Source: Phycisphaerales bacterium
GTDB taxonomy: Bacteria > Planctomycetota > Phycisphaerae > Phycisphaerales > SM1A02
DNA: 64,000 nucleotides
Direction of reading: 5' to 3'
Assembly (NCBI GenBank): GCA_029245245.1
Contig: JAQWPT010000021.1
Span: 124,001 to 188,000, forward strand
Part shown: in pieces, positions 1 to 64,000 of the stretch
Layout of the letters: each line of letters starts with the position of its first letter
How positions within the stretch are numbered: position 1 is the stretch's first letter
Translations under genes and position numbers: made by a program
The notes under the pieces: generated by a model
Database searches by the model: none
Told to the model about the DNA's origin: nothing
What the model saw: only the letters and a program-made list of their open reading frames with translations

Positions 1-925
1 CCATCATCATGAAGGAGTCGGGAATGTCCCGCTCGTCCTTCTCGAGATAGCGACCTCCGGAGGCCACGACCCGGCGGGGGTATTCCCCCTCGTGTCCGCT
101 GATGGCGAGCAGGAACGGGGCGAGCTTGTGGTAGAGCAGGTCGGTGGCGACGCCGCCGTTGTAGGCGAAGTACTTGCGGAAGCGGAAGAAGTGGTCCGGG
201 TTCCACTCGATCTTTTCGGCGAGGCCGTGCTCGTGTCCGAGCCATCGATCCCAGTCCACGTAGTCCGCACTGGAGGGGTCGTTGCCGGGTCCGGCGCCGG
301 GGTCGATGGTCCAGTTGAACTGACCGCCGCGTGAATTGCGACAGTAGCTGCTCTGGCTCCAGACGGGCTTGCCGATCCGTCCCTCGCCGATGAGTTTCCT
401 CGCGGTCCAGTACTCACCGAGACTCGTCCGCTGGGGCCCGACCTGGAGCGTGCGCCCGGTCCGCTTGACCGCATCGCGGCATTCGAGGGCCTGGGGAATC
501 GTCAGGGACAACGGCTTCTCGCAGTAGACGTCCTTGCCGGATTCCATGGCTTCGATGGCGATCTTCGTGTGCCAGTGATCCGGGGTGGCGATCACGACGG
601 CATCGACATCACCGTTGTCGAGCACCTGCTCGTAGCGCATCGTGCCGCACCCGTCGCCATGGCCGATGACGTTCATCGCGTTGTTGAGTCGCTTGCGGTA
701 GACGTCGCACACCTGGATGACATCAAGGTTGTCATCGTTCTTCCGCTTGACGAGGCTGTTGGTGTGGCCGGTTCCCATTCCGCCGGTGCCGACGACCGCC
801 ATGTTCAATCGATCGTTGGAACCCATGATCCTGGCGTAGCTGCTGGCGGGCAGCCAACTGGCGGCGGCCGCCGCCGCGGAGGTCTTGAGAAACAGTCGAC
901 GGGACGAACTGGATTCATGCGGCAT
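1..925 (-). CDS. Gfo/Idh/MocA family oxidoreductase, Tat-exported (3' end beyond window)
   Basis: The reading frame is open from an ATG at 925 to the window edge (308 codons visible), so the C-terminus is missing. The N-terminus carries a twin-arginine signal (SSRRLFLK at about residues 7-14, then an Ala-rich stretch), so export in folded form is predicted. A Rossmann dinucleotide site follows (VVGTGGMG, about 45-51), then DxV-type strands and the family motif EKP at about 135-137. The start is supported by AAGGAG seven bases upstream. Members of this family are NAD(P)-dependent oxidoreductases on sugars or related polyols; exported planctomycete members are abundant and their substrates mostly unknown. 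It is the last gene of the minus-strand group that begins with thiF-like and nfsA. Substrate cannot be told from the sequence. Confidence 0.9.
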   Translation of the reverse strand, partial: MPHESSSSRRLFLKTSAAAAAASWLPASSYARIMGSNDRLNMAVVGTGGMGTGHTNSLVKRKNDDNLDVIQVCDVYRKRLNNAMNVIGHGDGCGTMRYEQVLDNGDVDAVVIATPDHWHTKIAIEAMESGKDVYCEKPLSLTIPQALECRDAVKRTGRTLQVGPQRTSLGEYWTARKLIGEGRIGKPVWSQSSYCRNSRGGQFNWTIDPGAGPGNDPSSADYVDWDRWLGHEHGLAEKIEWNPDHFFRFRKYFAYNGGVATDLLYHKLAPFLLAISGHEGEYPRRVVASGGRYLEKDERDIPDSFMMM

Positions 926-977
926 GGGGAGCTCCTTGTGCTCACAGCCTACCTCCGAATCGGATCGGGGCGAGGCC

Positions 978-1733
978 TCAGTCCAGGCTGGCACCTTGTT
1001 GTCGGTAGTACGGTGCGACGGAGACGCGGCGGGGAGCGATGAACTTTTCGATCATCTGGGAGTTCCAGTCCCGGCGGGGGGTGGTGGCATCGGGTGAGCC
1101 GCCTTCCCGGGCCTGGTAGTAGTCCGCGACGACCTGGTCGTATTCGTCCATGGCGGCGAGCATTGCTTCATCCTCGGGCCACTGCTCCTCGAAGAGCACC
1201 TGCTCGAGGGGAAGCCTGGGACGGCGCATCGGATCCTGGTCCGGGTGTCCGATGCACAGTCCGAAGAGCGGGTAGACCCCGTGGGGAAATCCAAGCAGTT
1301 CCTGAACCTGCGGCAGATCGTTTCGGAGGCCGCCGATGTAGCACGCGCCGTACCCGAGAGACTCGAATGCCAGGACGACGTTCTGGGCGAACAGGGTGGC
1401 GTCGACAATCGCCAGCAGAAAGGCTTCGAACCGTGCGTCGTAGGTTTCGTCGGCACGCTCGGCCAGGAGTCGATGTCTCCTCGTGTCACCGCAGACCACG
1501 AAGAACGCTCCGCATCGTGCCACCTTCGTCTGGTTGCCGGTCAACTCGATGAGGCGGTTTCTTCGTTCCACGCTGCGGATGCGGATGATGCAGTAGGACT
1601 GGATGCTTGCGCTCGTCGACGCCATCTGCCCGGCCTCGATGGCCGCAGCGACATGGGCTTCCTCGACGGGCTCATCGGTGAATCGGCGGATGGAGCGGTG
1701 AGCGAGCATCTGCTCGATGACGGCATTCATCAT
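978..1733 (-). CDS. nfsA: Oxygen-insensitive NAD(P)H nitroreductase, NfsA type
   Basis: A 251-residue flavoprotein of the nitroreductase family. It matches the long NfsA subgroup over its full length: the HRSIRRFTDEP start at about residues 12-22, the SxxIQ segment that contacts FMN, YIGGLRND in the middle, LFGLCIGHP, and the family's extended C-terminal arm (YYQ, RRDWN). NfsA-type enzymes reduce nitroaromatics and quinones with NAD(P)H using bound FMN in the cytoplasm. Two in-frame ATGs exist at 1733 and 1730; AGGAG lies three bases before the first and six before the second, so 1730 is the better start. It follows the ThiF-like gene by nine bases and is probably co-transcribed with it, but no functional link is evident. 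Confidence 0.9.
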   Translation of the reverse strand: MMNAVIEQMLAHRSIRRFTDEPVEEAHVAAAIEAGQMASTSASIQSYCIIRIRSVERRNRLIELTGNQTKVARCGAFFVVCGDTRRHRLLAERADETYDARFEAFLLAIVDATLFAQNVVLAFESLGYGACYIGGLRNDLPQVQELLGFPHGVYPLFGLCIGHPDQDPMRRPRLPLEQVLFEEQWPEDEAMLAAMDEYDQVVADYYQAREGGSPDATTPRRDWNSQMIEKFIAPRRVSVAPYYRQQGASLD

Positions 1734-1742
1734 GTTCTCCTG

Positions 1743-2768
1743 TCAGGTCCCGATGTAGCGGGCATAGATCGTGCGTGCATGCTCGGGAGTCGTGCTTCCC
1801 TTGATCAGGGCTCGTCCATCGGGGAAGACGGTCAAGTCGACACCGGCTTCCTCCAGTCGCCCGTGAAGGACTTCGCTGGATTCACGGAAGGTGCCGTGTT
1901 TCGCCAGCCGACCCGCCAGGGCGTTCAACGGCAACGCGTCGCATCCGGGATCCGGCTTCACCTGGACCGCATCACGGCCACAGAGCACGGTGGTGGTGGA
2001 TCTTCGTTGCCTCTGGAGCCATTCGAACCGCCGAAGTCCGCAGCAGGGGCAGTCATCGCGTGGAACGGTGAGATCCATCGCGTGGCGGGTGTTCGACCAT
2101 GCATCAAAGGAATGCACCCGTCGGTCGACCGCCTCGGCGTGCCCCGAGAGGAACTTGATCGCCTGCATGGCCTGGTGGGCGGCCACCATGTGCACGACGG
2201 GGCCGAGGACACCGGCGGTATCGCACGTCGGGCTCAGCCCGGGTGCCGGCGGTTCCGGAAACACGCAGCGCAGGCATGGAGATTCACCGGGCATGATGGC
2301 GGCGCTCATGCCGGTCGTGCCGACGGCTCCGCCGTAGAACCATGGGCGGTCGGTGGAGACCGCAAGATCGTTGAGCAGGTAGCGGGTTTCGAAGTTGTCG
2401 AGGCCATCGACGATTGCCGTGCATCCGTCGGCAAGCCGCTCGATGTTGGATGCGTCGACGTCTTCGACAAAGGCCTCGATGTCGATGGTCGAGTTGATCG
2501 ATCGCAACCGGTTTCGTGCGGCCGTCGCCTTGGGCGAAGCCAGGTCGGATTCGTCAAACAGGACCTGGCGCTGCAGGTTCGTCACGTCCACGATGTCGCG
2601 GTCGACGATTCTGATGTGACCGATGCCGGCCCGGGCGAGCAGGTCGGCCGAAACGGTTCCCAACGCACCACAGCCGACAACGAGAACGGAGGCTCCTCCA
2701 AGCCGTTGCTGTCCAGCTTCTCCGATCGATGGAACCAGCGATTGCCGGTGGTAGCGCTCGTCGCTCAT
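1743..2768 (-). CDS. ThiF/MoeB/HesA family adenylyltransferase (E1-like)
   Basis: 341 residues. The N-terminal two thirds is an E1-like fold: nucleotide site GCGALG at about 33-38, NLQRQVLF with the ATP-contacting Arg, and DGLDNFETRY with the Mg-coordinating Asp. Two CxxC pairs (CLRC and CPCC) make the structural zinc site of MoeB/ThiF. The enzymes adenylate the C-terminal glycine of a ubiquitin-like sulfur carrier (ThiS or MoaD) for thiazole or molybdopterin synthesis. A C-terminal domain of about 85 residues starts at LCGRDAVQV, seen also in actinobacterial homologues. No ThiS or MoaD gene is nearby; thiC lies about 9.5 kb away, which slightly favours a thiamine role. Partner and exact pathway remain open. 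No clear Shine-Dalgarno precedes the ATG at 2768. Confidence 0.85.
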   Translation of the reverse strand: MSDERYHRQSLVPSIGEAGQQRLGGASVLVVGCGALGTVSADLLARAGIGHIRIVDRDIVDVTNLQRQVLFDESDLASPKATAARNRLRSINSTIDIEAFVEDVDASNIERLADGCTAIVDGLDNFETRYLLNDLAVSTDRPWFYGGAVGTTGMSAAIMPGESPCLRCVFPEPPAPGLSPTCDTAGVLGPVVHMVAAHQAMQAIKFLSGHAEAVDRRVHSFDAWSNTRHAMDLTVPRDDCPCCGLRRFEWLQRQRRSTTTVLCGRDAVQVKPDPGCDALPLNALAGRLAKHGTFRESSEVLHGRLEEAGVDLTVFPDGRALIKGSTTPEHARTIYARYIGT

Positions 2769-2799
2769 GGGTACAGCGTACCCCGGACCGCGATGCGGG

Positions 2800-2837
2800 A
2801 AAATGCACAGCGGACGCGACCGGGGTCGCGTCCGCTG
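2800..2837 (-). terminator. Rho-independent terminator of rpsL-rpsG
   Basis: Twenty bases past the rpsG stop is a perfect inverted repeat: arms 2808-2820 and 2825-2837 (13 bp, very GC-rich) around the loop CGGG. Read on the minus strand it is followed by TGCA and then TTTT (2803-2800). It separates the ribosomal protein genes from the thiF-like gene. Confidence 0.75.
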
Positions 2838-2857
2838 GGAATGTTCTTCGATCAGGC

Positions 2858-3352
2858 TTACCAGGCGAAGTGGCTGAACGCCTTGTTCGCCTCTGCCATG
2901 CGGTGGGTCTGCTCGCGGGTGGTGACAGCCTTGCCTTCACCACGGGCTGCGTCGTAGAGCTCCTTGGCAAGTCGCTTGCACATGGGCTTTCCCTTGTCGC
3001 CGCGGGCGGCATGGATGAGCCAGCGGAAGCCGAGGCTCTGCCGACGACGCTGGGTCACGGGCATGGGAACCTGGTAGTTGGCACCGCCAACTCGCTTGGA
3101 GCGGACCTCGACGTTGGGCTTGGCATTCTCGATGGCCTTGTTGAAGACCTCGAACGCGTTGTCGGGCATGCTCTCGTCCTTCTCCTTGTCCAGGCGGGCC
3201 TGGATGAGGTCGAGGGCGTCGTAGACGCAACGCTGGGCGACGGCTTTCTTGCCGTCACGCATGACGCAGTTGATGAACTTCGACAGGACCATGCTCGAAT
3301 GTCGAGGGTCCGGTTTCAGTTGAGATTCGGATTTTGTGATTCGTCCTGCCAT
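2858..3352 (-). CDS. rpsG: 30S ribosomal protein S7
   Basis: 164 residues, close to the usual 156 with a slightly longer middle. Recognised from the S7 core: the segment KFINCVMRDGKKAVAQ, RVGGANYQVP, and the RRRQSLGFRWL stretch with the HRMAEANKAFSHFAW end. S7 nucleates assembly of the head of the small subunit on 16S rRNA and contacts mRNA at the exit channel; in enterobacteria it is also the autogenous repressor of the str operon. Start at 3352 is preceded by GGAGAGGAC. It is downstream of rpsL by 90 bases and is followed by a terminator rather than by fusA and tuf. Confidence 0.98.
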   Translation of the reverse strand: MAGRITKSESQLKPDPRHSSMVLSKFINCVMRDGKKAVAQRCVYDALDLIQARLDKEKDESMPDNAFEVFNKAIENAKPNVEVRSKRVGGANYQVPMPVTQRRRQSLGFRWLIHAARGDKGKPMCKRLAKELYDAARGEGKAVTTREQTHRMAEANKAFSHFAW

Positions 3353-3442
3353 GTGTCCTCTCCTGGCTCATCCGCCCCCCGTGGGGGCCGTTCGTTCACC
3401 ATGCACCCGAGGAGGGGCATGATTACTTGCCGAGTATCGCGA

Positions 3443-3814
3443 TCACTTGCCGCGCTTGGTCCCGTACTTCGATCGACCCTTCATGCGACCATCGACACCG
3501 AGGGTGTCATGCGAGCCACGAACAACGTGGTATCGCACGCCGGGAAGGTCGCGAACGCGACCGCCACGGACGAGGACGATGGAGTGTTCCTGCAGGTTGT
3601 GTCCCTCGCCGCCGATGTAGGCAGTGATTTCCTTGCCATTGGACAGCCGGACACGGGCCACCTTGCGGAGAGCCGAGTTGGGCTTCTTGGGCGTCACGGT
3701 ACGAACCTGCAGGCAGACACCGCGCTTCTGCGGTGATGCATCCAGATCGCGGACCTTCGATTTGGTCTTCGGAGTCCGTCGGGGCTTTCGTACCAGTTGG
3801 TTCGTCGTGGGCAT
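3443..3814 (-). CDS. rpsL: 30S ribosomal protein S12
   Basis: 123 residues, exactly the usual length. The decoding-centre loops are intact: [17 protein letters not shown] around position 43, whose Lys is the classical streptomycin site, and [13 protein letters not shown] with the Asp that RimO methylthiolates in many bacteria. Wild-type lysines are seen at the resistance positions, so nothing suggests streptomycin resistance. GGAGCGGAA lies in front of the ATG. First gene of a two-gene rpsL-rpsG unit with a recognisable promoter upstream. Confidence 0.98.
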
Positions 3815-3851
3815 GCGGGGTTCCGCTCCTGTAGGGTCATTCGAGCCGGGC

Positions 3852-3881
3852 AGTGTACCAGAGCCCCTGATCCCAATTCAA
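3852..3881 (-). promoter_or_regulatory. Predicted sigma-70-type promoter for rpsL-rpsG
   Basis: On the minus strand TTGAAT (3881-3876) and TACACT (3857-3852) are separated by 18 bases, 4/6 and 4/6 matches to the consensus, ending about 38 bases before the rpsL start. Prediction by eye only. Confidence 0.5.
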
Positions 3882-4008
3882 GGGGTGACCAGGGGGGAGA
3901 GGCTGCTCCTGCAATGCCCCCGGGGGGTGTACCATGTGCCAGGGAGGGAATTCACCCCTCCCGTATCAAGGAAGGCGGAATTCCCGCATCGGGAGTTCAG
4001 GAAACGGC

Positions 4009-4476
4009 ATGGACGACCGATCCCAGATCACCCTCTTTACAGATGGAGCCTGCTCCGGCAATCCAGGGCCGGGGGGGTGGGGGTTCATCCTCCGCGATGC
4101 CCAGGGAGAGGAGGTCGTCGAATACGGCGGCGATCCTTCCACGACCAACAACCGAATGGAGATGCTTGCGGTCATCGAGGGCCTCCGTTCACTCGCTCAG
4201 CCCAGCCACGTGGACGTCTACTCCGACAGCAAGTACGTGGTCGACGGACTGGGTTCCTGGCTGGACAACTGGCTTGCCAACGGCTGGAAGACGTCACAGA
4301 AGAAACCGGTACTCAACAGAGAACTCTGGGAAGCGTTGGACGAGTTGCGTGGCATTCACGAGATCACGACACACTGGGTTCGTGGACACGACGATCATCC
4401 TGAGAACGAGCGGTGCGATCGCCTGGCGGTCCAGGGTCGTGACGAGGCGGCACGCGGTGGCGGAATCCGCTCTTGA
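4009..4476 (+). CDS. rnhA: Ribonuclease HI
   Basis: 155 residues when started at the ATG at 4009, the same length as the E. coli enzyme; a longer frame from 4+3.93 kb (ATG at 3934) adds 25 residues without family similarity. All four acidic catalytic residues are present: Asp in TDGACSGNPGPGG near residue 10, Glu in NNRMEM, Asp in YSDSKYV, and Asp in ERCDRLA near the end, with the active-site His region HWVRGHDDHPEN. It cleaves the RNA strand of RNA-DNA hybrids (R-loops, primer removal). AGGAAA precedes the start. purL begins 36 bases downstream on the same strand, so the two may share a transcript, though the functions are unrelated. Confidence 0.95.
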   Translation: MDDRSQITLFTDGACSGNPGPGGWGFILRDAQGEEVVEYGGDPSTTNNRMEMLAVIEGLRSLAQPSHVDVYSDSKYVVDGLGSWLDNWLANGWKTSQKKPVLNRELWEALDELRGIHEITTHWVRGHDDHPENERCDRLAVQGRDEAARGGGIRS

Positions 4477-4512
4477 TCGATATTCTCCATGTTTCCCGGG
4501 ATGGAGCCCACC

Positions 4513-7431
4513 ATGACCATCCACCGCATCGAGGTTCGTCCCAGCAGTGAAGCTGGAGATCCACGCGGTGCTGCCGCCTGCCAGTCGGCCCGCATCGCGT
4601 CTCTTGCTGCGCAGCCGGAGGTCGTCCATGCGGCGGCCATCTACCTGATCGAAGGTGACCTGGACGACGCGGAGATCCATCGTGTCGCCAACGAACTGCT
4701 GAGTCACCCGGTGACGGAGCATGCCGTGGTCGGCGCATCCGAGCCCAGAGCAGATGCGCTGGTGGAAGTTCACTCGCAGCCTGGCGTGATGGATCCCGAT
4801 GCCGAGGCGGTTGAACTGGGGGTTCGAAGCCTGCTTGGCGTGGAGGTCACGGTGCGGACCGGTCGACGATTCGACGTGGTCGGACTGGACCAGCCCCAGG
4901 CCCGCACCTTCGCGGAGCGGTGTCTCGCCAATACGCTCATTCACGAAGTCCACGAGGTTCCATTCCATCCCGACGCGTTCACGGCCGGCCACGTGCGGGA
5001 TGTCGAAGTCCGCACGATTCCACTCCTGGAACTCGACGACCCGGCCCTGGTGAAACTCTCACGTGATGCGCACCTCTTCCTGAGTCTGGACGAGATGCAT
5101 GCGGTCCAGGAAGCCTATCGCTCGATGGGGCGGGATCCCCGTGAGATCGAACTGGAGACGCTGGCTCAGACCTGGTCGGAGCACTGCGTGCACAAGACGC
5201 TCAAGGCAAGGGTGGAGTACCACGGGCCACTGCCCGGTGATCGGGATCGAGCCGGCCACGAGTTCATCGGCAAGGAGATCGTTCGAATCGACAACCTGCT
5301 CGGCTCGACCATTGCGGCGGCCACGAAGCAGCTCATGGCAGATGGCATCGACTGGTGCCTGTCCGTATTCGTCGACAATGCGGGCGTGATCGCCTTCGAC
5401 GACGACCACGCGGTCTGCTTCAAGGTCGAGACCCACAACCATCCTTCTGCACTGGAGCCCTATGGCGGAGCCGCAACGGGCATCGGTGGCTGCATCCGCG
5501 ACATCATCGGTACCGGCCTCGCAGCCCGGCCGATCGCTTCCAGCGACGTCTTCTGCGTGGGGAATCTGGACACCTGGGCGCCGGATACCGATCGTCCCGT
5601 TCCCACCGGCTGCCTGCACCCGAGGCGCATCCTGTCCCAGGTTGTCGCCGGGGTCCGGGACTATGGCAACCGCATGGGCATCCCGACCGTCAATGGAACG
5701 GTCTGGTTCGATGATGATTACGTCGGCAATCCACTGGTCTACTGCGGCTGCGTCGGCGTCATGCCACGTGATCGCGTGGCCGGCGATCCGCAACCCGGCG
5801 ACTTCATCGTCGCGGTCGGGGGACGAACCGGACGCGACGGCATTCACGGCGCCACGTTCTCCTCTGCGGAGTTGACCGACACACACGTGGAGGAGTTCTC
5901 CCACGCGGTGCAGATCGGCAATCCCGTGACCGAGAAGAAGGTGCTCGATGCCATCATGGAAGCCCGTGATTGGGAGGAGGGCTGCCTCTACAGTGCGATC
6001 ACCGACTGCGGCGCGGGTGGCTTCTCCAGCGCAGTAGGCGAGATGGGCGAGGAACTCGGCGCGTACGTGCAACTTGAGGCGGCCCCGCTGAAGTACGACG
6101 GGCTGACTCCGACGGAGGTCTGGATTTCCGAGGCCCAGGAACGAATGGTCATGGCTGTTCCCGGCGACCGGCTCGATCGGTTGCAGGAGATCTGCGATGC
6201 CCACGATGTCGAACTCTGCGTATTGGGAACGTTCGGAACACCGGATCGCGAACTGGTGCTCAACTGGCATGACACCGAGGTTGGCCGGCTGCCCATGGCC
6301 CTGCTGCACGACGGTCTTCCCGACCGTCTTCGCCTTGCACGATGGGAACCGAAGCCGGTCCCGGTCGTCACGCAGGTCGTCGATCGTCCTTCGATCGCCA
6401 CGGCGCTGGATCGCCTGCTTGCCCACCCGAACATCGCCTCCAAGCGCTGCATCATCGAGCAGTACGACCACGAGGTGCAGGGCCGCAGCGTGATTCGACC
6501 ACAGGTTGGACCGTTCGGAAACGGTCCTTCCGATGCCGCGGTGCTGCTGCCGGTACCGGGATCCACTCGCGGTCTGGCGATGGGCAACGGGCTGGCCACC
6601 GGCTTGCGTGACGATCCATGGTTGATGGCGGTTGCCGCACTTGACGAGTGCGTTCGAAACCTCGTCTGCGTCGGGACCGATCCCGAGCGTATCGCGGTGC
6701 TCGACAACTTCTGCTGGCCCGGCTGCGACGATGAGCAGCGCATGGGTGAACTGGTTCGTGCCGCCGAGGGTTGCCGGGATGCTGCACTGGCCTATCGGAC
6801 ACCGTTCATCTCGGGCAAGGACTCGCTCAACAACCAGTTCACCACCGAAGATGGACGCACCATCCGGATCCCCCCGACACTCCTGATCTCCGGATTCGGA
6901 ATCGTGCCGGACGTGGCCCGATGTACCACCATGGACGCGAAGCGGGCCGGTTCCCGATTGCTGCTGGTGGGGGAGACTGCTGCCGCCATGGGTGGTTCGC
7001 ACTTCGCCGAACTCTTCCCGGTCGCGGACCTGGACCTGTCCCTTCCCGGGCTCGACCTGGACGTGACACCACGTACGGCTCGGGCCGTGGCCTCGGCCAT
7101 CGCGACGGGGCGAATCCTGTCCGCCCACGACTGCAGCGAGGGTGGTGTTCTGGTGGCTGCGGCCGAGATGGCCTTTGCCGGTGGAGTCGGGCTGGAACTG
7201 GACCTTGAAGCATCACACGAAGAGATGCTGGTCGCGGCATTCTCCGAAACGCCCGGTCGCTACCTCCTGGAAGTCGAGGAGGATGACCTGCCGGTCATCG
7301 AGCAGTGCCTTGGGGACATCCCGTCGTGCATCATCGGCCGATTCAACGAGACCGGTGATCTTACGTGCACCGACTGCGCACGTTCGATCGATGCCCTGCG
7401 TACGACCTGGTCGAATACGATTCGCTGGTAG
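4513..7431 (+). CDS. purL: Phosphoribosylformylglycinamidine synthase with fused tandem PurS-like domains (PurS-PurS-PurL)
   Basis: 972 residues from the ATG at 4513, which has GGAG seven bases upstream; two further ATGs at 4489 and 4501 are in frame but poorly placed. PurL converts FGAR to FGAM with ATP and ammonia delivered from PurQ (fourth step of purine synthesis). Small PurL proteins have about 740 residues; here the first ~150 residues hold two successive PurS-like units, the second with the PurS signature PGVMDPDAEAV. The PurL core has QTWSEHCVHKT (about 219), ETHNHPSA (about 306), GGAATGIGG, CGAGGFSSAVGEMG (about 499) and SGKDSLNN (about 767). purQ follows after 23 bases, so this is a split enzyme whose PurS part is built in. 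No separate purS is in the window. Confidence 0.95.
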   Translation: MTIHRIEVRPSSEAGDPRGAAACQSARIASLAAQPEVVHAAAIYLIEGDLDDAEIHRVANELLSHPVTEHAVVGASEPRADALVEVHSQPGVMDPDAEAVELGVRSLLGVEVTVRTGRRFDVVGLDQPQARTFAERCLANTLIHEVHEVPFHPDAFTAGHVRDVEVRTIPLLELDDPALVKLSRDAHLFLSLDEMHAVQEAYRSMGRDPREIELETLAQTWSEHCVHKTLKARVEYHGPLPGDRDRAGHEFIGKEIVRIDNLLGSTIAAATKQLMADGIDWCLSVFVDNAGVIAFDDDHAVCFKVETHNHPSALEPYGGAATGIGGCIRDIIGTGLAARPIASSDVFCVGNLDTWAPDTDRPVPTGCLHPRRILSQVVAGVRDYGNRMGIPTVNGTVWFDDDYVGNPLVYCGCVGVMPRDRVAGDPQPGDFIVAVGGRTGRDGIHGATFSSAELTDTHVEEFSHAVQIGNPVTEKKVLDAIMEARDWEEGCLYSAITDCGAGGFSSAVGEMGEELGAYVQLEAAPLKYDGLTPTEVWISEAQERMVMAVPGDRLDRLQEICDAHDVELCVLGTFGTPDRELVLNWHDTEVGRLPMALLHDGLPDRLRLARWEPKPVPVVTQVVDRPSIATALDRLLAHPNIASKRCIIEQYDHEVQGRSVIRPQVGPFGNGPSDAAVLLPVPGSTRGLAMGNGLATGLRDDPWLMAVAALDECVRNLVCVGTDPERIAVLDNFCWPGCDDEQRMGELVRAAEGCRDAALAYRTPFISGKDSLNNQFTTEDGRTIRIPPTLLISGFGIVPDVARCTTMDAKRAGSRLLLVGETAAAMGGSHFAELFPVADLDLSLPGLDLDVTPRTARAVASAIATGRILSAHDCSEGGVLVAAAEMAFAGGVGLELDLEASHEEMLVAAFSETPGRYLLEVEEDDLPVIEQCLGDIPSCIIGRFNETGDLTCTDCARSIDALRTTWSNTIRW

Positions 7432-7454
7432 AAGACGTCGAGTACCCTGTAGCC

Positions 7455-8279
7455 ATGACGCCACGTGCATTGATCATCACCACGACAGGGATCAACTGCG
7501 ACCGCGAACTTGCGGAAGCATTCGAACTGGCCGGGGCCGAGTCGGTGTCGATGCACCTGAATCGACTCACGGCTGATCCAGACTGCATCGACAAGTTCGA
7601 TCTGATCGGTCTTCCGGGCGGGTTCAGTTACGGAGATGCCGTCGCTGCTGGACGCATCGCAGCCCAGGTCATGCGAAGTGGAATCTACGATGCGTTGTTG
7701 CGGGCCCTGAAACGCGGCGTGCCAATGATCGCCCCCTGCAACGGCTTCCAGATCGCCGTGCAGGTGGGCCTGTTGCCGGGCCCCGTCGACAGCGCACCGC
7801 TGCCCGCCGATCCACCGGAGCCGACCGTGGCCCTGGCCGACAACGACTCCGCCCGCTTCATCGATCGCTGGGTTCGTATTGAGGTTCCCGCCGAGACGCG
7901 ATGCATCTGGACGCGAAACCTGCAGATGCCACCCGGGACGGCGATGCTGCCCATTGCTCACGGTGAAGGTCGCTTCATCGCGTCCGAAGACGATCTTTCG
8001 AAGTTGCAGACCATGAACTGCGTCGCGGTTCGGTACGCCTCGGATGACAATCCGAATGGTTCGCTCGGGGATGTGGCCGGCATCTGTGATCGGAGCGGTC
8101 TCGTGCTCGGTCTCATGCCGCATCCGGAGCGGTACACGCGATGGACATCGCATCCAACGTGGAATCGACTGGGCGATGATGGCATGGCCTGCGATCCTCC
8201 GGGCCTGCAGATGTTCCGCAATGCGGTGGACCACGTGCGTGAACACGCCACGGAGGTCGCTGCCTGCGATGCCCAGTGA
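7455..8279 (+). CDS. purQ: Phosphoribosylformylglycinamidine synthase glutaminase subunit
   Basis: 274 residues, a class I (triad) glutamine amidotransferase. The nucleophile Cys lies in APCNGFQIAVQ at about residue 95 and the His/Glu pair in MPHPER at about 222-224; PGGFSYGD near residue 53 is the oxyanion-hole region. It releases ammonia from glutamine for PurL. The protein is somewhat longer than Bacillus PurQ (about 227), with an insert between residues 115 and 150, matching the longer form that partners with extended PurL. It starts 23 bases after purL and is almost certainly co-transcribed. The frame stays open upstream inside purL, but the family start MTPRALIITTTG fits 7455. Confidence 0.95.
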   Translation: MTPRALIITTTGINCDRELAEAFELAGAESVSMHLNRLTADPDCIDKFDLIGLPGGFSYGDAVAAGRIAAQVMRSGIYDALLRALKRGVPMIAPCNGFQIAVQVGLLPGPVDSAPLPADPPEPTVALADNDSARFIDRWVRIEVPAETRCIWTRNLQMPPGTAMLPIAHGEGRFIASEDDLSKLQTMNCVAVRYASDDNPNGSLGDVAGICDRSGLVLGLMPHPERYTRWTSHPTWNRLGDDGMACDPPGLQMFRNAVDHVREHATEVAACDAQ

Positions 8280-8312
8280 TCGATTTCTCCCGTTCGAACT
8301 GGAGGGAGTTTC

Positions 8313-9524
8313 TTGACGCCGGTTGACCCACATTTTCTTTCCGATGGCAGTGACGACCACCAGGGCGAAACACCCTGCCCATCGTGTGGGTACGACCTTC
8401 GCGGTCTTCACGTCAGGGCGACCTGCCCCGAGTGTGGAACCGAACCGGATCAGGAGGAAGAGGACGAGCCGCTCCAATACGTGGATCCACGCCACGCAAC
8501 CAGCAGTGCCGAGCCGCCTGCGGTCGGCTCGGGCCCCGGGGCGACACGAAAGCCCGAACGCCATCTCTGTGCCTCCTGTGGTTACGACCTCAAGGGACTC
8601 GGATCGATCGGTCGTTGTCCCGAGTGCGGACTCGACTACGACACGAAGCGGGAGCGCGCCGCCGCCGCGTCAAGACTGCTGCCGCCATCGGTGGCGGCAT
8701 CACCACGCTGGCGATTCGGGCTCCTGCTGCTGTTCGTCGCGGCGTCGTGCTACATCGGTTTCTTGCTGGTGGGGCTCTTTCCCGCATCCATCCCCATCTA
8801 CGAACTGGGGACGCTCCTGTCCCTGGCGGCCTGGAGCATCGGCTGCTGGCTGGCATTCCCCGACACCCTGGATGCGGGATCACCGACCTGGAAGTGGTTC
8901 CGCATCTCGGCGTGCGCCGTCCAGGCTTTCTGGATTCCCGCGTACCTGCTGTCCTGGATGGCGGCATTGCCCGCATGGTCCGCGGCAGGAGGGTCGGGCC
9001 TGGGAGTTCTGCTCATCTTCCTGGCCGACCTGTTGAATCTCTTCGCCCTGGCCGGGCTGGTCACGATCCTGGTGCTGATGAATCGGATCTCAGCCGACCT
9101 GTACCTGCGCGATACCGCTCGACTGCTTGGCAACATGATCTGGATCGTAATCCCCATTGCGTTGCTGGATTGGTGGTTTCCGTACCCGGCCCCCGGGCAC
9201 GAGAGCCTGTTCGCATCCGGCCTTGGCATGTTCGGGACGGTGGTCATCTTCATCGTGATGCTGCCACTGATCATCATTCCACTGGTCATCCTGATCGCAT
9301 CCCTGCAGATGTTCAATTTCAGCGTGTGGGCTTCACGCAATGCCCAGCAGCGAGCCGGTCGGGAAGACCGGATCAAGGCGAAGAAGAAGGCTCTGGCGGA
9401 CGTGACGGATCCGGAGTCTGCGTCTTTCACGTGCTGTCCGAACTGCGGGAAGGTGCTCATCGCGGGCTCCTGTTCGGATTGCAATCCGCCCGGGGGTGCC
9501 GAGGGAGACATCCCGTTGTCCTGA
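8313..9524 (+). CDS. Multi-zinc-ribbon polytopic membrane protein, function unknown
   Basis: 403 residues with a probable TTG start placed after GGAGGGAG. Two zinc ribbons precede the membrane part: CPSCGYDLRGL..CPEC (about residues 22-42) and CASCGYDLKGL..CPEC (about 85-108). Then come about five to six hydrophobic segments between residues 130 and 340 and a third ribbon (CPNC..CSDC) at the C-terminus. The first ribbon motif recurs in the gene at 46643 in this window and is very common in Phycisphaerae; no function is established for it. It follows purQ by 33 bases and precedes the Gfo/Idh gene by 45 bases. A role in membrane sensing or protein interaction through the ribbons is conjecture. 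Confidence 0.85.
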   Translation: MTPVDPHFLSDGSDDHQGETPCPSCGYDLRGLHVRATCPECGTEPDQEEEDEPLQYVDPRHATSSAEPPAVGSGPGATRKPERHLCASCGYDLKGLGSIGRCPECGLDYDTKRERAAAASRLLPPSVAASPRWRFGLLLLFVAASCYIGFLLVGLFPASIPIYELGTLLSLAAWSIGCWLAFPDTLDAGSPTWKWFRISACAVQAFWIPAYLLSWMAALPAWSAAGGSGLGVLLIFLADLLNLFALAGLVTILVLMNRISADLYLRDTARLLGNMIWIVIPIALLDWWFPYPAPGHESLFASGLGMFGTVVIFIVMLPLIIIPLVILIASLQMFNFSVWASRNAQQRAGREDRIKAKKKALADVTDPESASFTCCPNCGKVLIAGSCSDCNPPGGAEGDIPLS

Positions 9525-9569
9525 TCCGTTCGGTAGAATGGAGCACCACCTGTTGAGATGGAGAACAGA

Positions 9570-10601
9570 ATGCCCAGTGACACGATGCGATGCGGTGTAG
9601 TCGGTGTAGGACGCATGGGGCGACACCACGCCCGGGTCTATGCCCAGTTGGAAGGTGCCGAACTCGTCGGCGTCGTCGACCACTCGGAGGAGCGGCGTAC
9701 GGTGATCACCGACGAGTGGGGAGGCGCCCCGCTGTCATGTGTGCAGGAACTCATCGATCTCGGTGTCGAGGCGGTCACCATCGCCACGCCGACCATCCAC
9801 CATCGTGAAGCAGCCGAGGCCCTGCTCGAAGCCGGCGTGGCCTGCCTGATCGAGAAACCGTTGGCGCCGACCGGGGACGAGGCCATGGCCATCGCCGAGA
9901 CCGCTCAACGCTGCAATACGACACTTCAGGTCGGGCACGTCGTTCGATTTGATCCGGTCATGCAGGCGATCAAGGCGATCGGTCCAATCCACCCGCGGCA
10001 CGTCGAGGTCAGTCGGATTTCTCCGATGACCTTCCGGAGCCTCGACGTCAGTGTCGTCCTGGACATGATGATTCACGATCTGGACCTGCTGTTGATGCTC
10101 ATGGGCAGCGAGCCCGATGACATCCAGGCCAGCGGAGTGCCGGTGCTCAGCGATCAGATCGACGTCTGCAATGCCCGCCTCACGTTTCCTGCGGCAGCCG
10201 AGGGATTTCGAGCTGTCGCGAACGTGACGGCCAGTCGGCTCGCGCTCAAGACCGAACGAAAGATCCGGATCATTTCCGAGGACCTGTACCTCTCGGCTGA
10301 TTTCGCAACGCGATCCGGCACCGTGGTCCGCAAGAGTTCCAACGAGGCCAAGCTCGAGGAGATGCAGGATCGCATCCGCAGTGGTGAGGATCTCAGTGAC
10401 GTCAACTACCTCGATCTTGTCGAGTTCGATGAACTCCAGGTCGATGACGTGGAGCCGTTGCGGCTGCAAGCCGAGGACTTTCTGCACAATGTCCGGACCG
10501 GTTCGCGACCGTCGATCGATGCCGAGGCCGGCTTTGCCGCCGTTCGGACGGCAGAACGGATTCTCGAAGCAGCACACGCCACCGGGGCCATCGGGGTCTG
10601 A
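9570..10601 (+). CDS. Gfo/Idh/MocA family oxidoreductase, cytoplasmic
   Basis: 343 residues from the ATG at 9570, which has GGAG six bases upstream; an ATG at 9558 is in frame. No signal peptide, unlike the family member at the window start. Rossmann motif GVGRMGRHHARVY lies at the N-terminus and EKPLAPT near residue 92; the C-terminal domain has HDLDLLL in place of the usual catalytic His-Asp region. The RMGRHHARVY pattern and length resemble UDP-N-acetylglucosamine 3-dehydrogenase (GnnA)-like proteins of lipid A loci, but no lpx gene is near, so substrate is left open. It is the last gene of the plus-strand run from rnhA and is convergent with rlmE, two bases away. Confidence 0.88.
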   Translation: MPSDTMRCGVVGVGRMGRHHARVYAQLEGAELVGVVDHSEERRTVITDEWGGAPLSCVQELIDLGVEAVTIATPTIHHREAAEALLEAGVACLIEKPLAPTGDEAMAIAETAQRCNTTLQVGHVVRFDPVMQAIKAIGPIHPRHVEVSRISPMTFRSLDVSVVLDMMIHDLDLLLMLMGSEPDDIQASGVPVLSDQIDVCNARLTFPAAAEGFRAVANVTASRLALKTERKIRIISEDLYLSADFATRSGTVVRKSSNEAKLEEMQDRIRSGEDLSDVNYLDLVEFDELQVDDVEPLRLQAEDFLHNVRTGSRPSIDAEAGFAAVRTAERILEAAHATGAIGV

Positions 10602-10603
10602 CC

Positions 10604-11281
10604 CTATTGTCCGAGGGACCAGTCCTCGGGAACCGGTGGAGGCCCTCCCGATGGAGTCGGGGGCAGGCTGAGCTCGGCGTCGTCACGGCGATTCATGCCG
10701 ACGATGAACATTTCCCGGGACACGCTTCGCGATGCAGTCGGACGCATGGTCCGCACCTCGCCGAAGCACTCGTGGACCCGCTGGACGAGTTCCTGGAAGT
10801 TGGTCCCCTCAAACGCCTTCATCACAAGGTGTCCATTGTTGCGGAGCAGGGTGCCGCATCGCTGCAGGACGAGTTCACAGAGTGACATGGAGCGATGGTG
10901 GTCCGTGTCGCGATGACCGGTCGTGTTCGGTGCCATGTCCGAGAGCACCACGTCGAACCGTTGCGTGGCGGATCGATTGGCCGCTGCAAGCAGGACGGCA
11001 TCGTCGATGTCTCCCAGATCGCCGGTCAGCAGGTGGATGTTGTGCCCGGGCAGGGGGGTGATGTCGAGCAGATCGACACCGACGACTACACCGTCATCGC
11101 CGATCTGCTGGGCGGCGTACTGCACCCAGGAGCCCGGGGCGCAGCCACAATCGAGAACCGCATCTCCTGGCGAGAGCAACGAACGCTTCTGATCGATTTC
11201 TCGCAGCTTGTAGATGGCTCTGGAGCGATAGCCCTCGCGCTTGGCTTCCTTGAACCAGTGATCATGCAGTTCACGTGCCAT
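10604..11281 (-). CDS. rlmE: 23S rRNA (uridine-2'-O)-methyltransferase RlmE/FtsJ
   Basis: 225 residues. SAM-binding motif CGCAPGSWVQ at 45-54 and the K-D-K-E catalytic set of 2'-O-methyltransferases: Lys25, Asp115 (LSDMAPN), Lys155 (VMKAFEG) and Glu190 (SREMF). RlmE methylates U2552 in the A-loop of 23S rRNA late in large subunit maturation. A proline-rich tail of about 20 residues after the catalytic domain is an addition to the usual ~209-residue protein. It follows the DUF4097-like gene by 18 bases on the same strand, so the two probably form one transcript. Confidence 0.95.
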   Translation of the reverse strand: MARELHDHWFKEAKREGYRSRAIYKLREIDQKRSLLSPGDAVLDCGCAPGSWVQYAAQQIGDDGVVVGVDLLDITPLPGHNIHLLTGDLGDIDDAVLLAAANRSATQRFDVVLSDMAPNTTGHRDTDHHRSMSLCELVLQRCGTLLRNNGHLVMKAFEGTNFQELVQRVHECFGEVRTMRPTASRSVSREMFIVGMNRRDDAELSLPPTPSGGPPPVPEDWSLGQ

Positions 11282-11299
11282 GGTGTTCCGCCCCTGTTC

Positions 11300-12082
11300 T
11301 CAGGGCAGGTGGAGGATGCCGTGCTTCTTGGGGTTGGGCTTCACGGTGAAGCGGATCACACCATCCGTGGTTCGGATGATGAACGGCGAGGTTCCCCCAT
11401 TCAGTCGCCCATGGAAGGTGTCACCACTGGTCGACCCGGTCACGGCCATCTGTCCGGATTTGATCCTCATCCTGATGGTGCCGTGTTCGGCGTACAGGTT
11501 GAAGTCTCCGCTCGTGCCCGGTGCCAGCCGGACGTTCACGTCCCCATCACTGGTGAAGATCGAGATGGGATCACGCAGTGGCTGGTCGGACATCAGTTCG
11601 ACGGTTCCATCCGTGGTTCGGACATCCACTGGACCTGTCAGTTCGTTGAGTTCGACGTCGCCACGGGTCGTTCGGACGGTGGCGCCGTCGACGGTGGGAA
11701 CATGCACCGTCACGTGAGCACGGAGTATGTGGGCTTCGTCGTCACTCGTCGTAGCGTTCACCACCAGCCGTGGGCCCCGGTCATCGTGTTCGATCGTGGC
11801 GCTCCAATCGATTGATTCCAGTGCTGATTCGGCATCACCGCGCCGATTGATGGCGTGCAGTGCTTCCCCGACGACCGTGACGTGGGCCCGGCCCCCGGTC
11901 CTCGTGTCGATGGATCGGATCGTAACGTCCCCGGCGAAGCAGTTGACTTCGACGGATACCGGCCCTTCCAGTTCCAGAGGTTGCCGGTCCGCTCGTGCCT
12001 TGACCGAACATCCGACGGCCGAGGCTAGAGAAGGTACAAGGCACAGCAGCAGCAGCAGGGATGAGAGTCGGAGTCGATGCAT
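11300..12082 (-). CDS. Exported DUF4097-like (adhesin-type beta) protein, possible lipoprotein
   Basis: 260 residues from the ATG at 12082; the open frame extends further upstream across the riboswitch region but without protein character. The N-terminus is a clear export signal with five leucines, ending in ASAVGC; the Cys could serve as a lipobox (A-V-G-C) or signal peptidase I could cut after ASA. The rest is a repetitive beta-strand protein with recurring units such as VRTTRGDVELNEL, VRTTDGTVEL, IFTSDGDVNV and IRTTDGVIRF, the pattern of DUF4097-type beta-helix or beta-roll domains. Function of the family is unknown; surface or periplasmic location is inferred. It is transcribed away from thiC and ahead of rlmE. 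Confidence 0.75.
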   Translation of the reverse strand: MHRLRLSSLLLLLCLVPSLASAVGCSVKARADRQPLELEGPVSVEVNCFAGDVTIRSIDTRTGGRAHVTVVGEALHAINRRGDAESALESIDWSATIEHDDRGPRLVVNATTSDDEAHILRAHVTVHVPTVDGATVRTTRGDVELNELTGPVDVRTTDGTVELMSDQPLRDPISIFTSDGDVNVRLAPGTSGDFNLYAEHGTIRMRIKSGQMAVTGSTSGDTFHGRLNGGTSPFIIRTTDGVIRFTVKPNPKKHGILHLP

Positions 12083-12169
12083 CGAGGTGGATTGTAGCCA
12101 CCACCGCGGGCCCGGGTTCCCGGAGCGGGGATCGCCGGGTGGCGATGATCCGGGGTAGACTGTCCTCGT

Positions 12170-12253
12170 TCGCTCGGGGCACGGACGGATCGCCCGTTCG
12201 CTGAGATGTACCCGTAGCACCTGATCCGGTTCGTACCGGCGGAGGGAAGGCGA
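12170..12253 (+). promoter_or_regulatory. TPP riboswitch (THI element) upstream of thiC
   Basis: The conserved THI-box segments occur in order: CGGGGCACGG, GCTGAGATGTACCC, GCACCTGATCCGG and GTACCGGCGGAGGGAA. The closing P1 helix can form between TCGCT (12170-12174) and GGCGA (12249-12253). The aptamer binds thiamine pyrophosphate and lies 46 bases before thiC, the classical target. Confidence 0.95.
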
Positions 12254-12260
12254 CCGCCCG

Positions 12261-12295
12261 CTCCTTTTCGTCCGATCTTGCTCGAGGAGGAGCAA
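12261..12295 (+). promoter_or_regulatory. Likely translational expression platform of the thiC riboswitch
   Basis: TTGCTC (12278-12283) and GAGCAA (12290-12295) form a six-base stem with GAGGAG, part of the thiC ribosome binding site, in the loop. Just upstream CTCCT (12261-12265) is complementary to AGGAG at 12285-12289 and could act as an anti-Shine-Dalgarno. There is no run of T expected of a transcription terminator, so control at translation initiation is more likely, as in most Gram-negatives. Confidence 0.5.
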
Positions 12296-12299
12296 CTCA

Positions 12300-14219
12300 A
12301 TGATCAAGCAGGATGGAACCCCGGACCACGCACACGATCCCGCGGACATCGATTTCGTCCAAGCGGACGATCAGGCCTTTCTCGACGCCCTGCCACTGCA
12401 TGGTGCCGTCAATCCATCAACCGATCAGCAGGGAACGTCGCCGGGGTGTTTTTCAAACGCCCCCGACATCGGTGGGCCCCGGATGTTCTCCAGCCCCGAT
12501 ACCCCGGGAATGCCTGCACCCTCTCCGCTGACGGCCTGGGATTTTCTTCCTCCGGGTTGGACCATCGAGGATCATGCCAGCGGCTGCAGCGGGCACAACC
12601 AGGGCTCGGACCGCCTGATTCGTGGCATCGCCCCGGCCGGCTTCGAACCGGTGACCCAGTTGGAGCACGCCCGGCTGGGCGTCATCACCGACGTCATGCG
12701 CCGTGTCGCCCAGCGTGAGACGCATCTGTCACCCGAGCAGGTTCGAGACGAGGTTGCCGCGGGTCGCCTGATCATTCCCGCCAACATCCGCCACCTCGAG
12801 TACAAGCTGGATCCCATGGCGATCGGTCGGGCCTCCCTCACCAAGATCAACGCCAACATGGGCGCCTCGCCCGTGAGCTCGGGCACCGACGAAGAGGTCG
12901 AGAAGCTCAACTGGGCTGAACGCTGGGGTGCCGACACGGTCATGGACCTGTCCACCGGCGGCGATCTGGACCAGTGCCGCGAAGCGATTCTCCACAACTC
13001 CAGGGTGCCCATCGGAACCGTTCCCATCTACTCGATGATCATCGGCCGGAAACTGGAGGAACTCGATACCGACGTCATCCTCGAAACGCTTGAGCACCAG
13101 GCCCAGCAGGGTGTCGATTACTTCACGATCCATGCCGGCCTGCTTCGATCCCACATTCCATACGTCAAGAGCCGGCTCATCGGCATCGTGTCTCGTGGTG
13201 GTTCCCTGCTTGCCAAGTGGATGCTGACGCACAATCGTGAAAATCCGATGTACGAACTCTGGGACGACATCTGCGAAATCATGCGCAGATTCGACGTGAG
13301 TTTCTCCATCGGAGACGGGCTTCGCCCCGGCGGTCTTGCGGATGCTACGGACCGTGCACAGCTTGCCGAGCTCGAGGTCATCGGGGAGTTGACCGAGCGG
13401 GCGTGGATGCACGGGGTGCAGGTCATGGTCGAAGGTCCGGGGCATGTTCCGCTGGATCAGAACGAATACAACATGAAGTTGCAGCGACGCAAGTGCCACG
13501 GGGCGCCGTTCTACGTGCTCGGGCCTCTCGTGACGGACATCTTCCCCGGGTACGACCACATCACGTCCTGCATCGGAGCGACCAGTGCAGGATGGCATGG
13601 CGCATCGATGCTCTGCTACGTCACTCCCAAGGAACATCTCGGACTTCCCAAGCGTGACGACGTCAAGCAGGGATGCATCGCCTACAAGATTGCCGCCCAT
13701 GCCGCGGACATCGCACTGGGAATCCCGGGATCCCGGGATCAGGATGATGAACTGACGAAAGCCCGTGCGGCATTGAACTGGGAGCGGCACTTCGAACTCA
13801 GTTTCGATCCCGATACGGCTCGAGCTCTGCATGACGAAGACCTGGATGTCGACACGGATTTCTGCGCGATGTGCGGGCATGACTGGTGCAGTGTCCGCAT
13901 CAGCCGGGAAATCCAGGAGATCGCCTCGGGCAAGGACGAGGCGTATGCATGGGAGTCGCCGCGCATCTCCGAGGCACTCAGCGATGAGCAGAAGGCCATC
14001 CTGGAACAGCGAGGCGTCCTGGATCCCGCGGAAATACATCGACTTGCCACGAAGACCAAGCGGGCCATGAAGGGCAAGACCGGATCGAAGGCGAGTTGCC
14101 ACAGCGACGCGACCGACGACACCAGTGCTCGTACGATGCAGGAAGAGCAGGTCGAGAAATTCGTAGAACTCAATACCGCCCCGGCGCACAATATTTCGAA
14201 GCATGACCCGATCATCTGA
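12300..14219 (+). CDS. thiC: Phosphomethylpyrimidine (HMP-P) synthase
   Basis: 639 residues. Radical SAM enzyme that rearranges aminoimidazole ribotide into HMP-P, the pyrimidine half of thiamine. Its unusual C-terminal cluster motif C-x2-C-x4-C is seen as CAMCGHDWC at about residues 522-530. Core motifs include [44 protein letters not shown] and DIFPGYDHI. The N-terminal ~170 residues contain the ThiC-associated region. The start at 12300 has GAGGAGGAG in front and sits under a TPP riboswitch. The end overlaps the next gene by 17 bases. The purine intermediate AIR that ThiC uses comes from the pathway served by purL, purQ and purE in this window. Confidence 0.98.
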
Positions 14220-14670
14220 CCAGACTGGCCCGAGTACGGATCCCGACCAGAAGGAACGTTTTTCCTGGTTCAGGTCGGTGCTGTATCCAAATCTCTATCT
14301 GTGGCTGATCTTCGTGTCAGCGTTGGATGTGATCCTCACCCGGGTCATCCTGTTCTTCGGCGGCACGGAGGTCAACCCGATCGCGGACTGGATTCTCGCG
14401 GAGTTCGGTCGCATGGGGATGAGCATCTTCAAGTTCATCATCGTGGCGATCGTGATCATCTGCTGCGAGATCATCGGTCGTCGGTCATGGAAGACCGGTC
14501 GGAACCTGGCGTTTGCCAGCATCATCATTTCGTTCCTTCCCGTGATCTGGTCCAGCTTTATCATCTTCTCGCTGATCCTCGATCCTCCGCCCCAGGATGA
14601 GATCGTCGACAGGACGCAACTCGTGCTTGCCAGCGAGAACACTCCCAAAGCTCCAATGGAGAGGCCATGA
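14203..14670 (+). CDS. Small integral membrane protein, DUF5658-like
   Basis: 155 residues with three predicted membrane segments (about 30-52, 72-92 and 98-122) and a soluble acidic tail. The pattern [25 protein letters not shown] followed by a Lys-bearing helix is typical of DUF5658-like proteins, where the Asp before the first helix end and the N-P after it recur; their function is unknown. It overlaps thiC by 17 bases at its start and ndh by four bases at its end (ATGA), so it is translated from the thiC-ndh transcript with probable coupling to ndh. The quoted family resemblance is from memory and not a profile search. Confidence 0.75.
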
Positions 14671-16025
14671 CTGATACCGGCACTGTTCGAATCGTGATTC
14701 TCGGTGGAGGTTTTGGTGGTGCCTACCTGGCGCAGTCCCTGCAGAAGTACGCTGGGAGCCACAACCTCGAAATCATCATCATCGATCGCAACAACTTCTT
14801 CGTCTTCTATCCGTTACTGGTGGAAGCGGGAACCGGTTCGATCGAGCCCCGTCACTGCACTGTTCCGATCCGTGATTTCGCTCGCAAGAGCGATCTGCTC
14901 ATGGCCGAGGTCAAGGGGCTGGACCTGGAGGAGAAGTCGGTCCGCTACCGCTTGATCGGTGACGATCAGGATCGATCGATCGATTACGACCACCTGGTGA
15001 TCGCGCTGGGAAGCGTGACTCGCATTCTCCCCGAGAACATCGTGTCCGGGGTGCGCGAGCATGCGTTCGAGATGAAGCACATGACCGATGCGGTGGCGGT
15101 GCGGGATCGCTCCATCGAACTGCTGGAACTTGCCAACGCGACCACGGACCCCGTGGAGCGAAAGCGACTGCTCCACTTCATAATCGTCGGCGGCAACGTC
15201 ACCGGTATCGAGGTCGTAGGCGAACTCGAGTCCTTCGTACGCGACGCCACCATCATGTATCGAAACCTTCGTCGGGAAGACTGCACCTTCACCGTGGTTG
15301 AACTCGCTCCGACGATCCTCGGCATCCTGCCCGAGCACCTTCACCAGTGGGCGCATCGGCAGTTGACCAAGCGGGGGATCCAGATCTACAACGGCATCTC
15401 CGTCAATGAAGTTCACGTCGACCATGTCGTGACCTCCGAGGAGAAGAAGATCCCCTGCAGCACCGTGATCTGGACGGCGGGCATCGCTCCCAACCCGATC
15501 CTTCGGCAGTTCGACGGGCTTCCGCTGAACAAGTTCGGCGGGCTGGATTGCGAGGGAGACTACGCGGCAAAGGGACTCGAGAATGTCTGGGGACTCGGTG
15601 ACTGCGCCTGTGTCCCCTGTCCTGACGGGAAACCCATGCCTCCATTGGCACAAATCGCCATCCGGCAGGCTCCGCAACTTGCCGGGAACATCGTGGCCAC
15701 GATCCGTGGAGAAGCCACGAAGCCGGCCGATGTGCATGTCCAGGGAATTCTCGTGCCGTTGGGCCGTCACCGTGGCGTAGCCAGCCTGAAGGGGATGCGG
15801 ATGGAGGGCTTCATCGCCTGGGCCATGTGGCGGGCGATCTACCTGTTGAAGACTCCGGGGTGGCGGCGCCGATTCCGGGTCGCCATGGACTGGTTCATCA
15901 ACCTCTTCTGCAAGCGAGACTACGTGCAGCTGGGCATGATTCCAGCATCACACCGGGAGTTTCACGGCCAGCACCATACCGGCCGCAGCAATGAGGAACT
16001 TGGTGACAGCCAGCAGGAGGCCTGA
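14667..16025 (+). CDS. ndh: Type II (non-proton-pumping) NADH:quinone dehydrogenase
   Basis: 452 residues. FAD site GGGFGGAYLA near residue 13, second dinucleotide site IVGGNVTGIEVVGEL near 172, and GLGDCACVP near 312 that contacts FAD; AQIAIRQAPQLAGNI follows, the quinone-side motif region. The C-terminal part (about 375-440) is amphipathic and rich in Trp and Arg, as in NDH-2 proteins that sit on the inner membrane face. It passes electrons from NADH to the quinone pool without pumping protons. Start overlaps the stop of the upstream membrane protein gene by four bases. Ferredoxin- or sulfide-quinone reductases share the fold, but the Cys pair expected for sulfide oxidation is not seen. Confidence 0.88.
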   Translation: MTDTGTVRIVILGGGFGGAYLAQSLQKYAGSHNLEIIIIDRNNFFVFYPLLVEAGTGSIEPRHCTVPIRDFARKSDLLMAEVKGLDLEEKSVRYRLIGDDQDRSIDYDHLVIALGSVTRILPENIVSGVREHAFEMKHMTDAVAVRDRSIELLELANATTDPVERKRLLHFIIVGGNVTGIEVVGELESFVRDATIMYRNLRREDCTFTVVELAPTILGILPEHLHQWAHRQLTKRGIQIYNGISVNEVHVDHVVTSEEKKIPCSTVIWTAGIAPNPILRQFDGLPLNKFGGLDCEGDYAAKGLENVWGLGDCACVPCPDGKPMPPLAQIAIRQAPQLAGNIVATIRGEATKPADVHVQGILVPLGRHRGVASLKGMRMEGFIAWAMWRAIYLLKTPGWRRRFRVAMDWFINLFCKRDYVQLGMIPASHREFHGQHHTGRSNEELGDSQQEA

Positions 16026-16033
16026 CTCCTTCT

Positions 16034-16792
16034 TCAGGAGTTCCGCTGCTTCCAGAATGCCGAAAGCATGTCCACGGCCTCATCCTTTCCGGTGAGCTCG
16101 GCGGATCCAGCAACCGGCCCGTTGAACGCGGCATCGTCATTGGATCCATCCAGTTCGTTGATCCAGTGCTTGGTCGTGCGCATGGCGTTGTCGGATCGCT
16201 GTGCGGCTTCGCGGGCCCAGTTCATCGCGGCGTCGAACGCGTTTCCATCAGGAACGAGGTGGGTGGCCAGCCCGATCTCAACCATGGCGGGACCCTTGAG
16301 GAGCCGGCCGCCCAGCAGCAGTTCCCGTGCACGTCCGTCACCGGTGGCCTGCCGGAGGGTGGGAATGGTCACGGCCGGGCTGACACCGAGGGCGTGCACC
16401 GGGTACCCGGCAGTGGTGGTTTCTTCGACGAAGACTGCATCGGCTCCGGTCAGCAGTGCGCACCCTCCGGCGATCGCGGCCCCCTGGGCCGCAATGACCA
16501 CGACCTGCGGCAATCGCCGCATGGTTCGAGTGGCCATGCTCAGTCGCTGGATGAGATCGTCGAGTCGCATGGGCTCATCGACCACGACGCCGAGATCGAA
16601 CCCGGCGCAGAAACTGCGGCCGCGTCCATGCAGCAGTACGCATCGAAGGTCGTCGCGCTTTGCCGTGCCTTCGAGGATTCCGATCAACTCGTCGAGCATC
16701 GAGACCGAGAGCGCATTGCGACGCTCCGGATCGTTCAACTCGATACGCAGCAGGGGAGCCTCGTCAAAGACCTGGATGGTTGAATCCGTCAT
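16034..16792 (-). CDS. Enoyl-CoA hydratase/isomerase family protein
   Basis: 252 residues from the ATG at 16792; a GTG at 16804 is in frame but lies inside the upstream gene. Crotonase fold: NDPERRNALSV near residue 22, GRGRSFCAGFDLG near 58 (CoA oxyanion hole), and AAIAGGCALLTGAD near 105 (second oxyanion residue). Where crotonase has its first catalytic Glu this protein has Ala-Ile, so activity may be isomerase, hydrolase or decarboxylase rather than hydratase. It starts two bases after the fatty acid transporter gene ends, suggesting a short-chain acyl-CoA catabolic unit, although no CoA transferase or thiolase is present nearby. Confidence 0.85.
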   Translation of the reverse strand: MTDSTIQVFDEAPLLRIELNDPERRNALSVSMLDELIGILEGTAKRDDLRCVLLHGRGRSFCAGFDLGVVVDEPMRLDDLIQRLSMATRTMRRLPQVVVIAAQGAAIAGGCALLTGADAVFVEETTTAGYPVHALGVSPAVTIPTLRQATGDGRARELLLGGRLLKGPAMVEIGLATHLVPDGNAFDAAMNWAREAAQRSDNAMRTTKHWINELDGSNDDAAFNGPVAGSAELTGKDEAVDMLSAFWKQRNS

Positions 16793-16794
16793 GT

Positions 16795-18222
16795 TCAGCC
16801 CCACACCAGCAGCCAGAACGCCATCCAGATCCCGGCCCCGAGCATGACCAGGGCGGTGTAGCCGACGATGTCACGGGCCTTGACGCCGGTGATCGCCAGC
16901 AGGGGCAGGGCCCAGAATGGCTGCAGCATGTTCGTCAACTGGTCGCCGTAGGCGACGGCCATGACCATGCGACCCGGCGCAACGCCCACATCGAAACCCG
17001 ATTGCAGCGCGATGGGTCCCTGGATGGCCCATTGACCTCCTCCGCTGGGCACGAAGATGTTCACGATCGCTGCAGAGACGAACGAGAGCAGTGGCATGGT
17101 CCGCTCGTTGCCGATCTCGACGAAGAACTCGGTGATCTGGGCCATCAGTCCGCTGGCGATCATCAACGCCATGATGCCTGCATAGAGCGGGAACTGGATC
17201 ATGATTCCGGCACAACCACGAGCAGCGTTCCCCGCAGCGTGCATGTAGGCGATCGGCGATCCATGCAGAATCAATCCAGCGGCAAACATGATCATGATGA
17301 TCTCGTTGAGACCGAGAGAGCCAAATCCCTTCGTATCGATGAAGCGCCAGATCCCCAGCAGCAGGGCTCCGGCCAGCAGCCATGAAACCGGCCAGAACCG
17401 ATTCAGGAATGCCGGGAGACTGGTCACGGGCTCCGGTTCGAAGGGCAGCTCTTCCATCGGATCAAACTCACCGAAGGACTGAATGCGTTCCTCGTTGCGA
17501 GGCGACAGCAACACGAGCATCAATGGAACCAGGACCACCAGCCCGAGGCTGACGACGATGTTCATCGGAGAGAGAATCGTCTGTTCAAGGGGGATGGCGC
17601 CGACGTGGGCTGCAATCGCATCCGGAAGTACCTTCGCGGCTCCGGCCTCACTGGTCATTGACAGTGGTGCGGACCCCGAGAAGCCGCCATGCCAGACAAG
17701 CATGCCCATGTAGCCGGCCGCTGCGATCAGTGGATAGTGGGCACTGATGCCCCGTTGCTCAAGGCTTCGTCCGACGTTTCTCGCCAGCAGGGCGCCGACG
17801 ATCAGGCCAAGTCCCCAGTTGATCAGGCCGCAGAGCACTGCGACGAATCCGACCAGGGCCGCTGCGGACATGGTTGAACTCGGAAGGCCCGCGATCCGGT
17901 CGATGCACCAGCGGATCGGCCGGGTTGCGGCCAACGCGTGTCCGGTCACCAGGATCAGGCACATCTGCATGCTGAAGGCCAGCAGTTTCCAGATGCCATC
18001 CTTGTTGTCCCGCCATGAATCCAGGAGCACGACCCATCGATCCTCGTCGGGCTTGTACTGCCCCCAGACGAGAGCCGCGGCAATGGTGACGACGGTCAGG
18101 ATGATGGCGATGACGAAGGGGTCTGGAATCAGCCAGCGAAAGAGGCGGCTGATGGACATGCCGATGCGGCTGATCATGTCCGGCAGGATAGTCCATGCGG
18201 CCTTGGCATGAGAAAAGTGCAT
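16795..18222 (-). CDS. atoE: Short-chain fatty acid transporter, AtoE family
   Basis: 475 residues from the ATG at 18222; an in-frame ATG at 18252 would add ten residues. It aligns along its length with E. coli AtoE: PDPFVIAIILTV, LLAFSMQMCLILVTGHALA, INWGLGLIVGA, HGGFSGSAPL, MIQFPLYAGI, FVPSGGGQWAIQGP and QPFWALPLLAI. About 12 membrane segments are expected. AtoE-type carriers bring butyrate and related acids across the inner membrane. AGGAG sits nine bases before the 18222 ATG but is wholly inside a hairpin (see separate entry). The following gene encodes a crotonase-fold enzyme. Confidence 0.9.
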   Translation of the reverse strand: MHFSHAKAAWTILPDMISRIGMSISRLFRWLIPDPFVIAIILTVVTIAAALVWGQYKPDEDRWVVLLDSWRDNKDGIWKLLAFSMQMCLILVTGHALAATRPIRWCIDRIAGLPSSTMSAAALVGFVAVLCGLINWGLGLIVGALLARNVGRSLEQRGISAHYPLIAAAGYMGMLVWHGGFSGSAPLSMTSEAGAAKVLPDAIAAHVGAIPLEQTILSPMNIVVSLGLVVLVPLMLVLLSPRNEERIQSFGEFDPMEELPFEPEPVTSLPAFLNRFWPVSWLLAGALLLGIWRFIDTKGFGSLGLNEIIMIMFAAGLILHGSPIAYMHAAGNAARGCAGIMIQFPLYAGIMALMIASGLMAQITEFFVEIGNERTMPLLSFVSAAIVNIFVPSGGGQWAIQGPIALQSGFDVGVAPGRMVMAVAYGDQLTNMLQPFWALPLLAITGVKARDIVGYTALVMLGAGIWMAFWLLVWG

Positions 18223-18250
18223 GCGGGGCGTCTCCTGAGAGATGCCCCGC
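18223..18250 (-). promoter_or_regulatory. Hairpin enclosing the atoE ribosome binding site
   Basis: On the minus strand GCGGGGC (18250-18244) pairs with GCCCCGC (18229-18223), and TCTC with GAGA inside, leaving one A-C mismatch and the loop TCAG. The AGGAG that would recruit the ribosome to the ATG at 18222 is split between loop and stem, and the lower stem touches the start codon. Stable folding would block initiation. If the alternative ATG at 18252 is used, the hairpin would instead be coding. Confidence 0.45.
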
Positions 18251-18259
18251 ATGGGTACA

Positions 18260-18284
18260 TTCGTTCAACCCCTCGCTGAACGAA
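18260..18284 (-). promoter_or_regulatory. Second hairpin in the atoE leader
   Basis: TTCGTTCA (18260-18267) and TGAACGAA (18277-18284) are perfect eight-base arms around a nine-base loop, nine bases upstream of the hairpin that covers the atoE ribosome binding site. On the minus strand the loop reads GCGAGGGGT. No T run follows, so it is not a typical terminator for the gene ending at 18419. Confidence 0.35.
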
Positions 18285-18418
18285 GACCAGCACATCAGAA
18301 GGAACGTTGGTTCCCGATGCGCACCACACCTGAGTACGTGTGCGATGAGGGCCGGAAGCGCCCATCGGTGTTGCTCATGGCTGATACGTCCGCCAGTTCG
18401 GCGGGTTCACGCCGTCAA

Positions 18419-19141
18419 TCAGAAATCTCCATGCCACGTGGAAGAGATGAAATCGAAGATTACGGACTGGTCAGCCGGCTTCATGGACCGTTCCGGGCAG
18501 GTTGAGATCCCGATGTCGACCCAGGTTGAATAGATCTCCGTTTCAATGGGTCGGACCGTGAAATTCCCACTTCGCCCCAGCAGGTGGTGCATGAAGTCGA
18601 TTTCCGGGTGCGTCACGTTCACCTGCCGGGGATTGATCCCGTTCTTCACGTGGGAACGCAGCACGTGAGCCGCGACCAGGAGCAACTGCTCGCGTGACCG
18701 TGTCTGGATCGAGACGGCACCACTGGGAAGCACTTCCACCGAGGAGACCACGGGCAGCTCGCTGGCAAGGGGGCTGGCACCCTCGACGCAGACCTCCGTC
18801 AGGGTCTTGATGTCGGTGGCCTCCAGTGGACCTTCCGCCCGGATGGCCCATGTGACGGCCGTCGTCTCACCAAGGCTCAGGAGTTCTCTGTCCGAGTGAA
18901 TTCCGCGCACTTGCAGTGACGAGGATCCAGGTGTGTTCTGGATCAGCAGTGTGCTGGGTCGATTGGAATCGCAGGTGGTCGCAAGGATGGAGAGCACCTC
19001 CTGCAGTTCAAGGCCGACGAGCCGCAGCTCCCAGCCATGCTCGATGGAGGACAGCTGGCACGAGATCGGAGCCAGCATGCCGGCCAGGCTGGTCGGGCTG
19101 CTCTGCGCGCCGTACGAGATCGATTGGTGAGGTGAGTTCAT
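18419..19141 (-). CDS. Hypothetical protein, 240 residues
   Basis: I do not recognise this protein. The start at 19141 is supported by AAGGAGG nine bases upstream; the longer open frame upstream lacks protein character. It has no signal peptide or membrane segment and a mixed composition with Ser, Leu and Glu. Regions such as LSSIEHGWELRLVGLELQEVLSI and VEVLPSGAVSIQTRSREQLLLVAAHVLRS look like regular globular secondary structure. It lies between a long leader with a terminator-like hairpin and the atoE transporter gene (196 bases further). A small ORF upstream ends with its stop overlapping this start. The unusual leader suggests conditional expression; the role cannot be told from sequence. 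Confidence 0.65.
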   Translation of the reverse strand: MNSPHQSISYGAQSSPTSLAGMLAPISCQLSSIEHGWELRLVGLELQEVLSILATTCDSNRPSTLLIQNTPGSSSLQVRGIHSDRELLSLGETTAVTWAIRAEGPLEATDIKTLTEVCVEGASPLASELPVVSSVEVLPSGAVSIQTRSREQLLLVAAHVLRSHVKNGINPRQVNVTHPEIDFMHHLLGRSGNFTVRPIETEIYSTWVDIGISTCPERSMKPADQSVIFDFISSTWHGDF

Positions 19142-19254
19142 GGCCCATCGCCTCCTTCGTGTTCGGGAGGCATGCACGGCGTGGATGCTGCAAGTACGAC
19201 GCGAATGCGGTTGAAGGAGCAATGGGTTCGGTGGTTCAGGCAGTTCATCATCAT
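19138..19254 (-). CDS. Possible 38-residue small ORF translationally coupled to the 240-residue gene
   Basis: Starting at the ATG at 19254 (or 19251/19248, three ATGs in a row) the frame runs 38 codons and stops at TGA 19140-19138, overlapping the ATG of the next gene as ATGA. AAAGGA lies four to ten bases before these ATGs. The peptide (start MMMNCLNHRTHC) is rich in Cys, His, Arg and Pro and resembles nothing I know. The ribosome binding site and the coupling overlap are the only support; a chance frame is possible. Confidence 0.3.
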   Translation of the reverse strand: MMMNCLNHRTHCSFNRIRVVLAASTPCMPPEHEGGDGP

Positions 19255-19300
19255 GGGTTCCTTTCTGGAAATGCGGATCTGGTCCGCGCGAAATGACAAA

Positions 19301-19324
19301 CGCCCCGTTCAGTGGAACGGGGCG
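19301..19324 (-). terminator. Terminator-like hairpin in the leader of the 240-residue gene
   Basis: CGCCCCGTTC (19301-19310) and GAACGGGGCG (19315-19324) are perfect ten-base arms around AGTG. Read on the minus strand the stem is followed by TTTGTCATTTC, a moderately T-rich tail. It stands 160 bases before the gene start, so it could be an attenuator or the end of a short upstream transcript. Confidence 0.45.
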
Positions 19325-19726
19325 TGGGAGATCGTTCAGTGGCGTGTTGCAGTCGCCTAGGGTCTCCAGCTCCGTCCCGTGCCTGTATTGGCAAAACAAC
19401 GGGAACGCATCCAGGTCGTGATGGCCTTGACATGGCGCAGCCAGACCGGAATCGGGCGGGTTGCGGCAAGGGCGACCGGGCGCCGCTGGGAGCGGACACC
19501 TTGGTGGGCATGTCGAGATGGCTGGTGACGCATCATGAGTATTCAATCGTGCAACCAAAGAAGAACACTGTCAATGTGAATTGCAGAATATGGTTGGCAT
19601 TGGCGGGTTTCACGGCTGCAGAGTTGTGGCAGGGTACGCAGATGGCCTCTGGGCAGGGCCCGAGCAGAACGTGGTTCCAATGGGGATGGAATCAACCGGG
19701 ATTTCAGGGGTTCTGCCCTGCACGCT
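19325..19726. other. Intergenic region between divergent genes; no convincing gene
   Basis: About 400 bases between the leader hairpin and the ABC1 kinase frame (585 counting from the 240-residue gene start). I see no tRNA or known riboswitch. A-T-rich sequence at 19530-19600 includes TTGACA on the minus strand near 19571-19576 but no well-spaced -10, so a promoter for the minus-strand gene there is only possible. Short frames on both strands are Pro/Arg-rich and not protein-like. On the plus strand TATGAT at 19726-19731 resembles a -10 box for the kinase gene. Confidence 0.5.
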
Positions 19727-21508
19727 ATGATGGTGCCCCCCGGCGGGGATCCTCCCCCTGACCCCCGGGCGCTCCGGCAGCCCTCCATCGGTGTGGGTTC
19801 AGCAGGCAGAGTGGGGACGGCGGGACGGGAGCTGGTCATCAGTTTCATTTCAACGATCAAGCACGCGGGTCGCTACAGCGAACTCATGAAGGTCGCCGTC
19901 AAGTACGGCTTTCGGGAGTTCTTCTATGAGACCAAACTTCATCTCCTGCATTCCGATGGGCACAAGGCTCTGAAGGAAGGGCAGGAAGGAGATGCTGTCA
20001 ATGGGATGTCACGGGCCGCCAGGCTTCGGCTGGCGATGGAGGAACTGGGTCCGACCTTCATCAAGCTCGGCCAGATCCTCAGTACGCGACCGGATATCCT
20101 CCCTCAGGACTGGATCGAGGAGTTTCAGAAACTCCAGAGCGATGTTCCTGCAGTGGAATGGGAGAAGATCGAGGCGGAGTTGATCGCCGAAATGGGCGAT
20201 CTCGATGCAAAGTTCCAGTCGATCGAACACACCCCGATGGCGGCGGCTTCAATGGCCCAGGCCCACCGGGCCATCCGCAAGGATGGACAGAAAATCGTAC
20301 TGAAGATCCTTCGACCCGGGATCGAAAAGATCATCAACGGGGACATGGAGATCCTGCAGGCGGTTGCCTCCTGGCTGGCCAAGCACCACGACGATCTTCC
20401 GTTCGATCCGGTTTCCGTGGTGGAGGAGTTTTCCAGTTCGATCAAGAATGAAATGGACTTCATGCATGAAGGTCGAAACACCGACATGTTCCGCGATGGC
20501 CTCGAGGAAGGCGAGCAGGCCTGGTTCCCCACCGTCTACTGGGATCTGACCACACGCCGCGTCCTGGCCCTGGAAGAAATTACCGGGGTGCTTCTCTCCC
20601 ACTGGCGAGAGTCCGGTCTCTCCAAGGAACAGAGGGAGCGACTGGTCCGCATCGGTGCCTACACGGTGCTTCGTCAGACCCTGGAAATCGGGTTCTTCCA
20701 TGCCGATCCCCATCCCGGGAACCTGTTCCTGATGGAGGATGGTCGCCTCTGCTTCATCGACTGCGGCATGGCTGGCCGTGTGGATGATGAAACGACGTCC
20801 CAGTTGGCGATGCTGATCTACGGGGTGGCCAAGTCCGACATCGACAAGGTCTACGAGGCGTTCATGACCCTGGGCAACGTGGATGAGATGGAAGTCGACG
20901 ACAAGCAGATCCGTCGCGATCTCCAGGATTTCATGGACCAGTACACGAATGTGGGCTTCGACAAGATCAACATGTCCGCGGTCCTCCGGGCCTTCACCGA
21001 GGGGTTGCGCAAGCACAAGATCAAGTGCCCCAGTGACATCGTGATGCTCATCAAGGCGCTGACGACCATCGAGGGAGTCGGCGAGGACCTGGATCCGGAC
21101 TTCGACCTGATCAGTTTCGCCAAGCCACATGTGGAGAAACTGGTGAAGCGGCAGTACAGCCTGCCGGCGATCCGAAGGCGGCTGAAGAAGAATGCCAGTT
21201 CATGGTTCCAGTTCGCAGAGAACCTCCCGCGGAATCTGAATCACCTGTCGGATCGACTTGGCCGCAACGAGTTGGCCATGCGAATGGATGTGAAGGGAAT
21301 CGACCAGCTCAACAGCACGGTCAACCATGCGAGCAAGCAGATGTCCTATTCACTGCTGGTCGCATCGATGATCCTCGCATCGGCCGTGCTCGTCCTGGCC
21401 GAGGGACGTGGTGGCGGCATCCTCGGATGGTTCGGCGGCTTCGGCTTCCTGCTGTCCTTCCTGCTCGCCCTGTTCATCCTCTTCGAGAATCTCATTCGAA
21501 AGCGATGA
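19727..21508 (+). CDS. ABC1/UbiB (AarF) family atypical protein kinase-like protein
   Basis: Up to 593 residues. Family hallmarks: the KxGQ motif in FIKLGQILSTRPD (about 112-124), the Ala-rich loop PMAAASMAQ (about 168-176), catalytic loop HADPHPGN (325-332) and IDCGM in place of DFG. Two hydrophobic segments end the protein (about 550-590), the UbiB membrane anchor. UbiB proteins bind ATP and support coenzyme Q synthesis or lipid transport; the exact activity is unsettled. The start is uncertain: the ATG at 19727 overlaps a -10-like box and has no ribosome binding site, and the first ~35 residues are not family-like; GTG codons at 19793 or 19811 are alternatives. Confidence 0.88.
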   Translation: MMVPPGGDPPPDPRALRQPSIGVGSAGRVGTAGRELVISFISTIKHAGRYSELMKVAVKYGFREFFYETKLHLLHSDGHKALKEGQEGDAVNGMSRAARLRLAMEELGPTFIKLGQILSTRPDILPQDWIEEFQKLQSDVPAVEWEKIEAELIAEMGDLDAKFQSIEHTPMAAASMAQAHRAIRKDGQKIVLKILRPGIEKIINGDMEILQAVASWLAKHHDDLPFDPVSVVEEFSSSIKNEMDFMHEGRNTDMFRDGLEEGEQAWFPTVYWDLTTRRVLALEEITGVLLSHWRESGLSKEQRERLVRIGAYTVLRQTLEIGFFHADPHPGNLFLMEDGRLCFIDCGMAGRVDDETTSQLAMLIYGVAKSDIDKVYEAFMTLGNVDEMEVDDKQIRRDLQDFMDQYTNVGFDKINMSAVLRAFTEGLRKHKIKCPSDIVMLIKALTTIEGVGEDLDPDFDLISFAKPHVEKLVKRQYSLPAIRRRLKKNASSWFQFAENLPRNLNHLSDRLGRNELAMRMDVKGIDQLNSTVNHASKQMSYSLLVASMILASAVLVLAEGRGGGILGWFGGFGFLLSFLLALFILFENLIRKR

Positions 21509-21518
21509 GTCCGGCGGG

Positions 21519-22538
21519 TCAGAAGTCGTAACTGAGCCCGACGGTCGTCAGCAGGTCGTAGTTCTTGTCATCTCTGGCAACTTCGCTCTGGAACTGGTAC
21601 TGGATGCCAATTTGCAGGGCCAGGCCATCGAACCCATCCAGTTTCATTTTCCAGTTCAGCGAGGCGTCGACCCGGTACAGCCCGAAGTCGGTCAGGTCGG
21701 GCAGGTAGGAGGCGCTGGCCACCACGCCGTGCTTGTCTGTGAAGTCCCAGGTCAGGTTGCCTCCCAGGTCGCCCTCGGCAACCACGTCCGTATCGGTTCC
21801 CGCGAACTCCTTGCGCGGACCTGCACCGATACGTCCATTGAGGATCAGTGAGTCGAACCAGAGATCGGGATCACTCTTCTTGTCCATGGTCAGCAGCGGG
21901 TACTGCCCGCCGACATGGGCTGCGAGGCGCTGCTGCCAGGAGTTCTGCTCTGACCAGTCGAATTGGAGATCGCCGAAGATGTCCCATCTCGTGTCCAGAG
22001 TGGGGAGTTTCCAGATCTGGTCCAGGGTGAAGTTGTACCAGCTCTGGTTCGTCTCGTTGTTCGCGCTTGCAAACCGGTAGAAGGTACTGATCGAGGTCTT
22101 CTCCACCTCGTTGTCGCGGCCGAACTTCAATTGGAGGAAGAGGGAGGCATTCTCCGATGTGCCGGTGTTGTAACTGCCCGAGAGATTGAACGATCCCTTC
22201 CATTCCTTCTTTGGAGGCTCCGCCTCGATGGGCGGTTCGACAGGTGTGTCGTCCGCAGCGGACTTCGTTGGAGGCGACGTCTCTTCCCCGGCCACGGTCG
22301 CGGGTGCGGGAGATGGGGCGAAGTAGGCGGCGGGTTTCCGGTCGTCGATCGTCTTGATCTTGTCCATGGGGATCGACAGGGTGCCGAGCACGGAATGCTC
22401 CAGGGTGACGGACGCACTGGAGTGCTCGGTGATTGTTCCCTGGAGCCGGTCGCCGCCTGTCAGGACGAGTTCTTCTGCGTATGCGGACACTGTCAGCAGC
22501 AGGGACACGAACAGGGCGAAGCGTGGTGAATCGAGCAC
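21519..22538 (-). CDS. DUF481-type outer-membrane protein
   Basis: 339 residues from the GTG at 22538, which has GAGG six bases upstream; the frame can also start at the GTG at 22547. Signal peptide ends at about SAYAEE. Residues 25-75 form a small beta domain (LTGGDRLQGTITEHSS..DKIKTID) common in front of DUF481, then a Pro/Glu-rich linker, then about 230 residues of alternating amphipathic strands ending in GLSYDF with a terminal Phe, the hallmark of outer-membrane barrels. The family includes E. coli YdiY, described as salt-induced; function is unknown. Last gene of a minus-strand group with the FKBP lipoprotein and a zinc-ribbon membrane protein; convergent with the UbiB-like gene ten bases away. 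Confidence 0.82.
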   Translation of the reverse strand: MLDSPRFALFVSLLLTVSAYAEELVLTGGDRLQGTITEHSSASVTLEHSVLGTLSIPMDKIKTIDDRKPAAYFAPSPAPATVAGEETSPPTKSAADDTPVEPPIEAEPPKKEWKGSFNLSGSYNTGTSENASLFLQLKFGRDNEVEKTSISTFYRFASANNETNQSWYNFTLDQIWKLPTLDTRWDIFGDLQFDWSEQNSWQQRLAAHVGGQYPLLTMDKKSDPDLWFDSLILNGRIGAGPRKEFAGTDTDVVAEGDLGGNLTWDFTDKHGVVASASYLPDLTDFGLYRVDASLNWKMKLDGFDGLALQIGIQYQFQSEVARDDKNYDLLTTVGLSYDF

Positions 22539-22643
22539 GTGGAGCACCTCGTTGCAAGGGAAGGCCTGGCCAAGGTCACAGTTCGGCCCGGCGATTCATG
22601 ATCGAGGACATGGTAATCACTGGTGAGTTGTGGGAGCGTCTGT

Positions 22644-23036
22644 TCAGTGGATGCGAACAAGGGTCAGTTCGATTTCCAGCATGCTGCGAGGTGGAATGCG
22701 ATCCGCGTATCCCCTCGCGCCCCAGTGCTTGTTCGGAGGACAGTTGATGTGACGCCAGCCTCCGCGCTGCATGCCCACGACGGCGTCGTCGATTCCCTCG
22801 ATCACCACACCGGTCCCGAGCCTGAAGTCGAATCCCTGTTCTTCCAGCACGAGGCCGCCGTCGGGCAGTCGAACCGTGTAGTCGATGACAACGACGTCTC
22901 CGGCCTTCGCCATGGGGCCTTCGCCGGTGCGTTCCTCGACCACATGAACCTTGGAAGGCATGATGGTGATGGGATCCCGCTCGCATGCCGGCAGCAGCAG
23001 CAGCAGCAGTGACAACAGGATCGACCTTGACACCAT
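22644..23036 (-). CDS. FKBP-type peptidyl-prolyl isomerase, probable lipoprotein
   Basis: 130 residues from the ATG at 23036: a Leu-rich signal (encoded partly by a CAG/CTG repeat on the DNA) ends in LPAC, a good lipobox, so the protein should be lipid-anchored outside the inner membrane. The FKBP fold follows: GDVVVIDYTVRLPDG, the loop GVVIEGIDDAVVGMQRGG and the end LEIELTLVRI. One or two of the usual aromatic pocket residues are replaced, so isomerase activity may be weak. A GTG at 23090 overlapping the stop of the upstream gene (GTGA) is an alternative start that would add 18 residues before the signal. It probably assists folding of exported proteins. Confidence 0.85.
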   Translation of the reverse strand: MVSRSILLSLLLLLLPACERDPITIMPSKVHVVEERTGEGPMAKAGDVVVIDYTVRLPDGGLVLEEQGFDFRLGTGVVIEGIDDAVVGMQRGGWRHINCPPNKHWGARGYADRIPPRSMLEIELTLVRIH

Positions 23037-23086
23037 GCAGGCACTATCGGCCACGTTGGTGGGCAGCCATGACTCCTGCGGGGCAC

Positions 23087-23569
23087 TCACGATTCCGTAT
23101 CAGGCCCGTTGCGATCGGCGAGAGAACGATCCCACGGGCGGTGGTACTCCGCGATCGAAAGGCGCCGATGGGAAGAGCGACATCGGTAGCAGTCCAGGTA
23201 CGTCCGGGCAAACAGGAGAATGCCGATGTCGATCAGGAGCACAACGGTCATGCCCAGCAGGAGCGGGATGTTGTCCGCGAAGCCGAGGATGCCTACCAGG
23301 GCCAGGGCGAAGGCCAGCACGATCACGAATCCGGTGACCTGCGGGAGTGCCTTGCGTCGGTAGAGAGGGCCACCGCAGGCCAGGCAGCGGCGAAGCTGCC
23401 CATCGTCATCGAGGGCCTGATCCCACTCCAGGAACACATCTCGGGTGTCCTCGAGGGTCCGGACCCGCGGGGGTCGCAGGGTCGGATCGACCTCGAGCGT
23501 CTCCCGTCCACGCTCACCAGGTTCTCGCAGCACGATGCGCACGGAACAATGGTACGGATCACGGGGCAT
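23087..23569 (-). CDS. Zinc-ribbon membrane protein, function unknown
   Basis: 160 residues from the ATG at 23569; the upstream extension of the frame lies antisense to tmk and is rejected. The N-terminal ~75 residues are soluble and acidic. CLACGG near residue 77 and CYRCRS near 132 form a split zinc ribbon that brackets two adjacent hydrophobic helices (about 89-125), so the metal site would hold both helix ends on the cytoplasmic side. I know no function for this type. It is divergent from tmk, 43 bases away, and is followed by the FKBP lipoprotein gene after 50 bases. No clear ribosome binding site is seen at this start. Confidence 0.7.
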   Translation of the reverse strand: MPRDPYHCSVRIVLREPGERGRETLEVDPTLRPPRVRTLEDTRDVFLEWDQALDDDGQLRRCLACGGPLYRRKALPQVTGFVIVLAFALALVGILGFADNIPLLLGMTVVLLIDIGILLFARTYLDCYRCRSSHRRLSIAEYHRPWDRSLADRNGPDTES

Positions 23570-23612
23570 GTGGGGTTGCCGATCCGGGGCCGGTGGGGGA
23601 TGATCCAGCGCG

Positions 23613-24269
23613 ATGAACGACTGGATTGCACAACTCAGGGGCAGATTCCTCGTCTTCGACGGTCCGGACGGATGTGGAAAGACCACCCAGTTTCGCCGCT
23701 TTGCCGCCTGGCTGGCCGAGCAGGGCTGCGATGTGGTCGAAGTCCGGGAGCCGGGGGGGACCTCCATCGGGGAGCAGGTCCGGTCCATCCTGCTGGACTC
23801 GGCCAACACCGAGATGACGATCTGCTGCGAGATGCTCCTCTACATGGCCAGCCGCAACCAACTGGTCGAGGAACTGATTGCTCCCGCTCGTCGGCGTGGA
23901 GCCGTCGTGCTTGCCGATCGGTTCATCTCCTCCACCCTGGCCTACCAGGGCACGGCGGGAGGAATCGATCGTGAACGGATCATGGACATCGGCCACCTGG
24001 TGATCGGGGAGCACTGGCCGGACTGCACGATCGTCTTCGACGTGGATCCCGCTGTGGCCGCTCGCCGGCGTGGTGGCGATACGGATCGCATGGAGGAGAA
24101 GGGGCAGGCATTCCAGAACCAGGTCCGTGCCGGGTACCTCGAGCAGGTCCAGGAGGATCCGGATCGGACGTTGCTGATCGATGCGGCGCCGGACGAGGAC
24201 ACGGTGTTCGCGGAACTGTGCTCATCGATCGAGGCCTTCGTCGCCTCGAATGCCGCATCGTCAGGCTGA
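23613..24269 (+). CDS. tmk: Thymidylate kinase
   Basis: 218 residues. P-loop GPDGCGKTT at 17-25, the REPGGT motif near 45 that binds dTMP, and ADRFISSTLAYQG near 99 with the catalytic Asp-Arg pair; the lid region RRRGGDTDRME follows. It phosphorylates dTMP to dTDP, essential for DNA precursor supply. Its last nine bases overlap the end of the convergent ligase gene. No obvious ribosome binding site directly before the ATG, which may be leader-short. Confidence 0.96.
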   Translation: MNDWIAQLRGRFLVFDGPDGCGKTTQFRRFAAWLAEQGCDVVEVREPGGTSIGEQVRSILLDSANTEMTICCEMLLYMASRNQLVEELIAPARRRGAVVLADRFISSTLAYQGTAGGIDRERIMDIGHLVIGEHWPDCTIVFDVDPAVAARRRGGDTDRMEEKGQAFQNQVRAGYLEQVQEDPDRTLLIDAAPDEDTVFAELCSSIEAFVASNAASSG

Positions 24270-25439
24270 GCTGCCTCCGATCGGCATGTCCCACGGATTC
24301 CCGGTTGCATCCAGGATCTGTCCAACGACCTGCTGCATGTCACCGGTCTTCTCCCATGCCTTCTTCTGCATGTCGGCGCCGGAACCCTGTTCGACGATCT
24401 CCTCGATGTAGCCGAGCTCTGTGGCGCAGCCGAGTCGCTCGGCATGAGGTGCGCACTGGTCCAGCAGTCGCCTGGCCACTTGTCTGGCGGGGACGGCGAG
24501 CATGGTGTCGAAGTCGACGAAACTGGCATCCATGCCGTAGCGCACTGCGTGCCACTTGTTCTGCCGCGCGATCATCGGATGACTGTCGTAGAGGTAGGCA
24601 CCGCGGTCGATGTGCTCGGAGATGCCGGCGATGAGGCTCTGGCACAGTGCCACGAGCCCAAGCAGATGCTTCATGTTGATCGGGGTGTCCATTACCCGGA
24701 TTTCCACCGTTCCAAACTGGGGGCTCGGTCGGACATCCCACCAGATCTCACTCGGAGAATGGATGAACCGGGTCTCGACCAGGTGCTCGAGGAGCCACAT
24801 GTACTCGGACCAGTTCCGCAGTGTTTCAGGCATCCCGGCCGTGGGCAGGGACTCCATCAGTTTCGAGCGATAGGTATGCAGGCCGGTGTCGTTGCCCAAC
24901 CAGTGGGGGGAGTTCGATGACAGGGCCAGAAGGGTCGGAAGGTGACGAAGGAGCCGATCGCACATCTGGATGGCCTTGTCGCCACTGTCGACTCCGACGT
25001 GGACATGCAGTCCAAAGACCACGAGCCGACGCGACACATACTGCATCGTCTGCATCAGCCATTCGTATCGCTCCGCCGGGGAGAGTTGCTGGTCCTGCCA
25101 GTGGCTGAAGGGGTGAGTTCCACTCCAGAGGAAGGTCATGCCGCGTTCGGCTGCGGAGTCATATCCCCACTTGAGCTTCTCAGAGAAATCAGCACGAACC
25201 TCGTCCACCGTGTGGCAGATTCCGGTGTTGAACTCGCAGTAGGACTGCATGAACTCGTGCTTGATGGAGTCCTTCCACTTGTCGGGACATGCATCGAGCA
25301 GGTAGTTGATCTCGTTGACCAGTGCTCCGCTGTCCTTGTCGACGAGCCCAAGTTCGATTTCGACGCCGATGGTGTGCTCGGGTGACGATTTGAATTTTCT
25401 GTGCATGCTGAGCGTGTCCTTGGAGTCCAGTGGCTTCAA
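24261..25439 (-). CDS. Carboxylate-amine ligase, glutamate-cysteine ligase type 2 (YbdK) family
   Basis: 392 residues. GCS2 features: GVEIELGLVD near residue 25 with the metal-binding acidic pair, FNTGICHT, GLHVHVGVD near 143, and the EIRVMDTPIN segment near 245. YbdK of E. coli shows weak gamma-glutamylcysteine ligase activity; natural substrates in other bacteria are often unknown. An alternative start at codon 12 (ATG at 25406) has AGGA nine bases upstream. Convergent with tmk, overlapping by nine bases. No glutathione synthetase gene is near, so a glutathione role is not supported by context. Confidence 0.85.
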   Translation of the reverse strand: MKPLDSKDTLSMHRKFKSSPEHTIGVEIELGLVDKDSGALVNEINYLLDACPDKWKDSIKHEFMQSYCEFNTGICHTVDEVRADFSEKLKWGYDSAAERGMTFLWSGTHPFSHWQDQQLSPAERYEWLMQTMQYVSRRLVVFGLHVHVGVDSGDKAIQMCDRLLRHLPTLLALSSNSPHWLGNDTGLHTYRSKLMESLPTAGMPETLRNWSEYMWLLEHLVETRFIHSPSEIWWDVRPSPQFGTVEIRVMDTPINMKHLLGLVALCQSLIAGISEHIDRGAYLYDSHPMIARQNKWHAVRYGMDASFVDFDTMLAVPARQVARRLLDQCAPHAERLGCATELGYIEEIVEQGSGADMQKKAWEKTGDMQQVVGQILDATGNPWDMPIGGSSA

Positions 25440-25467
25440 GTGTCACTGTACTCGATTGTCGGCATGA

Positions 25468-26703
25468 TCAACGGGCTTCCATGGCAGCTCGAATCGAGGC
25501 CCGGCAGAGAAATCGAACGCCGGTGACGAGCGCCGATTCGTTGATGTCGAATTCGGGTGCGTGCAGGGGGAACCGGTTGTTCGGATCCTGGAACGCGGTG
25601 CCGATTCGGGCCATGGCGCCGGGGACGACCTGTTGGTAGTAGGCAAAGTCCTCACCACCGAGGCTTGGCATCTCGATGAGCGTGACGCGATCCTGGCCCA
25701 CGGTCTCTTCCGCCGCCGCCCAGAGCATTTCGACGACTTCGTGGTCATTGTTTGTCGCCGGTGAAGAGTGCGGGTACTCGATGTTCACGGTACAGCCGGT
25801 GGTGGTGGCGATCCCCTGGATCACCTCCTTGAGCCGGGACTTCACGCGCTGCTGATCTTCCTCGCGGGAGGTACGAAGCGTTCCCCAGATTTCGGCGCTG
25901 TCGGGAATGGCATTGAAGGCCTTTCCGGCATGGATCGATGTCACCGTCAACGCCAGCGGATAGCGGCTGTCCATGCTCCTGGGTCCGAGCTGGTACATCA
26001 GGCTCACGATGTTGGTTGCCGCGGGGATCGGGTCCAGGCTCTGGTACGGCCGTGCAGAGTGTCCACCCTGGCCAGTGACAGTGATCTTGAAGGAGAGGCA
26101 GTTGGCGGTCAATGGGCCGGTTCGCAGACCGATGTGACCCGCTTCAAGGTATGGGTCCACGTGGAGGGCGATGATCGACTGCACCCCGTCGAGTGCGTGT
26201 TGAGCGATCATGCCCTGGGCTCCCTTGGACGTTTCTTCTGCCGGCTGGAAGATGAACCGCAGGTTGGCCTGCGGTTTCAGTGGCCGGATCCGCTCGACAT
26301 GCTCGTGGATCGCCAGCAGGGCGTAGAGCGCCATGGCGGTGTGGGCGTCGTGCCCGCAGGCGTGGCAGTGCCCGGGCGTGGTTGATCGCCAGGCCACATC
26401 CTTCGCGTCAGGGACGAGCACGCAGTCCAGGTCGGCGCGGATTGCGATGCAGGTGTCGGTTTCCTGATTCAGGTCCAGATCGACGATGAGCCCGCATCCA
26501 TCGTCCATGACTCGCGGCATCAGGGCGGCATGGCGGAGGACGGAGGCCACGCGCTTGGTTGTCCTGAGTTCCTCGCCCGAGGCTTCCGGGTGAGCGTGAA
26601 GATCGCGGCGGAAGGCCACCATCTCCTTTTCACGATCCTTGACGGAGGCCTTGAGCTCCGTCCACCAGTCTGCCTCGGTCCCCAGGGGGGTGATGCTGCT
26701 CAT
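25468..26703 (-). CDS. M20-family amidohydrolase / metallopeptidase
   Basis: 411 residues from the ATG at 26703 with AAGGAAG upstream; a longer frame adds unrelated sequence. It has the M20 subfamily D layout of hippurate/N-acyl-amino acid amidohydrolases: RRDLHAHPE near 30, AIRADLD, the metal site GHCHACGHDAHTA near 105-118 (Cys, His ligands), FQPAEE near 150 with the catalytic Glu, the dimerisation lid domain in the middle and MPSLGGEDFAYY near 355 with the last His/Glu-type ligands. Likely removes acyl groups from amino acids or splits small peptides in the cytoplasm. The following gene on this strand is the ligase at 24261, 28 bases away. Confidence 0.9.
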   Translation of the reverse strand: MSSITPLGTEADWWTELKASVKDREKEMVAFRRDLHAHPEASGEELRTTKRVASVLRHAALMPRVMDDGCGLIVDLDLNQETDTCIAIRADLDCVLVPDAKDVAWRSTTPGHCHACGHDAHTAMALYALLAIHEHVERIRPLKPQANLRFIFQPAEETSKGAQGMIAQHALDGVQSIIALHVDPYLEAGHIGLRTGPLTANCLSFKITVTGQGGHSARPYQSLDPIPAATNIVSLMYQLGPRSMDSRYPLALTVTSIHAGKAFNAIPDSAEIWGTLRTSREEDQQRVKSRLKEVIQGIATTTGCTVNIEYPHSSPATNNDHEVVEMLWAAAEETVGQDRVTLIEMPSLGGEDFAYYQQVVPGAMARIGTAFQDPNNRFPLHAPEFDINESALVTGVRFLCRASIRAAMEAR

Positions 26704-26844
26704 GGGTGCTTCCTTCCAACTCCAGCCTACCGCGACTGCAGGTCGACGCAACCACGAGTCGTCAGGATCGGCTCTGGGAGATCCCAGGTCCGAGAAGTCG
26801 TGTATTCTTGGCGACCCCGAGGCCGCCCATCCGGGAGGAGTACC

Positions 26845-27354
26845 GTGCAAAAACGAACCAGTTGGATGACCGCGATCGGGATTCTCTCCCTGTTCATTGG
26901 AGCGCTGGGCATGCTCCTGTCCGCACTGGTCATTCTCGGGAGTGTTCAGATTGAACAGTCACTGGGCGATGTCGAAACGAGCCTGCAACAGACGTCCGAT
27001 CGGGAATTCCTGAACCAGCGCACGGTCAGGCTCGCTTCCGAGACCGAGAGTGAACTCAGTGAGGCAAGGGCACTGATCCTGCCTGATGGAATCGTGTCTG
27101 CATGCCTCTCGGCGTGGCTGACCATGATGGGAATCGGCACACTGCTGCTGCGGCCCTGGGCCCGCTGGGGATCGATCGCCTGGGCCATGACATGCTTCGT
27201 CTGGGTGATCGTGATGATCTTCCTGGAGCCGGTGGAGTTCAACCCACTGAGTTGGTTGGTAGTGCTCTATCCGGTCACGCTGCTTCTGTGCTTCACTCAG
27301 CGGAACTGGCGTGTCGCCTACACAAGACACTCGACGGAAGCCATGTCCGCCTGA
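26845..27354 (+). CDS. Small polytopic membrane protein, function unknown
   Basis: 169 residues from a GTG at 26845 placed four bases after GGGAGGAG, a strong ribosome binding site; the frame further upstream is antisense to the M20 gene. Four hydrophobic helices: about 8-32, 80-103, 109-127 and 133-150, with a soluble loop of about 45 residues (QIEQSLGDVETSL...) between the first two, rich in Glu, Ser and Gln. No known motif. Monocistronic, divergent from the M20 gene and convergent with the MDR gene three bases away. Confidence 0.7.
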   Translation: MQKRTSWMTAIGILSLFIGALGMLLSALVILGSVQIEQSLGDVETSLQQTSDREFLNQRTVRLASETESELSEARALILPDGIVSACLSAWLTMMGIGTLLLRPWARWGSIAWAMTCFVWVIVMIFLEPVEFNPLSWLVVLYPVTLLLCFTQRNWRVAYTRHSTEAMSA

Positions 27355-27357
27355 GGA

Positions 27358-28389
27358 TCAAGTCCAGCGCAGGATGACCTTGCCGAAGTGTTCCCCGGAT
27401 TCCAGTCGTTCCCAGGCACTGGTGGATTCATCCACGTTCCAGATGGAATCAATGACCGGCAGCATCGATCCGTTGAGCAGCAGCGTCAACACGGATCGAA
27501 AGGACTCCATGTCGCCCATCGACGAACCGAGGATGGACAGTTCATTCCAGAAGATGCGGGTGAGATCAGCCTTGGCGTCTCCCTGGCTCGTACTGCCACA
27601 GGTCACGAAGGTGCCCCGGCGAGCAAGTGATCGCAGGCAGGAAGTGTGGACCGCTGCGCCGATGGAGTCGGCGCACACGTCGACGCCACGCTTGCCCGTC
27701 AGGCCGCGTACCGTTCGAGACCAGTCCGCTCCCTCATCAAGGACGCCATGGTCGGCGCCAAGTTCCATGGCCTGGTCCAGTTTCCACTGGTGCCGGGAGG
27801 TGACGATGACGGGACAACCCATCCACTTGGCGATGTTCAGCGCTGCAAGGGCGACACCGCCACCGATGCCGGTGATCAGGACCCATTGTCCAGGTTGCAG
27901 TCGGGCCCGGGTGACAAGCATCCCCCATGCCGTCAGGTGCGAGAGACCGAACGCCGCGGCTTCCACCGGGTCGGTCTCGCCGACATCCACGACGTTGCTG
28001 AGCGGCGCAAGAAATCGTTCACCGTGGGTCCCGGGTTCATGTTCGCCGATCATCGACAACGCGCCGTGAGCGGGAAGTACGCCGGGCAGCAGGGGGTCGG
28101 GGTTCCATCGTGCCGCATTCAGTACGACGCGCCGCCCGATCCATGTTTCGTCGACCCCATCTCCGACCGATTCGACCACTCCGCATCCGTCGGAACCACT
28201 GATGCAGGGAAACGTCGGATCCAGCCCGGGCAGGCCACGTCCGACCCAGAGATCGAGATGGTTCAGTCCACTGGCCTCGGTTCGAACGAGTACTTCGCCG
28301 GGTCCGGCGACCGGGTCGGGCCAGTCCGTCATCAACTCGATGTTCGGAGCGACGGGTGAGCCCTGCCTGGCAATGGTCACCGCTTTCAT
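27358..28389 (-). CDS. Medium-chain dehydrogenase/reductase (quinone oxidoreductase-like)
   Basis: 343 residues from the ATG at 28389 (GGAGG eleven bases upstream), which overlaps the stop of the previous gene as ATGA. MDR fold: the GroES-like N-terminal half with GPGEVLVRTEASGLNHLDLW and PCISGSDGCGVVESVG, and the Rossmann half with ITGIGGGVALAALN near 150. The four structural-zinc cysteines of alcohol dehydrogenases are missing, and the catalytic zinc ligands are also not obvious, which fits the zinc-free quinone reductase branch. NADPH is the usual cofactor. Last gene of the alaS operon; substrate unknown. Confidence 0.85.
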   Translation of the reverse strand: MKAVTIARQGSPVAPNIELMTDWPDPVAGPGEVLVRTEASGLNHLDLWVGRGLPGLDPTFPCISGSDGCGVVESVGDGVDETWIGRRVVLNAARWNPDPLLPGVLPAHGALSMIGEHEPGTHGERFLAPLSNVVDVGETDPVEAAAFGLSHLTAWGMLVTRARLQPGQWVLITGIGGGVALAALNIAKWMGCPVIVTSRHQWKLDQAMELGADHGVLDEGADWSRTVRGLTGKRGVDVCADSIGAAVHTSCLRSLARRGTFVTCGSTSQGDAKADLTRIFWNELSILGSSMGDMESFRSVLTLLLNGSMLPVIDSIWNVDESTSAWERLESGEHFGKVILRWT

Positions 28390-29336
28390 GCCTTGCCTCC
28401 GAACCGAACCAGGAGGTCGCGTGTCCGCTCGATTCCCTCGGCCTCGGGGAGCCGTTCCCCCTCGTACTCGACCCCGACCCACCCCCGGTAGCCGGTGTCC
28501 AGGACGATCTTCATCATGCGGTCGTAGTCGGTTCCGGTTTCGTTTCCGTCGTCGTCGAAATCATGACTCTTCGCACTGACAGCCTTCGCGTAGGGCATCA
28601 ACTCGGTGACACCGGTGTAGCGGTCATACATCTCCATCGTGTTCCAGTCGAGTACGAAGTTTCCGAAGTCCGGAAGCGTTCCGAAGCGTGGATGATCCAC
28701 CGTTTGCATGAGCGAACTGAGCCAGGCTCCGTTGCTTGAATGTCCTCCGTGGTTCTCGATCAGGACGTTCAGTTCCAGCGCATCGGCATGCTTCAGCAGC
28801 CCGGTCATTCCCTTGGCGCACAATGCAATCTGTTCGTCGGGGGTCCCCTCCGAATGCGCATTGACACGGATGGAATGGCACCCGAGGGCCTTGGCGATGC
28901 GAAGCCACCGGTGGTGCCGCTCGATGGCATCTGCGCGTTCCGCCTCGTCCGGTGCGCCGAGGTTGCCCTCGCCGTCAACCATGATCAGCAGGCTCGTGGC
29001 ACCATGGTCGTCGGCACGCTGCTTGAGATCGGTCGGCAGGGTTTCGTCTTCCTTTCGGTCGTTGTAGAACGAACTTACGTATTCCAGGCCGGAGATCCCG
29101 AACTGCTTCGTGGAGCAGGAGGCGAAGTCCATCGCATCGAGGTCGCCGGAGCGGATGGTCCGGTGCAGGGACCACTGGGCCAGCGAGATCCGGAAGATGG
29201 GGTCGGTGCTCACGGTGTTCTCCTTCTTCGGTGCGGCCTGCATGGCTGCGCCCGCCAATGGTGATGCAGCCAGCGCGCCGAGTGCAGCCTGCATGAATCG
29301 TCTTCGGTCGGTGTTCGTCTCAGGATTACGTTTCAT
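28386..29336 (-). CDS. Sugar phosphate isomerase/epimerase-like TIM barrel, Tat-exported
   Basis: 316 residues from the ATG at 29336. The N-terminus has a twin-arginine signal (DRRRFMQAALGA) with an Ala-rich segment to about residue 36, so export is predicted. The barrel is of the xylose-isomerase-like AP endonuclease 2 type: FGISGLEYVSSF, SIRVNAHSEG, LIENHGG near 190 and VGVEYEGE near 287, with Glu, His and Asp residues as metal ligands. Hydroxypyruvate isomerase, inosose and sugar epimerases share the fold. Planctomycetes carry many such exported members, often linked to degradation of complex sugars; the substrate is unknown. It overlaps the preceding small gene by 11 bases and the following MDR gene by four. 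Confidence 0.85.
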   Translation of the reverse strand: MKRNPETNTDRRRFMQAALGALAASPLAGAAMQAAPKKENTVSTDPIFRISLAQWSLHRTIRSGDLDAMDFASCSTKQFGISGLEYVSSFYNDRKEDETLPTDLKQRADDHGATSLLIMVDGEGNLGAPDEAERADAIERHHRWLRIAKALGCHSIRVNAHSEGTPDEQIALCAKGMTGLLKHADALELNVLIENHGGHSSNGAWLSSLMQTVDHPRFGTLPDFGNFVLDWNTMEMYDRYTGVTELMPYAKAVSAKSHDFDDDGNETGTDYDRMMKIVLDTGYRGWVGVEYEGERLPEAEGIERTRDLLVRFGGKA

Positions 29337-29655
29337 CGTCGGCCGGTTTCCCGTCGTTCTCGAGTACCACGTGGAAGCCGATGGTCCCGCCGTCCTGGTC
29401 GGGTTCATCTGGATCGATCTGGGCCTGGGCCAGAATCGCGCTGATGTCCTGGACCTGGTTGCCGTCGAGTGGCACGGAGACCACGCGGTCGGCCCGGATG
29501 CCGGAGACGACCGTGGTCAGCACCGCAACCGTCGACTCGGACTCCAATGCGGCAAGCACGTTCTCGCCGACCTGTCGTTCGATCGTCTGCAGCCGGGTGA
29601 TGAAATGTGACCGATTCTGGTCGTCAGATTCCGTTGGTTGGTTCTGGTCGTTCAT
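29326..29655 (-). CDS. Hypothetical small acidic protein
   Basis: 109 residues, strongly acidic, with no signal or membrane segment. A helical stretch (QTIERQVGENVLAALESES) is followed by TVVSGIRADRVVSVPLDGNQVQDISAILAQAQ, a plausible small alpha/beta domain, and an Asp/Glu-rich tail. I do not recognise it. It starts on the alaS stop (ATGA overlap) and its end overlaps the isomerase gene by 11 bases, so it is translated from the alaS transcript. The conserved-looking overlap on both sides is the main sign that it is a real gene. Confidence 0.7.
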   Translation of the reverse strand: MNDQNQPTESDDQNRSHFITRLQTIERQVGENVLAALESESTVAVLTTVVSGIRADRVVSVPLDGNQVQDISAILAQAQIDPDEPDQDGGTIGFHVVLENDGKPADDET

Positions 29656-32495
29656 GAAAGCCTCTCGTGAGCAAATGTACTGGCGATTTCGGCGGCGTCC
29701 TGGATCTTCTCCGGATCACGCCCACCGGCCTGGGCCATGTCCGGTCGGCCACCACCCTTGCCACCACAGGCGGTGGCTGCTTCCCGTACCCAGTCTCCGG
29801 CCTTGAGCCCCCGGGCGATCAGCGATTCGGGAACGCGGGCCACGATGGCGACCTTGGTTCCGCCATCCGTTGCCGCCAGGAGCATGCAGGCCGACTCTTC
29901 GTGCTTTGCACGAACCAGGTCGAGGGCGGACATGAGACTGTCACGCCCGTCGCAGTGGAGGGTACCGACGATCACGGGGCCGGAGGCTTCCTGGGCGATG
30001 GTTCGTGCTTCGGCCAGTGCATCGGCGACACCGGCGGACGAGCGTTCCTTCCTGGCGGCGCGGATCCGGTCCCGTTGCTGTTCGATGGTTGACAGGATCT
30101 CATGGCGGTGGACGGCGCCGAGTGCCGCCTGCTCGATGCCACTGTTGATCGATTCGTGCATCGAGAGCAGTGCCTCGCCTTCCAGGGATGCCATGGTTCG
30201 AGCCTGTTCGAGCAAATCCGTTCCGGCGGCGTGGGCTTCCCGGGCTGCGTCACCGGTGACGGCCGTGATGCGCCGGATGCCCGCGGCCAGTCCCTGTTCC
30301 GAGATCAGCAGGGCATTGCCGGCTCCGGCAGTGGAGTCGAGATGGGTGCCACCACAGAACTCGATGGAGTACCCGTTCCAGGATTCATCCAGTGGCCGGG
30401 CCAGCAGTTCATCCACCGGGGCTCCGATGCTGACAACGCGGACCGGATCCGGATAGCGCTCACCGAAGACGGCACGGACACCGGCAATGGATTCCGCCTC
30501 ATGGAGCGCGACTTCTCGTGCTTCGACGACCAGGTCGGCTTGGATCGCATTGCGAATTCGATCTTCAACCTGGGCCAGCTCTTCAGGCGTCATCGCGCTG
30601 GCATGGGAGAAGTCGAAACGGAGTCGATCATCGGCAACGAGCGACCCACGTTGTTCCACCTCGGCGCCCAGCACGGCCCGCAGGGCATGGTTCAACAGGT
30701 GGGTCGTGGTGTGGTTGGATTCGATCCGGCTGCGCCTCGACTCGTCGACATGGAGCATCAAGCGGTCGCCGACCTGCAGGGGGTGATCACTGGACTGCCC
30801 ACGATGCAGCACGTAGTCGCCGAATCGCTGCACATGATCGACCTTGAACGTGGCGCTCCCGGCGGCCTCGCTGATGATCAGGCCGGTGTCGGCCACCTGC
30901 CCACCCTGTTCGGCGTAGAAGTTCGTGTGATCAAGCACGATGCCGGCCTGATCGCAGTCGGTGGTGTGATCGCAGAAGGCGTGGCCGTTCCAGATGGCCT
31001 TGATCATCGCGGAGGATCTCGGGTCGCCGTACTTGGCGTCGTCGTTGGTCGGGTGCACGTTCAATGATCCCAGGGACCCCAGCGCATCCGGCGGGAGCAC
31101 CATGCCGGCGTCGGCCTGATCGCCGGATCTCGACGTGACTCTCGCTGTTTCCATCAGCGCCTCGTATCCCTCCCTGTCGACCTGCATGCCGCGTTCCGCA
31201 GCCATGACTTCGGTCAGGTCGATCGGGAATCCAAACGTGTCGTGCAGTTGGAACGCAACGTCACCGGCAATGGTTTTTTCGCCGGCGTCATCCGCTGTCG
31301 CGGCGGCGGCGGCAAATCGCTGCAATCCACGCTGCAGTGTCTTGAGAAAGGCTTCTTCTTCCTGGCGGATGATCTCGGCTACCGCGTCCGTCTGCTGGGA
31401 GAGTTCGGGGAAGGCGCCTTCGAGTTCGGACACCACGGCAGGGACGAGGGCATGCAGCATCGGCCCTTCGACCTGGAGGATCTGCGAGGCCATCCGGACG
31501 GCCCGGCGAAGAATTCTGCGAAGGACGTACCCGCGCCCCTCGTTTCCCGGTCGTCCGCCATCGGTAATGGCGATCACCAGGCACCGAGCGTGATCCGCGA
31601 TCACCCGGTAGGCGGTATCGATCGGGTCGTCGAAGGTGCCGCCATAGGGATGCACGCCGGACTGCGTGCGAATGGCCTCGAAGATCGGCGTCCACAGATC
31701 CGTGTCGTAGTTGCTGCCGACGCCCTGGATGATCCGGGCGATGCGTTCAAGGCCCATGCCGGTGTCGATGTGCTTGGAAGGCAGTGGGACCAGGGTTCCA
31801 TCGTCACGGCGATTGAACTCGATGAAGACGAGATTCCAGAACTCGATCACGTTGGGGTGGTCGAGGTTCACCAGGTGACCACCCTTGCCGTCGGGGGTGT
31901 TGTCGTAGTGGATCTCGCTGCACGGGCCGCAGGGACCGGTGGCACCCATTTCCCAGAAGTTGTCCTTCTTTCCCCACCTCGTGATGTGGTCGGGATTGAC
32001 GTCCGTCAGTTCCAGCCAGAGTGCCTCGGCTTCTTCGTCGCCCTTGGTTCCATCGGCTTCATCGCCGGCAAACACCGTCACGTGCAGTCGGTTCGGATCA
32101 AGTTCCCATACTTCGGTGAGCAGTTGCCAGGCCCATGTGATGGCTTCACGCTTGAAATAGTCTCCGAAGGACCAGTTGCCGAGCATTTCGAAGAAGGTGT
32201 GGTGGTAGGTGTCGAGTCCCACGTCCTCGAGATCGTTGTGCTTGCCACCGGCGCGGATGCACTTCTGGGAGTTCACGGCCCGGGTGCAGTCCCGCGTACC
32301 GAGACCCAGAAAGACATCCTTGAACTGGTTCATTCCGGCGTTGATGAACAGCAGCGTTGGATCATCATGGGGGATGACCGGAGAAGAGGGAATGTGCGCA
32401 TGCCCTGCTCGCTCCGTAAAGAAATCGATGAATGACTTGCGGATTTCCGCTGCTGACAGCGTCCTGGGCACGTGTTGATCCTCGTGTTGATCCAT
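29652..32495 (-). CDS. alaS: Alanyl-tRNA synthetase
   Basis: 947 residues from the ATG at 32495; the frame continues upstream across tpiA but that part is not AlaRS. Class II catalytic core at the N-terminus (LFINAGMNQFKDVFLG, TFFEMLGNWSFGDYFK), then the helical tRNA-recognition domain, the editing domain with HTTTH near 593 and CGGTH near 713 that clears Ser/Gly-tRNA, and a C-Ala domain ending with GGKGGGRPDMAQAGG. It is about 70 residues longer than E. coli AlaRS. It charges tRNA-Ala. First gene of a four-gene minus-strand operon with overlapping junctions. A palindrome lies directly in front of the start. Confidence 0.98.
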   Translation of the reverse strand: MDQHEDQHVPRTLSAAEIRKSFIDFFTERAGHAHIPSSPVIPHDDPTLLFINAGMNQFKDVFLGLGTRDCTRAVNSQKCIRAGGKHNDLEDVGLDTYHHTFFEMLGNWSFGDYFKREAITWAWQLLTEVWELDPNRLHVTVFAGDEADGTKGDEEAEALWLELTDVNPDHITRWGKKDNFWEMGATGPCGPCSEIHYDNTPDGKGGHLVNLDHPNVIEFWNLVFIEFNRRDDGTLVPLPSKHIDTGMGLERIARIIQGVGSNYDTDLWTPIFEAIRTQSGVHPYGGTFDDPIDTAYRVIADHARCLVIAITDGGRPGNEGRGYVLRRILRRAVRMASQILQVEGPMLHALVPAVVSELEGAFPELSQQTDAVAEIIRQEEEAFLKTLQRGLQRFAAAAATADDAGEKTIAGDVAFQLHDTFGFPIDLTEVMAAERGMQVDREGYEALMETARVTSRSGDQADAGMVLPPDALGSLGSLNVHPTNDDAKYGDPRSSAMIKAIWNGHAFCDHTTDCDQAGIVLDHTNFYAEQGGQVADTGLIISEAAGSATFKVDHVQRFGDYVLHRGQSSDHPLQVGDRLMLHVDESRRSRIESNHTTTHLLNHALRAVLGAEVEQRGSLVADDRLRFDFSHASAMTPEELAQVEDRIRNAIQADLVVEAREVALHEAESIAGVRAVFGERYPDPVRVVSIGAPVDELLARPLDESWNGYSIEFCGGTHLDSTAGAGNALLISEQGLAAGIRRITAVTGDAAREAHAAGTDLLEQARTMASLEGEALLSMHESINSGIEQAALGAVHRHEILSTIEQQRDRIRAARKERSSAGVADALAEARTIAQEASGPVIVGTLHCDGRDSLMSALDLVRAKHEESACMLLAATDGGTKVAIVARVPESLIARGLKAGDWVREAATACGGKGGGRPDMAQAGGRDPEKIQDAAEIASTFAHERLS

Positions 32496-32501
32496 GATCC
32501 A

Positions 32502-32522
32502 CCAGCATGATGTGGATGCTGG
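32502..32522 (-). promoter_or_regulatory. Palindrome just upstream of the alaS start
   Basis: CCAGCAT (32502-32508) and ATGCTGG (32516-32522) are perfect seven-base arms around GATGTGG, ending six bases before the alaS ATG. It could be an RNA hairpin over the initiation region or a DNA operator. E. coli AlaRS binds a palindrome at its own promoter, so autoregulation is conceivable but not shown. Confidence 0.35.
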
Positions 32523-32684
32523 AGGCGTCAGCGGCTCAGTGTATCGAGGCGTGGGAATTTCGCGGCCTGAAAGGCTGCTACGGGGGTCCTGGGCCTCGAT
32601 CAAGGGCCGACAGGGGGGTGCGGGGGACGAGCCGGAGGGCATGGGGTATCCTGTGCCGTTTGGCCTGAACGAAGGGGTACCACC

Positions 32685-33464
32685 ATGCCAGACCGAACAC
32701 CGTGCGTCGGCGGCAACTGGAAGATGAACACGCGAGCTGCCGATGCCGGTGCGCTCGCCAAGTCGGTTGCCGACGGGGCCGCATCGGTCCCAGGCGTCGA
32801 GGTGATTCTCTTTCCACCGGCGATCTATCTGCAGGAGGTTGCCGGCACCCTCTCGGGGAGCTCGGTTGCGTTGGGTGGCCAGGATGCGTCCGAGCAGTCG
32901 GACGGGGCATGGACCGGCCAGATCAGTGCTGGAATGCTTCGTGATGTCGGCTGTACCCACTTGCTGGTGGGGCACTCCGAGCGTCGCCACGGCCTTGGAG
33001 AACAGGATGCCCTGCTCAATGCCAAGCTCCATGCGGGGCTCGAGGCGGGGCTCGACGTGATGCTCTGCATCGGCGAGACCCTCCAGGAGCGACAGGCCGA
33101 TCGGACCGCGGATGTCGTCGTGGAGCAGGTCCAGGCAGATCTCGCGAACGTGCCGATGGAAGCCCTTTCGAGCCTGACCATCGCATATGAGCCCGTATGG
33201 GCGATCGGGACGGGTCTGACGGCCAGCCCGGAGGATGCCCAGGCGGTTCATGCCCTTGTGCGGCAGACTGTCGGGTCACTGTATGATGGTACGTCTGCCT
33301 CGGCCATGCGGATCCTCTACGGGGGATCGGTGAAACCAGGCAACGCCGCCGACCTGTTCGCTCAGGCGGACATCGACGGCGGTTTGATTGGTGGCGCATC
33401 ACTGGATGCAGAGCAGTTCCAGGCCATCGTGGAGGCGGCAGGTCAGTCCTGCTGCAGAAGTTGA
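32685..33464 (+). CDS. tpiA: Triosephosphate isomerase
   Basis: 259 residues, the family's usual length. Active-site residues are all visible: Asn and Lys in GGNWKMN near 9-13, His in GHSERR near 97, Glu in YEPVWAIGTG near 168 (loop 6), and the phosphate-binding LYGGSVKPGN near 210. It interconverts dihydroxyacetone phosphate and glyceraldehyde 3-phosphate. secG follows after 22 bases, a tpiA-secG pairing seen in several bacterial phyla. Divergent from alaS. Confidence 0.98.
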   Translation: MPDRTPCVGGNWKMNTRAADAGALAKSVADGAASVPGVEVILFPPAIYLQEVAGTLSGSSVALGGQDASEQSDGAWTGQISAGMLRDVGCTHLLVGHSERRHGLGEQDALLNAKLHAGLEAGLDVMLCIGETLQERQADRTADVVVEQVQADLANVPMEALSSLTIAYEPVWAIGTGLTASPEDAQAVHALVRQTVGSLYDGTSASAMRILYGGSVKPGNAADLFAQADIDGGLIGGASLDAEQFQAIVEAAGQSCCRS

Positions 33465-33486
33465 ACGACAACGACCGAGGATTTCC

Positions 33487-33957
33487 ATGACTACGACCTA
33501 CATGATCCTGACCCTCCTCTTCATCATCATCGCCGTGGCGCTGGTTCTGATCATCCTGGTGCAGCGCCCGCAGGGCGGTGGACTGGCTGGTGCATTCGGT
33601 GGCGCCGGTGGTGGCGGTACCGACAGCGTCTTCGGTGGAAGAGTGGGGGATGCCCTGACCTACATGACGGTCGGCGCCTTCAGCGTGTACCTGGTTCTGG
33701 CCATTGCCCTGAACCTGATGAACAGTCGACCGGCGATAGCGCAGCCCGTGCTTCCGGATGCAGCCGTGGCTCCGGCCGAAGGCGAGTTCTCACCCCAGGA
33801 CGTCTTCATCGCACCGCCTGCTGATGGTGCGGAGCCGTCCTCCGAGGCCACCTTTGTTCCAACGCCGTCCGATGACGTGGCGGTGGATCCGGAAACACCA
33901 CTGGATCCGGATGTGCCGGAAGAGCCAGCTGATCCCGGCCAGAACGAGACTCCATGA
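33487..33957 (+). CDS. secG: Protein translocase subunit SecG
   Basis: 156 residues from the ATG at 33487 (GAGGA upstream); the longer frame starts inside tpiA. Two membrane helices (about 5-25 and 55-75) flank the SecG signature LVQRPQGGGLAGAFGG and the Gly-rich cytosolic loop. A C-terminal tail of about 75 residues rich in Pro, Asp and Glu is extra compared with the ~75-110 residue usual proteins. SecG joins SecYE to aid SecA-driven export. Its stop overlaps the yicC start as ATGA. Confidence 0.92.
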   Translation: MTTTYMILTLLFIIIAVALVLIILVQRPQGGGLAGAFGGAGGGGTDSVFGGRVGDALTYMTVGAFSVYLVLAIALNLMNSRPAIAQPVLPDAAVAPAEGEFSPQDVFIAPPADGAEPSSEATFVPTPSDDVAVDPETPLDPDVPEEPADPGQNETP

Positions 33958-34826
33958 TCCGATCGATGACGGGATTCGGAAGCGTGGCAGAGACCGTCGA
34001 GGGCGAGCACTTCGGCGTCGAGATCCGTTCGCTCAATGGCAAGCACTTCAAGTGCCACCTGCGGCTCCCCGATGAGCTGCTCGGACTGGAACCGGAACTT
34101 GAATCCACCATTTCAGGCCAGTTGTTCCGGGGCACGGTGACCGTGACGGTTCGCTACGAGGATCGTTCGGAGCACGCGGCTTCGACCATCAACAAGCCTG
34201 CCCTGCAGCGGTACATGGATGACCTGTCATCGGTAAGCAGTGTTGCCATCGATCCTGCATCCCTCCTGCACCTTCCCGGGGTGCTCATCAGTGATGAACT
34301 CGATGAGCGACGGGATCGGTGCCTGCAGACCCTTCAGAACCTCGTTGCCCGGGCATGCGAGGGCGTCTTGTCGATGCGTATCGAAGAGGGCCGTGCAATC
34401 GAGACGGATCTTGATCGACACATCAAGGCCATCGAATCGGCGTTGTCGATCATCGAGGAGCGTGCGCCCGAGGTCAACACGCTCTACTCGGATCGACTCA
34501 AGCATCGGATGCAGTCCATGCTCGGAGAGATCGGCGCCGACGTCCGCGAGGAGGATGTTCTTCGGGAGATCGCAATCTTCGCGGAGAAATCCGACATCTC
34601 CGAGGAGATCGATCGTCTCAAGGGCCACCTTGTGCGGTGCAGGGAACTCATTGGCAGTGATGGAACCGACCCAGTGGGCCGAACACTCGACTTTCTCTCC
34701 CAGGAAATGTTGCGTGAAGCCAACACGATGGGGAGCAAGTGCCTTGATGCCCAAGTTGGTCGGCACGTAGTCGACATCAAGGTTTCAGTGGACCGAATCA
34801 AGGAACAGGTTCAAAACGTCGAGTGA
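33954..34826 (+). CDS. yicC: YicC/YloC family endoribonuclease-like protein
   Basis: 290 residues, the standard YicC length. The N-terminal signature MIRSMTGFG is followed by EIRSLNGKHF; the C-terminal domain has EEDVLREIAIFAEKSDISEEIDRLKGHL and GRTLDFLSQEMLREANTMGSK, which carry the conserved acidic and basic residues of the proposed nuclease site. E. coli YicC has been reported to act as an endoribonuclease in RNA turnover. It overlaps secG by four bases. Confidence 0.93.
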   Translation: MIRSMTGFGSVAETVEGEHFGVEIRSLNGKHFKCHLRLPDELLGLEPELESTISGQLFRGTVTVTVRYEDRSEHAASTINKPALQRYMDDLSSVSSVAIDPASLLHLPGVLISDELDERRDRCLQTLQNLVARACEGVLSMRIEEGRAIETDLDRHIKAIESALSIIEERAPEVNTLYSDRLKHRMQSMLGEIGADVREEDVLREIAIFAEKSDISEEIDRLKGHLVRCRELIGSDGTDPVGRTLDFLSQEMLREANTMGSKCLDAQVGRHVVDIKVSVDRIKEQVQNVE

Positions 34827-34851
34827 AAGTACGGCGTCTTCCGCAGTCGTG

Positions 34852-35904
34852 ATGGCCCAGCCAGATGAACGAGCTCGAATCGGTCGGCACGAGATCCAGG
34901 AGGTTCTCGGGCACTATGACCTTGGCCAGATCTATCAGGCTCGTTCCTTCGAACGAGGTTCATCCAAATCACCCAAGGCTCGCATCAAGGCCCTCGAGGG
35001 TGAATACCTTCTCAAGCGGTGCGCTCCCGGCCAGGATGACCCGGATCAGATCCAGCAGCGGCACCAGATCCAGTTGTCGTTGCAGGAGCAGGGCTACCCG
35101 ATCGCGGGGCTGGTCCGGACCATGGATGACGGATCGTTCGTGCAGCGAGGCAGTCGAGTCTATGAACTCTTCCATTTCATTCAGGGCCGCCGATTCAACC
35201 GGTCCACCTCGCAGGCCAAGGCTGCGGGATACGAGATGGCGAGGATGCATGATCACTTCATCGGTTGGAAGGGTGAGTCGCCGTCGAGTCGCGGCTACCA
35301 CGGGAAACTGGGTGTCATGGAGTCGATGCAGCGTCTTCCGGATCGACTGAGTCCCGATGATCCACATCGCCACCGGGGCATGTTGGCGATCTGCAGATCC
35401 CTGTCGAAGCTCTTCGCCGATGCACACGATCGCATCGAGGCACTGGGGTATTCCCAGCTGTCCAGGACCATCGTGCATGGTGACTGGCATCCCGGGAATC
35501 TCATCTACGAAGGAAACGATGTGGCAGCGGTCCTTGACTTCGATTCGATTCGAAAGGAACCGCGGGTCTCGGATCTGGCCAATGGGTTGCTGCAGCACAC
35601 CATGCAGATCGGTGATCTCGATGATGTGGACCACTGGCCCGAATCACTTGAGTTGCCACTTCTTGATGCGTTTCGAACCGGGTACGATGAAGGGACGTTC
35701 GAGCCGCTTGAGCAGAATGAGCTGGCCATGATTCCCTGGTTGATGATCGAGGCACTCGTCGTGGAGAGCATTGCACCGATTGCGGAACGCGGGCGATTCG
35801 GCTCCATTCCCGGTGACCGGTTTCTTCGTCATATCGAGCGTGAGATCGGCTGGATCCGTCCTCGCGTTCAGGAGCTCGTTTCACGAATGGCGCCAGATCG
35901 ATGA
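34852..35904 (+). CDS. Aminoglycoside/choline phosphotransferase-like kinase
   Basis: About 350 residues; ATG at 34852 is preferred over a GTG three bases earlier. Kinase-fold motifs: YLLKRC near 53 as the ATP-binding Lys strand, the catalytic loop IVHGDWHPGNLIY near 208-220, and VLDFDSIR for the metal-binding Asp. Such proteins phosphorylate small molecules (aminoglycosides, homoserine, choline, fructosamine) or spore/cell-wall-related substrates; CotS-like proteins are alike. The substrate cannot be inferred, and the chromosomal housekeeping context argues against antibiotic resistance. The stop overlaps the next start. Confidence 0.8.
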   Translation: MAQPDERARIGRHEIQEVLGHYDLGQIYQARSFERGSSKSPKARIKALEGEYLLKRCAPGQDDPDQIQQRHQIQLSLQEQGYPIAGLVRTMDDGSFVQRGSRVYELFHFIQGRRFNRSTSQAKAAGYEMARMHDHFIGWKGESPSSRGYHGKLGVMESMQRLPDRLSPDDPHRHRGMLAICRSLSKLFADAHDRIEALGYSQLSRTIVHGDWHPGNLIYEGNDVAAVLDFDSIRKEPRVSDLANGLLQHTMQIGDLDDVDHWPESLELPLLDAFRTGYDEGTFEPLEQNELAMIPWLMIEALVVESIAPIAERGRFGSIPGDRFLRHIEREIGWIRPRVQELVSRMAPDR

Positions 35905-36893
35905 TGGTGAATATCCTTCTCACGCTCGTGCTGCTGCAGGCTCCGGTTTCTCCGGAGCCCCAGGTTCCGCCAGTCGACCGACTGGCGGAGGTTCGCTTCG
36001 AGGAACTGGTCGAGGAACTGGATTCCGAAGATTGGAACGACCGCGAGGCCGCAACGTGGAAACTTGCCCGGACAACGGCCGACATTCCCGATGTCTGGAT
36101 CGAGCGACACCTGGAGCAAAGTGGGTTGTCGCTGGAACAGGTGATGCGACTTCTGCGTGTGATGGAGATTCGGTTGCTGCATGCTCCACGCGGCGCTCTG
36201 GGTATCCAGATGCCGCTCAACCAGATCGGTCGACCGGGCGAGTTGCTCAAGATCGATGCACGCGGCGTGCAGGTGTCGGCGGTGATACCCGGCCTGCCCG
36301 CAGAGCAGGTCCTGCAGGCTGGCGACGTGATCACCCACATCGATGAGAAGGCACTGGGCCATCGTGAAGACCTCGCCCGCATCGTCCAGCAGCACTGGCC
36401 GGGAGACGTGCTGAAACTTCGAGTACTCCGGACCCGGCCCGGACAGGAGGAACTGGATCCGGAGGACCGTGAAGTCGATCGACTCGAGGTGGAGATCACG
36501 CTTGGTTCCACCACCGATCTTCGTCGAAGCGGTGGCGCGCAGTCCGTCCTGGATCCCGCGCTGGCGGATCGCCGACAACGACTGGCTGAACTGCTCCAGA
36601 AGCACGGAGCCGTTCCTTCTTCGATTCCCGCTCCCTTGTTCCCGGAAATCGAGAGCATGAGCAGTGAAGAGGACCCGATGATCCGCGGCATCCTGCAGCA
36701 GTTGGATGCGGCTCGCAACGGAACCTACACGAAGACGCTGCCCGAACTGAAGAAACAGTGGACGCGTCAGCTCGCGTCCATCGACGACACGCTGGCTCGC
36801 CAGGACTTGCAGCCCAAGGAGCGGGCGCAACTGGAGCATCGTCGAGAACAACTGCAGATCATTCTTGATTCACTGGAGATGCGGCGATTCTGA
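35901..36893 (+). CDS. PDZ-domain protein, probably exported
   Basis: 330 residues. A short hydrophobic N-terminus (ILLTLVLLQAP) could be a signal peptide or anchor. Residues 25-95 are helical and acidic; a PDZ domain follows (ALGIQMPLNQ.. near 98, VSAVIPGLPAEQ, AGDVITHIDEKALG, VLKLRVLR up to about 180). The C-terminal third is charged coiled-coil-like (ELKKQWTRQLASIDD, ERAQLEHRREQLQIIL). No protease domain is present, so it likely acts as a scaffold or adaptor. It begins on the stop of the kinase-like gene and ends 15 bases from the convergent DUF2007-like gene. Confidence 0.75.
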   Translation: MMVNILLTLVLLQAPVSPEPQVPPVDRLAEVRFEELVEELDSEDWNDREAATWKLARTTADIPDVWIERHLEQSGLSLEQVMRLLRVMEIRLLHAPRGALGIQMPLNQIGRPGELLKIDARGVQVSAVIPGLPAEQVLQAGDVITHIDEKALGHREDLARIVQQHWPGDVLKLRVLRTRPGQEELDPEDREVDRLEVEITLGSTTDLRRSGGAQSVLDPALADRRQRLAELLQKHGAVPSSIPAPLFPEIESMSSEEDPMIRGILQQLDAARNGTYTKTLPELKKQWTRQLASIDDTLARQDLQPKERAQLEHRREQLQIILDSLEMRRF

Positions 36894-36908
36894 GATCGGT
36901 GGTCCGCT

Positions 36909-37310
36909 TCAGTTGAATATCCACCAGATCGCTGCGAGCAGGCCGATCAGGAGGACCAGTGCTGTCGCGCTGAAACCGAGCACGAGGGCCAGAGAGGTGG
37001 CGCCCTGCCCGAGGGGCAGTTGATCTTCACGCTCGCCAAGTTCCACCTTGTCCCAGTCGATGTCGACGGAATCCCGGCGAGCCTGATTGAGCGTGGTCCT
37101 GGCGAGTTCCAGATCTTCTCTCCGGACCTGTACCGGGGTTCCGAAGACGAGTGGGTGACCGAGCCCAAACCCGCTCTGCACCGTGCCGAAGGCGACGGCG
37201 CGAATGCCGGCATCTTCGAGGACCACCACGATTGCGTTGGCGGCGAACTCACTGGTTGCGGTCAGCAGTGTGACGAGGTCATCATTGATCGGCTGCGACA
37301 TGTCGTTCAT
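36909..37310 (-). CDS. DUF2007-like protein with C-terminal membrane anchor
   Basis: 133 residues. The first ~80 look like the DUF2007 putative signal-transducing domain: LVTLLTATSEFAANAIVVVLEDAGI, a central variable loop, and VQVRREDLELARTTLNQA. One hydrophobic helix (about 106-131) ends the protein with WWIF, so it would be tail-anchored with the domain in the cytoplasm. Its function is unknown. It starts on the stop of the DUF2314-like gene (ATGA overlap) and is the last gene of the folC-leuS strand group. Confidence 0.7.
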   Translation of the reverse strand: MNDMSQPINDDLVTLLTATSEFAANAIVVVLEDAGIRAVAFGTVQSGFGLGHPLVFGTPVQVRREDLELARTTLNQARRDSVDIDWDKVELGEREDQLPLGQGATSLALVLGFSATALVLLIGLLAAIWWIFN

Positions 37311-38533
37311 GCTTCACCAGCTGCCTGCTCGATGTCGACGTCCTCGGGGCCGACGAGTCCATCCGGTGTTCGGAGGAGCCAGTTGGAGACCTCCTCGGCT
37401 TCCACGGTGGTCGTCCATCCGACATCGATGCCCGAGACCATTCGTGGCTCGTGGACCAGCCGGGCTTCGACCGACGTGTCCTTCACCTCGATCACCTGGA
37501 GCCAGAGATGCTCCCTGCGTTCGTCCTCGGCGTCGACCTGTTCAAAGGGGACCTGAACCAGGCAGTCGATTTCATGCTTGGAGGCGATCGCTGCGGAACA
37601 CGCTTCGAGAAAGATGCTCCACGTGGCCTGGGCGCGGAGGGTTGTCTGCCTTGTCCGGCGAAGTGTTCGGTAGACGGCAAGGTCGCCGCGCCCGATTGCA
37701 TCGAGCACGTGGGCGGGATGTTCGAGGCCAGCCTCCGTATCGTCATCGATCACCACGGCAATCAAGGGATCGTCCTCTTCGTCGGGCTCACGTGGATCGA
37801 ATCGCACGACGAGGTCCGGGCCGATTTCAAGGGTGCCGCTCGAATCGGGAAACGCCAGTTCCAGTGAAAGCGAAGCAAGATCACTGATGCACTCCACCGC
37901 TGCGGTACGGAGAGCTTCGGGCACTTCGTACATTGCCAGTTCGGCCCGACCACATCGAGCCAGGCCGGCGGTCATCACGTCGTAGGCGCCCTCTCCCCGA
38001 TCATGCACTTCAATTCGCCAGAGGATGTCCTCGGGAGGTTCGAGATCCTCGTGCATGAAGTCCAGTTCAATGCGACCTCGTTCCAGCCAGTGTCCGCTTC
38101 CGGAGTCATGAAGAACGGGAATGTCCGGCATGCTGCCGGCGATCAGTCGCACCAGGTTGATGTAGTTCGTCAAGGGATCATCGGGAGACAGGATCGACTC
38201 GATTCCCAACAGCCACGGGCATTCCACGCCCGTGATGTCCTGCGTCGCCTCCTGCACGTCCTCACTCTGGTCGCACCAGATGGCGACCGGGTACGGAAGG
38301 CCGTCAACCTCGACATGGCATGCCCAGGCGGCTTCGGTCCCTTCCTCGGGCGCAACGCGAACGCCCAGTTCCAGCCCGGTGTAGTTCGAGATGGCCTGCA
38401 GGACAGCATCCATCTCCGGTGCATCCGGTCCCGGCATCGGGGCGATCAGCATGGAGATGGTTGGTGGATCGAACCGGCACGGTGAGTCCGTACCAGGAGG
38501 GTCCTCGCCAAGGATGTTCAGGGGAAGGTTCAT
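37307..38533 (-). CDS. Uncharacterised protein with DUF2314-like C-terminal domain
   Basis: 408 residues, acidic, no signal or membrane segment. The C-terminal ~70 residues match the DUF2314 pattern: EHLWLQVIEVKDTSVEARLVHEP, then VGWTTTVEAEEVSNWL. The N-terminal 300 residues resemble proteins annotated DUF4026 by general layout, which I cannot confirm. DUF2314 proteins are of unknown function and often act in the cytoplasm alone or with immunity-like domains. It lies 12 bases after leuS and overlaps the DUF2007-like gene by four bases, so all three share a strand and perhaps a transcript. Confidence 0.65.
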   Translation of the reverse strand: MNLPLNILGEDPPGTDSPCRFDPPTISMLIAPMPGPDAPEMDAVLQAISNYTGLELGVRVAPEEGTEAAWACHVEVDGLPYPVAIWCDQSEDVQEATQDITGVECPWLLGIESILSPDDPLTNYINLVRLIAGSMPDIPVLHDSGSGHWLERGRIELDFMHEDLEPPEDILWRIEVHDRGEGAYDVMTAGLARCGRAELAMYEVPEALRTAAVECISDLASLSLELAFPDSSGTLEIGPDLVVRFDPREPDEEDDPLIAVVIDDDTEAGLEHPAHVLDAIGRGDLAVYRTLRRTRQTTLRAQATWSIFLEACSAAIASKHEIDCLVQVPFEQVDAEDERREHLWLQVIEVKDTSVEARLVHEPRMVSGIDVGWTTTVEAEEVSNWLLRTPDGLVGPEDVDIEQAAGEA

Positions 38534-38545
38534 GTGCAGTTCGCC

Positions 38546-41380
<2,835 letters not shown>

Positions 41381-41443
41381 GGCGTCATCGGCGTGGGGCC
41401 GCCTTGAGCCAGAGTCTATCCAGTTCAGGGTCGGGGCGAGAGT

Positions 41444-42910
41444 TCAGGATCCGGCCTTGCCGCGTTGAGCTTTGAGTTTCGCCAGGTGCACCTTCGTGTC
41501 CCCGACGAGGTAGAACGAGCCGGTAACGCAGATCAGGTCGTCGCGACTGGCCGCGCTGGCGGCGATCTCGAGTGCCTGACCGATGTTGCGGGCGGTCTGA
41601 CAGACCTTGCCACGCTTGGCCATGTACCGCTGCTTGAGTTCCTGGGGGTCGATGGCCCGGGCCTGGTTTTCCGCTGCAGTAAAGATGATCTTGTCACCGC
41701 CCATGGCAAGGTTGTCGAGCATCGTGTCGACGTCCTTGTCCTCACAGCATCCGAAAATGCAGATCATGGAGTCGTAGGGAATGTGGGACCCCATGCCACG
41801 CATCAGTGCGGTCAACGCCACGGGATTGTGGGCGCCATCGACGATGATCCGCGGCTGCTGCCAGACCATTTCCATTCGACCGGGAATGCTGGTCCTGGAC
41901 AGGCCGCGATACAGGTTCGTATCGACGAGCCCGGGCTCGGATTCCTTGAGGTGGTTGATGGCGGACAGACTGACGGCACAGTTGACCGCCTGGTGCTCCC
42001 CGGGAAGGGGAACCGGCAGGTGCATGTACTGGTTGCTGTCGGTGATCAGGCAGATCCGGGTGTGTGGCCCAAGGTCATCCGCGACGCAGAATCGACTGCT
42101 GAACTCGATGTCGTCACTGATGATCTTCAACTCACAGCCGACTTCCTCGGCCTTTTTCCGGAGCACTGCGGCAGCGGCAGGATGCTGGGGTACCGAGAAG
42201 CAGGGGACGCCGGGCTTCATGATCCCGGCCTTTTCAGCTGCGATGGCTTCGAGGGAGGATCCGAGTATTCGCACGTGATCCAGTTCGATCCGGGTCAGGA
42301 CCGTCACTTCCGGCGTGATGACGTTGGTTGAATCCAATCGGCCTCCGAGCCCGACCTCCATGATGGCAAGGTCGATCGCTTCGTCGGCGAAATGCTTGAG
42401 CGCGGCTGCGGTAAGCAGCTCGAAGTAGGTGATGTTCTTGTCCGACTTCTCCGCTTCACGAATGACCTCTCGCATGAGTTTCGTGAATGCGGCCTGCTCG
42501 ATGGGCTCACCGTTGATGCAGATGCGTTCGGTGACCTCGACCAGGTGGGGCGACGTGAAGGTGCCTACGGTGAACCCGCATCCCTCGATCATGCTCGAGA
42601 GCATGGACACGGTGGACCCCTTGCCCACGGTGCCTGCGACATGAATCGTACGGACCTGCAGGTGTGGATCGCCGAGCCGCTTCAGCAACTTTCGCATGCG
42701 GTCGAGCTTGAACGTCTTCTCGTCGTAGTTGACGACGCGGACACGTTCGTAATTCGTGCGTTCCAGGAGGTGCCGAACGACCGTGGAATAGGTACGTGGA
42801 ATGACCGTCCGGGCTTCTCCTGTGCCGGATGTACCGCTCCGAGTGCCCTTCTTCGTGGTCTTGGCAGCCTTGGAACCATCCTTGGTCTTTGTTTTTCGGG
42901 TGGTAGGCAT
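41444..42910 (-). CDS. folC: Folylpolyglutamate synthase / dihydrofolate synthase
   Basis: 488 residues. The Mur-ligase-type ATP site reads HVAGTVGKGST near 91-101, where nearly all FolC proteins have Asn after GT; here Val. Further motifs: TSPHLVEVTERICING, EVGLGGRLDSTNVI, DHVRILGSSLEAIAAEKAGIMK and VDGAHNP. It adds glutamate to dihydropteroate and to folates, so it serves one-carbon supply for the purine steps encoded nearby. The first ~35 residues are a Lys/Thr/Gly-rich extension not found in the family and start very close to a -10-like element, suggesting a leaderless or near-leaderless mRNA. Confidence 0.93.
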   Translation of the reverse strand: MPTTRKTKTKDGSKAAKTTKKGTRSGTSGTGEARTVIPRTYSTVVRHLLERTNYERVRVVNYDEKTFKLDRMRKLLKRLGDPHLQVRTIHVAGTVGKGSTVSMLSSMIEGCGFTVGTFTSPHLVEVTERICINGEPIEQAAFTKLMREVIREAEKSDKNITYFELLTAAALKHFADEAIDLAIMEVGLGGRLDSTNVITPEVTVLTRIELDHVRILGSSLEAIAAEKAGIMKPGVPCFSVPQHPAAAAVLRKKAEEVGCELKIISDDIEFSSRFCVADDLGPHTRICLITDSNQYMHLPVPLPGEHQAVNCAVSLSAINHLKESEPGLVDTNLYRGLSRTSIPGRMEMVWQQPRIIVDGAHNPVALTALMRGMGSHIPYDSMICIFGCCEDKDVDTMLDNLAMGGDKIIFTAAENQARAIDPQELKQRYMAKRGKVCQTARNIGQALEIAASAASRDDLICVTGSFYLVGDTKVHLAKLKAQRGKAGS

Positions 42911-42919
42911 GAGATGCGT

Positions 42920-42948
42920 ATTCTATCGAAAGTTGACATCGAAGGCAA
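42920..42948 (-). promoter_or_regulatory. Predicted promoter of folC, very close to its start codon
   Basis: On the minus strand TTGCCT (42948-42943) and TAGAAT (42925-42920) are 17 bases apart. The -10 ends nine bases before the folC ATG at 42910, so the transcript would begin at or next to the start codon. It overlaps the mgtE promoter on the other strand. Confidence 0.45.
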
Positions 42949-42963
42949 ATTGAATGATATAAA
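42933..42963 (+). promoter_or_regulatory. Predicted promoter of mgtE
   Basis: A perfect TTGACA (42933-42938) and TATAAA (42958-42963) with a long 19-base spacer, about 65 bases before mgtE. The stretch is clearly A-T-rich against its surroundings. Confidence 0.5.
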
Positions 42964-43028
42964 TGGCTGTTGTTATTGGACTTACGAGAGGACGATGAAT
43001 TTGCCGCCCCTCCAGTACACTCCGAGCC

Positions 43029-44468
43029 ATGCCGCAAGAACAGCAATCAGGCCCGGAGGGAGAGGTGGATTCGCCCGCGGGTGCTCGAGAGCAGGTTGAC
43101 GAGCTCATTGCACACACCATCGACGTACCGGTGCTGGCCGAGGTCCTCCAGCAGCAGCCGGCTCCGGATGCCGCTGACGCCCTGGAGCGGCTGGACGAAG
43201 ACGATGTTCGCGGTGTCCTGACGGTCATGGATGATCAGGCGGCGGCCGATGCGCTGTCGGAGATGGAATCCAATCTGGTCTCGAGCATTCTCGATGACCT
43301 GATCGATGAAGATCTCCATGATGAACTGGGGCGGATGCTCGCACTCCTCGCACCGGATGATGCGGTCTCGCTGTTGCGTTCTCTCGAGCATGACGAATGT
43401 GAGCAGGTGCTCGCCACGATGCTTCCTGCCCAGGCGGCCTCGCTGCGTGAACTGGTGGAGTACCCCCAGGGTACGGCGGCGGGAATGATGACGACCCGCC
43501 ATGGGGCACTGCCCATGGATGCCACGGTGACGGAAGCTGTCAACATCATCAGAAAATCGGATGTACAAGAAGACCTCCAGTTCCTGCCGGTCGTCGATGA
43601 TGCGGGACGATTGAGAGGATTGGTCGGCCTTCGCGCACTCCTGGTCGAAGCGGGATCCGCCCGCCTGTCGGACTTCATGGAGACTTCGGTGCATGCGATC
43701 CATGCGGAGACCGATGACGAGGACGTGGCGCGTACGTTCCAGAAGTACGACTACACGATGCTGCCGGTCGTCGACACCGAGCATCGCCTGATGGGCATCG
43801 TGACCGTCGACGATGTCATCGACCTGATTCAGAGCGAGCAGACGGAGGATGCCCAGCGATCCGTCGGTGCCGGTGCAGGCGAATCCGTCTATTCCAGCAT
43901 GGCGGAGAAGATCACCGGTCGCCTGCCATGGTTGTTGATCAGTGCCGTGGTGATGGTGCCAGCCTCCATCGTGGTCCTTCGCTTCGACGGGTTGATCGAG
44001 GAGATCGCCTTTCTTGCCGTCCTGATGCCCATGGTCGCGGCACTGGCCGGCAATGCGGGGCACCAGTCCCTGGCGGTGACCCTGCGTGGGCTCGCCCTGG
44101 ACGAGGTACCCGGGGAGCGTGTCGGAAATCTCCTGACGAGGGAGTTGCTGGCAGGACTGTTCACCGGCACCGTGCTTGGCGGCATCCTCGTACTGGCTGT
44201 CTGGGGCCTGTCCTATGCCATCGAAGGCCCCAGTCTTGCCCTGGGCATCGTGATGGGGGTGGCGCTCATCGTTTCGATGACCATCGGCACCCTGACCGGT
44301 GCGGTCGTTCCGTTGTTGCTGAGGCGGTTCGGGGCCGATCCCGCACAGGGATCATGCATCGTGCTGATCATGATCACGGATGCGATTGCCTTCGGTTCGC
44401 TGCTTGGCTTCACATGGATCGCACTGGCCTGGCTTCTTCCCGGCGGCTCCGGTCCCGCCGTACAATGA
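43029..44468 (+). CDS. mgtE: Magnesium transporter MgtE
   Basis: 479 residues in the usual order: the N-terminal superhelical domain (about 30-140), two CBS domains (about 145-270, with MTTRHGALPMDATVTEAV and FMETSVHAIHAETDDEDVA), then five membrane helices with the pore signature PMVAALAGNAGHQSLAV near 335. The cytosolic domains close the channel when Mg2+ is plentiful. It may also conduct Co2+. First gene of mgtE-hpt-PH-domain protein; hpt starts four bases past its stop. Confidence 0.95.
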   Translation: MPQEQQSGPEGEVDSPAGAREQVDELIAHTIDVPVLAEVLQQQPAPDAADALERLDEDDVRGVLTVMDDQAAADALSEMESNLVSSILDDLIDEDLHDELGRMLALLAPDDAVSLLRSLEHDECEQVLATMLPAQAASLRELVEYPQGTAAGMMTTRHGALPMDATVTEAVNIIRKSDVQEDLQFLPVVDDAGRLRGLVGLRALLVEAGSARLSDFMETSVHAIHAETDDEDVARTFQKYDYTMLPVVDTEHRLMGIVTVDDVIDLIQSEQTEDAQRSVGAGAGESVYSSMAEKITGRLPWLLISAVVMVPASIVVLRFDGLIEEIAFLAVLMPMVAALAGNAGHQSLAVTLRGLALDEVPGERVGNLLTRELLAGLFTGTVLGGILVLAVWGLSYAIEGPSLALGIVMGVALIVSMTIGTLTGAVVPLLLRRFGADPAQGSCIVLIMITDAIAFGSLLGFTWIALAWLLPGGSGPAVQ

Positions 44469-44472
44469 ACCC

Positions 44473-45048
44473 ATGCGACAGGACATCGAACGCATCCTGA
44501 TCGATCGCAAGACGATTTCCGACCGCATCGCGGAACTCGGTCGGTCGATCGTCGAAGATCTCCGTGGCCAGGTCGAGGAAGATGGACTGATTCTCGTCCC
44601 GATCATGACCGGCAGCATCACCTTTGTCGCCGATCTGATGCGTGAGCTTCCCCTCCGCATGCGCATCGGGCTCGTCACTGCATCGAGCTACCCGGGCACA
44701 GCGACGACCAGTCAGGGTGTCAGCCTCGAGGGCCTGCAACTGCCGGGTTCGCTCGAAGGTCGGCACATCCTGATCCTCGACGACATCCTCGACTCGGGTC
44801 GAACCATCCGCAGCGTGCGTGCAGAGATCGCATCGCGTTCGCCGAGTTCCGTGCGATCGTGTGTCCTGCTCCGCAAGCGAATCCCATCCGCGATGGAAAC
44901 GCCCTGTGAATACGTCGGGTTCGACATTGAGAACGAGTTCGTCGTGGGGTATGGATTGGACTATGACGACTACTATCGCAACCTGCCCGACATCGGCGTA
45001 CTGCGAGAAGAGATCATCCAGGCCAACCCCGGTACCGCCAAGTCATGA
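44473..45048 (+). CDS. hpt: Hypoxanthine (guanine) phosphoribosyltransferase
   Basis: 191 residues from the ATG at 44473; the longer frame begins inside mgtE. The PRPP-binding motif ILILDDILDSGRT lies near 96-108, and the flexible-loop region ASSYPGTATTSQG and the C-terminal EFVVGYGLDYDDYYRNLP segment are typical of HPRT. It salvages hypoxanthine or guanine to IMP or GMP with PRPP. It lies between mgtE and the PH-domain gene, whose start overlaps its stop by four bases. Confidence 0.93.
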   Translation: MRQDIERILIDRKTISDRIAELGRSIVEDLRGQVEEDGLILVPIMTGSITFVADLMRELPLRMRIGLVTASSYPGTATTSQGVSLEGLQLPGSLEGRHILILDDILDSGRTIRSVRAEIASRSPSSVRSCVLLRKRIPSAMETPCEYVGFDIENEFVVGYGLDYDDYYRNLPDIGVLREEIIQANPGTAKS

Positions 45049-45620
45049 TGTCGTCTGCGAATCCAGTTCCCTCCATGGAACCGACGACTTCGCAGAAGCG
45101 GGTACTGCCGAGATCGCTGCTTCGAGACGATGAGACCGTGCTCCTGGTGATGCGACCGCATCCGCTGTTCATCCTGCTCGTTTCACTGCCGGTGTGCGCC
45201 TGGCTGGCTGCGATCCTGGTGTTCAACACACTGGTGGCGATGCTCGTCGGCCCTGCGTATTGGATGAAGATCGTCGGATTCCAGCATGAGTGGACATGGA
45301 TCTTCCTGTGCCTGGTGATGCTCGCCCGGATCGGCTGGGCCTGCCTGCAGTGGTACAACCAGCTCTACCTCCTTACGGACCGGCGCGTTCTCACCAGGGG
45401 CGGCGTGATCAGGGTCTGCGTGTACGAAACATCGCTCCGGCACGTCCGTCAGACACTGGTGCACGTCAACCTGCGTGAGCGGGTGTTCGGGCTCGGGACG
45501 ATCCTGGTGGCGACCGCGGCCACGGCGATCTACGACACGGCATGGCGGATGCTGCCCAGGCCCGTGGAGGTGCAGCGCACGATCCAGAACGCCCTGGCTC
45601 GCTGGGGTGATGGTGCGTGA
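45045..45620 (+). CDS. Membrane protein with bacterial PH (bPH2/DUF304-like) domain
   Basis: 191 residues. Two hydrophobic helices (about 41-70 and 82-104) are followed by a PH-like domain: YNQLYLLTDRRVLTRGGVIRVCVYETSLRHVRQTLVHVNLRERVFGLGTI is the recurrent YdbS/DUF304 pattern of strand, T-D-R-R and GxG turn. Similar proteins sit at the inner membrane with unknown roles, sometimes as pairs. It overlaps hpt by four bases and ends three bases from the convergent moxR gene. Confidence 0.78.
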   Translation: MMSSANPVPSMEPTTSQKRVLPRSLLRDDETVLLVMRPHPLFILLVSLPVCAWLAAILVFNTLVAMLVGPAYWMKIVGFQHEWTWIFLCLVMLARIGWACLQWYNQLYLLTDRRVLTRGGVIRVCVYETSLRHVRQTLVHVNLRERVFGLGTILVATAATAIYDTAWRMLPRPVEVQRTIQNALARWGDGA

Positions 45621-45623
45621 GGC

Positions 45624-46556
45624 TCAGGCCGGGCTTGGAACGGTTTCCAGTACCTGCTGCATGATCCGTCGCGTGGTCATCGTGTCGCCGTCGTGCATCG
45701 CGGTCTTGCTGATGATGCGATGTGCGCAGACGGGAAGCACGTTCATGACGACGTCCTCGGGGATGCAGTAGTCCCGTTTCGCCAGGACCGCGGTTGCGCG
45801 AGCGGCCTGTGACAGTGCGATCGAACCACGCGGACTGACTCCGATGAGCAGGTCGTCATGTTCACGGGTCGCGGTCACGAGTTGCAGGATGTAGTCCACG
45901 AGGGACTGGTCGATCGTCACGGCATCGACCCGCTGCTGCAACTGCACGACGTCGGTTGCCTCGATCACCTGTTCCAGCGACTTCAACTGTGAACGGGCGG
46001 GTTGGTTGAGCACGATGCGGGACTCGTCGCTGGGAGCGGGGTACCCGAGACCGAATCGCATGAGAAAGCGATCCAACTGGTTCTCGGGCAGCGCGTAGGT
46101 GCCCTCGAACTCGTAGGGGTTCTGGGTTGCGATCACCATGAAGGGCTGGGGAAGGGAATGCGTGGTGCCGTCGATCGAGACCGATTCCTCGTTCATGGCC
46201 TCCAGCAATGCGGATTGGGTGCGGGGAGTGGTCCGGTTGATTTCGTCGGCCACGATGATGTTGTTGAACACCGGGCCCTGCTTGAACTGGAATTCCTGCG
46301 TGTCGCGATCAAAGATCGTGACTCCGGTGATGTCCGAAGGCAGGAGGTCGGGAGTGCACTGGATGCGTGCGAACGTTCCACGCAGGGAACGGGCCAGGGC
46401 ATTGGCCAGAACCGTCTTGCCGACACCTGGAACGTCCTCGATGAGGATGTGGCCACGTGCAAGCAGGCAGACCAGAAGGCGATCCACAGCGCTGGAGTTG
46501 CCCATGTAGACCGAGGTGATATTCTGCCGAAGTCGCTGCAGCGTCTCGTGCGGCAT
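45624..46556 (-). CDS. MoxR-family AAA+ ATPase
   Basis: 310 residues. Walker A DVPGVGKT at 41-48, Walker B IIVADEIN at 100-107, sensor motifs ATQNPYEFEGTYALPENQLDRF, and Arg finger region; SPRGSIALSQAARA is the C-terminal lid signature of MoxR. MoxR proteins act as chaperones that activate metal-binding or cell-envelope proteins with VWA partners. The DUF58 and VWA genes that usually follow are absent: the next gene on this strand is far away. It is therefore an isolated member, and its partner must be elsewhere. Confidence 0.92.
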   Translation of the reverse strand: MPHETLQRLRQNITSVYMGNSSAVDRLLVCLLARGHILIEDVPGVGKTVLANALARSLRGTFARIQCTPDLLPSDITGVTIFDRDTQEFQFKQGPVFNNIIVADEINRTTPRTQSALLEAMNEESVSIDGTTHSLPQPFMVIATQNPYEFEGTYALPENQLDRFLMRFGLGYPAPSDESRIVLNQPARSQLKSLEQVIEATDVVQLQQRVDAVTIDQSLVDYILQLVTATREHDDLLIGVSPRGSIALSQAARATAVLAKRDYCIPEDVVMNVLPVCAHRIISKTAMHDGDTMTTRRIMQQVLETVPSPA

Positions 46557-46642
46557 GTCGTGCTCCTGTCGGGTTGCCGGTGCAACCGGGGGGCAAGTCT
46601 AGCACACCGTACCTGTGACAACCCGGAAGGATCGTTGACCTG

Positions 46643-47656
46643 ATGCTGGAAGGTTCGGACCCCACCATGCTTGTCGGCGCCGACGGCCCGGAATCCCTCG
46701 TGGGCCGGCGGATCGCACGCAGGCTCCGGTGCTGCAACTGCACCTACGACCTTCGTGGCCTTGAAGCGCTCGGGGTCTGTCCGGAATGCGGGGCGCCGGT
46801 CCGCCAGTCGATTCTCAGGAGCATCGATCCGGAAGTGCACGCGATGCCTCAGGTCGATCGCCCCGTCATCGTCGCCGCTGGAGTCCGGTGGTTCTTCTGT
46901 GCCATGATGGTCTCCTTCCTGCTCTGGATCTGCTCCTGGGTACTTGTTCAACTCATGATCGAATGGAACGACGTGGAGCGCACCCAGTCCGGGGCCTGGC
47001 CGCAGTACGTCCGGGATGCAGTCAATGTCGGCAACATGCTGCTTCAGATCGCGATGTTCGCAGCACTCGCATCGCTCGTGGGGCTCTGGTGCATGCGTTC
47101 ACTGGTGACATCGAAGGTCCCCGGTCGGTCGCTTCGCATCCTCCTGCAGTTGGCATTGGGAACCATCTTCTGGCTGGCAGCGCTGCTGCTCCATGAAGCC
47201 CAGCCGCCCGGGGGCGACCTGGGTGTCATGGCCCGGGCCATGACGTCCATCGGCGGGCGGGGAACCTGGCTTGTCGAACCACTCCTCATAGCGTTGTCGC
47301 CACTCGTCGGAGGCTGGATTCTCCTGCTGGGGTTGCGCAGTTTCTTCGGAGAAATGGGGCGACGAAGTCGCGAGTTTCGAACCGCGACCACGAAGCGGCA
47401 GAAGGTGCTCGATGTGCTTTGGGCCTCGTTGTTCTGGTGCATCGGCGAAGTGCTTCAAATGGTCGGAGCGGCCAACGGGCTCCCCACGCTGGTGACTTTC
47501 GGCACGGTGGTCCGGGTCATCTCGGGACTGCTGGTGATCATCGGCCTCGTCTACCTCCTGATGAATCTGCTCTGGATTGCGGGTTCCCTGGCATCACCGC
47601 CGCCGAAACTCCAGGCCCTCCTGAGCCCTCCGCAGGAGAGCAAGGGCGACACCTGA
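46643..47656 (+). CDS. Zinc-ribbon polytopic membrane protein, function unknown
   Basis: 337 residues. One zinc ribbon near the N-terminus (CCNCTYDLRGL..CPEC, about 30-50) precedes about six hydrophobic segments between residues 78 and 325. The motif is a variant of CxxCGYDLRGL found in the gene at 8313, and overall size and arrangement are alike, so the two are probably distant relatives. No function is known. It is divergent from moxR and 248 bases before groEL1. Confidence 0.75.
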   Translation: MLEGSDPTMLVGADGPESLVGRRIARRLRCCNCTYDLRGLEALGVCPECGAPVRQSILRSIDPEVHAMPQVDRPVIVAAGVRWFFCAMMVSFLLWICSWVLVQLMIEWNDVERTQSGAWPQYVRDAVNVGNMLLQIAMFAALASLVGLWCMRSLVTSKVPGRSLRILLQLALGTIFWLAALLLHEAQPPGGDLGVMARAMTSIGGRGTWLVEPLLIALSPLVGGWILLLGLRSFFGEMGRRSREFRTATTKRQKVLDVLWASLFWCIGEVLQMVGAANGLPTLVTFGTVVRVISGLLVIIGLVYLLMNLLWIAGSLASPPPKLQALLSPPQESKGDT

Positions 47657-47853
47657 TCACTGCCACCTTGGCAGGGAAACGCCACCCGCTTTCAATCTGC
47701 GGCTTCACGTCCCGGGACCCGGATCCGGCAATTGCCTCCTCGTGAGCTCCCAGGGCCGAATTGCCCGTCTTGGAAACAGCCCGAGACTGGCGCGTGGTTT
47801 GATTGTTCTTTCCGGGGGGACGGTTCATCCGGACCCTCCCCGATACGGCCTGA

Positions 47854-49629
<1,776 letters not shown>

Positions 49630-49699
49630 TTTCCATCGAAGCCACCGACCCATCGCACTTGGCGAAACAACGAACACAGACAGCAACGGAGAAGAACAC

Positions 49700-49987
49700 A
49701 TGTCCGTCAAACCACTTGAAGATCGCGTACTCGTCCGACCGCTGGAAGCAGAGAAGAAGACCGCTTCCGGCATCTACCTCCCGGAATCCGCCAAGGAAAA
49801 GCCCATGCAGGGCACCGTCGTGGCCATGGGTCCCGGCAAGCTCTTGGACAACGGCGAGCGTGTCATGCCCTCGATCAAGAGCGGTGACACCGTTGTGTAC
49901 AGCAAGTACGCAGGCACCGAGGTCGAGATCAAGAATCAGACACACCTGATCATCCGCGAGAGCGAACTCCTCGGCATCATCGAGTGA
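49700..49987 (+). CDS. groES: Co-chaperonin GroES
   Basis: 95 residues, the usual length. MSVKPLEDRVLVRPLEAE at the N-terminus, the mobile loop KKTASGIYLPESAKEK that docks on GroEL (Ile-Tyr-Leu where E. coli has Ile-Val-Leu), and IIRESELLGII at the end. GGAG lies eight bases before the ATG. It is the only groES in the window and sits between two groEL genes. Confidence 0.98.
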   Translation: MSVKPLEDRVLVRPLEAEKKTASGIYLPESAKEKPMQGTVVAMGPGKLLDNGERVMPSIKSGDTVVYSKYAGTEVEIKNQTHLIIRESELLGIIE

Positions 49988-50043
49988 GTCTCCTTCGCTG
50001 AAGCTGAAGCAATCCCGTCCACCCGGACACCAGGAAGAGCACC

Positions 50044-51657
50044 ATGTCTACCAAGCAGATGAAATTCGATACCGACGCCCATACCGCCTTCATGGAAGGC
50101 ATCGACCAGATGGCTCGTGCCGTTTCGGTCACGATGGGGCCCAGCGGCCGCAACGTCGTCGTGGAGAAGTCCTTCGGCGGCCCGGCCGTCACCAAGGATG
50201 GCGTCTCCGTGTCGCGGGAAGTGGAACTGCCCCAGGCATTCCAGAACATGGGTGCCCAGATGGTGCACCAGGTGGCCAAGAAGACGGCGGACCTCGCTGG
50301 TGACGGTACGACCACCGCAACCGTGCTGGCCAACTCCATCTTCAAATCCGGTCTTCGTCATGTCACGTCCGGCACGAATGCCGTCGCCATCCAGCGTGGC
50401 ATCAACGCTGCTGCCATGGAAGCATGCACGTTCATCGAATCCATTGCCCGGACCTGCGAGGGACGGGACGATCTGCGGAAGATCGCCACGGTCTCCGCGA
50501 ACCACGACGCATCCATCGGGGACATCATCTCCGAGGCGCTGGATACCGTCGGAGCCGACGGGGTCGTGGAGATCGAGGAAGGCAAGACGTCGGAGACCAC
50601 CCTGGACTACGTCGAGGGCATGGCCTTCGACAAGGGGTACCTCAGCCCATACTTCATGACCGACCCGAAGACCACGGAGTGCGTGCTCGAGGACGTCGCC
50701 ATTCTCATCCATGAGAAGAAGATTTCCAATCTCGGTGATCTCCTTCCGCTGCTGAACAAGACGGCCACCGCCGGCAAGCAGTTGTTGATCATCGCCGAGG
50801 ATGTCGAGAACGAAGCACTCGCCGCACTGGTGGTCAACCGGCTGCGTGGCGTACTCCAGATCTGTGCCGTCAAGGCTCCGGGCTTCGGTGAACGTCGCAA
50901 GGCCATGCTGGGCGACATCGCCGCCATGACCGGTGGACTGTTCCTGTCCGAGGACCTGGGACGCAGCCTCGAAGACGTTGAACTCGAGGAACTGGGTTCC
51001 GCCCAGCGGATCGTCGTGACCAAGGATGGCACCACCGTCATCCGCGGTGCGGGTACCAAAGAAGACATCGACGCCCGTGCGTCACAGATTCGCATCCAGA
51101 TCGAAAAGTCCACGAGCGACTACGACCGCGAGAAGCTCCAGGAGCGACTGGCCAAGCTCACCGGTGGAGTCGCGATCATCTCGGTCGGTGGATCCACCGA
51201 GGTGGAGATGAAGGAACGAAAGGACCGTGTCGACGATGCCCTGTCGGCGAGTCGTGCCGCAGCCAAGGAAGGATATGTGCCCGGTGGCGGCGTTTCATTC
51301 ATCCGTGCCCAGGATCATCTTCGTGCGAAGGCCAAATCGATCGAGGGCGATGAACGCATCGGCTACGAGATCCTGGCCCATTCACTCGAGGCGCCATCCT
51401 GGCACATCGCGGAGAACTGCGGCGTCGATGGCGACGTTGTGGTCGAGAAGATCCGCCAGGGTGAGGGAGACTTCGGCTACGACGCCAGCGAAGACGTCTA
51501 CTGCAATCTTGTCGAGCGAGGCATCATCGATCCCGCACTCGTGGTCTGCGTTTCAATGAAGAACGCGGCGTCCGTATCCGGACTGCTCCTGACGACGGAT
51601 GTCGCGATTACCGAGCTCGAAGGCGATGAGGCCCCGATCCAGAACGCCATCGTCTGA
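50044..51657 (+). CDS. Chaperonin GroEL (paralogue 2, no GGM tail)
   Basis: 537 residues. The equatorial ATP site is intact ([52 protein letters not shown]), as is the apical polypeptide-binding region, so it should be an active ring. It lacks the Gly-Gly-Met tail and ends in [12 protein letters not shown]. Sequence differs from paralogue 1 throughout, so the duplication is old. The gene lies 56 bases after groES and runs into dnaJ. A role for specific substrates or conditions is inferred by analogy with other multi-chaperonin bacteria. Confidence 0.96.
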
Positions 51658-51678
51658 TTGGCCAACGGAACCCTGCGT

Positions 51679-52833
51679 ATGGCGACGACGCGATGCTATT
51701 ACGAGGTTCTGAATGTCGAACGCAGTGCGTCCGGCGACGAAATCAAGCGCGCCTATCGACGGCTGGCGATGAAGTTCCATCCGGATCGGAATCCCGACGA
51801 TCCCGAGGCCGAGCGCAACTTCAAGGAGGCCGCAGAAGCCTACGAAGTCCTGGCTGACCAGGAACGGCGCCGCATGTACGACCAGTTCGGTCGAGACGGC
51901 CTGCGATCACGACCCGGCCATGACTTCCGCTCGATGAATCCAGAGGACATCTTCTCGATGTTCGACGAAATCTTCGGGGGAGGGCGTCGAGGTCGCAGCG
52001 GTGGCCGTGCCCGGCCCCGTGTCCAGGGATTCGATCTCGAGACCGAGGTGGAACTCGAACTCGAGGATGTTCTGACCGGGGCCGCCCGAGAGGTGGCCTT
52101 TACCCGCCTGGATGTCTGCTCGACCTGCACCGGCACCGGCGCCAAGCCCGGCACCCAGCCCACGAGCTGCCAGCGATGCAGTGGATCGGGGCAGGTCACT
52201 CAGGCCGGCCTCGGCGGCATGTTCCGCATGGTGGTCACCTGCCAGGACTGTGGCGGTCGTGGTTCCATCATCGTCGACCGATGCGTTGATTGCGGCGGAC
52301 GGGGGAGAATTCCGGTCGACCGTCGCATCGAGGTCAAGGTTCCCGCCGGCATTTCCGATGGCCAGGCCATCCGGATCCCGGATGAGGGTGAGCCACCTCC
52401 GCCGGAAGCCGATCCTGCCGGCCAGGGGCCCCGCGGCGACCTGCACGTCGTCATCCGGATCAAGGAACACGAGTGCTTCGAGCGTGATGGCGATCACCTG
52501 ATCGTGATCATGCCTGCGGCGTTTGCTCAGCTGGCCCTTGGCGCCGAAGTCGAGGTTCCCGGACTCGGAGTCGAAGAGGTGCACGAGCTGTCGATCCCGC
52601 ACGGGACGCAGCACGGTTCACTCTTCCGCATCACCGGCGGTGGTGTGCCGAACCTCCGTACGGGCAAGCGAGGCGATCTCGTCGTGATCGTGAAGATCAT
52701 CGTGCCTTCGAAGCTCGATGAGGGCCAGCAGGAACTGCTGCGTGCCTACGCGGAGACCGAGGAACTGGATGTCGGTGCTTCGAGCCCATCGCTCTGGAAT
52801 CGAATCAAGGACGCCGTCACTGGTCGCCACTGA
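51679..52833 (+). CDS. dnaJ: Chaperone DnaJ
   Basis: 384 residues from the ATG at 51679; a TTG at 51658 directly after the groEL2 stop is also in frame. J-domain with HPD in KFHPDRNP near residue 34, a Gly/Arg-rich linker ([15 protein letters not shown]), four CxxCxGxG zinc motifs ([32 protein letters not shown]), and the C-terminal substrate domains. It delivers clients to DnaK and stimulates its ATPase. dnaK itself is not in the window. grpE follows after 19 bases. Confidence 0.96.
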
Positions 52834-52852
52834 ACTGGAAGGAGGGGACCTC

Positions 52853-53452
52853 ATGCGCCCCGAGGACACCGACATGGAAGACACGACCGCACACGAACTC
52901 GAGGATGCCGTCCTTCAGGACACTGATCCTGTCGAGGCCCCGGCTCAGATGACGCCCGATGAGATCGAGGCGCTGCTCGAAGAGTGTGATGACCAGTCTC
53001 GCCGCTGCATTGAACAGTTGCTGGCCGAGTGCATCGAGGCGGGGGAGTCCCGCCAACGGGCCCTGGCTGACTTCAAGAACTTCCAACGCCGCAGTGCCGA
53101 GAACGAGCTTCGCATGAACCTCATTGCATCCTCCGGGGTGCTTCGGGCAGTGCTTCCCGTTCTCGACCAGTTGGACATGGCGCTGAAGCAGGATCTCGAA
53201 CAGGTGAGTTCCGAACAGATCCTTGAAGGAGTTCAGATCGTCCGAAGCGAGATGGACAAGGTTCTGGCCGAGCAGGGGGTCGATCGAATCGAGCCCGCCG
53301 TCGGTGACGAGTTCGATCCCAATCAACACGAGGCCATGCTCAAGCAGGAAGCCGATGGGGTGGAGACCGGTCACGTGACCAGTCTGCTCCAGGTGGGCTA
53401 CCGCAAGAGTGACCAGATCCTTCGTGCCGCCAAGGTTGCGGTTTCGCCCTGA
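52853..53452 (+). CDS. grpE: Nucleotide exchange factor GrpE
   Basis: 199 residues from the ATG at 52853, with GGAAGGAGG upstream. Acidic N-terminal tail, a long helix through ECIEAGESRQRALADFKNFQRRS, and the GrpE beta domain DRIEPAVGDEFDPNQHEAM with VTSLLQVGYRKSDQILRAAKVAVS at the end. It releases ADP from DnaK. Downstream in the groEL1-groES-groEL2-dnaJ cluster, so the folding factors are probably induced together. Confidence 0.95.
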   Translation: MRPEDTDMEDTTAHELEDAVLQDTDPVEAPAQMTPDEIEALLEECDDQSRRCIEQLLAECIEAGESRQRALADFKNFQRRSAENELRMNLIASSGVLRAVLPVLDQLDMALKQDLEQVSSEQILEGVQIVRSEMDKVLAEQGVDRIEPAVGDEFDPNQHEAMLKQEADGVETGHVTSLLQVGYRKSDQILRAAKVAVSP

Positions 53453-53461
53453 GCCTGCATC

Positions 53462-53845
53462 ATGCCGACCTATGACTACGTCTGTGAAGCCTGTGGACAC
53501 GAGTTCGAACTCTTCCAGCAGATGAGCGCCCCGGTGGAGACCAGGTGCCCCTCCTGCGACAAGGAATCGCTGCGTCGCCTCGTCGGGACCGGTGGAGGCA
53601 TCATCTTCAAGGGTTCAGGCTTCTACGAGACGGACTACCGAAGCGCCGCCTACAAGAAGGCAGCGGATTCCGATCAGAAATCCGAAGGTGGTGGCAAGAA
53701 GGCGGCGAAGTCCGATTCCTCCGGCGACGCCTCGCCGGGAACGGAGTCGCCGGCCGCCTCCTCCGACAGCCCCCCGGCCAAGGGGGACTCCAAGGGCTCC
53801 TCAGACAGTGCTCCGGCTTCCAGTGACGGCTCTGGGAGCGACTGA
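53462..53845 (+). CDS. FmdB-type zinc-ribbon protein
   Basis: 127 residues. The first 60 are the FmdB regulatory-protein-type zinc ribbon: MPTYDYVCEACGHEFELFQ, then CPSCDKESLRRLVGTGGGIIFKGSGFYETDY. The rest is a low-complexity Ser/Asp/Lys/Gly tail that is probably disordered. Function of the family is not settled. It begins nine bases after grpE and ends 63 bases before rnr, so it may be co-expressed with the folding cluster. Confidence 0.88.
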   Translation: MPTYDYVCEACGHEFELFQQMSAPVETRCPSCDKESLRRLVGTGGGIIFKGSGFYETDYRSAAYKKAADSDQKSEGGGKKAAKSDSSGDASPGTESPAASSDSPPAKGDSKGSSDSAPASSDGSGSD

Positions 53846-53908
53846 TCGCACCAGGCGTGTAGGGTGTGCCCGCACCGATGCTCCCCGTGGCCAAGTGGAA
53901 GGAACCAG

Positions 53909-56221
53909 ATGCCGGCCGCATTCACCGCACGAATTCTTCGAGAGGTCTCATCGCTGACCACCGATCCACCGACCGTGGGCCAGTTGTCGCGCAGGATGCA
54001 GGTCTCTGATGCAGACGAATCACGTTTCAAGCAGGCGATCGATCAACTCGTGTCCGAGCGCCGGTTGCAGCGAAGTGGCGACGGCCGCATCCGACTGCCC
54101 GACATGGGCAACGAGGTCATCGGCATCTTCCGCCAGACCCGCCGTGGTTTCGGGTTCGTGCTTCCCGAGCAGGTCTGCCGGGAGGGAGACCTGCACATCG
54201 CCGTTCACGATACCGGAGGCGCGCTATCGGGTGACCGTGTCCGGGCCACGGTGACGGGGCGCCGCCATCGCGGCAAAACCCAGCAGCCCAGTGGTCGCAT
54301 TGAGGAAGTGCTCAACCGCGCCAAGACGGTGTTCGCCGGCAAACTGGTGCGCAAGCACGGCCGATGGATGATCGAGCCCGACGGTCGGAGCCTGCGAAGC
54401 GATGTTCTCGTCGGTGACCCGCATTCCCGCGGGGCGGGTGAAGGGGCGAAGGTCGTCTTCGAGTTGACTGTCTGGCCGGTGGGCGACTTCATGGCCGAAG
54501 GGGTCATCACCGAGGTGCTTGGTGCCTGCGGTGAACCCGATGTCGAAACACAGGCGGTCATTGCGGCCAGCGGATTTCCCGTTGAGTTCCCCAAGCCCGT
54601 GATCGAGGAAGCCCGGGAAGCGGTTCGGTTGTTCGATCCCGAGGCGGCCAAGGATCCCACCCGTCGCGTGGATCTCACCGACGAACTCATCTTCACGATC
54701 GATCCGCCGGAGGCCAAGGACTTCGATGATGCGATCTCGGTGCAGTGGGACGAGTCCTCTCGCCGCTGGACCCTTGGCATCCACATCGCCGACGTGGCGC
54801 ACTTCGTGGTTGACGGCGGCCCGCTGGACGTGGAAGCAACCGGACGCGGAAACAGCGTGTACCTGCCGCATCATGTCATTCCGATGCTTCCCGAGACCCT
54901 GTCCAACGGTGTCTGTTCACTCCAGGAAGGGGTCAATCGATACACCATGTCCGCGTTCATCGAGTTTGATGACAAGGGCAAGGTGGTCGGCCAGCGTTTC
55001 TGCCGTTCGATGATTCGATCGGCCAAGCGCATGACCTACCTCGAAGCCCAGGCCCTGATCGAAGGTGATCGGAAGGAAGCCGCGCGGCATGCGAGGACGG
55101 AAACGCCCGTTACCGATGAACTGCTGGATGCCATCAGGGGTGCCGATCGACTGGCGAAGGTGCTTCGCGCCCGTCGCCAGCGTGACGGCATGATCGTTCT
55201 GGAACTTCCCGAGGCGGAACTCTTCTTCAACGACCAGGGGGACATCATCGACATCCTGCCCCAGGACGGGGCGTTCACCCATACCTTGATCGAGATGTTC
55301 ATGGTCGAGGCCAACGAGGCCGTGGCCCGTCATTTCGAGCACCTCGAACTTCCCGTGATGCGGCGGATTCACCCTGAGCCCACATTCGACGATTTCGAAG
55401 TGGTGCGGTCCATGGTCGGCGGTCACGGGGTCAAGATTCCGGATCATCCGACACGCAAGGATCTGCAGCGAGTGCTCGATGCGACACGCGACACGCCCGC
55501 GGCGCGGAGCGTCCACTTTGCGATCCTGCGTTCACTTACCAAGGCCACCTATTCACCGGCTCCGATCGGGCACTTTGCGCTCGCCTCGGATCAGTACGTG
55601 CATTTCACTTCACCCATCCGGCGGTATCCAGATCTGACCGTGCACCGGGCTCTCAGTGCGTGGTGCGATGCCACCGACAACGGCCACAGCGTGCCTGGTG
55701 GCCGCAAGCGGGCGTCCCTGAGATCCCGGCTTGCCGAAGATGACCGCGTGCTCGACGAGGGAGAGCTCTTCGTCCTCGGTGCGCAGTGCTCGATGACCGA
55801 GGATCGTGCCACGGCGGCGGAACGGGATCTCACCGAGTTCTTCTCATTGCGCTATGTCGAGCAGAATCACCTTGGCGAGGTGCTGCCCGGTGTCATCTGC
55901 GGCTTCAACCGCGACGGGCTCTTCGTTTCGCTTGATCGATACCTCGTCGAGGGCATGGTGCGTTGGAGTTCCATGGGCGGCGAAGGGAGCAGTCGTTCGC
56001 AACGGTGGACGGAAATCCGCGGGACCGGTCGGGTCGTGGCCCAGCGTTCGGGCGCAGTGCTTTCGATCGGCGATCCGGTGACCGTGCAGTTGGCCCGGGT
56101 CAGCCCGGAGGCTCGGTACATGGACCTGATGCTGGTCGATCGACCTGAGCGGTTCGCCCGGCAGGATGATCGTCGCCCCAAGAACGGCAAGCGAGGGGCT
56201 CGGAAACGTCGGCGACGCTGA
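53909..56221 (+). CDS. rnr: Ribonuclease R
   Basis: 770 residues from the ATG at 53909 (AAGGAA upstream); a GTG at 53864 adds 15 residues. N-terminal winged helix (about 1-60), two cold-shock domains, the RNB domain with IDPPEAKDFDDAISVQW near 270 carrying the catalytic Asp cluster, LHIADVAHFV, MRRIHPEPT and HFTSPIRRYPDLTVHRAL near 570, an S1 domain near 650-730 and a Lys/Arg-rich tail (KRGARKRRRR). It digests structured RNA from the 3' end, and often works with quality control of tmRNA and rRNA. Confidence 0.95.
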   Translation: MPAAFTARILREVSSLTTDPPTVGQLSRRMQVSDADESRFKQAIDQLVSERRLQRSGDGRIRLPDMGNEVIGIFRQTRRGFGFVLPEQVCREGDLHIAVHDTGGALSGDRVRATVTGRRHRGKTQQPSGRIEEVLNRAKTVFAGKLVRKHGRWMIEPDGRSLRSDVLVGDPHSRGAGEGAKVVFELTVWPVGDFMAEGVITEVLGACGEPDVETQAVIAASGFPVEFPKPVIEEAREAVRLFDPEAAKDPTRRVDLTDELIFTIDPPEAKDFDDAISVQWDESSRRWTLGIHIADVAHFVVDGGPLDVEATGRGNSVYLPHHVIPMLPETLSNGVCSLQEGVNRYTMSAFIEFDDKGKVVGQRFCRSMIRSAKRMTYLEAQALIEGDRKEAARHARTETPVTDELLDAIRGADRLAKVLRARRQRDGMIVLELPEAELFFNDQGDIIDILPQDGAFTHTLIEMFMVEANEAVARHFEHLELPVMRRIHPEPTFDDFEVVRSMVGGHGVKIPDHPTRKDLQRVLDATRDTPAARSVHFAILRSLTKATYSPAPIGHFALASDQYVHFTSPIRRYPDLTVHRALSAWCDATDNGHSVPGGRKRASLRSRLAEDDRVLDEGELFVLGAQCSMTEDRATAAERDLTEFFSLRYVEQNHLGEVLPGVICGFNRDGLFVSLDRYLVEGMVRWSSMGGEGSSRSQRWTEIRGTGRVVAQRSGAVLSIGDPVTVQLARVSPEARYMDLMLVDRPERFARQDDRRPKNGKRGARKRRRR

Positions 56222-56281
56222 GGCGGCCACTTCCTTCACCGGCATCCGCTAGGCTGCATGCCTGGATCGAAGGAGGTCCCC

Positions 56282-58270
56282 ATGTCCGAGCAGAGCAAGT
56301 TCAAATCCGTCCTGGTCGAGGATCGCGTGTTCCCCCCTCCGCCGGACGCCGGCGAATCGCTGGGTGGCGCCTGGATCGATTCGATGGAGACCTATCGAGA
56401 CCTGCATGCCAAGTCGATTGCCGATCCAGAAGGGTTCTGGGGCGCTGTCGCCGAGGATCTCGATTGGTTCACGCACTGGGACACGGTGCTGGAATGGAAT
56501 CTTCCCGATGCGAAATGGTTCGTGGGCGGGCAGATCAATGCCTGCTGGAACTGCGTCGATCGGCATGTTGAAGACGGCCACGGTGACGAGGTCGCGATCG
56601 TGTGGGAAGGCGAGCCCATGCCCGGTGGCGAGGCGGATGTCCGCCACCTGACATACTCGGACGTGCAGGACAAGGTGGTGCGATTCGCCGCGGCCCTGAA
56701 GAACATGGGAATCGGCAAGGGTGACATCGTCACCATCTACATGGGGATGGTGCCCGAGTTGACCATCGCCTGCCTGGCGTGTGCCCGAATCGGGGCGCCG
56801 CACTCGGTGATCTTCGGAGGGTTTTCGTCCCAGGCGATCGCGGATCGCGTCGAGGATGCCGACAGCCGGATCGTGATCACCTGCGACGGCGCCTGGCGGC
56901 GGGGCTCGGTGGTCCCGCTGAAGGCAAACGTCGATGAGGCAGCCAGGAACACGGACAGCATCAAGCACGTTGTCGTGGTCAAACGATGCGAGAACGAGAT
57001 CGAGTGGACCGAGGGTCGTGACGCGTGGTGGCACGATCTCATGGAGACGGGCGACGAGGATGTCACCTGTCCCTGCGAGCCCATGGACAGCGAGGACATG
57101 CTGTTCCTGCTCTACACATCCGGATCCACGGGGAAGCCCAAGGGGATCATGCATACCACCGGCGGGTACCTCGTCTACACGATGATCACCAGCCGCTACA
57201 CCTTCAACCTGCGCCCTGACAACGACCAGGTCTTCTGGTGCACGGCCGACGTGGGATGGATCACGGGCCACAGTTACATCATCTACGGCATCATGGCCAA
57301 TCGCGTCCCGACCCTGATGTACGAGGGCGCTCCCAATCACCCCGAGCCGGATCGATTCTGGTCCATCGTCGATCGTCACAAGGTCACGCAGTTCTATACG
57401 GCACCCACGGCCATCCGGGCCTTCATGAAGTGGGGCGACGAGCACCCTGCCAAGCATGATCTCTCAAGCCTGAAACTGCTCGGGACGGTCGGCGAGCCGA
57501 TCAACCCGGAGGCCTGGATGTGGTACCACGAGGTGATCGGTGGTGAACGCTGCCCGATCATCGACACCTGGTGGCAGACAGAGACTGGTGGACACATGAT
57601 CACGCCGCTGCCGGCGGCGACGCCCACGGTGCCCGGATCCTGCACGCTGCCGTTCCTGGGCATCGATGCGATCGTCTGCGACGAGCAGGGCAACGAGGCG
57701 CCCCCAAACACCGGTGGATTTCTGGCGATTCGTTCACCCTGGCCCTCGATGCTCCGTGGTGTGTACGGTGATCGGCAGCGATTCATCGACACCTATTTCT
57801 CCACCATCGATGGGATGTACTTCGCCGGTGACAGTTCCCGGAGGGACGAGCGCGGGTACTTCTGGATCATGGGCCGGGTCGATGATGTCATCAACGTGTC
57901 CGGCCATCGCCTGGGCACGATGGAAGTGGAATCGGCGATGGTCAGCCATCCTTCCGTGGTGGAGGCTGCAGTCGTGGGAATGCCGCACGAGATCAAGGGC
58001 ACGGGCATCGCGGCCTTCGTGACCCTTGCCCCGACGGCATCTCCGAATGAAGAACTCAAGAAGGCCCTGCGTGATCACGTAGGAAACGAGATCGGAGCCA
58101 TCGCCAAGCCCGACATGATCCGCTTCACGGATCTGCTGCCAAAGACGCGATCCGGCAAGATCATGCGAAGGTTGCTTCGTGATATCGCCGCCGGGGCGGA
58201 ATCCACCGGGGACGTGACGACGCTTGAGGACTTCTCGGTACTCGCGAAACTGCGTGACGACGAGGAATAG
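56282..58270 (+). CDS. acs: Acetyl-CoA synthetase
   Basis: 662 residues from the ATG at 56282 with GAAGGAGG upstream. ANL-family motifs: [11 protein letters not shown] near 279 (phosphate loop), [14 protein letters not shown] near 430, [17 protein letters not shown] near 515 and [11 protein letters not shown] with Lys626, the residue acetylated by Pat-type enzymes to switch Acs off. It activates acetate to acetyl-CoA via acetyl-AMP. Nothing near suggests acetate import except the distant atoE. No adjacent acetyltransferase is seen. Confidence 0.97.
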
Positions 58271-58289
58271 GGGATCTCCCAAGGGTAAT

Positions 58290-58318
58290 TTGCGGCTTCG
58301 TGGGGGTGCATCTACAGT
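58290..58318 (+). promoter_or_regulatory. Possible promoter for the large exported protein gene
   Basis: TTGCGG (58290-58295) and TACAGT (58313-58318) with a 17-base spacer, 53 bases before the ATG at 58372. Only 3/6 and 4/6 matches. Confidence 0.3.
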
Positions 58319-58371
58319 GCACGGCTCGGGATCGCGGTGGGCGGTCCCATCTTGTGGTCGAGGAGTTTTCC

Positions 58372-60126
58372 ATGTTCAGTTGCATTCGCCCCTTCCTCGT
58401 GCTCTGCACGGTTGTTCTTGTCGCGTTCATCGGTCGTCCCGCATTTGCTGGTGATGCCGAAACCCAGTCCATGGGCCAGGAAATGGCAAGGTTGCTGCCT
58501 GAGGGCGTTGCTGTGATCGCGTACACACCTTCGCTGTCGAAGATGACCAGTGAGCTGACGGCCCTGGTCAAGGAGGTCAATCCGCAGGCAGCCGGGATGC
58601 TCATGTTCATGGGGCCCGAAACGCTGCTGAAGATGCAACTCAACACGAAGCAGAAGATCCGCAGCGACATGCCCGTCGCGATCGCGGTCGCTCCCAGGAA
58701 GACGCTGCAGGAGAATCCCACGAACGTCGTGATCTTCGCGATCGACGGAGCCACTCCGGAGAACGTCAAGGTCGCCGACAAGTCCAACAAGCTGATTTTC
58801 CTCGAGGGAACCGACTGGGTTGCCATGACCACTGGTGACGCCTACAGCCCGCAGTCCGAGGGTGCGAAGACTCCCGCCATCGCCACGCACATGTTGCCGG
58901 GCATGCTGACCATTTCCTTCGACCAGGCCATGCTTCGCACGAAGTACGGTGATGCGCTTGAAAAAGTCATTGCAGGATCGTTTGAAGAAGGCAACGACGC
59001 CTCCGATCCGAAGATCAAGGCCGCGGTCAAGAAGATCAACGATCAGTTTGCAGCCAAGCTCGCCAATGGATTCGATCGTTGGGACTATGGCGTGAACTTC
59101 GACCCGTCGACTCCGGGTTTCACCCTTCAGTACACGCCCGCAACACCGAGCTGGATCCTGGAGCCGTCTTCGGGCCTGGAGACGATCTCCAGCCACCTGG
59201 CCTCGGAACTGCCCATGCAGATGGTGGTCAGCAAGGACTTCGTGAACATGCTCCTGTCCCTGGGCGGCATGTTCCTTCAGGCTGAGGGCACCGAGACGAA
59301 TGCCTCGGTCGCCACGTACATGAAACAGTGCAAGGACATGATCGCCCAGATCGACGGTGGCGTCGGCCTCTCCGTGGGCATGTCCGGTGACGGCATGAAC
59401 ATGGTCAAGGCCATGCGGGTCAAGGATGTCAAGACGTTCCTGGGCCAGGTCGATGAACAGATGAAGTTCTTGAACGAATCCAACTGGGGCATCGCCGGCG
59501 AGGCGATTCCCGTCACCGTCGGGGCCGAAACGTCCCGGGCGTACCGCCTCAAGATCGACATGGACGAGTTCAAGAAGGCGTTCCCGGCCGAGTTCGGCAA
59601 GAACAACAACAGTTTCGCTGGCGGATTGCTCCAGGCGGACGGGCAGGTGGCATCGATCCTGAGCACGATGCAGGGCCCCGATGGACTGATCGTTCGAATG
59701 ATCTCCAAGGATGACTGGGTCGCAATCGTGATCGGCGATGCGAAGCTGCTCGGCTCGGCCCGCCGGGCCCTTGCCCAGGGCACCGCAAGCAATACGATGG
59801 TGAGCCGCGCATTCGAGCAGGCCTACAGCACGCCGGTGGCCGGCATGTCCATGGATGTGAGAAGTTTCCTCATCGGAGTCGGCAAGTATGCCAAGGCGAA
59901 TCCAAGCATCAAGGGGTTCGACCAGGTTGCCATGTTCGCAGCACTTCCCACATCTCCCTCGATGCCGGTCTACTCGAGCTGGTCGGCCACGGATCGGGCC
60001 AACCAGATCAACTGGTCGATCGACATGAAGGGGCTTGCCGCCTTCGTCAAGGACATGGAGAAGATGGGCCAGGAGGCGGAAAAGAAGCAGAAGGCGACGG
60101 TCACCGGAAAGGGCGACAAGCCCTGA
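58372..60126 (+). CDS. Large exported protein of unknown function
   Basis: 584 residues from the ATG at 58372 with GAGGAG upstream. A clear signal peptide (about residues 1-26, ending GRPAFAG). The mature part is rich in Ala, Met, Lys and Asp without membrane segments. Two regions share the pattern strand-DWVAxxxGDA: LEGTDWVAMTTGDAY near 168 and MISKDDWVAIVIGDAK near 450, which suggests an internal duplication of a domain with alternating helices (GQEMARLLPEGVAVIAYTP; QADGQVASIL). I do not recognise a family. Periplasmic location is inferred. It is followed by tRNA-Gln 62 bases later. Confidence 0.75.
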   Translation: MFSCIRPFLVLCTVVLVAFIGRPAFAGDAETQSMGQEMARLLPEGVAVIAYTPSLSKMTSELTALVKEVNPQAAGMLMFMGPETLLKMQLNTKQKIRSDMPVAIAVAPRKTLQENPTNVVIFAIDGATPENVKVADKSNKLIFLEGTDWVAMTTGDAYSPQSEGAKTPAIATHMLPGMLTISFDQAMLRTKYGDALEKVIAGSFEEGNDASDPKIKAAVKKINDQFAAKLANGFDRWDYGVNFDPSTPGFTLQYTPATPSWILEPSSGLETISSHLASELPMQMVVSKDFVNMLLSLGGMFLQAEGTETNASVATYMKQCKDMIAQIDGGVGLSVGMSGDGMNMVKAMRVKDVKTFLGQVDEQMKFLNESNWGIAGEAIPVTVGAETSRAYRLKIDMDEFKKAFPAEFGKNNNSFAGGLLQADGQVASILSTMQGPDGLIVRMISKDDWVAIVIGDAKLLGSARRALAQGTASNTMVSRAFEQAYSTPVAGMSMDVRSFLIGVGKYAKANPSIKGFDQVAMFAALPTSPSMPVYSSWSATDRANQINWSIDMKGLAAFVKDMEKMGQEAEKKQKATVTGKGDKP

Positions 60127-60136
60127 TCGCGTCCGC

Positions 60137-60164
60137 TTGATGGGCTTCGGGCAGGGAGTAGAAT
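60137..60164 (+). promoter_or_regulatory. Predicted promoter of tRNA-Gln
   Basis: TTGATG (60137-60142) and TAGAAT (60159-60164) with a 16-base spacer, 24 bases before the tRNA 5' end. An imperfect inverted repeat GGCAGG..CCTGCC overlaps the -10 region. Confidence 0.5.
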
Positions 60165-60188
60165 GTCCCTCCTGCCAGTCGATTCTCT

Positions 60189-60259
60189 TGGGGATTGGTG
60201 TAACGGTAGCACGGCTGACTCTGAATCAGTTAGTCCAAGTTCGAATCTTGGATCCCCAG
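60189..60259 (+). tRNA. tRNA-Gln (anticodon CTG)
   Basis: A complete 71-base cloverleaf: acceptor TGGGGAT/ATCCCCA with the U1-A72 pair typical of tRNA-Gln, D arm GTG/CAC, anticodon stem GCTGA/TCAGT with loop CTCTGAA (anticodon CTG), variable loop TAGT, T arm CCAAG/CTTGG with TTCGAAT, discriminator G. The CCA end is not encoded. It reads CAG codons. Confidence 0.97.
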
Positions 60260-60335
60260 TTTCTTCCCTGAACATGCAATGGATGCCGCGGGTCGGCGGA
60301 GTTCCTTTCTCGACTCGCCGCGTGGAGCAGAGGCC

Positions 60336-60854
60336 ATGGCGGAATACGTGACGGTGGATGGTGCTCGTGTCGGCGTGCTCATGGGCAGCGCCTCGGACTG
60401 GCCGACCATGGAGAAGACGTCGCAGACGCTGACGAAGCTCGGCATTACGCATGAATGCAACGTCATCTCGGCCCACCGGGCACCGCGGCGCCTGGAATCC
60501 TACTGTTCGACGGCGGAGGAGCGCGGATTGCAGGTTCTGATCTGCGCCGCGGGCGGCGCAGCGCACCTTGCTGGTGTTGCCGCTGCCATGACGCACCTTC
60601 CGATCCTCGGTTGCCCGATGAACGCATGGTCGACGGATGGTCTCGATTCACTGCTCTCGATGGCGCAGATGCCCAAGGGTATTCCGGTGGGAACACTTGC
60701 CGTCGGTTCAGCCGGAGCGATCAACGCGGCCATCTTCGCCGCCGAGATCCTGGCTCTTTCCGATACCACGGTTCGCGAGGCGGTACTCGGATTCCGGGCC
60801 GACCAGTCCGCGGCCACGTTCGAGTTGCCCGGGGCCCCGGGACACTCGGGCTGA
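60336..60854 (+). CDS. purE: N5-carboxyaminoimidazole ribonucleotide mutase
   Basis: 172 residues from the ATG at 60336 (GGAGCAGAGG upstream); the longer frame starts in tRNA-flanking sequence. Class I PurE motifs: MGSASDWPTM near 16, VISAHRAPRRLESY near 43 with the catalytic His, AAGGAAHLAGVAAAMT near 75 and SAGAINAAIFAAEIL near 130. It rearranges N5-CAIR to CAIR in purine synthesis, usually needing PurK, which is not next to it. The stop overlaps the pdxH start by one base (TGATG). Confidence 0.95.
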   Translation: MAEYVTVDGARVGVLMGSASDWPTMEKTSQTLTKLGITHECNVISAHRAPRRLESYCSTAEERGLQVLICAAGGAAHLAGVAAAMTHLPILGCPMNAWSTDGLDSLLSMAQMPKGIPVGTLAVGSAGAINAAIFAAEILALSDTTVREAVLGFRADQSAATFELPGAPGHSG

Positions 60855-61453
60855 TGGACTTCGAGCACCCACCGACTGATCCCGTTTCCGCATGCGAGCA
60901 GTGGTTCGCAGAAGCCGGCGAGCAGTCAGGCCTTCCCAACCCAAACGCGATGGCCCTGTCCACGGTGTCCGCCGATGGCCGACCCTCGATTCGCATGATC
61001 CTGCTCAAGGGATTCGATGCACGCGGTGCGGTCTTCTACACCAACAGCGAGAGCCGCAAGGGGATCGACCTGGCCGCATGTCCACGCGCCGCACTGCTCT
61101 TTCACTGGGACTCGATGGAACGCCAGATCCGAATCGAGGGCGCAGTGACCCGTGTCAGCGACGAGGAGGCTGATGCCTACTTCGCCAGCCGACGTCGAGA
61201 AAGCCGCATTGGCGCATGGGCCAGTGCGCAATCGAGACCGTGCGCATCCCGCGAGGAACTCGATGCCGCCTACGACGAACAGGCGAAGCGGTTCGAAGGT
61301 GGAGATGTCCCACGGCCGCCGCACTGGTTCGGGTACCGCATTGCGCTCGAGCACATCGAGTTCTGGCAGGGTGGCGACGCCAGGCTGCATGATCGCGTGG
61401 TCTACGACCGTGGCGACGGTGGTTCCTGGACCATTCAGCGCCAGTGGCCCTGA
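60854..61453 (+). CDS. pdxH: Pyridoxamine/pyridoxine 5'-phosphate oxidase
   Basis: 199 residues, the family's usual size. FMN and substrate motifs: NAMALSTVSADGRPSIRMILLKGFD near 32, FYTNSESRKG near 64, FHWDSMERQIRIEG near 85, the GAWASAQS segment, and RPPHWFGYRIALEHIEFWQGG with DRVVYDR and the C-terminal QRQWP. It oxidises PMP or PNP to PLP. Translationally coupled to purE; no functional link is obvious, but both are cofactor/nucleotide genes. Confidence 0.96.
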   Translation: MDFEHPPTDPVSACEQWFAEAGEQSGLPNPNAMALSTVSADGRPSIRMILLKGFDARGAVFYTNSESRKGIDLAACPRAALLFHWDSMERQIRIEGAVTRVSDEEADAYFASRRRESRIGAWASAQSRPCASREELDAAYDEQAKRFEGGDVPRPPHWFGYRIALEHIEFWQGGDARLHDRVVYDRGDGGSWTIQRQWP

Positions 61454-61458
61454 GCCGT

Positions 61459-62124
61459 TCAGCCGGGATCCTCTTCTTCCAGCATCCGCATTGCTTCAGC
61501 GATCACGTCTTCCGGAAGTTCTCCGGCGGCCGGGTTTCGTGGACGTGGAGCGGGGGACTTCGGCGGGGAAGCTGGTTTCGGGGCAGGAGGCGGGGGCGGA
61601 GGCGGGTTGCGTGCCAGTTCGGTGAACTCGGCAATGTCGGCTTCATCAATGCCGAAGGTGTTCCGCCACGTTTTGGCGGCCTTTGCGCTGAGATGGTCAG
61701 GAGATCGCTTCGTGTCGGCCCGGCCCTGTTTCCTGGCGCTGGATCGTTCGTGGTCATGGGTGATGGTGCGGAGAAAGGCGGCTGAACTCATGGAGTGGCA
61801 ACGTCGCCGCCGTGCCGCCTTGATGATTCGGCGGTCCGAACTGACCACCAGCAGGCGGGTCGGTGCATCGCTTCGCTCGATCAACTGCTCGATGAGATCG
61901 TCGGCCTCACACCCCGGACCGGCATAGATCGTCCGGATTCCTCCGGCATGGGTAGCCCGCTGCCCGGATGGGGCGGTGCCGTCACAGATCAGCAGGACCT
62001 GGTTTCGGGCCCATCGGCCCCTCGTGAGGGTCTCCACGAGGGTTGGGGCATCCATCCCGGCCAGTTCCGGAGGCAGGATTCCGGTGGTGTGCAGGGCGTT
62101 GTAGGTGTCTACAAGTACCTTCAT
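61459..62124 (-). CDS. YacP-like NYN-domain protein (putative ribonuclease)
   Basis: 221 residues. The PIN-like NYN fold is visible: VDTYNAL with the first acidic residue near residue 6, LLICDGTAPSG, AGPGCEADDLIEQLIER with the acidic pair near 75, and VVSSDRRIIKAARRRR. YacP (Rae1) of Bacillus is a ribosome-associated endoribonuclease; homology by fold suggests RNA cleavage here too. The C-terminal ~55 residues are Pro/Ala-rich (PPPPPPP) and end in an acidic helix. It is convergent with pdxH five bases away and divergent from rpsU. Confidence 0.82.
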   Translation of the reverse strand: MKVLVDTYNALHTTGILPPELAGMDAPTLVETLTRGRWARNQVLLICDGTAPSGQRATHAGGIRTIYAGPGCEADDLIEQLIERSDAPTRLLVVSSDRRIIKAARRRRCHSMSSAAFLRTITHDHERSSARKQGRADTKRSPDHLSAKAAKTWRNTFGIDEADIAEFTELARNPPPPPPPAPKPASPPKSPAPRPRNPAAGELPEDVIAEAMRMLEEEDPG

Positions 62125-62244
62125 TGGCTGCGAATCGATCCAGGGGAGTCTGAAGGGGGTTTTTTCGGGCGATCAAAGGGAAGCGGTCCCTTCTTAGGGG
62201 CATGGTATGCCTATCGGCCAGCAGGGAGTTGCCCCTCGTTCTGG

Positions 62245-62273
62245 CTTGCAGGAGGGGCCTTTGTCGAGTCTAA
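62245..62273 (+). promoter_or_regulatory. Predicted promoter of rpsU
   Basis: TTGCAG (62245-62250) and TCTAAT (62268-62273) with a 17-base spacer, about 42 bases before the rpsU ATG. Confidence 0.45.
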
Positions 62274-62315
62274 TACCCGGCTTCACCGATTCTTGACTTC
62301 GGAGTCCAAATTTCC

Positions 62316-62624
62316 ATGGCGATCAGGATCAAATCACGGCAGGGCGAAAGCGTCAATCAGATGCTGCGCCGGTTCAAGAAGCTCTGCGAGAAGGAAGGCC
62401 TGACCAAGGACGTCAAGCGAAAGCAGTACTTCGAGAAGCCCTCGGAGCGGCGTCGACGTGCCATGCGAAAGGCGATCGCCAGGGCGGCTCGATTTGCCAG
62501 CCCACAACCCCCGCAGGCCAAGGGTCGGGGTGGTCGAAGTGGTGGGCCCGGCGGCAGTGGTGGAAGCGGCGGCGGCAGCGGTGGCGGTAGCGGTGGTCCA
62601 AATCGTGGTCGCCCTGCTCGCTGA
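62316..62624 (+). CDS. rpsU: 30S ribosomal protein S21 with Gly-rich C-terminal extension
   Basis: 102 residues, against 58-71 in most bacteria. The first ~65 residues are normal S21 (RQGESVNQMLRRFKKLCEKEGL, then YFEKPSERRRRAMRKAIARAARF). A tail of about 35 residues rich in Gly, Ser and Arg (GRGGRSGGPGGSGGSGG, GGPNRGRPAR) follows. S21 binds near the anti-Shine-Dalgarno of 16S rRNA and helps initiation. The tail is probably flexible and RNA-binding-like; I infer this from composition. GGAG lies 11 bases before the ATG. Confidence 0.92.
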   Translation: MAIRIKSRQGESVNQMLRRFKKLCEKEGLTKDVKRKQYFEKPSERRRRAMRKAIARAARFASPQPPQAKGRGGRSGGPGGSGGSGGGSGGGSGGPNRGRPAR

Positions 62625-62676
62625 GCAAAGACTTGAAAACAGGAATCAGCGTCGTGTGCGTGATCCGTCTTGCTTT

Positions 62677-62704
62677 ACTTCGAGTTGGATTTCCAAGTCG
62701 AAGT
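62677..62704 (+). promoter_or_regulatory. Hairpin downstream of rpsU
   Basis: Arms 62677-62688 (ACTTCGAGTTGG) and 62693-62704 (CCAAGTCGAAGT) pair with one mismatch around ATTT. No T run follows on the plus strand, so it may be a weak terminator or an mRNA 3' end. Confidence 0.4.
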
Positions 62705-62746
62705 CAACGGGTCAACAGCACGGACCTTTCATTGAACACAACACGC

Positions 62747-62772
62747 CTGCAGCCTGGTCGAACCAGGTGCAG
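62747..62772 (+). promoter_or_regulatory. Hairpin in the hppA leader
   Basis: CTGCA-G-CCTGGT (62747-62758) pairs with ACCAGG-TGCAG (62762-62772) around the loop CGA with a single bulged G, 54 bases before the pyrophosphatase start. Confidence 0.35.
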
Positions 62773-62826
62773 TCATGAAAACGGGGCCCCAGCAGGCTCC
62801 ATGAACCTCGAGGAGTGGATCTCGTG

Positions 62827-64000
62827 ATGGCGCTTCAACTGGCGGATATGCAGTCAATCATCGACTACGCATGGGTCTGGTTCATTGCTCCGATCGGAGC
62901 AGTACTGGCATTGATCTTCGCATTCGGTTTCAGCCGAAGCGTCATGAAAAAGAGCGAAGGTGAGCCGGAGATGGTTCGCATCGCGGAGGCCGTTCGCCAA
63001 GGTGCGATGGCCTACCTCGTACGCCAGTACAAGGTCGTCTTCATGGTGTTCTTCGCCCTTGTGGCGATTCTCCTGGTTCTCGGCCTCCTCGACATCCAGC
63101 CTCTCTGGACGGCTGCCGGTGTTCCGATTGCCGGTCTGTTCTCCGGGATGTGCGGCTGGTTCGGGATGAAGATGGCGACCAACGCCTCCGCCCGCACCAC
63201 CTGGGCCGCCAAGCAGTCTCTCAACGACGCTCTCACCGTGGCATTCCGTTCCGGTGCCGTCATGGGCCTGGTCGTCGTCGGCTTCGCACTGCTCGATGCC
63301 AGTGCATGGTTCTTCCTCTGGAACGAGGTCATTCCGAACTCCGGTCTCGAGGAAGTCACCGCCATCATGCTGACCTACGGCATGGGTGCCTCAACGCAGG
63401 CGCTCTTCGCCCGTGTCGGTGGTGGCATCTACACCAAGGCCGCGGATGTCGGAGCCGACCTCGTGGGCAAGGTGGAAGCCGGGATTCCCGAGGATGATCC
63501 TCGCAACCCCGCCGCCATCGCTGACAACGTCGGCGACAACGTCGGCGACGTGGCAGGCATGGGTGCCGACCTCTACGAGTCCTACTATGGATCGATTCTC
63601 GCCTCGATGGCCCTGGGCGCAACGGCAGCCCTGTCGGGTGCCTTCGGCGAAATGACGGAGCGAATGGCATACATCCTCGCTTCGGCTCCGATGGCCCTCG
63701 CCGGCGTCGGCATCATCTGCTCGCTGCTTGGTGTCTTCGTGGTTCGTGCCAAGGAAGGGGCCTCCTTCAGTCAACTCCTCAGGGGCCTGCACATGGGTGT
63801 CTGGTTCGCCTCGGCTCTCGTGGCCGTCGCTGCCGGTGTCCTGTTCTGGCTGCTCCTGAGAGATCCCGAGGTTTCCCAGTACTACAAGTGGTGGCAGCCG
63901 ACGCTGGCCATCGTGACGGGACTTTCCGCGGGCCTGATCATCGCCTTCGCAACCGAGTACTACACGTCCTACGAGCACCCTCCGACCCAACGCATTGCGG
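62827..64000 (+). CDS. hppA: Membrane-bound H+ (or Na+)-translocating pyrophosphatase (3' end beyond window)
   Basis: 391 codons visible; the rest lies past the window. GAGGAG lies upstream; both a GTG at 62824 and the ATG at 62827 fit. Several membrane segments, then the pyrophosphate-binding motifs DVGADLVGKVEAGI near 208 and ADNVGDNVGDVAGMGADLYESY near 235, which carry the Asp and Lys ligands of Mg-PPi. The enzyme couples PPi hydrolysis to ion pumping. The residue that decides potassium dependence (A/K switch) lies beyond the window end, so H+ versus Na+ and K+ dependence stay open. It begins about 200 bases after rpsU. Confidence 0.95.
   Translation, partial: MALQLADMQSIIDYAWVWFIAPIGAVLALIFAFGFSRSVMKKSEGEPEMVRIAEAVRQGAMAYLVRQYKVVFMVFFALVAILLVLGLLDIQPLWTAAGVPIAGLFSGMCGWFGMKMATNASARTTWAAKQSLNDALTVAFRSGAVMGLVVVGFALLDASAWFFLWNEVIPNSGLEEVTAIMLTYGMGASTQALFARVGGGIYTKAADVGADLVGKVEAGIPEDDPRNPAAIADNVGDNVGDVAGMGADLYESYYGSILASMALGATAALSGAFGEMTERMAYILASAPMALAGVGIICSLLGVFVVRAKEGASFSQLLRGLHMGVWFASALVAVAAGVLFWLLLRDPEVSQYYKWWQPTLAIVTGLSAGLIIAFATEYYTSYEHPPTQRIA

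Follow-up and report, generated by a model that had tools for sequence, protein, structure and literature searches.

Transcription attenuators governed by a leader peptide are familiar from the trp and his operons, and SecM and TnaC are regulatory nascent peptides, the former with the motif RAGP. Work by Canestrari in 2020 reportedly described leaderless short ORFs with polycysteine tracts in mycobacteria that act through attenuation. The ilvBNC uORF of Corynebacterium is a leader-peptide attenuator, and the ilvB-II uORF codes for 15-17 residues (PMC10272879). Taxonomically, the accessible portion of a 2010 survey records leader-peptide systems as known in Proteobacteria and Actinobacteria, adds Firmicutes, and leaves planctomycetes unmentioned (PMC2965389), and our search of the open-access literature recovered no leader-peptide attenuator described in planctomycetes.

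Here, we describe a planctomycete leader that we consider likely, from comparison of sequences, to be a ribosome-mediated transcription attenuator. With the trp, his, and ilvBNC attenuators it shares an upstream ORF, here ORF1, a mutually exclusive antiterminator and intrinsic terminator, both predicted, and an ORF end near the switching segments. The leader would work like these classical systems, differing in its longer leader ORF (mostly 40-80 codons, unlike the short ilvB-II uORF; PMC10272879), in its near-leaderless start beside a predicted promoter, and in its orphan target, a gene without known function. Unlike classical amino-acid attenuators, most genera also carry no clear run of regulatory codons in ORF1.

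The locus and its gene family

The window (a stretch of 64,000 nucleotides from contig JAQWPT010000021.1) belongs to a Phycisphaerales genome of 2.69 Mb in 38 contigs, for which two same-genus relatives, G001 and G002, were compared. The parts of the leader lie on the minus strand (Table 1), with a divergent ubiB-like (ABC1) gene upstream, running from 19727 on the plus strand, and a short-chain fatty acid transporter gene (18252-16795) downstream of the 240-codon gene. The initial annotation had reported a hairpin with a T-rich tail about 160 bases before this gene, and a small 38-codon ORF, here ORF2, with AAAGGA ahead of its start codons and a TGA overlapping the gene's ATG; all of these are present, the hairpin having 11 pairs and ending 158 nt before the gene's ATG, with a tail that is T-rich to a moderate degree only. 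ORF1 lies outside the span of that annotation.

Table 1. Features of the leader and its gene in the window (positions are those of the window)
Feature	Position	Strand	Details	Basis or status
Predicted leader promoter	19546..19574	-	TTGACA 19574-19569, 17-nt spacer, CACGAT 19551-19546; 9 nt 5' of ORF1 ATG	9/12 matches
ORF1, leader ORF, 59 codons	19357..19536	-	stop TAG 19359-19357; ends 31 nt 5' of terminator hairpin	frame kept in relatives
Cys codon in ORF1	19396..19398	-	21 nt 5' of antiterminator segment	candidate stall codon
Putative antiterminator segment GGACGG	19372..19377	-	complement of terminator 5' arm	support across loci
Outer helix around small hairpin	19367-19363 with 19331-19327	-	GGAGA with TCTCC	predicted fold
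Small hairpin GGCG/CGCC	19341..19357	-	first base is last base of ORF1 stop codon	predicted fold
Predicted intrinsic terminator hairpin	19300..19325	-	11 pairs, 8 G-C, loop 4; T-rich tail 19299-19290, 5 T in 8	fold, covariation
ORF2, 38 codons	19138..19254	-	ATGATGATG from 19254; AAAGGA 19264-19259; TGA 19140-19138 overlaps gene ATG (ATGA at 19141-19138)	probable coupling ORF
Gene, 240 codons	18419..19141	-	ATG 19141-19139; AAGGAGG 19157-19151 inside ORF2	

The gene family, searched with a profile from 22 members, was present in 72 of 181 genomes and in 28 of the 45 genera of one Phycisphaerales family, and in a class-wide sample in 16 of 397 genomes, all 16 inside that same family; among the genomes sampled, it is restricted to one planctomycete family. 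The neighbours of the gene vary from genus to genus. Neither the window gene nor ORF1 nor ORF2 had a match in Pfam, NCBIfam, or PHROGs, and single weak family matches for the 22 aligned gene members were set aside as chance, as was the one match (E 0.054) of the gene profile in a PDB sequence search. With a model of the whole gene product, Foldseek gave a best E of 0.16 and TM-scores below 0.5 among the matches listed, and VIA-align a best Z of 5.8, graded middling by the tool; we make no claim of fold. Scanned with Rfam at gathering scores, the whole window yielded only tRNA and TPP matches, both elsewhere than the leader. The TPP riboswitch, at 12165-12265 (+) (RF00059, 55.3 bits, gathering score 54.3), lies directly 5' of a thiC-like gene at 12300.

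Recurrence of the leader and its predicted terminator

Within the window genus, the stretch of the region best kept in G001 by DNA search was not the gene; it was 19494-19302 (79% identical), covering most of ORF1. Both G001 and G002 keep the hairpin, with matched changes, and the frame and stop of ORF1, as well as the frame of ORF2 and its ATGA overlap, with the sequence of ORF2 hardly kept.

Across genera, hairpins with a stem of at least 8 and a T-rich tail have a density per kb and strand of 0.086 in the window and 0.18 in 20 loci of relatives, these loci including the elements themselves. Such a hairpin stood at most 260 nt upstream of 38 of 70 homologous genes, vs 0.046 expected for each. 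When upstream regions were folded for 71 of the 72 genes (G035, at a contig end, was left unfolded), 54 showed a T-rich stretch preceded by a hairpin of less than -11 kcal/mol, mostly of the type GCCCY...RGGGC. We kept 50 of these 54 loci, from 19 genera in 17 groups (group g61+ pools three genera), and left out G185, whose leader runs off its contig, and G182, G184, and G109, whose hairpins were irregular by eye. Loss of the hairpin from relatives that keep the gene had been named at the outset as the finding that would speak against a regulatory unit; the hairpin is kept in 19 genera, yet nine of the 28 gene-bearing genera have no such terminator upstream, and in these we infer that the control was replaced or lost, or the element missed in our search. 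In a 40-locus alignment of the terminator helix, 93.7% of cells were paired vs 82.9% in shuffles and 48 cells were changed on both sides vs 18.9, with no excess over shuffles in the number of pairs bearing such changes (5 of 9) or in pair types.

An ATG ORF ending 25-45 nt before the hairpin was found at all 50 loci, vs 2-3 of 50 in shifted windows. In these loci the order ORF1, G-rich segment, ORF1 stop, terminator, gene recurs, and the same leader is found at loci whose DNA cannot be aligned; comparison supports the recurring order and the ORF1 frame. The placement of the ORF end, taken alone, would fit the terminator of a small gene too, as a stop codon some 30 nt before a terminator is normal for any gene end. 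This leads to the foremost alternative, i.e., that ORF1 is an independent small-protein gene, the hairpin its terminator, and that expression of the 240-codon gene comes from read-through or from a separate promoter. Selection on ORF1 at the peptide level agrees with such a reading: its dN/dS was 0.54 within the window genus and 0.31-0.63 in nine of ten groups (the tenth, in which two genera are paired, had 0.97), with 0.05-0.29 for the gene. Synonymous differences were fewer in ORF1 than in the gene in all ten groups (32 loci for both measures), which together indicates that the peptide is selected, less than the gene product is, and that the RNA is constrained too.

Also agreeable to an independent ORF1 are two genomes that retain ORF1 and the hairpin and lack the gene. 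In G100 (L210, G100:C38:5000-18000, record 11190-11283, minus), ORF1 and terminator are followed by the fatty acid transporter, with an antiterminator match of 7 nt, found by eye and partly to the loop. In G150 (L209, G150:C2:195000-206000, record 199852-199945, plus), an ORF1-like ORF and terminator, with a 5-nt match only, are backed by a long opposite-strand ORF. Such gene-less leaders may mean that ORF1 acts as a peptide, or both may be remnants.

These came from a scan of 181 genomes with an RNA model, R1, built from the same 40 study loci, so R1 matches at those loci are not an independent test. At E<=0.05, 141 genomes had a match, many of the weak ones being ordinary terminators at gene ends; the 15 places inspected included four leaders (G100, G150, G035, and G170). 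Several matches in g53 and G116 were the ends of genes finishing ..GLVGRRRR*, which we take to be PEP-CTERM-like. Separately, L195, L196, L197, and L200, which lie in different genomes (G081, G075, G077, and G116), have near-identical gene ends with the same terminator behind each, the ..GLVGRRRR* ending being seen in three of the four. Among 30 genomes without the gene, a homologue of the fatty acid transporter was present in 11 and of ubiB in 7, and an R1 scan upstream of these 18 loci found the leader at that of G100 only. An ORF1 profile run over the 181 genomes gave clear matches in no genome beyond the three of the window genus, the next-best match (E 1.8e-4) containing an internal stop; elsewhere the leader was located via the gene.

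The complementary segment and the readings of the leader

Towards its end, ORF1 contains a G-rich segment that complements the 5' arm of the terminator, e.g., (segment/arm) GGACGGGGC/GCCCCGTCC in G006, GACAGGGC/GCCCTGTC in G005 and G021, GGCGGGGC/GCCCCGCC in G098, AGCAGGGC/GCCCTGCT in G026, CGAACAGGG/CCCTGTTCG in G011, and GGCGGAGC/GCTCCGCC in G174. In 41 of 50 loci the best complement of the arm lay 38-54 nt 5' of the hairpin, vs 18 of 128 in a control set of other terminator-like hairpins, taken from the window and the relatives' loci (this interval, as well as that of -64..-36, was chosen after the per-locus complementarity was seen). Against dinucleotide shuffles, the first genomes of the 17 groups gave a Fisher p of 1.8e-8; taken singly, 18 of 50 loci reached p<0.05 vs 2 of 128 control hairpins, and 32 of the 50 fell short individually, the window's own match having p 0.58. 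A set of 18 representatives gave 9 of 18, and since these were hand-picked the figure of 18 of 50 is used instead. When arms were exchanged among the 17 groups, the fit dropped from 314 to 262 +- 12, and 8 of 20000 exchanges equalled the real pairing.

The putative antiterminator helix also covaries. In alignment A6 (40 of 50 loci), 75.8% of cells were paired vs 69.8 in shuffles, and 33 cells were changed on both sides vs 15.7 in shuffles and at most 17 in slid versions. Two slid versions, as well as 33 of 500 shuffles, reached its 6 of 9 pairs with two-sided changes, and 108 of 500 shuffles reached its 14 pair types; kinship of loci within genera inflates such cell counts, the group-exchange test being less affected. 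The fit was poor in g15, g59, g8, and G083, and in g22 the segment lay nearer the hairpin. In this comparison the two helices are mutually exclusive, each claiming the terminator 5' arm, and each covaries.

Against an independent ORF1 speaks that ordinary hairpins mostly lack a complement at this place (present in 18 of 128, vs 41 of 50 loci); the segment moreover covaries with the terminator arm across genera, and the synonymous sites of ORF1 are constrained. We consider that reading unlikely.

In 35 of 44 loci the antiterminator segment ends 11-16 nt 5' of the ORF1 stop, a geometry that fits its predicted masking by a ribosome at the end of ORF1, as judged from the general size of a ribosome footprint. 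A further small stem lies between antiterminator and terminator; in 40 of 44 loci it takes in all or part of the ORF1 stop codon, e.g., as TGAGC/GCTCA (g5), TGAGT/ACTCA (many g18 loci), CTGATC/GATCAG (part of g35), and, from the last base of the TAG, GGCG/CGCC in the window genus. With segment and arm held fixed, the spacer folded better than shuffles in all 15 groups (44 loci; mean z -2.24, t test over groups p 1.1e-5). The two states of the window's leader are alike in strength, at -19.5 vs -20.5 kcal/mol. A sigma-70-like promoter was predicted just 5' of the ORF1 start in 25 of 50 loci vs 16 of 1000 random positions, a comparison in which real loci were allowed several start codons and random ones one position each; as the predicted promoter adjoins the ORF1 start, it would place the 5' end of the transcript at the ATG or close to it.

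From this layout we infer promoter activity, termination, read-through, the direction of the response, and coupling. Transcription would start at or beside the ORF1 ATG, with a ribosome trailing RNA polymerase through ORF1. A ribosome that reaches the ORF1 stop would occlude the small hairpin at the stop codon together with the 3' portion of the antiterminator segment; with the antiterminator blocked, the terminator would fold and transcription would stop before the gene (off). Were the ribosome stalled about ten codons earlier, or absent, the G-rich segment would pair with the terminator 5' arm and the gene would be read (on). In the window genome the gene would then be translated through coupling to ORF2.

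A switch driven instead by a ligand, a tRNA, or an RNA-binding protein, whether riboswitch-like or as autoregulation by the gene product, would make ORF1 incidental. Covarying alternative helices would be expected there as well, and the loops and stem sequence are partly conserved across genera. Yet Rfam covariance models gave zero matches in 18900-19760, even at E up to 5, and the RNA outside the switching segments is highly variable, as opposed to the ORF stop, whose position is constant in 50 of 50 loci. We consider a ligand-driven switch quite improbable.

ORF2 has another place in the attenuator proposed here. The layout of stop-start coupling, a subject treated in PMC6728339, is present in the window, with the ATGA overlap and a Shine-Dalgarno sequence (AAGGAGG) inside ORF2, and ORF2 probably couples translation to the gene. 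Of the 21 loci in which hairpin and gene are more than 100 nt apart, 13 have an ORF2 that is 30 codons or longer and terminates at the gene's ATG, vs 2.1 expected from shuffles preserving ATGA. Its sequence is poorly conserved except for the part carrying the gene's Shine-Dalgarno sequence, and it is present in only some genera and absent from many; spacers of 3-69 nt between hairpin and gene are too short to accommodate it. In G133 (L103), the gene starts where its relatives' ORF2 starts, 40 nt after the hairpin, and ORF2 was either lost here or gained in the relatives. ORF2 and the gene of G020 (L046) are preceded by a long hairpin, GC-rich but lacking a T-tail, and by an ORF that ends in RRAPGRTEPAAD*; the RAPG in that ending resembles a known arrest motif.

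That ORF2 is itself the leader peptide whose translation senses the signal, as the initial annotation had it, is hardly credible: its frame and overlap are kept within the genus and it exceeds chance in long-spacer loci, but it lies downstream of the terminator, where its translation cannot decide termination, it cannot fit into short-spacer loci, and little of its sequence is preserved. What comparison supports in that proposal is the attenuation layout, as terminator arms and antiterminator co-vary and a leader ORF is kept, with the correction that this ORF is ORF1 and not the 38-codon one. Its suggestion of a new regulatory unit has gained support from comparison across loci, and the alignment of relatives that it called for found co-varying arms and an ORF2 frame kept in G001 and G002, with ORF2 not general even among long-spacer loci.

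A candidate signal and what the leader would mean

For the attenuator, the signal was sought in the codons of ORF1 (47 loci, 16 groups). Cys occurred in codons -11 to -20 before the ORF1 stop in 11.8 of 16 groups, where nucleotide shuffles gave 4.4 +- 1.3 and 0 of 150 reached the observed figure, this interval having been chosen after Cys positions were seen; in codons -1 to -10 it occurred in 2.7 groups vs 4.3 expected, and in codons -21 to -30 in 6.5 vs 4.6. Codons -11 to -20 showed an excess of Met, Ile, and Phe too, and a deficit of Glu, Gly, Pro, and Ser, which points to a hydrophobic, Cys-bearing piece of the nascent chain. A Cys codon lay 15-33 nt 5' of the antiterminator in 32 of 47 loci, and a ribosome stalled at that distance with the Cys codon in its A site would about clear the antiterminator. 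Since Cys is enriched before the segment, cysteine supply is a candidate signal for the leader. The ORF1 of G005 and G177 has zero Cys, and there is none at the critical place in G178, G011, G023, G187, G155, and 8 of 12 g18 loci, of which four carry Trp there.

The mycobacterial polycysteine ORFs, as reported, are nearest in start type and amino acid, sharing a leaderless short ORF, attenuation, and cysteine. They differ in that ORF1 has no run of Cys codons but mostly just one or two where the decision would fall, and several loci have none there. With SecM and TnaC, ORF1 shares a basic, partly hydrophobic nascent chain and a decision near its end, and in some genera it ends RTGP or RAGP; unlike in those systems, G033, G025, and G022 translate this stretch of RNA in a different frame. 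As the segment is read in different frames among genera, what stays constant is the RNA and not that peptide motif. An arrest motif RAGP like that of SecM was accordingly rejected for ORF1, being not universal, and nothing rests on a motif R[AV][IV]AxxP seen by eye in several genera, the strict pattern of which occurs in 14 of 47 loci.

Tentatively, and as an idea that we would not expect to hold in full, the leader could be a cysteine (sulphur) sensor of one planctomycete family. Its near-leaderless ORF1 peptide, mostly of 40-80 residues, would combine a hydrophobic region with one or two Cys codons placed 15-33 nt 5' of the antiterminator; a ribosome awaiting Cys-tRNA, or self-arrested, would stand just clear of the segment and switch the gene on, and the peptide would be functional as well, hence outliving the gene in two genomes.

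If the attenuator reading is true, ribosome-controlled attenuation at an intrinsic terminator operates in Planctomycetota, which would require close coupling of transcription and translation there. A single stretch of sequence would serve as coding leader, antiterminator, and stop-codon hairpin, with RNA and peptide constraints falling on the same bases. The leader would also offer a first handle on an orphan gene family, as whatever stalls the ribosome in ORF1 would tell when the gene is needed.
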